From the IMG/VR virus record IMGVR_UViG_3300032087_004248, positions 1 through 21,413 of that record: DNA of 21,413 nt; one strand, 5' to 3'. Below the pieces are notes generated by a model. It made no database searches and was not told where the DNA came from. It worked only from the letters and a program-made list of their open reading frames with translations. The translations under genes and the position numbers were made by a program. Positions 1-21,413 of the stretch are shown here, piece by piece (position 1 is the stretch's first letter; each line of letters starts with the position of its first letter). The DNA is from a virus.

Positions 1-2
1 CG

Positions 3-161
3 ACTTTTGATAAAGACTTAATGAAAAGAAGATTAACATATAAAGGCAATAAGGTTTACATTAAACACTTAACCAGCAAATATGCTTTAGTTAGCTATAA
101 TAATACTGGGAGCAAGAAGTTTAAAGTAGATACTAAAGACTTGGCCAATATAGATGCTTAG
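3..161 (+). CDS. Partial small protein of unknown function (5' end outside window)
   Basis: An open frame enters from the left edge and ends at TAG 159-161. An internal ATG at 21 would give a 46-residue basic protein (starts MKRRLTYKGN, ends DLANIDA). Its stop overlaps the ATG of the next ORF at 154 by 8 nt, the tight packing of a phage operon. I recognise no family. Residues such as YKGNKVYIKHLTSKYALVSY look like a small beta-rich domain, but that is only an impression. It lies on the plus strand, opposite to nearly everything else here, in a segment that may not belong to the T4-like genome. Confidence 0.45.
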   Translation, partial: TFDKDLMKRRLTYKGNKVYIKHLTSKYALVSYNNTGSKKFKVDTKDLANIDA

Positions 162-408
162 TAAACAGCAAATAAAAGAGCTAAAACAACAGCATGGAAG
201 TAAGGCTGTTAATGTATTTATGCGCTTTGAAAAGGCACGTTTAAAATACAAATACTTACCAACTAATTTTTTACTAAGCGTTATTAATAACAGTGAACCT
301 TTGCCAGTTAATAAAAATATTACAAGACGAATTAAAAGAACGAACAAAAGGCAAATTCAAAAGCAGTTGGTTAATAGCTCAATTGCAAGTTATAGAAGAA
401 AGCAATAG
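154..408 (+). CDS. Small unknown protein, probably frameshifted
   Basis: This 84-residue frame starts at ATG 154 and overlaps the previous stop. Its first ~50 residues (MLSKQQIKELKQQHG to NNSEPLPVNK) look like protein. The rest is an improbable K/R/Q-rich tail. From about 313 the neighbouring frame, open to TGA 467-469, reads far better (ILQDELKERTKGKF, then SSWLIAQLQVIEESNRELP, ending EYEHKHNK). Skipping one A in the A5 run at 313-317 joins the two halves into one ~104-residue protein ending just inside the methyltransferase gene. I therefore read this as one gene with a 1-base insertion, either real or a homopolymer error. Family unknown. Confidence 0.45.
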   Translation: MLSKQQIKELKQQHGSKAVNVFMRFEKARLKYKYLPTNFLLSVINNSEPLPVNKNITRRIKRTNKRQIQKQLVNSSIASYRRKQ

Positions 409-469
409 AGAACTACCTAAATGGGTTAAAGACTTAATTAAGGAATATGAGCATAAACATAACAAATGA
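293..469 (+). CDS. C-terminal part of the frameshifted small gene (58 codons)
   Basis: The frame is open from 278 and could start at GTG 293, but no ribosome-binding site is visible, so an independent start is unlikely. Its product has a normal composition (QVIEESNRELPKWVKDLIKEY), unlike the overlapping tail of the ORF at 154. It overlaps the methyltransferase start at 447 by 23 nt, consistent with a packed operon. The best reading is the continuation of the ORF at 154 after a +1 shift in the A run at 313-317. Two truly overlapping genes are the alternative. Confidence 0.4.
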   Translation: MNLCQLIKILQDELKERTKGKFKSSWLIAQLQVIEESNRELPKWVKDLIKEYEHKHNK

Positions 470-710
470 AGATAATATGGAGCTGATGAAAAGGTATAAA
501 GATAATTACTTTGATTTGGCTATTGTAGACCCACCATATGGGATTGGCGATAAATTTAAAGGTGGTAAAACAGGCAAAATGAACTTTAATGAAGTAGTCA
601 ATAAGGGGTGGGATATAAAGCCACCAACAAAAGAATATTTTAAAGAATTATTTAGAATAAGTAAAAATCAAATAATATGGGGTGGCAATTATTTTTTTGA
701 TAATTTATAG
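447..710 (+). CDS. DNA adenine/cytosine-N4 methyltransferase, N-terminal fragment
   Basis: The 87 residues carry the catalytic motif IV DPPYGIG at about 28-34, typical of N6-adenine or N4-cytosine DNA methyltransferases of the beta type, in the usual phage context (DLAIVDPPYGIG, then IIWGGNYF). Such enzymes normally run past 200 residues, with a Trp/Arg/Lys-rich stretch soon after the NYF segment and a SAM-binding FxGxG motif near the C-terminus. Here the frame stops at TAG right after NYFFDNL, and none of the three plus frames downstream restores the expected sequence. The gene is cut off just before the tail-to-tail meeting with the minus-strand radical SAM gene. This suggests a junction between two genomes rather than a natural stop. 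Confidence 0.7.
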   Translation: MSINITNEDNMELMKRYKDNYFDLAIVDPPYGIGDKFKGGKTGKMNFNEVVNKGWDIKPPTKEYFKELFRISKNQIIWGGNYFFDNL

Positions 711-731
711 AGTTAAGATATTCTTTCAATT
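703..731. other. Probable left junction: plus-strand foreign segment meets T4-like core
   Basis: The methyltransferase reading frame loses similarity to its family at about 705-710. The stop of a complete minus-strand gene lies at 731-733, leaving about 20 bases between the two. Strand, gene type and operon direction all change here. No terminator lies between the converging genes, which is unusual for a real tail-to-tail boundary. I infer a recombination point or assembly join. Confidence 0.5.
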
Positions 732-1774
732 CATACATTACGAACACTCCATTTATAATATTCTATGAGATGAGTTAAAGTATCCATGAACTTTATATCA
801 TCTTTACGTGGTTCTATTTCTTTCATACCTTTTAGTGCATCATCAATTGATGACCTCCATGTATTACCTAGAATGTGACGTTCACTACCTTCTCGATCTA
901 AAAATGCCGCCTCACTATAATAATACAAATCACCGTTTGGATCAAGATATATTTTAGTTTGTGGTGATTGTTTTTTATCTAAATGTAAATAATCACATTT
1001 AATTAATTTACTTTTTCTTCCTCTTAGTAAATCATACATCGCATATCCATAATGAACTTTGACACCACGTTGTTTTGCTAATATATCAAATTCATTTAGA
1101 ATATCTTGAAACTTATTTCGATCATTTATTTCATACTGAAATGAAAAATCTTCTCTTAAACTTAATTCGTCTATACCACCAATGTCATCTATGTAATCTA
1201 AAATTTTTGCTATCTTTTCAACATTTTGTGGTAATACAACATAATTAAGTTTTACTTTTCTGTCTAATAATTTTAAATTGTTTTTAACTACCTGATAACC
1301 TTTTTTATTTCTAGATACTGAATTATACTCCTCTTCATCAATTCCATATAAAGATATTCTCAAAGTATCTAAATTTGCAACATAAGGATTCTTTTTTATG
1401 TAATTTTGTGTTAACATAAATCCATTTGTTATCATTCTTGATTTCATACCAACGTCATACAAGTCTTTACATATCTGATTCAAATATGGACTTGTCATGG
1501 GTTCAAGACCACCACCAATGTTTATTTGTCCTCTTCCTTTGTTTTGATATATGACATCTCTATAAACTTCATAATGTTTATCTTGTTTTTCAAATTTTGC
1601 ATCATAGTTTCGACCACAAAAAGTGCATTTGTACATGCAAGATATACCAGGTACAAAAACTATTGTGTGTGGATAGTGATATTCACCTTTTATGGCTGCG
1701 TCCATGTGTGATCCAAACTCTTTAATGGACTGTATTTGTTCCGTTGAAAAATTCTTTAACAAACTTCGCTCCAT
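731..1774 (-). CDS. Radical SAM protein
   Basis: This 347-residue protein has the radical SAM cluster motif CxxxCxxC at C46, C50 and C53 (SCMYKCTFCG), a Gly-rich SAM-binding strand (INIGGGLEP, ~95-103) and the barrel pattern that follows (MITNGFML, LRISLYGID, KLNYVVLPQN). These mark a [4Fe-4S]/SAM enzyme that generates a 5'-deoxyadenosyl radical. The substrate cannot be read. The C-terminal third (KIYLDPNGDLYYYSEAAF, then HILGN) resembles the tail of SPASM/twitch-type proteins but lacks extra cysteine clusters. The start overlaps the glycosyltransferase gene by 53 nt, so translational coupling is likely. A start at M24 would remove the overlap. It is the last gene of accessory block B, abutting the suspected left junction. 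Confidence 0.85.
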   Translation of the reverse strand: MERSLLKNFSTEQIQSIKEFGSHMDAAIKGEYHYPHTIVFVPGISCMYKCTFCGRNYDAKFEKQDKHYEVYRDVIYQNKGRGQINIGGGLEPMTSPYLNQICKDLYDVGMKSRMITNGFMLTQNYIKKNPYVANLDTLRISLYGIDEEEYNSVSRNKKGYQVVKNNLKLLDRKVKLNYVVLPQNVEKIAKILDYIDDIGGIDELSLREDFSFQYEINDRNKFQDILNEFDILAKQRGVKVHYGYAMYDLLRGRKSKLIKCDYLHLDKKQSPQTKIYLDPNGDLYYYSEAAFLDREGSERHILGNTWRSSIDDALKGMKEIEPRKDDIKFMDTLTHLIEYYKWSVRNV

Positions 1775-2765
1775 TCATATCAAAAGTGGTGGGTTTACAG
1801 TGAACAACTTTATAAATTGAATCTGTCAAAGAGTCAACTGTGACATCATCAATTGATATTACTTTCCCACCACCGAGTTGTTCATATCTTTTTGCTCTAT
1901 AATTTTCTTCTTTATCAATTACTACACCATTACTATCATATACATCATTTGATGTTAAGTCATTTGGGATCATAATCGCAGGTGTTTTTGTGATATTTAT
2001 ATCTAAAAATGACATCGCACCAAATTGACTTATCGATAATTCATGAGATGCAAGTAAAACTCTGTAACCATTTGTGTCTGGTCTTGATACAATATTTACA
2101 TTTTCTTTTTGTAATCTATCTAATAATTTATTTGGTGTTTTATCACCAACGATAAATGTCCAATCTCCACCAATTCTTTTCCTTACATCTAATGCCACAT
2201 TGTAATATTTTTCTATATGTGGATACCAATCACCACCAGAAACTAAATATCCATTTCTATGAGTATTATATTGAAATGGTTTAGTGACATATGAAGAACT
2301 AATTATTGGAACATCTATAATTTGATTATGTAAAAATTCTTTTGGATCAATAAAATTATTATCAGTATGAAAAATTATGCCGTCATAATATTCATTTAGT
2401 ATGTCACTATGAAACCAATTTTCACTTGGTCTAATCCATGGTATATCTCTCTCTAAAGAATATATCTTTTTGTTTTTTGCATGATCTAAGATATCCATGA
2501 TACCTTTGTGTCTTCTTAAATTTTTATTGAAATGTGAATGCCAACCATATCTTCCAAAAGGAAAACCCTCAGTAACAATCACGTCTGGGTTATACTCAAC
2601 ATATTTTACAAACAAGTCATTATGCCACTTATCAAAAAACTCAGTGTCGTGACCTAGAACAGGTTTTGTAATAATTAAATTTTCATTGATATGATCACAA
2701 AATGATTTTACTCTATTGATATGACCATACCCAGTATTACTCTGAACTAAAAATAATGTCTTCAT
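1722..2765 (-). CDS. GT-B-like glycosyltransferase
   Basis: The protein has about 347 residues from ATG 2765 (an upstream TTG at 2771 is less likely). The N-terminus KTLFLVQSNTGYGHINR fits the first beta strand and GxGH loop of GT-B glycosyltransferases (MurG/PseG/COG4671-like). A second nucleotide-sugar-binding half follows: SGGDWYPHI, then WTFIVGDKTPNKLL, and a late ELSISQFGAMSFLDI to PAIMIPND segment matching the donor-binding alpha/beta/alpha region. Donor and acceptor are unknown. It overlaps the DegT-like gene by 29 nt and the radical SAM gene downstream. This suggests that an amino-sugar-type product of the upstream enzyme, or a protein or LPS acceptor, is its substrate (inference). 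Confidence 0.65.
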   Translation of the reverse strand: MKTLFLVQSNTGYGHINRVKSFCDHINENLIITKPVLGHDTEFFDKWHNDLFVKYVEYNPDVIVTEGFPFGRYGWHSHFNKNLRRHKGIMDILDHAKNKKIYSLERDIPWIRPSENWFHSDILNEYYDGIIFHTDNNFIDPKEFLHNQIIDVPIISSSYVTKPFQYNTHRNGYLVSGGDWYPHIEKYYNVALDVRKRIGGDWTFIVGDKTPNKLLDRLQKENVNIVSRPDTNGYRVLLASHELSISQFGAMSFLDINITKTPAIMIPNDLTSNDVYDSNGVVIDKEENYRAKRYEQLGGGKVISIDDVTVDSLTDSIYKVVHCKPTTFDMNGAKFVKEFFNGTNTVH

Positions 2766-3360
2766 TACCAAATACCGTAGAGTATTGATTAACTGGTGTA
2801 TACCAATCCCAATTTTTCTCTATAGGTTTTTTATCTTTCACTTTCTCAAAATTTTGTAATCCTAAATTTGCTTTATCAGATGTCATGTAATAATGATAAC
2901 CCATGCCACACTTTTGTTTATTATATGGTGTATCACTTCTATTTCTACCATCATAAACTAATCTGATTAAGTCTTCATATTTATCTTTGTCATCCAATAA
3001 AATTATTCCACCTCTATCAGTCGATAAATGTTTACGTTTAAAAAAACTAAGACACATTAAAGTACCAGGTATGTATCCGTTTTTTTTCCAATAAACAGCT
3101 GCGTCTATAACTTGATCAGTTAGATAATGATAACCTTTCCACTTCTCATCAGTGAATGTAAACTGCCAACCATTTTTCATTAGCATGTAAGGAACTGAAA
3201 CGTAAGTATGCACAGGCACTTTAATATTTGCATAGTCTGTAATTCTGATAGAAAGTTCTAATGCATTCGTGCAACAATCCGTGGCAACTGCATATGGAGC
3301 ACCAAAAAAATCTGCTATTGTTTTTTCAAACTTATCTACTGATTCATATTCTTTGTTCAT
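2737..3360 (-). CDS. Minimal DegT/DnrJ/EryC1-type PLP aminotransferase-like protein
   Basis: This 207-residue protein follows the family's landmarks: the phosphate-cup segment AVATDCCTNALELS (25-38), the strand VPVHTYVSVPYMLMKNGWQF (equivalent to the pyTfvAT..ail..G region), DAA at 86-88, and SFFKRKHLSTDRGG (105-118) in which K110 aligns with the PLP-binding lysine. Normal sugar aminotransferases have about 370 residues. Here the linker before the DAA motif is nearly gone and the C-terminal domain is tiny. The start overlaps the gp44 stop (ATGA, 3357-3360). It occupies the place where T4 has gp62, the clamp-loader small subunit, and no gp62-like protein is in the window. Whether it is an active transaminase is uncertain. 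Confidence 0.7.
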   Translation of the reverse strand: MNKEYESVDKFEKTIADFFGAPYAVATDCCTNALELSIRITDYANIKVPVHTYVSVPYMLMKNGWQFTFTDEKWKGYHYLTDQVIDAAVYWKKNGYIPGTLMCLSFFKRKHLSTDRGGIILLDDKDKYEDLIRLVYDGRNRSDTPYNKQKCGMGYHYYMTSDKANLGLQNFEKVKDKKPIEKNWDWYTPVNQYSTVFGNEDIIFSSE

Positions 3361-4292
3361 TTGAACTTTACCTGTGACATCAACTCAGTCATACATGCCA
3401 AAAGATTTATTTCTTGATCTGCAACAAAGGCAGACTTGTACTGATAATCACCAAGTATTACCACCGCATGTGGGATAGTAGAGTGGTCGATAGTATCATA
3501 GAGAGAATCATAGATCGTTCTAAAAATCCTATTGGCATCATTATCAAGATTATTAACAATCCACTTACGAACATTTGTAAACTCCTTCTTTTTAACAAAA
3601 CTCATTAGTTCTTTTATGTTTTCATTACTAATATTAATTAATATACCTGCATCTATTTGACCAGACGCAGAATATCTTTGTAATTCATTTAAAACTCTTC
3701 GCCAATCGGGAAAATGAGCAGTGATTAATTCTGCAACAGCAGGTGGATTGAATTGTATCTTTTCATCCTTCAGAATATCAAGAACTCTTTTGTAAAATTT
3801 ATCTGCAAGTTTTACTCTTTCACCATTTCTAATTGTAAAATCTATATTAGAACATCTTGATTGTAAAGGATCAATCAATCTATTTTTGTAATTACATGTG
3901 AGAATAAAACCACAGTTCTTGTGAAACTCTTCCATGAAACCACGAAGAGCAGGTTGTGTTGATTGTGGATTTAGATAATCTGCCTCATCTAATATGATAT
4001 ATTTTCTTCCACCCTCTAATGAAACAGTTGATGCAAAGTTTTTTATCTTAGTTCTAAGAACATCAATACCAGATTCCTCTGATCCGTTTATCATCATCCA
4101 AGTAGAACCAATCTGTTCAACCATTGCTTTTGCAATTGTTGTTTTGCCAGTTCCAGCAGAACCAGATAAAATTAAATTAGGAATATGTTTGTCTTTGACA
4201 AACTCTTGAAATGTATCCTTTAGTTTTTTAGGTAAGATACAATCTTTTACAGTTTTTGGTCGATACTTCTCAACCCACAGAAACGTATCCAT
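3357..4292 (-). CDS. gp44: Sliding-clamp loader large subunit (AAA+)
   Basis: This 311-residue AAA+ ATPase (T4 gp44 has 319) loads the gp45 clamp on DNA. Visible motifs are WVEKYRP (6-12, RFC box II type), Walker A GSAGTGKTT (44-52), Walker B IILDEAD (99-105), sensor 1 TCNYKNR (132-138) and the SRC arginine-finger motif (145-147), then the C-terminal collar domain. It follows gp45 with a 3-nt gap and overlaps the DegT-like gene by 4 nt. In T4 it works as a 4:1 complex with gp62, which is not found next to it here. Confidence 0.96.
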   Translation of the reverse strand: MDTFLWVEKYRPKTVKDCILPKKLKDTFQEFVKDKHIPNLILSGSAGTGKTTIAKAMVEQIGSTWMMINGSEESGIDVLRTKIKNFASTVSLEGGRKYIILDEADYLNPQSTQPALRGFMEEFHKNCGFILTCNYKNRLIDPLQSRCSNIDFTIRNGERVKLADKFYKRVLDILKDEKIQFNPPAVAELITAHFPDWRRVLNELQRYSASGQIDAGILINISNENIKELMSFVKKKEFTNVRKWIVNNLDNDANRIFRTIYDSLYDTIDHSTIPHAVVILGDYQYKSAFVADQEINLLACMTELMSQVKFK

Positions 4293-4295
4293 AAC

Positions 4296-4973
4296 TTAAA
4301 CCTCATAAGTTGATTCAGGTTCAAGTGCAATCCAATATTCTACGTTATCTGTTTTTGATTTGAAATGACTTATATTTTTTGATGAGATAGACACATCATA
4401 TGAACCAGGTAATAGTTTTAAGTTTTCTACTTTGAAAAAGAACTGAAACTTAGCACCTTGTGAAGATTGATTTACTTCTAATGAAAAGTTATTTGCAGTA
4501 TCATTTTTCTTATCTTTGACAGTAAGAAAACTACCTTCATCATTCTTTTCAAAAACTAAATCAGGTGCTTGTATTACAGATGCAGCCTTTTTTAGTTGAT
4601 TTAAATCATCACTTGTTAGTTCAAATGTGACATCAACTGATGGCATCGTAATCATTTTACTTGGTGTTGTAATTACCGAAGGATCAGAGTAAAAGTATTT
4701 TAACTTTTGACCTTTACTATTCTCTTCTTTAATTGTTAGATGTTGATCATCAAAATCTATAATAGGTTGTTTGAACAAACTTGTAGATGATAAAAATTCA
4801 TTCAAATCATATATTGCTATTTGTTTAGGAAATGTCTCTTCAACATTTACTTTTGCCACAATGTTTTTCATCGCAGACATTGTTGTTATTGTACTACCTT
4901 CTTTAATCATTAAGTTCTGATTAATTGTTGCGAAGTTTTTTAGTACATTCAAAGTTCCACTATTTAGTTTCAT
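4296..4973 (-). CDS. gp45: DNA polymerase sliding clamp
   Basis: At 225 residues it is close to T4 gp45 (228). It starts MKLNSGTLNVLKNFATIN, the gp45 N-terminal helix pattern, and continues with alternating beta strands typical of the clamp fold (VTFELTSDDLNQLKKAASV at the second-domain start). The trimeric ring tethers the polymerase. In T4 it also activates late transcription with gp33 and gp55, relevant here because gp55 and late-promoter octamers are present. Its start overlaps the DUF3310 gene by 14 nt and gp44 follows 3 nt after the stop, preserving the T4 45-44 pair. Confidence 0.94.
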   Translation of the reverse strand: MKLNSGTLNVLKNFATINQNLMIKEGSTITTMSAMKNIVAKVNVEETFPKQIAIYDLNEFLSSTSLFKQPIIDFDDQHLTIKEENSKGQKLKYFYSDPSVITTPSKMITMPSVDVTFELTSDDLNQLKKAASVIQAPDLVFEKNDEGSFLTVKDKKNDTANNFSLEVNQSSQGAKFQFFFKVENLKLLPGSYDVSISSKNISHFKSKTDNVEYWIALEPESTYEV

Positions 4974-5274
4974 TATTTAACTCCATATCAAGATTGTATA
5001 GTGCAATCATACCATAATGCAAGATTTTAAGCAAGTCATTTCTGTTCTTACCATTTTTCTTTCCAAACCTCTGAGCGTATTTCATAATATTACCAATACA
5101 AAACCCCTCACCATGCCCACTGTCTAAAATAAATTGTGTTGATTGAAACTTATTTTTTGAATAGTGTTGTTTGTAAGTATTTAAAATGTAATCTTGCAAT
5201 TCCTTTAAATACTTGTCTTCATTGTAAGTATATACTTTTTTATCTACAATATCTTTATACGTAAACTCACTCAT
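4960..5274 (-). CDS. DUF3310-type small phage protein
   Basis: This 104-residue protein has the core GEGFCIGNIMKYAQRFGKKN (56-75) followed by NDLLKILHYGMIAL. This matches the DUF3310 signature (F.xGN..KY..R.GkK...DL.KA..Y), also found in the C-terminal part of T7 gp1.7, a nucleotide kinase. The kinase-specific part is not evident, so the biochemical role is open. Overlaps of 8 nt with the preceding gene and 14 nt with gp45 put it in the clamp/clamp-loader operon. Confidence 0.75.
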   Translation of the reverse strand: MSEFTYKDIVDKKVYTYNEDKYLKELQDYILNTYKQHYSKNKFQSTQFILDSGHGEGFCIGNIMKYAQRFGKKNGKNRNDLLKILHYGMIALYNLDMELNNETK

Positions 5275-5884
5275 TATCTTGTGCGATATACTTTCCGTTT
5301 ACTTCCATGTAATCTTTTACATTGTCTTCAATTATTTTAACATAACTTGGATATACAAGTAGTATGCCTCTTTCACTTTTTACTTTTTCAAAAGTATCAG
5401 GTCTTAATGGATGATCATCATACTTGTCACCCCACTGAAATACTGTTTCACCCTTATCATCAAAAGTCATTCTCATTTGAAATACTGAACCATCTGTGAT
5501 TGTTATATCTTGCAGTGGTGTATTATTTTCGTATAAATTAAAATCAATAATTGGTATTGCATCATGTTGATAATTATGTTTGATAAATGATTTAGCAATT
5601 GTATGTAATACATTTCCTAAATTTGTTTTGATATCCTCATTGCCAGGTTGAAACATGACACCTCTATTTTCCCATATCTCATTAACGATAGGTTCAGGTA
5701 TTTCTACACGCATGAAGTGAGCGGCAATCTTATTTCTTTGTGCTATTTTTAAACCTGCATTAGTATCATCATGTTCTTTATTTGTTTCTGAAATTTTTGT
5801 AAGTTTGTTAGATTCTTCTTCGTTTAAAGTTGCTTGACCACCGTCCTTTAAACCACCAGGTTGTAAATCAAATACTTTTGCCAT
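5267..5884 (-). CDS. Unknown phage protein at head of the gp45-gp44 operon
   Basis: This 205-residue soluble protein belongs to no family I can name. The first 60 residues are polar and probably disordered (FDLQPGGLKDGGQ, then LNEEESNKLTKISETN). A folded part follows (HFMRVEIPEPIVNEIWENRG, DITITDGSVFQMRM, GILLVYPSYVKIIEDNV). The segment GILLVYPSYV weakly recalls the last strand of phage 2OG-Fe(II) oxygenases (GxLvxFPSxLxH), but the metal-binding histidines are absent, so I do not make that call. The start is firm: AAGGAG at 5892-5897 lies 7 nt before ATG 5884. A promoter-like sequence overlaps the upstream terminator. Confidence 0.8.
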   Translation of the reverse strand: MAKVFDLQPGGLKDGGQATLNEEESNKLTKISETNKEHDDTNAGLKIAQRNKIAAHFMRVEIPEPIVNEIWENRGVMFQPGNEDIKTNLGNVLHTIAKSFIKHNYQHDAIPIIDFNLYENNTPLQDITITDGSVFQMRMTFDDKGETVFQWGDKYDDHPLRPDTFEKVKSERGILLVYPSYVKIIEDNVKDYMEVNGKYIAQDNE

Positions 5885-5903
5885 AATAAATCTCCTTGTA
5901 GAT

Positions 5904-5933
5904 AATATAAACTAAAAAGGGGGTTATTGTCAA
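5904..5933 (-). promoter_or_regulatory. Sigma70-like promoter of the gp45-gp44 operon
   Basis: The minus strand shows TTGACA (5933-5928), an 18-nt spacer and TATATT (5909-5904). A good ribosome-binding site (AAGGAG, 5897-5892) and ATG 5884 follow. The -35 box sits in the loop and descending arm of the terminator hairpin after hsp20. Confidence 0.55.
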
Positions 5934-5941
5934 CCCCCTTT
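5914..5941 (-). terminator. Rho-independent terminator after hsp20
   Basis: On the minus strand, AAAGGGGGTT pairs with AACCCCCTTT (arms 5941-5932 and 5925-5916) around a 6-nt loop, and the 3' arm runs into TTTTT before AG. It lies 11 nt past the hsp20 stop. A terminator is the natural reading, with a promoter -35 box embedded in it. Confidence 0.8.
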
Positions 5942-5951
5942 ATTAAAAAAA

Positions 5952-6374
5952 CTATTTAATCTCAATAGTCTTAGGTTTTTTACCCTCAGGCAATATCTTT
6001 TCTAATTCAATAGTCAAGAGTCCGTCTTTAAGTTCGGCACCATTTACTACCACATCATCTGCGATTGTAAATGATCTCTTGAAGTATCTCTTAGATATAC
6101 CTTTGTGGATAAATTTGTCTTCTTCCTCTTTGGTTTCTTTTTTGCTTTCGATTGTGAGAGTATTATCTGCATAATCGACTTGAATGTCGTCTTTACTAAA
6201 TCCAGCAACAGCCAACTCCACATTGTATTTGTAGTCATCTACTTTTACAATATCGTATGGTGGATATGAATTACTGAAAGTGTTTGATGTTGAAAGAGTT
6301 TCGAAAGTGTCAAATACTTCATCGAAACCAATTGTGAAAGGCCTAAGCCTATTAAAGAATGTTATGTCATTCAT
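5952..6374 (-). CDS. hsp20: Small heat-shock protein Hsp20 (IbpA-like)
   Basis: This 140-residue alpha-crystallin-domain holdase binds unfolded proteins. Seen are the domain start YPPYDIVKVDDYKYNVELAV with AGFSKDDI, the signature FIHKGISKRYFKRSFTI, the GLLTIELEK strand and the C-terminal I-x-I motif (KTIEIK). The ATG at 6374 is chosen because AAAAAGGAG lies 6 nt upstream. A TTG at 6395 in the same frame would place that ribosome-binding site inside the gene. Hsp20 is common in T4-like cyanophages. It has its own transcription unit: early and late promoter upstream, terminator downstream. Confidence 0.95.
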   Translation of the reverse strand: MNDITFFNRLRPFTIGFDEVFDTFETLSTSNTFSNSYPPYDIVKVDDYKYNVELAVAGFSKDDIQVDYADNTLTIESKKETKEEEDKFIHKGISKRYFKRSFTIADDVVVNGAELKDGLLTIELEKILPEGKKPKTIEIK

Positions 6375-6403
6375 AGTTTTCTCCTTTTTAAGCAAGTTAA
6401 TTT

Positions 6404-6424
6404 GAACACCCTTTCGGCATGTTC
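6404..6424 (-). promoter_or_regulatory. 5'-terminal hairpin of the hsp20 mRNA
   Basis: The minus-strand RNA GAACAUGCCGAAAGGGUGUUC folds with GAACA pairing UGUUC and a CC-GAAA-GG cap with one bulged base (GNRA tetraloop). It lies about where transcripts from the overlapping early/late promoter should begin, and 30 nt before the start codon. Likely roles are mRNA 5'-end protection or a structural leader. It does not cover the ribosome-binding site. Confidence 0.45.
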
Positions 6425-6428
6425 CGTA

Positions 6429-6460
6429 TATTTATATGGGAATTAACTTTCAAAAGTCAA
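6429..6460 (-). promoter_or_regulatory. Overlapping early and T4 late promoter of hsp20
   Basis: The minus strand has TTGACT (6460-6455), an 18-nt spacer and TATAAA (6436-6431). The same TATAAA is the first six bases of TATAAATA (6436-6429), the exact T4 late-promoter octamer read by gp55-RNA polymerase. The distance to the hsp20 ATG is 55 nt. So one -10 region can serve host sigma70 early and gp55 late (inference from motif identity and the presence of gp55 in the window). Confidence 0.65.
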
Positions 6461-6479
6461 CCCCCATACAAAACTTTTT

Positions 6480-7640
6480 TTATTCTTCATCGACCACTTC
6501 GTCTTGTTCGACTTCATTCTCTACGGCAGGGGCAGATACATCCACCCCAGCATCAATCTTTGAATAAAGATTTAAGAATGACTCTTTGGTGTCATCATCA
6601 AATCTTGCAACACAAAGGTCAATCGCTTTCACTTTGTCTTTGAAGATTGAATATGCCTTGACAACGTGATCAAGTCTTCTGGTAGAGATGATCTCATCAA
6701 CTCCACCTTCGTAAAAGGTTTTTCTAATAACCTCTGCCCAAGTCACTAAGTTTTCTGCAAACTTCTCATCGACTTTGCCATACTTATTCATAGAACCGAT
6801 GACAATCTTACTTTCAACTTTCTTGTCTGCATAAGGTTGCTCGATAGTGATTGCAAATCTTTCTAGAAATGCTTCGTTAAGAACATTAGTTCCGATAAAT
6901 CTACCGTCTTCAGAACCTTTACCTTTAGTGTTGGCAGTCGCCATCACATTGAATCCTTGTTTAGGTGTCACCCACTTGTTTACTTTTTTAAGATAAACAC
7001 CCTTGCCTTCTAAGACAGGTTGTAAACACATAAGTTTATTTGAACCTAAGTCGCACTCATCAAGTAAAAGAGTACAACCTCTTTCCATTGCATCGATAAC
7101 AGGCCCAGGTACAAACTTTGTCTCACCGTTAACAAGTCTGAAACCACCAAGTAAATCGTCTTCGTCTGTTTCAATAGTGATGTTAACTCTGATAAGTTCT
7201 TTCTTTAACTCAGCGTGAATCTGTTCGATCATCAAAGTTTTACCGTTACCAGATAGACCAGTAACAAATACTGGGTAGAACATACCAGATTTAGAAATCT
7301 GTTTGATAGTATTGTAATGACCCCAAGGAACAAAACCTTTGAACTTTGAAGGAACTAAGTTTTGAACTTCGAATGCATTAGCAATTAAATTTACTGAAGT
7401 CTGTTCAGGTGTCTGAACAGGTTGAATAGGTTTACTTACAACTTGAGTAACCTCTGATTCTTCGGTAGGTAACTGATACTTACCGTGACCACATTTGTAT
7501 TGTGGTTTCTTTAACCAAGAAGGATTGTTAAATCCATTCTTAGATGCGAACTCATTAATCTCAAATCTAGAGACTACGGCACCTTCGCCATATTCTTTAG
7601 ACATCGCATTAACGAACTCTTGTTTTTTAGGTGTTAACAT
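6480..7640 (-). CDS. cobS: CobS-like AAA+ ATPase (MoxR/cobaltochelatase type)
   Basis: This 386-residue AAA+ protein shows Walker A GLSGNGKT (128-135), a DDLLGGFRL helix-2-insert region (161-169), Walker B LLLDECD (191-197), sensor 1 ATANT (234-238) and the arginine-finger ERF (260-262). The C-terminus is very acidic. This matches CobS-like proteins widespread in marine T4-like phages. Classical CobS drives cobalt insertion with CobT and CobN. No CobN is present, so a MoxR/VWA remodelling role with the upstream CobT-like protein is equally possible. The start ATG 7640 has GAGAGG 8 nt upstream. Promoter at 7674-7703. Confidence 0.85.
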   Translation of the reverse strand: MLTPKKQEFVNAMSKEYGEGAVVSRFEINEFASKNGFNNPSWLKKPQYKCGHGKYQLPTEESEVTQVVSKPIQPVQTPEQTSVNLIANAFEVQNLVPSKFKGFVPWGHYNTIKQISKSGMFYPVFVTGLSGNGKTLMIEQIHAELKKELIRVNITIETDEDDLLGGFRLVNGETKFVPGPVIDAMERGCTLLLDECDLGSNKLMCLQPVLEGKGVYLKKVNKWVTPKQGFNVMATANTKGKGSEDGRFIGTNVLNEAFLERFAITIEQPYADKKVESKIVIGSMNKYGKVDEKFAENLVTWAEVIRKTFYEGGVDEIISTRRLDHVVKAYSIFKDKVKAIDLCVARFDDDTKESFLNLYSKIDAGVDVSAPAVENEVEQDEVVDEE

Positions 7641-7665
7641 AATATATACCTCTCTTTTTCAACAT
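7627..7665 (-). CDS. Possible 12-codon leader ORF before cobS
   Basis: The minus strand reads MLKKRGIYYVNT then TAA. It starts at ATG 7665, directly at the predicted transcript start (sequence TTAGATG shared with the CobT-like gene's leaderless start), and ends inside cobS, whose ATG lies 25 nt downstream in another frame. The cobS ribosome-binding site lies inside it. It may be a real uORF or the remnant of a duplicated promoter/start. Confidence 0.25.
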   Translation of the reverse strand: MLKKRGIYYVNT

Positions 7666-7673
7666 CTAATTAT

Positions 7674-7703
7674 ATAATATCAGGTAATCTGATATATTGT
7701 CAA
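7674..7703 (-). promoter_or_regulatory. Promoter of cobS with inverted repeat in the spacer
   Basis: On the minus strand TTGACA (7703-7698), an 18-nt spacer and TATTAT (7679-7674), with TG one base before it (extended -10). The spacer contains a perfect 7-bp inverted repeat, ATATCAG-n5-CTGATAT (7677-7695), an operator-like element. A second palindrome, GCCTAA-A-TTAGGC, spans the upstream stop codon beside the -35. Confidence 0.6.
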
Positions 7704-7711
7704 GGCCTAAT

Positions 7712-9952
7712 TTAGGCAACTTTTTCAATGAATTTATTCAATAATTGTCTATTCAAAGTCTTTTTCTGAGCAAATTTTAAGAACTCTCTTGCCATTCCAG
7801 CCGCTCTTGCACCCTTTTTGAATGTCAATTCTTGTTCTTCATCGGTCTCTTTTGGACCTCTTGGTAATATGTAATACTCATCAAATCCAGCGACTTTTGA
7901 TATCGCAACTTTCTTCTCTCTTAATTCTTTTTGTACCGCAACAATCTTTTCTTTATCACTATACTCACTTAATCCAAATTTTCTACAAATATCTCTAAGA
8001 GGCACTCTACCTTGTTTACCAGTGCCCGATACATAGAAACCTGTTATTGAAATATTAGGCAACTGAAGTCTCACAAATTTTAAGAAAGACTCAGTTTGAT
8101 AGGTTTTAAGTTGAGTTTGAACTTTAGTATCTGAACACTGAATATATAAGTCTTTACCAAAATCATTATGATTTAATTGTTTACTAAGTTTATTGTGTTC
8201 ACTATTTCTCCAAAAACTTGATCTTTGTGAAAATACACTTTCATGATGATGACTCTCACCATCAGTTAGGATAACCATATTTAATTTTTGTACTTTGTGT
8301 TTCTCTTGAAATCTTTTAACGACTCTGTATGTAGTTAATAAAGCAGTGTTTAATGGTGTACCACCAAGATTGTATTTTCTAGGAACATAAGTAGAATATA
8401 TATGATTTGCGTCATATATATTAGTATCACGTGCCCATTCCTTAGTGAAACCTAATAAATTAGTCATCATTGTTTGAGTCTGTTGTTTTGTTTGATCACT
8501 TGAAAAAAATTCAAGTAAACGTAAATATTGAAAGTTATGATCACCAACAACTTCATCTTGAATCTCATTGAGTGAACTTGTATGAATACGATCTGTAAAT
8601 GCAAGAACTTGATAAGGTATCTTTACTCTCTGACAAAACCAAATTAGATTGAATAACTGTATCAAAGTAAATCTCATGTTATCTGCCATTGAACCAGACC
8701 AATCAAGATACATGATCATACCATGATTAGTCGCTCCAGGCAAAGTAGTCATTTTTGCAAATAAGTCTTCGTCAAATTTATAGTTGTGTAATTTAGTCAT
8801 ATCAAGAGAACCAGTCTTGGAAGTAGATGCTCTTTTGTATTGATCAGCAGACTTTTTCATTTCAAACTCTTTGACCATATATTGAACAACTTTTTTGTTA
8901 TCATTAAAAACTTTTTTATAGTCTTCATGTATGTAAGCATCAAATGCCTCATTATGTTTATTTGTATATGTTTCTATCAAATCGTCAGCAATCTCTTTGT
9001 GAGAATAGATTAATTTATTTAAGTTTAATTTTTTAGGTGTTTGAGTATAGATTCTATCTTTTGCATCAGTATCATTGTTTTTGTTCATGGCATCTTGATA
9101 TGCTTTATCAGTAGATGATTTAAGCTCGCCACCATTTCCTAGACCTGCACCTTGTGATCCTACATCGTTTGAATCATCTTTTGACTCTTCCTCACCACTA
9201 TCAGACTCAGATGCACCCTCATCAATTTTTTCTTCAGACTCAGATGCACCCTCATCAATTTTTTCTTCAGACTCTTCTGAACCCTCTGAACTTTGAACTT
9301 GTTCTTGACCTTCACTTGACTCTGATTGATCTGATTGAGATTGACTACCAGTTTCTTCTTGTTCTTGATTGCCTGACTGATCTTGTCGACCATCACCATC
9401 TTGATCTTTTTGTTGTTCTTTGTGATACTGAGATAATCTTGCGGCAAGTGATATTACGTCTTCAACACTTTTTAAAGTATCAACTTCGTCAATAAATTTT
9501 TGTTCTTCTTCATTTACATTACCAATAAGACCAGTTTTGTAAAAGATATTAATCTTATCAATAATATTTAATTTAGATAAATCTTTATCTTTTAATTTGA
9601 AGAAGTCACCTTCTACTAATTCTTTGTAACCTTGTTTGAAATTTTTTACTGAACCAGGGTATTTCTTTTGAAACATTTTCTCAATACGAGCATCCTCTAA
9701 AACATTGATAACAGAATGATTAATACCTTGATGAACACCTCTCTCTAATAAATCCATAGGTGTATATAATGCATGACCAACTTCATGACAAACAAACATG
9801 TCATAAACATCATTACTAATTTCTTCTTTGAATATAGGTAAAACTAACTCTCTTGTTTCAACATTAAATGAAGCAGTATCTGCTTTTTTATGTCTAACAA
9901 TAATATTCTCTTCAGAGAGAAGTTTCGCAATTGTGGATTTTTTAGTCATCAT
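7712..9952 (-). CDS. CobT-like protein: HExxH metallopeptidase-like domain plus VWA domain
   Basis: The protein has 746 residues. The N-terminal zinc-binding motif is VCHEVGHALY (H56, E57, H60), followed by NVLEDARIEK (83-92), whose acid could be a third ligand. Residues ~180-265 are an acidic Ser/Glu/Gln-rich linker with an 11-residue tandem repeat. The C-terminal VWA domain has MIDAS DWSGS (417-421), a later GGTPLNTAL threonine motif and VILTDGES. VWA plus acidic linker is the CobT layout, and pairing with CobS is conserved in marine phages, but an intact HExxH suggests peptidase-like metal binding. The ATG lies right at the predicted transcript start and has no ribosome-binding site. Confidence 0.8.
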   Translation of the reverse strand: MMTKKSTIAKLLSEENIIVRHKKADTASFNVETRELVLPIFKEEISNDVYDMFVCHEVGHALYTPMDLLERGVHQGINHSVINVLEDARIEKMFQKKYPGSVKNFKQGYKELVEGDFFKLKDKDLSKLNIIDKINIFYKTGLIGNVNEEEQKFIDEVDTLKSVEDVISLAARLSQYHKEQQKDQDGDGRQDQSGNQEQEETGSQSQSDQSESSEGQEQVQSSEGSEESEEKIDEGASESEEKIDEGASESDSGEEESKDDSNDVGSQGAGLGNGGELKSSTDKAYQDAMNKNNDTDAKDRIYTQTPKKLNLNKLIYSHKEIADDLIETYTNKHNEAFDAYIHEDYKKVFNDNKKVVQYMVKEFEMKKSADQYKRASTSKTGSLDMTKLHNYKFDEDLFAKMTTLPGATNHGMIMYLDWSGSMADNMRFTLIQLFNLIWFCQRVKIPYQVLAFTDRIHTSSLNEIQDEVVGDHNFQYLRLLEFFSSDQTKQQTQTMMTNLLGFTKEWARDTNIYDANHIYSTYVPRKYNLGGTPLNTALLTTYRVVKRFQEKHKVQKLNMVILTDGESHHHESVFSQRSSFWRNSEHNKLSKQLNHNDFGKDLYIQCSDTKVQTQLKTYQTESFLKFVRLQLPNISITGFYVSGTGKQGRVPLRDICRKFGLSEYSDKEKIVAVQKELREKKVAISKVAGFDEYYILPRGPKETDEEQELTFKKGARAAGMAREFLKFAQKKTLNRQLLNKFIEKVA
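9204..9269 (-). repeat. 33-bp perfect tandem duplication in the acidic linker
   Basis: Two identical 33-bp units (9204-9236 and 9237-9269) encode EEKIDEGASES twice in the CobT-like protein. Perfect DNA identity indicates a recent duplication or an unstable slippage site. The frame is kept. Confidence 0.9.
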
Positions 9953-9960
9953 CTAATTAT

Positions 9961-9990
9961 ATAATGACAGGTATATGGGGTGATTGTCAA
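9961..9990 (-). promoter_or_regulatory. Promoter of the CobT-like gene, predicts leaderless mRNA
   Basis: Minus strand: TTGACA (9990-9985), an 18-nt spacer and CATTAT (9966-9961) with TG one base upstream. The following ATAATTAG runs straight into ATG 9952, so transcription should start at or within a base or two of the start codon. The stretch ATTATATAATTAGATG is identical to that at the cobS promoter. Confidence 0.55.
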
Positions 9991-10048
9991 GGGTTAAATA
10001 GGTCTTAAAAATCCTAGTATTATCGGGCATTTTAAAACTATTTATGTG

Positions 10049-10822
10049 TCAACTTGTCACACCATATATAAGTTCCATGATATTTTTATGAGTTTCTTCA
10101 TTAGGATGAGCATCAAAATGACTTACTTCTTTCCACATATTTTTCTTATCAAGATGTCTCATTAGATTCTTACCTCCAATATGTTCAAATATAGGCCAAC
10201 CCCAAAAAGTGTCATCCATTTCAAGTAATAATGGATTTGATAACATACTCTTTACAAAAGCCATTTGATATAAGTTAGTTCTCTCATCATCATTAAATAT
10301 TCCATTTATCGGATAAAACATTTGAAACATACTGAGTTTAATATTTCTTTCTTTGCATATGCATTGTAGTGAATAGAAATGATTTAAATTTTCATCAACA
10401 ATCTGACTTGGTGTCGGATAATCAAAATTAAAAGCGTTCATATAAAAATCAAACAAAACTTCTTGATCAACAACTTTTACAAAGTTTGCACGATCTTTTG
10501 TATCAGGTTTTCTTGGTATAACTGAATGCCAACCATCTTTATTACGACCTTCTTTCACTAAAAAATCTTGTCTAGTCCATTCAGACCAACCTATGATAAC
10601 TTGCTCTACGTCATCATGTTTTATTATTTCATTCAAAACTGTTTGATAAATTCTACGATTACCTGATCCACACTTTGCAGTGTTAATAACTTCTTTGCCT
10701 GTTTTCTTTGCTAACTGTTCAGGCCAACTTGGAAACGGATTAATTTTAGGTTTTGTTTTTATTGAAAAATCTTTATCTGTAAAACTACATCCACCGACAA
10801 TAATCTTAGAAGACTTTGACAT
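10049..10822 (-). CDS. SGNH/GDSL-like hydrolase
   Basis: This 257-residue protein resembles SGNH hydrolases in three places. GGCSFTD (10-16) supplies the nucleophile S13 in block I. NTAKCGSGNRRIYQ matches the Gly block II region. HFDAHPNEETH near the C-terminus has the D-x-H pair of block V. IIGWSEWTRQDF replaces the usual block III strand. Such proteins occur in marine phage genomes and are often esterases or acetyl transferases acting on glycans. The activity here is inferred. It has no signal peptide. It overlaps the carbamoyltransferase by 17 nt and is the last gene of accessory block A. Confidence 0.6.
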   Translation of the reverse strand: MSKSSKIIVGGCSFTDKDFSIKTKPKINPFPSWPEQLAKKTGKEVINTAKCGSGNRRIYQTVLNEIIKHDDVEQVIIGWSEWTRQDFLVKEGRNKDGWHSVIPRKPDTKDRANFVKVVDQEVLFDFYMNAFNFDYPTPSQIVDENLNHFYSLQCICKERNIKLSMFQMFYPINGIFNDDERTNLYQMAFVKSMLSNPLLLEMDDTFWGWPIFEHIGGKNLMRHLDKKNMWKEVSHFDAHPNEETHKNIMELIYGVTS

Positions 10823-12122
10823 TATATTCTTTCTGAAAATCTATTGCATCATCCCATGTATTAACTATAGGTTGACCTTTTATATTCAAGGATGTATTCA
10901 ATAACATAGGACACCCTGTTTTTTCATACCATTCTTCCAATATAAGGCGGGCTACAGACGGATTTGATCTTTCTACGACTTGTACACGGGCAGTGCCATC
11001 AACATGCGTAACAGACTTATAATCATGTAGTGCTTTTGATACAAATTGCATATATCTATTCTTTCTTCCTTTGAAATATTTGTCAAAGTGTTCTTCTAAT
11101 ATCATGGGTGCAAAAGGACGATATTTTTGTCGTCTTTTAATTTGATTTATTGTGTCTTTTATAGGATATCTAGGATCAGCAATTAGTGAACGATTTCCTA
11201 ATGCTCTTGGTCCAAACTCAGCACGTCCATTTGCAATCCCACAATATTTGTGTTCTAATAAATGTCTAACAACTTCTTTTGGATTTATAGTTCTATCAAT
11301 GTTATGGCCGAGATATGGATGTTTCCAATTTAATCTTACTTTATTAATCAATGCAGCCGCACCAAGAGAAGAACCTGCATCACCTGGTGATGGCATTATC
11401 CATATATTATATCGATCTGGTATCTTACTGTTTGCAACACAATTTAAAGCACATCCACCCATTAATATCAAATTATTTTTTGTCGTATATTTCAACAGTT
11501 CTAAAAGTTTTGATTCATAAAGATTTTGAATCGATGCGGCCAAATCTTCATCACGTGCATTCGGTAACAAATTTCCTACACCCCAATGATTGTTCTTTTG
11601 CAAAAGATATTCTAAATCATATTTAGGTTCACCATATGCAGCCATTCCCATTGTGATATATTCATCCTCGTTTGGTTTCAAACCAAGTCTATGCGTAATT
11701 GCTGAATATAATAATCCTAATGAATATGGATATTTAAATGACTTAATTTTTTTCATATTATCCCATATCGAAACAGTATCCCATTCACCAATAGCATCTA
11801 CAACAATAATATTGCAATTATGAAATGGTGCAGTAAAATATCCTGCCGCAGCATGTGATTGATGATGTTTAAAATAGTAGTCATATTTTCTTCTTGGCCA
11901 TTGGAGTGATTGATTTGCATAAAATCTTCTAGTGTTTTTCCAAAATGGTTTTTCGTAATATGCGATATTGTGATAACCTATTTTCATTTGTTTTGGATGA
12001 ATCCATTTATCACCTTTCTTTCTACTATATCTTTCACTATGAGATGCGTATTTAATTTCTTGTCCGTCTAATACAGTTACGCCTGCATCATGAAATCCTT
12101 CTGATATTCCTAAATTAACCAT
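10806..12122 (-). CDS. NodU/CmcH-family O-carbamoyltransferase
   Basis: The protein has 438 residues. The N-terminal half has the Kae1/TsaD-like features of the family: GISEGFHDAG (5-14), KHHQSHAAAG with conserved histidines, VDAIGEWDT and MGGCALNCVAN. The C-terminal half has GRAEFGPRALGNRSL and PMLLNTSLNIKGQPIV. Known members move carbamoyl from carbamoyl phosphate through carbamoyl-adenylate to a hydroxyl on a sugar or antibiotic. It is shorter than bacterial members (~550-600). The 8-nt overlap with the radical SAM gene and 17-nt overlap with the SGNH gene indicate co-translation. The acceptor is not readable: a phage or host glycan, or a radical-SAM product, are possible. Confidence 0.9.
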   Translation of the reverse strand: MVNLGISEGFHDAGVTVLDGQEIKYASHSERYSRKKGDKWIHPKQMKIGYHNIAYYEKPFWKNTRRFYANQSLQWPRRKYDYYFKHHQSHAAAGYFTAPFHNCNIIVVDAIGEWDTVSIWDNMKKIKSFKYPYSLGLLYSAITHRLGLKPNEDEYITMGMAAYGEPKYDLEYLLQKNNHWGVGNLLPNARDEDLAASIQNLYESKLLELLKYTTKNNLILMGGCALNCVANSKIPDRYNIWIMPSPGDAGSSLGAAALINKVRLNWKHPYLGHNIDRTINPKEVVRHLLEHKYCGIANGRAEFGPRALGNRSLIADPRYPIKDTINQIKRRQKYRPFAPMILEEHFDKYFKGRKNRYMQFVSKALHDYKSVTHVDGTARVQVVERSNPSVARLILEEWYEKTGCPMLLNTSLNIKGQPIVNTWDDAIDFQKEYNVKVF

Positions 12123-13056
12123 TCCATTTTTCCAACATCCAATTTTTTATTTGTGTTTCAACCAAATACTCAAATCTTTTCCAATTATGATTTTTATTTG
12201 GATATGTATTAACTTGTTTATGTAAAGTAAGATATACATCCTCAATCATATCAACAGGCATATGTTGTATTGAAAGATGTTTTGGATATCTTACAGTGTT
12301 GTATCCTAAATATACATTATTTTCATTACAGAAGTCAACAAAATCTTTCATCTGAAACCAATTATTTGTCATTGGATTTACCATAACTGCAATATCGCAA
12401 TATTGTTTAAATATCTGAAAATTTTCCATAACATTATTAAAGTCACCATTCACTCTAATTTGATCATATAAATCTTTTGTTAAAGCATCAATACTAATAT
12501 TTAATCTTATATTTTTCTTTTTAATATAATCTTTTACTCTTTTGTTTAATATGCTTCCGTTAGTTGCAATATTAATTTTAGTATCATCAGTGACACGATC
12601 TATAATATCAAAAACTATTTTCTGAGCAAAAGGTTCACCTCCATTAAATCTAATCTCATCTAAATGTGGTAACAACTCTTCTACCTCATCGACAAATTTA
12701 TTTGTATATGCCATAGGCATTGGTGCAAGACCTTTATTTTTTCTAATACCAGAAGACAATCTTTCATTACACATAATACATTCAAAGTTACATTGATTTG
12801 ATAATTCAAGTTCTATCATACTAGGATATTTTTTCACTACATTGTCTTTATACGCATCTGCAATAGTGAAGTCTTTATGTAAACTACAACATTTGTTTCT
12901 ATACTTATCAAAATGTTCCCCAAACCAAATATCTTTAAGTGATCTAGTTTCAGACCATTGATCACAATTACCAATAGTCAACCAACAAGGCGAAACAAAA
13001 CCTTCCACTGAACAATACATATTTGTATGAGGTGCTTTACATAAATTACTATTCAT
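12115..13056 (-). CDS. Radical SAM protein with N-terminal SPASM/twitch-like Cys domain
   Basis: The protein has 313 residues. An N-terminal Cys-rich module comes first (CKAPHTNMYCSVEGFVSPCW at 6-25, later RSLKDIWFGEHFDKYRNKCC), the pattern of an auxiliary Fe-S-binding twitch domain. Then comes the radical SAM core: SNQCNFECIMC (C89, C93, C96), RFNGGEPF, and NIATNGSIL / LNISIDAL. Such twitch-first architecture is seen in radical SAM enzymes of glycan or peptide modification clusters. The substrate is unknown. The start overlaps the SPASM-like ORF by 8 nt (GGATGAATAG) and the end overlaps the carbamoyltransferase start. Confidence 0.85.
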   Translation of the reverse strand: MNSNLCKAPHTNMYCSVEGFVSPCWLTIGNCDQWSETRSLKDIWFGEHFDKYRNKCCSLHKDFTIADAYKDNVVKKYPSMIELELSNQCNFECIMCNERLSSGIRKNKGLAPMPMAYTNKFVDEVEELLPHLDEIRFNGGEPFAQKIVFDIIDRVTDDTKINIATNGSILNKRVKDYIKKKNIRLNISIDALTKDLYDQIRVNGDFNNVMENFQIFKQYCDIAVMVNPMTNNWFQMKDFVDFCNENNVYLGYNTVRYPKHLSIQHMPVDMIEDVYLTLHKQVNTYPNKNHNWKRFEYLVETQIKNWMLEKWNG

Positions 13057-13381
13057 CCTTTTTATCTACTGTGCAGTGTTCAATACATTGAACTAACGCA
13101 GTATCTTCACTCTCCCATGATTTAGGTAATGTTTCTGTGAACCATTTATCGTTTAGTATTTCTTCTAATGATCTATTATTAATATTAAATTTTTCTTTAT
13201 TATCGTTATACTTATCCCAAATGTGTTGAGTATGTTCATCTTTATGCTCTTTATGTGTTAAATTTGACTTGAAACCTAAAAGAAATTTATAATGTGGATT
13301 ACAAAGATAACAACATGGATAAACTTGACCATCTGGGTTTATTTGAACTCTACCTTCTTTTTTCCACTCACACTCTATCAT
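13049..13381 (-). CDS. Stand-alone SPASM-like Cys-rich protein (partner or split half of radical SAM)
   Basis: From ATG 13381 the product has 110 residues starting MIECEWKKEGRVQINPDGQ then VYPCCYLCN. This is the SPASM pattern (C..., dG.v.pCC) that binds an auxiliary Fe-S cluster and normally follows the radical SAM barrel in one chain. A later SLEEILNDKWF segment is the usual nsL.eIwn motif, and CIEHC lies near the end. An ATG at 13411 is possible but overlaps the upstream gene by 44 nt. The upstream ORF ends at 13368 in the neighbouring frame, exactly where a fused SPASM domain would continue. So this is either a genuinely split enzyme or a frameshift. Confidence 0.65.
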   Translation of the reverse strand: MIECEWKKEGRVQINPDGQVYPCCYLCNPHYKFLLGFKSNLTHKEHKDEHTQHIWDKYNDNKEKFNINNRSLEEILNDKWFTETLPKSWESEDTALVQCIEHCTVDKKDE

Positions 13382-14099
13382 TGAAATCTTTCTTTGGTCT
13401 ACAAATATCACAACTGCAACTCCAAGTTGTTACAGGAAGTTTTTTGTAAGATTTTTCTAAAAATTGTTTTTCGCCATTTTCATCCACATAATGAAACTTA
13501 TCTTCCTCATCAAATATTCTATTTGAATGAACAAACTCACAAAAAAATGCACCATGAGATTTATTTTGTTTTTCTATTTCTTCAATGTAATCTTCATTAT
13601 GTTTGAAAACAACTGTAAATGTTTTTGCTTTTGCAAACGTTGATGTTAATGTTTCCATATTGTTAAGTATCTTTTGCAGGTTAGTTTTTCTTCTATATTG
13701 TTGATGCATCTCTTGTGTTATGCCATCAATATCAAAAATAACCTCAAGTCTGTTTCCACACATAACTCCAAGATTCCACCACCAAGTTTCATCTCGTATA
13801 GAACCGTTTGTTAGTATTTCTATTTTACAATCTGAATTGTCTATTATATATTTACAGATTTCAAATATATCTTTTGCCATGATTGGATCGCCCCAAATAC
13901 CACAGAACTCAATAATATTAATATTTTTAAATGTTGGAAATGCTCTTTTGAAGTCATCAAGTGACCAAGACGTTAGTGGCAACCAATCAACTGTATTCAA
14001 CCCATTAGGATTAGTGCGATGACATTGAGGACAACCTGCATTACAAAAGTTTGTAATACCAATTGAAACCTCATTTATCTTCGTAGATGAAAGTGTCAT
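13368..14099 (-). CDS. Radical SAM protein lacking its own SPASM domain
   Basis: The protein has 243 residues. The cluster motif is CNAGCPQC (C19, C23, C26). FCGIWGDPIMAKDIFEI is the Gly-rich SAM region, and EILTNGSIRDE and LEVIFDIDGI are barrel strands. The chain ends with WSCSCDICRPKKDF, a Cys cluster at the place where a C-terminal SPASM domain should begin, then stops at TGA 13370-13368. The downstream overlapping ORF supplies a SPASM-like domain in another frame. It is the first gene of accessory block A, preceded by an 84-nt AT-rich spacer. Confidence 0.82.
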   Translation of the reverse strand: MTLSSTKINEVSIGITNFCNAGCPQCHRTNPNGLNTVDWLPLTSWSLDDFKRAFPTFKNINIIEFCGIWGDPIMAKDIFEICKYIIDNSDCKIEILTNGSIRDETWWWNLGVMCGNRLEVIFDIDGITQEMHQQYRRKTNLQKILNNMETLTSTFAKAKTFTVVFKHNEDYIEEIEKQNKSHGAFFCEFVHSNRIFDEEDKFHYVDENGEKQFLEKSYKKLPVTTWSCSCDICRPKKDFNDRV

Positions 14100-14183
14100 G
14101 TTTTTCTTTTTTCTTAAATCTTTTTAAGAATGTATTCCAATACAATAAAATATATAATTTTATTTTTTTAATTTTTTTATGTA
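14100..14183 (-). promoter_or_regulatory. AT-rich spacer with inverted repeats between gp46 and block A
   Basis: About 16% G+C by my count. It holds an 8-bp inverted repeat TTCTTAAA-TCTT-TTTAAGAA (14111-14130), a 6-bp one TGTATT-CC-AATACA (14131-14144), and a T-rich stretch. No clear -35/-10 pair or classical terminator is visible. It may be the control region or boundary of the inserted gene block. Confidence 0.35.
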
Positions 14184-15893
14184 TCATGATGCTATCCTAC
14201 TAAAGTTTTGTGTCTTTTCAAACTTGATACTATTTCTAAATTTATCTACAAGTTGATCACCTTTGTGACTTATTACGAATACATTTTCATTATCAAGTGT
14301 ATTTAATATTCTTAAAAATTCATCTGTTCCTTGACCATCAAGTGAACTGTCAAATATCTCATCAAGTATTAAAAGATTTGTATTTGTAGAATTTTTCATC
14401 TTTGCAATCGCTCTCCATGTAAAAAGTAAAGCAAGATCAATACGCATTTTTTCACCTTCACTAAATGACGCATAATTAAACGCATCTCTAAATCTTGATC
14501 TAATAGTTTCATTAAAGTTTTCATCTAGATTAAAGTTTACATAAAACTCCATAGACATTAAATACTTATTAATTAATTGATTCATAATTGGCAGATATTG
14601 TTTGATGATTTTTGTTTTGATACCTGCATCATCTAACATATCTCTGGCTGCGTGTACGTAAGTTCTCTCTTCTTTCTTTGTACTTCTAGTATTCTCGATA
14701 CCCTTGCATTCATCTTTCATATTTGATAATTTATCAATGTCTGTCTCTGATACTGAACCTGCCTCAAATGATGCAATCTCATCTTCTAGTTTTTTATTAT
14801 ATTTTTCTAATTCTGTAATCGATGATGATAACTCTGCTCTTCTAACTTCATTATCACGAACTTTTGTCATTATATCATTGATCTCATTCAATCTATTTTC
14901 AACATCTGTTAATTCATCTTTAAGTTTAGTTGCGCCATCAACTATTTCTTTTATTTTATTTTCTTTATCTGTTAACATTGATTGTTTGTGTGAAGACTCT
15001 ATATCTTGTAAACATACTGGGCAGTTATCATTATTCTTAAAAAAATCTGCATCTTTTGTTAACTGTTTATGTTTTTCAATCAGTGTAGCCCTAAGATTAT
15101 TAAACTTTTGTAGTTTATTTTTTACGATATCTTGATCATCTACTTGTTTCATCAAGTCAATACTTTCATCACCAATAAAATCAAACTCTTCAGTTCTTTC
15201 ATCTAAAACAGTTTTATTATTTTTATGTGTGACTTGTTTATCTGATATGATTTGTTCTTTATTTGCTTTCATATCATCAATGTAATTTTGTTGCATTGCA
15301 ATCTTTTCTACTGCAAGTTCAAACTGATAATCCAACTCTTTTATTTCATCTGCGATATCTTTTATCTTTTGTTTTAGTAACATACCCATGATAGAAAATA
15401 TTTTTATGTCAAGTATCTCTTCAACAACTTCTCTACGATGAGATGCTTTGAGTTGCATAAAAGGAACAAACGTAGATGATCCTAAAATGACAACTTGTGT
15501 AAATGATCTATAATTTAATCTTAAAACATTTTGTTCTAAAAATTTTTGATAATCTCTTGAGTTTGCATCTTGATTAATTAAAATATTATCACAATATATC
15601 TCAAAAGTATTTGGTCTAATACCTCTTACGATCTTCCATTCTTTAGTTCCTATACTAAACTCAACTTCAACAACTGTCTCTCTATCATTAATAGAATTTA
15701 CTAATTGTGATTTACTAATCACTCTAAAAGGTTTTCCAAATAGTGAAAAACATAGTGCATCTAATATTGTTGATTTGCCTGCACCGTTTTCGCCAACGAT
15801 AAGTGTTGTCGCATTTTTATCTAAAGGTATCTCTGTGAATTGATTACCAGTAGAAAGAAAATTTTTCCAACGCACAGTTTTAAAATTAATCAT
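14184..15893 (-). CDS. gp46: Recombination endonuclease subunit, Rad50-like
   Basis: At 569 residues (T4 gp46 has 560) it is a SMC-like ATPase that works with gp47 in DNA end resection for recombination-dependent replication. Seen are Walker A GENGAGKST (34-42), long coiled-coil arms on both sides of a zinc-hook CPVC (291-294), then the ABC signature region FSEGEKMRIDLAL and Walker B LLILDEIFD near the C-terminus. The start overlaps the gp47 stop by 4 nt (ATGA). Confidence 0.96.
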   Translation of the reverse strand: MINFKTVRWKNFLSTGNQFTEIPLDKNATTLIVGENGAGKSTILDALCFSLFGKPFRVISKSQLVNSINDRETVVEVEFSIGTKEWKIVRGIRPNTFEIYCDNILINQDANSRDYQKFLEQNVLRLNYRSFTQVVILGSSTFVPFMQLKASHRREVVEEILDIKIFSIMGMLLKQKIKDIADEIKELDYQFELAVEKIAMQQNYIDDMKANKEQIISDKQVTHKNNKTVLDERTEEFDFIGDESIDLMKQVDDQDIVKNKLQKFNNLRATLIEKHKQLTKDADFFKNNDNCPVCLQDIESSHKQSMLTDKENKIKEIVDGATKLKDELTDVENRLNEINDIMTKVRDNEVRRAELSSSITELEKYNKKLEDEIASFEAGSVSETDIDKLSNMKDECKGIENTRSTKKEERTYVHAARDMLDDAGIKTKIIKQYLPIMNQLINKYLMSMEFYVNFNLDENFNETIRSRFRDAFNYASFSEGEKMRIDLALLFTWRAIAKMKNSTNTNLLILDEIFDSSLDGQGTDEFLRILNTLDNENVFVISHKGDQLVDKFRNSIKFEKTQNFSRIAS

Positions 15894-16951
15894 AACTCTA
15901 AATCTTGTGCCTCATTATATAATCCTCTCATAATTCTTTTGATTCTATCTTTATCTAATTCTATCTCAAGTTCATCAACATATTTGTTTATTAATGTCGT
16001 AGTGTCTTCTGCATACTGAACTATATCATCTGATACTGAATCAGCAGATAAATCAGAAAAGTCTTCAATTACTTTGACATCATGACAGTTTGCCTTCATT
16101 AGTCTTTCCATAAATCTATCAAACTGATAGAGATCTTTTTTATTAACAACTACTACCTTTACAAATTTATTTGTATATTGTGTGACATCATGATTTTCAT
16201 ATGCTGTTTGTGTATCATCATAAAATATTTTTTCATGCATTCTGAAAGGATTTAAAACTCTTGTTAGTTCTAAAGTTTCTGTATCAAATATATGAAATCC
16301 TTTTGGATCATTGTAATCATTCCAATAAATCTCATAAGGTGCTCCAAGATAATATATCTGACCATCATCTGATTTATGATGATAATGACCTGAAAACACT
16401 GATTGAAACTTTGAGAATAAACTTTTATCGATACCATGATCACTTTGTATCCCTTTGTACATTTGAAAACCTTTTATTTCTAGATGACCCATTACGATAG
16501 AAGCATCTGTAGAATCTATCATACCCTCAGCGTATATTTGATTCTGTGGTGTAATCCATGGTAAAAATAAAATATCTAGTCCACCTATATTGACTTCAGT
16601 TGGATCTTCATATATTTTAATTTTATTTGATCTACCATCAATTAGTTCTCTTAAAGAATTTACATCATTTGTATTTTTAAAAAAGATATCATGATTACCA
16701 ACAAGACAATGAAAGTCTAACTTCAAATGATTTAAAGGATGTATAAATCTTTCTCTAAATTCTTTCGCAGTTTTAATAGACACATATTTTCTTCTATCCA
16801 TTAAGTCACCTAAATGAATTACAGTTTTGATATCGTGTTGTTGTAAATAAGGAAAGAATATTCCCTCATAGAATTGTAACATATATTCTAGAAAAAAAGA
16901 ATTATCATTTCTTGCACCAAAGTGCGAATCACATAATATAGCAACTTTCAT
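15890..16951 (-). CDS. gp47: Recombination endonuclease subunit, Mre11-like
   Basis: This 353-residue calcineurin-like phosphoesterase (T4 gp47 has 339) shows D8-x-H10 in LCDSHFG, GDLMDRR (48-54), GNHD (85-88) and SGHYHHKS. These are the metal-binding motifs I-V of the Mre11 nuclease. Its start shares one base with the gp55 stop (TAATG) and its stop overlaps gp46. The gp55-gp47-gp46 order is as in T4. Confidence 0.96.
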   Translation of the reverse strand: MKVAILCDSHFGARNDNSFFLEYMLQFYEGIFFPYLQQHDIKTVIHLGDLMDRRKYVSIKTAKEFRERFIHPLNHLKLDFHCLVGNHDIFFKNTNDVNSLRELIDGRSNKIKIYEDPTEVNIGGLDILFLPWITPQNQIYAEGMIDSTDASIVMGHLEIKGFQMYKGIQSDHGIDKSLFSKFQSVFSGHYHHKSDDGQIYYLGAPYEIYWNDYNDPKGFHIFDTETLELTRVLNPFRMHEKIFYDDTQTAYENHDVTQYTNKFVKVVVVNKKDLYQFDRFMERLMKANCHDVKVIEDFSDLSADSVSDDIVQYAEDTTTLINKYVDELEIELDKDRIKRIMRGLYNEAQDLEL

Positions 16952-17490
16952 TAATCTTCCATAAACTCCTCAAGACCAGACGGTTGTTGTGATTTTTCTT
17001 TTTCTTTTGTTTTGTAAACTGGTTCATCAGGTAACATGATAGTAGGATCAAAACCATGAATACTATAATTTGTTGAATCCATTGCCAAAGTATCATGTGT
17101 TCTATATTCTTCTTTCTCAATTATTTTATGTTTGATATGTGTTTGTTTTTTTTCTTTTTGAATACGTCTAATAAACGCAAAATATATTATCTGAGTAAAA
17201 TATGCAAAAGGATTATTAGATTTATTTGGATCAAAATTATATACGTATTGTAAACAATTTTCTATGCCATCTGATATCATCTCATCTCTATAAGTATAAT
17301 TAATAAAGTTAGGTCTAAATGATAATCCATTTGCAATTTTTAAAAAACACTCGCCAATATAATCAGGTACAGGTGGCATGTTATCACCAACTGCATCAGC
17401 ATCTTTACAATCCTTTTTAAACTTTTTCATTTCTTCTAAAAGTTTTTTATTATCTACATAATGTTGTGGATTTTTCTTAGTTCTGGCCAT
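16951..17490 (-). CDS. gp55: Late-transcription sigma factor
   Basis: About 179 residues from ATG 17490 (a GTG at 17505 would add five; T4 gp55 has 185). The conserved centre FDPNKSNNPFAYFTQIIYFAFIRRIQ corresponds to the region-2-like core of T4 gp55 that recognises TATAAATA. An acidic/polar C-terminus ends EEFMED, fitting the sliding-clamp-binding tail. No ribosome-binding site precedes either start, while a TTGACA-17-TAGATT promoter ends 5 nt before ATG 17490. This predicts a leaderless mRNA and decides the start choice. Confidence 0.93.
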   Translation of the reverse strand: MARTKKNPQHYVDNKKLLEEMKKFKKDCKDADAVGDNMPPVPDYIGECFLKIANGLSFRPNFINYTYRDEMISDGIENCLQYVYNFDPNKSNNPFAYFTQIIYFAFIRRIQKEKKQTHIKHKIIEKEEYRTHDTLAMDSTNYSIHGFDPTIMLPDEPVYKTKEKEKSQQPSGLEEFMED

Positions 17491-17495
17491 GTAAT

Positions 17496-17524
17496 AATCT
17501 ATCACTTTATGGGATAAATGTCAA
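17496..17524 (-). promoter_or_regulatory. Promoter of gp55 (predicted leaderless)
   Basis: Minus strand: TTGACA (17524-17519), a 17-nt spacer, TAGATT (17501-17496), then ATTAC and ATG 17490. Transcription is expected to begin at or next to the start codon. Confidence 0.45.
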
Positions 17525-17545
17525 TCAAAAAAATTTTATTTACCC

Positions 17546-17573
17546 TTGACTTTATTTTTTAAACCTGTATAAT
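17546..17573 (+). promoter_or_regulatory. Antisense-oriented promoter-like sequence
   Basis: Plus strand: TTGACT (17546-17551), a 16-nt spacer and a perfect TATAAT (17568-17573), flanked by CCTG/CAGG arms. It points into the 3' end of the Sm-like gene and uvsW, against all genes here. No plus-strand ORF follows, so any transcript would be antisense RNA. Confidence 0.4.
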
Positions 17574-17592
17574 CAGGCTTGTCCTGTATGAG

Positions 17593-18000
17593 TTAATGAA
17601 GTATCTTTTTCTTTACAGACTTTGAAGGTTCTAAACTTTCAAGGTATCTTCTAACTTCATCTTCATCAAAATCTTCTCCTAAATCTTTTGCATCCCAATC
17701 ATGAACTTTTAGTTCAGTTTTTACACCTTGATCTAGTTGTCTTCTATAAAATGTTTTCATACCTTCAGATGCAGACATTATTGTTGTAATTGAATCTTTT
17801 CTTACTTTGCATATCTTTTGTTCACTATAAGGATATAACCATCTTGATAATGTTAACGATTCAACAATACCTTTTCTTGTTACTCTTGGTACTGTATCCA
17901 TTTTCATTGGGTTTTCGATAGATAGATAATCACCTGAATCTTTGATAACATCACAAATCACTTGATCACCTGAATTAAATTTTATTATTTGTTGTGTCAT
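17593..18000 (-). CDS. Sm-like (LSm fold) phage protein
   Basis: The protein has 135 residues. The N-terminal 70 match an Sm-like small beta barrel: FNSGDQVICDVIKDSGDYLSI (Sm1-type G and D positions), ENPMKM, then a second strand block after VTRKG. A helical charged tail follows (EDFDEDEVRRYLESLEP). Sm-like proteins of this sort occur between uvsW and gp55 in marine T4-like phages and may bind RNA, as Hfq does (inference). The start overlaps the uvsW stop by 4 nt. An 87-nt spacer separates it from gp55. Confidence 0.65.
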   Translation of the reverse strand: MTQQIIKFNSGDQVICDVIKDSGDYLSIENPMKMDTVPRVTRKGIVESLTLSRWLYPYSEQKICKVRKDSITTIMSASEGMKTFYRRQLDQGVKTELKVHDWDAKDLGEDFDEDEVRRYLESLEPSKSVKKKILH

Positions 18001-19430
18001 ATGTTTACTGTGTTTATCCTATATGAGAAACTTTCCTCGTTGTATATATTTATTCTTTCTTCAAAATGTAATAATGTAAAGTTCTTCTTACCTTTGTATG
18101 ATAGATCATCGCATATGTCATAAATTAATACGGAATCTTTATTTGTGGACTTACGCAATCCACGGCCAATCGATTGTAACACACGTATTCTGCTTTTACT
18201 TGGACTTGCGAACACGATGTTATTAAGATTAGGAATATTAATACCAGTAGAGAAAGTACCATACGATGCAATAATAATTGAATTATTTGAATTGTTAACA
18301 AGTTCTCTAACTCTCTCTCTGTCTTCAGCACTTGTGCCTCCATGTACATAATGAGTATTATCACCTTTCATCATATCGTATAATACATTACCATGTTTTT
18401 CGACTAACTGAAATAGACATAGGGTGTTGCCTTTCAATCTTTTACATAAATTAATGATGAACGTATTTCTTTTATTGTGACTTACAAGAAAATTTATTTC
18501 TTCAGAATATTTATGATCTTTAATTTGTTTACTTTCATCTTCACCATATTTAAGCACGATGCAGTTTGCATCTAATTTTGCCAATGTTTTTTTATCCATA
18601 AGTTCTTTTGTAGAAATAACTTTTTCTACCTTTCCAAATAAACCTTCCAAAACTAATCTATGTGTTTGTGTTCCGTCAAGTGTACCAGTAAAACCAAAAC
18701 GATAAGGACAATCTTCTAATTTTTCCATGATGCTAGTAAGTGACTTTGCTTTAAACGTGTGTGCCTCATCACCAAAGATACATTGGTATTGTTCAAAATA
18801 TTTTTTAGGAAGTTTGTAAAGCGATTGCCATGTAGATATCACAACAGGTTTATCTGTTTGTTTATCATAACCCGAATAAACTTTATGTATGTTATCATCA
18901 TCCCAACCATATGATATAAAATCACTTGTCATTTGTTCTACAAGCGATGTCGTTGGAACTAATATTAATATTTTTTTGTTCATCATTCTATAATAACGAA
19001 CTAAACAATAGATGATAAAAGACTTACCAGATGCAGTTGGTGATAAAAATAATCTTCTTGATTTTTCAATCGCAGTGCATATTGCACCAAATTGATAATC
19101 TCTTGCTTCAAAAGGGATCTTCAAAGACTTAACAAATCCATTCACATCATTTACATTTATCAACTTTTTATCTTCTACATTTTCATGCAAAACATATTCT
19201 AGTTCATTATTTTTAAAAAAATCTTCAAGATATGAAAGTAATCCAACATAAATTTTGTTTGTTTTTTGTGAGAATAATCTAATCTTACCATCCCACATTC
19301 TATTACGATAGGCAGGCATGAATCTTGCACCAGGCACTTCAAACTCAAAGAACGAACTTAACTCTCTTGAAACATGTGGTTCACATTCTACCTGAAGGTA
19401 GACATCATTTAGTTTATGTACAAAGATCAT
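17997..19430 (-). CDS. uvsW: RNA-DNA/branched-DNA helicase
   Basis: At 477 residues it is close to T4 UvsW (about 500). It is an SF2 helicase with Q-motif-like FEARDYQFGA (108-116), Walker A SPTASGKS (130-137), DEAH (221-224), motif III GFTGT, and motifs V/VI SYGTFSTGINIPN and QSIGRGLRKS. The N-terminal 100 residues with RFMPAYRNRMWDGKIRLF are the UvsW DNA-binding domain. In T4 it unwinds R-loops and recombination intermediates and shifts origin-dependent to recombination-dependent replication. It overlaps the methyltransferase by 4 nt and the Sm-like gene by 4 nt. Confidence 0.96.
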   Translation of the reverse strand: MIFVHKLNDVYLQVECEPHVSRELSSFFEFEVPGARFMPAYRNRMWDGKIRLFSQKTNKIYVGLLSYLEDFFKNNELEYVLHENVEDKKLINVNDVNGFVKSLKIPFEARDYQFGAICTAIEKSRRLFLSPTASGKSFIIYCLVRYYRMMNKKILILVPTTSLVEQMTSDFISYGWDDDNIHKVYSGYDKQTDKPVVISTWQSLYKLPKKYFEQYQCIFGDEAHTFKAKSLTSIMEKLEDCPYRFGFTGTLDGTQTHRLVLEGLFGKVEKVISTKELMDKKTLAKLDANCIVLKYGEDESKQIKDHKYSEEINFLVSHNKRNTFIINLCKRLKGNTLCLFQLVEKHGNVLYDMMKGDNTHYVHGGTSAEDRERVRELVNNSNNSIIIASYGTFSTGINIPNLNNIVFASPSKSRIRVLQSIGRGLRKSTNKDSVLIYDICDDLSYKGKKNFTLLHFEERINIYNEESFSYRINTVNI

Positions 19431-19942
19431 ACTTTTTTTAGTGCGATGAGATTGTTTTGTATTTTATGAACTAAGGCATATTCGAAATCATATATCCATG
19501 AATCAACAAATTGATTTACTTCTTTTAAATCATAATCATGATACAAAATTAGTCCGTCATCATTTACGTTTGACCAAAATGACATTGTATCTTTTCTAAC
19601 TGCATCAAAATGATGATCACCATCAATCAATAATAATCCAAACTCTTTTCGCAATACTGTTTGATGTGAATCTGCTTGAATAAAATTTAATCTCTCTTGA
19701 TAGTCTTGTGGAATATAATCATAATATTTTTCAAGTTTATTTTTCATATCGATTGACCAAACTTGTCTATCTGTATCCTTTGTGGCATCTAAAAATGCAA
19801 AAGTAGAACCACCCATACCTATCTCAAGTATGTCACCTTCAGTTTGTTCAACCATTTCATAGAGGAAGTCAACTTCCTCGTTTCTCATTTGTTGAACTTT
19901 ACTAAACCATTCCGGCTTCAAACTTTTTCCACTCAATTGCAT
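19427..19942 (-). CDS. Class I SAM-dependent methyltransferase (small)
   Basis: This 171-residue Rossmann-type methyltransferase has motif I DILEIGMGGSTFAF (37-50), an acidic end of strand 2 (SIDMKN), FIQADSHQT, and motif IV-like LLLIDGDHHFDAVRKD as in the Methyltransf_24 family. LILYHDYD follows. The substrate is unknown. It sits between uvsY and uvsW, adjacent to each other in related phages, with a 41-nt overlap to uvsY and a 4-nt overlap to uvsW. If M19 (19888) is the start, the uvsY overlap disappears, but motif spacing does not decide. Confidence 0.82.
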   Translation of the reverse strand: MQLSGKSLKPEWFSKVQQMRNEEVDFLYEMVEQTEGDILEIGMGGSTFAFLDATKDTDRQVWSIDMKNKLEKYYDYIPQDYQERLNFIQADSHQTVLRKEFGLLLIDGDHHFDAVRKDTMSFWSNVNDDGLILYHDYDLKEVNQFVDSWIYDFEYALVHKIQNNLIALKKV

Positions 19943-20330
19943 TTTTTATATCCCACCCTCTAGACTGAATTGATTTCAGAACATAATCAATGTATTTTAC
20001 AGTAGTTTCTAAATAAACTATTTTATTTTCTGCATCAATTATTTCTTTATCAGATTCTATGTAGATATGTAAATCATTTTTCAAAACTTTGAGATCAAAT
20101 GGTTTTGTGACATATATTTTTGCGTCTGCTTTTCCACCATAATATTCCCATTTTTCTTTATATAAAACTTTGTATTCACCTTTTGCTTTTGCAAGTAAAA
20201 AATCAAAGTTAGTTTTATAATCTATGAACTTTGCATATAGTTCTTGGTTTCTCAAAGACTCTGTATCTAAGTGATCTTTATCTACGGGTAATTGTTTGTA
20301 AACGATTTGTTTTAATTCATCTAAGGTCAT
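19902..20330 (-). CDS. uvsY: Recombination mediator protein
   Basis: At 142 residues it is close to T4 UvsY (137), which helps load UvsX recombinase on gp32-covered ssDNA. The diagnostic stretch is EYKVLYKEKWEYYGGKAD followed by KPFDLKVLKNDLHIYIESD, then a long helix and the ending RGWDIKNAIEWKKFEAG, as in marine T4-like UvsY. It precedes uvsW in the usual order. AGGA lies 8 nt before ATG 20330, and a TATAAATA octamer lies about 59 nt upstream. Confidence 0.93.
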   Translation of the reverse strand: MTLDELKQIVYKQLPVDKDHLDTESLRNQELYAKFIDYKTNFDFLLAKAKGEYKVLYKEKWEYYGGKADAKIYVTKPFDLKVLKNDLHIYIESDKEIIDAENKIVYLETTVKYIDYVLKSIQSRGWDIKNAIEWKKFEAGMV

Positions 20331-20337
20331 AATAAGT

Positions 20338-20366
20338 ATCCTAACATAATATTAACTAAAAGTCAA
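20338..20366 (-). promoter_or_regulatory. Weak early promoter candidate of uvsY
   Basis: Minus strand: TTGACT (20366-20361), a 17-nt spacer and TAGGAT (20343-20338), then 7 nt and ATG 20330. The -10 is poor and overlaps the AGGA ribosome-binding site, so the call rests mainly on similar spacing at gp55 and the CobT-like gene. Confidence 0.3.
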
Positions 20367-20948
20367 TTATAATGTAATTATTTCGTAATATTTATATGTA
20401 AATTCTGATGTTGCTTTTATGTAAGTAACATCTGTTTCTTCTTGTGTAAATTCTAATGCAGACAACGTTGTTGGATATAAATCCTCAAATCTTACCTCAA
20501 CTAACGGATTGTTTTTGTTTGATAAAATTGTAAGCGTTGCATCAGAAAACATTGGATTAGCAGGTGTTTGCAACTCGACTTTACCAATATCATTTGTCGT
20601 TCCACCTCTAGTTGTATTTGAAGTATTTGATGTTGTACTTCTATGTGTTGCGAATTGTTGTCTTGACTTAGGAAATCCAATCGCTAATAACCAGTTATGT
20701 AATTCAATATAGTTTTCTAGATTCTCTGATACTTGGAAACCTATTGATAGATTATCAAAAGTAAGTTCGTCTCCTTGTACAGGTATTGGTTTGAAAGGTG
20801 TAGGAAATATAGTTTCACCAAGACTAATGCCAGGTAGATTGCAGTTTGTAACAAAGAACTCTACTTTTGGAAGTTGAGTGATTGTAAATTTAAACTGTGT
20901 AGGACTAACATAGTCCATTGTAGTTGGTTGTCTTGAAACTGTCGCCAT
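20367..20948 (-). CDS. T4 gp19-like tail tube family structural protein
   Basis: The protein has 193 residues. The N-terminal QPTTMDYVSPTQFKFTITQL leads into PKVEFFVTNCNLPGISLG, then PIPVQGDELTFDNLSIGFQ and NYIELHNWLLAIGFP. This is the tail-tube beta-sandwich pattern (PF06841-like: LPGIS loop, GD.L.F..L...F, ..LH.WL). A Ser/Thr/Asn-rich insertion at ~107-125 looks like an exposed loop. In marine T4-like phages the gene between gp23 and uvsY is commonly annotated gp3 (tail completion), so the exact tail role is open. It follows the gp23 terminator and its stop lies just before uvsY. Confidence 0.7.
   Translation of the reverse strand: MATVSRQPTTMDYVSPTQFKFTITQLPKVEFFVTNCNLPGISLGETIFPTPFKPIPVQGDELTFDNLSIGFQVSENLENYIELHNWLLAIGFPKSRQQFATHRSTTSNTSNTTRGGTTNDIGKVELQTPANPMFSDATLTILSNKNNPLVEVRFEDLYPTTLSALEFTQEETDVTYIKATSEFTYKYYEIITL
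20389..20396 (-). promoter_or_regulatory. T4-type late promoter octamer upstream of uvsY
   Basis: The minus strand has TATAAATA, an exact late octamer, in the last codons of the tail-tube-like gene (encoding YKYY) and 59 nt from the uvsY ATG. That is almost the same distance as at hsp20 (55 nt). Because it lies in coding sequence, a chance match is possible. Confidence 0.5.
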
Positions 20949-20965
20949 GATATTATTTAGTAGAA

Positions 20966-20990
20966 ATAAAAAAGGGGGCCGAAGCCCCCT
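20966..20990 (-). terminator. Rho-independent terminator after gp23
   Basis: On the minus strand AGGGGGC-TTCG-GCCCCCT is a perfect 7-bp stem with a UUCG tetraloop, followed by a run of T (20973-20968). It lies 21 nt after the gp23 stop. This is the strongest terminator in the window, as expected after the most highly expressed late gene. Confidence 0.93.
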
Positions 20991-21011
20991 CTTAATTTTT
21001 GTATAGTAAGA

Positions 21012-21101
21012 TTACATTAAGTTTGCGACTTTAACTCTTCTGTAGTATTTGTTAGAGTTAGCATCGATAGAGATCGCACCATCTTGTCCAGCAGCTCTTT
21101 T
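21012..21101 (-). pseudogene. gp23: Last ~29 codons of major capsid protein gp23 (5' part missing)
   Basis: In a different frame from the ORF above it, the minus strand reads RAAGQDGAISIDANSN then KYYRRVKVANLM and TAA at 21014-21012. This fits the C-terminus of marine T4-like major capsid proteins. The gene order (capsid, terminator, tail protein, uvsY, uvsW) supports it strongly. Upstream the frame is closed by a stop at 21104-21102 and the sequence belongs to another gene, so the capsid gene is cut at about 21096-21105. Confidence 0.6.
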
Positions 21102-21367
21102 TTAAATTTATCATCTGTGTAAATATTTCCGTCTATATCAATCGCTCCCCAAGTACATTTGTAATCGGACTTTCGGATCGGTGGAAGTACAACTCCCAAC
21201 TTTTGTTGTCCTGTAAGATGACCATTGATTGCTTCTGGAAGTTTTTGATAAAACTCTCTTTCTACTCCCCACCTATGACCACCATTTTTTTTAATAGTTA
21301 GTTTGGTTGGATCTGCTAAATAAAAATCTTCTGCGCCCTGGAATATTTTATAGAATTGGTTTGTCAT
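21017..21367 (-). CDS. Archaeo-eukaryotic-type primase-like protein, N-terminal part (3' end foreign)
   Basis: The first ~90 residues (start ATG 21367) contain NGHLTGQQKLGVVLPPI and CTWGAIDIDGNIY. This fits AEP-type primase domains found in marine phages and TOTE systems (HLxG...lGv.P...C.wgaiDiDg), where the DID acids are catalytic. After FKKELLDK the frame enters the gp23 C-terminal sequence out of frame and stops at 21017, so the last ~28 residues (MVRSLSMLTLTNTTEELKSQT and the residues just before) are not genuine. A complete protein would be several hundred residues. The gene overlaps an upstream ORF by 20 nt. Confidence 0.55.
   Translation of the reverse strand: MTNQFYKIFQGAEDFYLADPTKLTIKKNGGHRWGVEREFYQKLPEAINGHLTGQQKLGVVLPPIRKSDYKCTWGAIDIDGNIYTDDKFKKELLDKMVRSLSMLTLTNTTEELKSQT
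21096..21105. other. Probable right junction: primase-like gene fused to gp23 end
   Basis: Around AAAGAGCTGCTGG (minus strand) the coding signal switches from the primase-like frame to the gp23 frame. The short AAGAGCTGC-type stretch may be shared microhomology. Both genes are incomplete at this point. Confidence 0.5.
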
Positions 21368-21413
21368 TTTTTTCTAATTCACTTTTAATTTGCCTTTGCC
21401 CTACACTAATCAA
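21348..21413 (-). CDS. C-terminal end of an unknown protein (continues past right edge)
   Basis: An open minus-strand frame from the window edge reads ISVGQRQIKSELEKNDKPIL and stops at TAA 21350-21348, overlapping the primase-like start by 20 nt. It looks coding (Lys/Glu-rich amphipathic end), but it is too short to assign. Confidence 0.4.
   Translation of the reverse strand: MISVGQRQIKSELEKNDKPIL

Follow-up and report, generated by a model that had tools for sequence, protein, structure and literature searches.

A putative exchangeable sugar-tailoring cassette with a carbamoyltransferase–SGNH hydrolase core in a T4-like marine myovirus

Described relatives and layout of the block

The closest described setting for the genes analyzed here is the host recognition cluster (HRC), the name given to the tail-fibre region of pelagimyophages (Zaragoza-Solas et al. 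2020, PMC7029224). According to the passages of that paper covered here, the HRC is hypervariable and contains tail fibres, glycosyltransferases, LPS-type sugar genes, and radical-SAM cassettes, for which O-chain modification was proposed; the same passages describe neither a carbamoyltransferase–DUF6071 core nor a split radical SAM/SPASM enzyme, and the gp46–CobT slot goes unnamed in the text of the paper (no 'gp46'). Carbamoyltransferases of cyanophages have also been published (PMC3037559), and one claim in print is that they feed pyrimidine synthesis (PMC9146016). Experiments have established a phage-encoded 5-hydroxymethylcytosine (5hmC) carbamoyltransferase (Yang et al. 2021, PMC8670742); enzymes of this type co-occur with thymidylate-synthase homologues and differ from other members at three residues, W408, G421, and R423 in TobZ numbering. 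Our literature search returned nothing on a carbamoyltransferase with radical SAM proteins in cyanophages and nothing on DUF6071. In view of the cyanophage enzymes and of what the covered passages say about HRCs, the block, put forward in the first-pass annotation as a candidate for an undescribed system, cannot be called wholly undescribed.

The window, the whole stretch of 21,413 nucleotides analyzed (IMG/VR record IMGVR_UViG_3300032087_004248), contains five genes on the minus strand that overlap end to end between gp46 and CobT, as had been annotated. Their order is gp46, rSAM1, SPASM, rSAM2, CT, SGNH, a 96-nt gap, and CobT (Table 1), and the overlaps between successive cassette ORFs are 14, 8, 8, and 17 nt, respectively. 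The annotated gene identities were borne out by Pfam matches over the curated cut-offs to Radical_SAM (twice), SPASM, Carbam_trans_N, Carbam_trans_C, and DUF6071, the last being the family of the SGNH hydrolase. A second, independent contig of 42 kb has the block at 99.95% identity. All cassette genes were intact, with no frameshift decay, and dN/dS was below 1 for every one of them; they are therefore working genes. When the cassette products were scanned for hydrophobicity, none had a strongly hydrophobic segment resembling a transmembrane helix, and for this reason the enzymes, including the SGNH protein, look cytosolic. The gp46 product shares 58% identity with that of Methylophilales phage Melnitz and 51% with that of Pelagibacter phage HTVC008M, and the position of the CobT-like protein is kept in long contigs. 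The cassette belongs to T4-like marine myoviruses.

Table 1. Features of the cassette slot, its borders, and the second slot (positions in the window)
Feature	Position	Strand	Size, assignment, and basis
gp46 recombination endonuclease subunit	14184..15893	minus	conserved upstream border of slot; identity to named phages
Micro-gene	14071..14187	minus	38 aa, MIHKKIKKIKLYILLYWNTFLKRFKKKEKHDTFIYEDK; ATG 14187 to stop 14071; on gp46 side of slot; translation, conservation
rSAM1 (radical SAM core protein)	13368..14099	minus	243 aa; predicted catalytic half of split radical SAM/SPASM enzyme; Pfam, motif
Stand-alone SPASM/twitch-type auxiliary-cluster protein	13049..13381	minus	about 110 aa from ATG 13381; GTG-started form reaches 13411; Pfam SPASM
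rSAM2 (radical SAM, SPASM-like stretch N-terminal to core)	12115..13056	minus	313 aa; accessory member; Pfam
CT (short-form O-carbamoyltransferase)	10806..12122	minus	438 aa; conserved cassette core; Pfam
SGNH hydrolase, DUF6071 type	10049..10822	minus	257 aa; other half of core pair; Pfam, AlphaFold2, Foldseek
CobT-like VWA protein	7712..9952	minus	conserved downstream border; weak NCBIfam cobaltochelatase match
Second exchangeable slot	731..3360	minus	mini-DegT aminotransferase 2737-3360, GT28-like glycosyltransferase 1722-2771, DesII-like radical SAM 731-1774; Pfam

The conserved pair and its two locations

CT scored 129.6 bits for Carbam_trans_N (cut-off 24) and 164.2 bits for Carbam_trans_C (cut-off 27), and it resembles the solved NovN, GdmN, and TobZ. 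The HHxxH, GGxAxN, and EFGPRALGNRS motifs are conserved, with H86, H87, H90, and the GPRA.GNRS residues invariant among 22 sequences. By these domains and intact motifs, CT is identified as a predicted O-carbamoyltransferase of the NodU/CmcH/TobZ/NovN superfamily, sharing two Pfam domains and active-site motifs with TobZ, NovN, and GdmN. However, its length of 438 aa compares with approximately 570–700 aa in known members, and its N-terminal domain is incomplete. In a phylogenetic tree, CT grouped with other short CTs, nearly all from phages, in a clade (support 96/95) that excludes the long CTs of SAR11. The published pyrimidine-synthesis role was not applied to CT because its domains are of the O-carbamoyltransferase rather than the aspartate/ornithine type.

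The SGNH protein matched DUF6071 at 33.8 bits (cut-off 27). Of its Ser and DxH(P) catalytic residues, S13 and H239 are invariant among relatives and D237 is kept in at least 90%. Its AlphaFold2 model (pLDDT 89.3) retrieved TesA, an acetyl-xylan esterase (AXE), and PatB by Foldseek at E values of 7e-6 to 4e-4. The modeled product has an SGNH fold with the expected residues and may be an esterase or an acyltransferase, two activities that fold and residues do not separate.

Of 51 non-redundant CT loci, 46 had an SGNH gene no more than 6 kb away; in 37 loci this gene followed CT directly on its downstream side, usually with an overlap. The co-conservation sought by the first-pass annotation was found across dozens of marine myoviruses for this pair. 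It does not extend to the five genes as one set: rSAM1–SPASM is optional and rSAM2 is rare. The conserved unit is the short CT with a DUF6071-type SGNH hydrolase.

The pair is kept together at two unrelated genome locations, namely, the gp46–CobT slot seen in the window and the tail-fibre HRC of pelagimyophages. The latter is its home in about half of the relatives, whose layout matches the HRC as described in the covered passages (PMC7029224), and 34 relatives have CT in a tail-region layout. The window cassette is not in the HRC position, which runs from the VrlC baseplate gene to the neck gene gp14.

Comparison with sister phages revealed that the cassette is exchanged between nearly constant borders. 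Relative to the window, dS in G023 was 0.36, 0.09, and 0.04 for gp46, CobT, and CobS, respectively, and 1.03–1.25 for the cassette genes; in L006, dS was 0.04–0.06 for the flanks, 0.26 for rSAM2, and 0.80 for CT. dN/dS was below 1 throughout both comparisons. Flanks that are near-identical (dS 0.04–0.4) around saturated cassette alleles (dS about 1) show allele replacement between conserved borders. Such swapping of versions within almost constant flanks is expected of surface-recognition genes.

Radical SAM proteins and the micro-gene

rSAM1 matched Radical_SAM at 42.9 bits (cut-off 29.5) and has its CxxxCxxC motif as CNAGCPQC at residue 19, with C19, C23, and C26 invariant in 20 relatives. 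The SPASM ORF scored 32.1 bits (cut-off 21.5), and C4, G18-x4-C23, C24, and C99-x3-C103 are invariant among 14 sequences, the Cys pattern of an auxiliary Fe-S cluster. The CxxxCxxC core and, in the SPASM piece, C-x(n)-G-x4-C and CxxxC are common to SPASM/twitch radical SAM enzymes. In those enzymes the domain belongs to one chain, whereas in the window it is not C-terminal to the core in the same polypeptide; core and SPASM are separate ORFs. This split recurs in many relatives, with rSAM1/SPASM overlaps in two different relative frames, and a sequencing error or programmed frameshift was rejected for this reason. Most relatives have the split, and fused rSAM1–SPASM forms are confined to those more distantly related. 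The two ORFs are adjacent in every locus that has a SPASM ORF with upstream sequence, and together they form a separate, optional module, a predicted radical SAM/SPASM enzyme in two ORFs. No curated functional family in NCBIfam reached its cut-off for rSAM1/SPASM.

rSAM2, a rare accessory member, scored 50.1 bits for Radical_SAM and 23.7 bits for a weak N-terminal SPASM match (cut-off 21.5), and its motif is CNFECIMC at residue 89. Its score for N_Twi_rSAM (NF033640, NCBIfam) was 134.8 bits, below the cut-off of 170. Viperin (pVip) or defence genes were rejected as identities of rSAM2 and the DesII-like protein, which scored 42.4 and 52.2 bits, respectively, against a cut-off of 180; their PADLOC matches span only the shared radical SAM core.

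The AT-rich spacer upstream of the block had been annotated for its inverted repeats. These are present but short (an 8-nt hairpin, fold z −2.65), and its status as a spacer did not hold: most of it is a micro-gene of 38 codons, conserved and subject to purifying selection, that overlaps the gp46 stop by 4 nt. Counterparts in relatives have 38–64 codons; compared with L018, 11 of 14 differences fall at third codon positions, and dN/dS is 0.05. A regulatory RNA or terminator was rejected, as the spacer had no Rfam match, folds modestly, and is coding.

Candidate functions of the cassette

Glycan-type enzymes recur around the cassette. A UDP-Glc/GDP-Man dehydrogenase gene (c23) recurs in cassette slots, and one phage contig has an epimerase gene beside CT, SGNH, DesII, rSAM1, and rSAM2. 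In host genomes, where the first-pass annotation had proposed a search of genomic islands, SAR11 CT homologues adjoin GDP-mannose dehydratase, NeuB, cytidylyltransferase, GT2, GT4, and Wzy_C genes and sit in surface-polysaccharide islands. The 731..3360 region is probably a slot of the same kind as the cassette slot. In G023, it holds a c13 gene in place of DegT/GT28/DesII; the c13 family has weak Pfam GT8 matches (best E 0.006, 2 of 14 members) and one homologue deposited as a glycosyltransferase, and a PDB profile search with it returned nothing. The DesII-like protein (motif CMYKCTFC) is homologous to DesII, dTDP-4-amino-4,6-dideoxy-D-glucose ammonia-lyase, along about 290 aa (E 2.8e-38), and its DegT-type neighbor recalls the DesI/DesII pair. 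However, it scored 174.4 bits for TIGR04426, under the equivalog cut-off of 450, its N-terminus is shorter, and the DegT partner has only 207 aa. c20 of relatives was left unassigned rather than called a glycosyltransferase, since it had no relevant Pfam match, a model pLDDT of 62, and no significant fold match. The phage loci examined held no recognisable gene for a dedicated flippase, ligase, or undecaprenyl-phosphate glycosyltransferase.

We tentatively favor an exchangeable sugar-tailoring cassette acting most likely on host surface glycan; the surface or glycan tailoring of the first-pass annotation agrees with the CT–SGNH co-conservation, the glycan-type enzymes in the slots, and the SAR11 islands. 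We infer substrate, reaction order, complex formation, and final target as follows. In the infected-cell cytosol, CT would O-carbamoylate a hydroxyl on a nucleotide- or lipid-linked sugar, consuming ATP and carbamoyl phosphate, and the SGNH enzyme would add an acyl ester to, or remove one from, the same glycan. rSAM1, with the separate SPASM/twitch polypeptide carrying an auxiliary Fe-S cluster, and rSAM2 would oxidise, epimerise, or deoxygenate the sugar by radical chemistry. The product would most likely enter the host surface polysaccharide and change a phage-receptor epitope, resulting in superinfection exclusion or serotype conversion.

The main rival, unlikely in our judgment, is virion decoration, in which the sugar chemistry would glycosylate phage tail fibres or capsid for protection or receptor-binding tuning. 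In the tail niche, CT–SGNH lies directly behind the structural genes c14, c5, and c9 and ahead of neck genes, with an Asp/Asn beta-hydroxylase-type gene nearby, and the cytosolic appearance of all cassette enzymes is also consistent with this rival. There, 11 of 28 loci have the TATAAATA late-promoter element 25–28 nt ahead of c9, which precedes CT, and c32 (head-tail adaptor) has it upstream in 8 of 8 cases; such a T4-type late promoter before the operon is no less compatible with virion decoration than with host-surface modification. In the gp46–CobT niche, however, no such element precedes rSAM1 (0/31), CT (0/40), SGNH (0/50), or gp46 (0/34), and the block continues the replication-gene operon; the window has three TATAAATA sites in total, no more than chance, and none upstream of the cassette. 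The location of cellular SAR11 homologues in cell-surface islands also argues against decoration of the virion.

Ordinary metabolic cargo, meaning unrelated host-derived genes without a coherent pathway in a tolerant intergenic slot, is improbable. The slot is plastic, holding DNA methylases, deformylase-like genes, or nothing in some relatives, and rSAM1 and rSAM2 come and go, but CT and SGNH stay together at both locations and rSAM1 keeps its SPASM neighbor.

We give slightly less credence still to a small-molecule or peptide natural product, an antibiotic-like or RiPP pathway with the micro-protein as a possible precursor. This half of the first-pass proposal has a thin lead in one Streptomyces locus: Streptomyces and Plantactinospora enzymes are among the nearest cellular CTs, and the Streptomyces CT adjoins a DUF6071 gene (E 2.9e-82) and a radical SAM gene. 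The Plantactinospora CT, however, has no DUF6071 gene in the surrounding 17 kb. The short conserved peptide gene directly upstream of rSAM1–SPASM would suit a precursor, but it is equally kept in relatives whose slot is free of radical SAM genes (L021 and L024–L026), and its product has no Cys and no obvious core. Nor did we recognise any gene for a transporter, a peptidase, or self-resistance.

DNA or RNA base hypermodification, with CT carbamoylating hydroxymethylated cytosine and the radical SAM enzymes editing the base, is very improbable and was rejected as the best reading: the 5hmC enzyme is of the same superfamily and DNA-replication genes are neighbors, but thymidylate synthase (PF00303) was found in 0 of 32 CT-bearing records (one complete 156-kb genome, the others fragments), and at the G421/R423 sites, two of the three diagnostic positions, the window has the sugar-type ALGNRS rather than ALCNTT.

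The ways in which abundant ocean phages rewrite surface sugars or coat themselves with them are difficult to study, because genetic manipulation of their hosts is hard. For the favored glycan tailoring, the cassette supplies a small, defined, and conserved enzyme pair, CT and the DUF6071 SGNH hydrolase, for assay. A more speculative proposal, which we consider doubtful, is that rSAM1 and the SPASM polypeptide form an obligate two-component enzyme with the auxiliary Fe-S cluster provided in trans and, with CT and SGNH, make a carbamoylated, radical-edited sugar that is not known in any organism, traded among ocean phages like serotype alleles. As the auxiliary-cluster domain is naturally separate from the radical SAM core, mixing the subunits would allow the role of the cluster to be tested. 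From the allele swapping in near-identical phages, one would expect the cassette to mark recognition types in wild phage populations, a prediction open to checking in the metagenomes already available.

Organization of the cassette and its flanks

Nearly all genes of the window, a single 21,413-base virus contig from IMG/VR, are carried on the minus strand. Its gp46 was 58% identical to that of Methylophilales phage Melnitz and 51% identical to that of Pelagibacter phage HTVC008M, and on the basis of these identities the phage is assigned to the marine T4-like myoviruses as a relative of pelagimyophages and cyanomyophages. The five overlapping ORFs that the first-pass annotation had placed between gp46 and the CobT-like gene were found there, with domains assigned above curated cut-offs. 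Successive overlaps, computed with an ATG start for the SPASM gene, were 14, 8, 8, and 17 nt, and the entire block was present at 99.95% identity in an independent 42-kb contig, G001.

Features of the window, with the gp46–CobT-like slot in order of transcription
Feature	Coordinates	Strand	Remark
gp46	14184-15893	minus	
Micro-gene	14187 to 14071	minus	38 codons; 4-nt overlap with gp46 stop
rSAM1 (radical SAM)	13368-14099	minus	
SPASM piece	13049-13381	minus	
rSAM2 (radical SAM)	12115-13056	minus	
CT (short-form O-carbamoyltransferase)	10806-12122	minus	
SGNH (DUF6071-type hydrolase)	10049-10822	minus	
CobT-like VWA protein	7712-9952	minus	
TATAAATA site at Hsp20	6429-6436		
Second exchangeable slot	731-3360		beside gp44
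Mini-DegT aminotransferase	2737-3360		second slot
GT28-like glycosyltransferase	1722-2771		second slot
DesII-like radical SAM	731-1774		second slot

The window and G001 were 99.95% identical across 687-21101. Positions 1-686 and 21102-21413 had no match to G001, and bases ~450-700 were similar, on the opposite strand, to DNA methyltransferase genes of flavobacterial phages; both contig ends are probably chimeric by assembly.

The block had been described as preceded by an AT-rich inverted-repeat spacer. Weak hairpins are present, but they fall within coding sequence because the region holds a conserved micro-gene. Many relatives carry a homologue of 38-64 codons at this position, and the micro-proteins (38-64 aa), encoded directly behind gp46, share the motif KLYILLYWNTFL...DVFIYE. 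In the comparison with the homologous locus L018, 11 of the 14 differences were at third codon positions and dN/dS was 0.05; as judged from this pattern, the gene is under purifying selection.

Proposed split radical SAM enzyme and the conserved core

Separate, adjacent ORFs encode the radical SAM core and the SPASM piece in the window and many relatives, and rSAM1 of the split-ORF relatives in the gp46 niche was 46-58% identical. Neither sequencing error nor a single programmed frameshift explains the split, because the overlaps among the window and relatives (4, 14, 35, 44, 52, and other lengths) occupy two relative frames. The SPASM piece retained C4, G18-x4-C23, C24, and C99-x3-C103 across 14 sequences, and both domains are fused in one chain in more distant relatives (L036, L029, L052, and L079). 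We infer that the two chains together form one enzyme.

Retrieval of CT homologues covered 80 viral loci, and 83 loci with a near full-length CT were reduced at 95% identity to 51. An SGNH-family gene was the immediate downstream neighbour of CT in 37 of the 51 and lay within 6 kb in 46, and a radical SAM gene lay within 6 kb in 28; the core therefore consists of CT and SGNH. The expectation that the five genes form one set was borne out in parts, namely this core and the rSAM1–SPASM pair, but not as a whole: rSAM1–SPASM is an optional second module, and rSAM2 occurs in the nearest relatives and in a small number of distant ones.

SGNH matched GDSL/SGNH sequence profiles weakly. Its AlphaFold2 model (pLDDT 89.3) matched TesA, acetyl-xylan esterase, and the peptidoglycan O-acetyltransferase PatB (E 7e-6 to 4e-4), and S13, D237, and H239 are conserved. 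The predicted activity is that of an esterase or an acyltransferase, which cannot be told apart by fold match and conserved residues. A BFVD entry from an uncultured phage, A0A6J5LTW5 (602 aa, named Radical_SAM), matched the model over ~208 columns, hinting at an SGNH–radical SAM fusion.

Candidate substrates

The cassette is real and functional, and we tentatively regard it as exchangeable and sugar-tailoring, with a host surface glycan as the foremost candidate target; decoration of the virion ranks next and seems rather unlikely. The nearest solved CTs have sugars or polyketides as substrates. Among neighbour-gene clusters, c23 of the gp46–CobT niche is a UDP-Glc/GDP-Man dehydrogenase, and c13 gave weak GT8 matches, with one homologue annotated as a glycosyltransferase in phage C48C1; c20, for which no assignment was reached, lends this reading no support. 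L106 (NZGL01000008.1, 108 kb), labelled a Gammaproteobacteria MAG, carries a gp23 capsid gene and is thus judged to be a T4-like phage, so that the MAG bin contains phage sequence. Within 17 kb it holds CT, a DesII-like fusion, rSAM1, rSAM2, an epimerase, an aminotransferase, and two genes opening with GCSFS/GCSFT SGNH-type motifs. SAR11 CT homologues, which share ~30% identity and do not belong to the short-CT clade, neighbour GDP-mannose dehydratase, NeuB, cytidylyltransferase, GT2, GT4, and O-antigen-ligase-type genes. A hydrophobicity scan found no transmembrane-like stretch in any cassette product. In Streptomyces samsunensis, locus L105 (4038-9461) brings a CT belonging to the phage-like short clade together with a radical SAM gene and an SGNH gene of the DUF6071 type (E 2.9e-82), possibly an uncharacterised natural-product tailoring set.

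Carbamoylation of DNA is disfavoured. The 5hmC carbamoyltransferases are accompanied by thymidylate-synthase homologues and diverge at residues 421 and 423 in TobZ numbering (PMC8670742); the window CT carries the usual ALGNRS, whereas the 5hmC enzyme has ALCNTT, and no thymidylate-synthase homologue occurred among 32 CT-bearing records. Judged from these sequences, the case against DNA is strong but, since most of the records are fragments, not final.

Allele exchange and two genomic niches

Between the window and the relative contig G023, dS was 0.36, 0.09, and 0.04 for the flanking gp46, CobT, and CobS, respectively, and 1.03, 1.10, 1.13, and 1.25 for CT, SGNH, SPASM, and rSAM1, respectively. 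Against L006, it was 0.04-0.06 for gp46-gp55, 0.26 for rSAM2, and 0.80 for CT. All compared genes had dN/dS below 1. The simplest account of these values is that functional alleles have been swapped, by homologous exchange, between borders that are conserved. The second slot holds the mini-DegT, GT28, and DesII-like set in the window, G020, and G006, and a c13 (GT8-like) gene in its place in G023. Its DesII-like protein matched solved DesII (E 2.8e-38), and its DegT aminotransferase, unusually short at 207 aa, keeps the Lys-containing motif.

The loci included 41 in niche A (the gp46–CobT slot or equivalent) and 34 in niche B (the tail region). The order in niche B is DUF4815 protein, c14 (large, tail-fibre-like), c5, c9, CT, SGNH, c13, c8, c16 (with an Asp/Asn hydroxylase domain), radical SAM genes, c17, c18, and neck genes. 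This layout agrees with the pelagimyophage host recognition cluster, where glycosyltransferases and radical-SAM cassettes were previously noted (PMC7029224). The first-pass annotation had proposed a candidate for an undescribed system: the hypervariable-region setting of such cassettes is already known, but the CT–DUF6071 core, the gp46–CobT slot, and the radical SAM/SPASM split appear new to the searchable literature, outside which most subscription journals lie.

The window has three sites of TATAAATA, the T4 late-promoter core; this number is not above chance, and none is at the cassette. No site preceded rSAM1, CT, SGNH, or gp46 in the niche-A loci scanned. The motif lay upstream of Hsp20 in 14 of 16 niche-A loci, which suggests late expression of Hsp20 in this phage group. 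In niche B, 11 of 28 loci had the motif 25-28 nt ahead of c9, and 8 of 8 had it upstream of c32. Since the pattern differs between the niches, expression of the same CT and SGNH core may fall late in one niche and alongside that of replication genes in the other.
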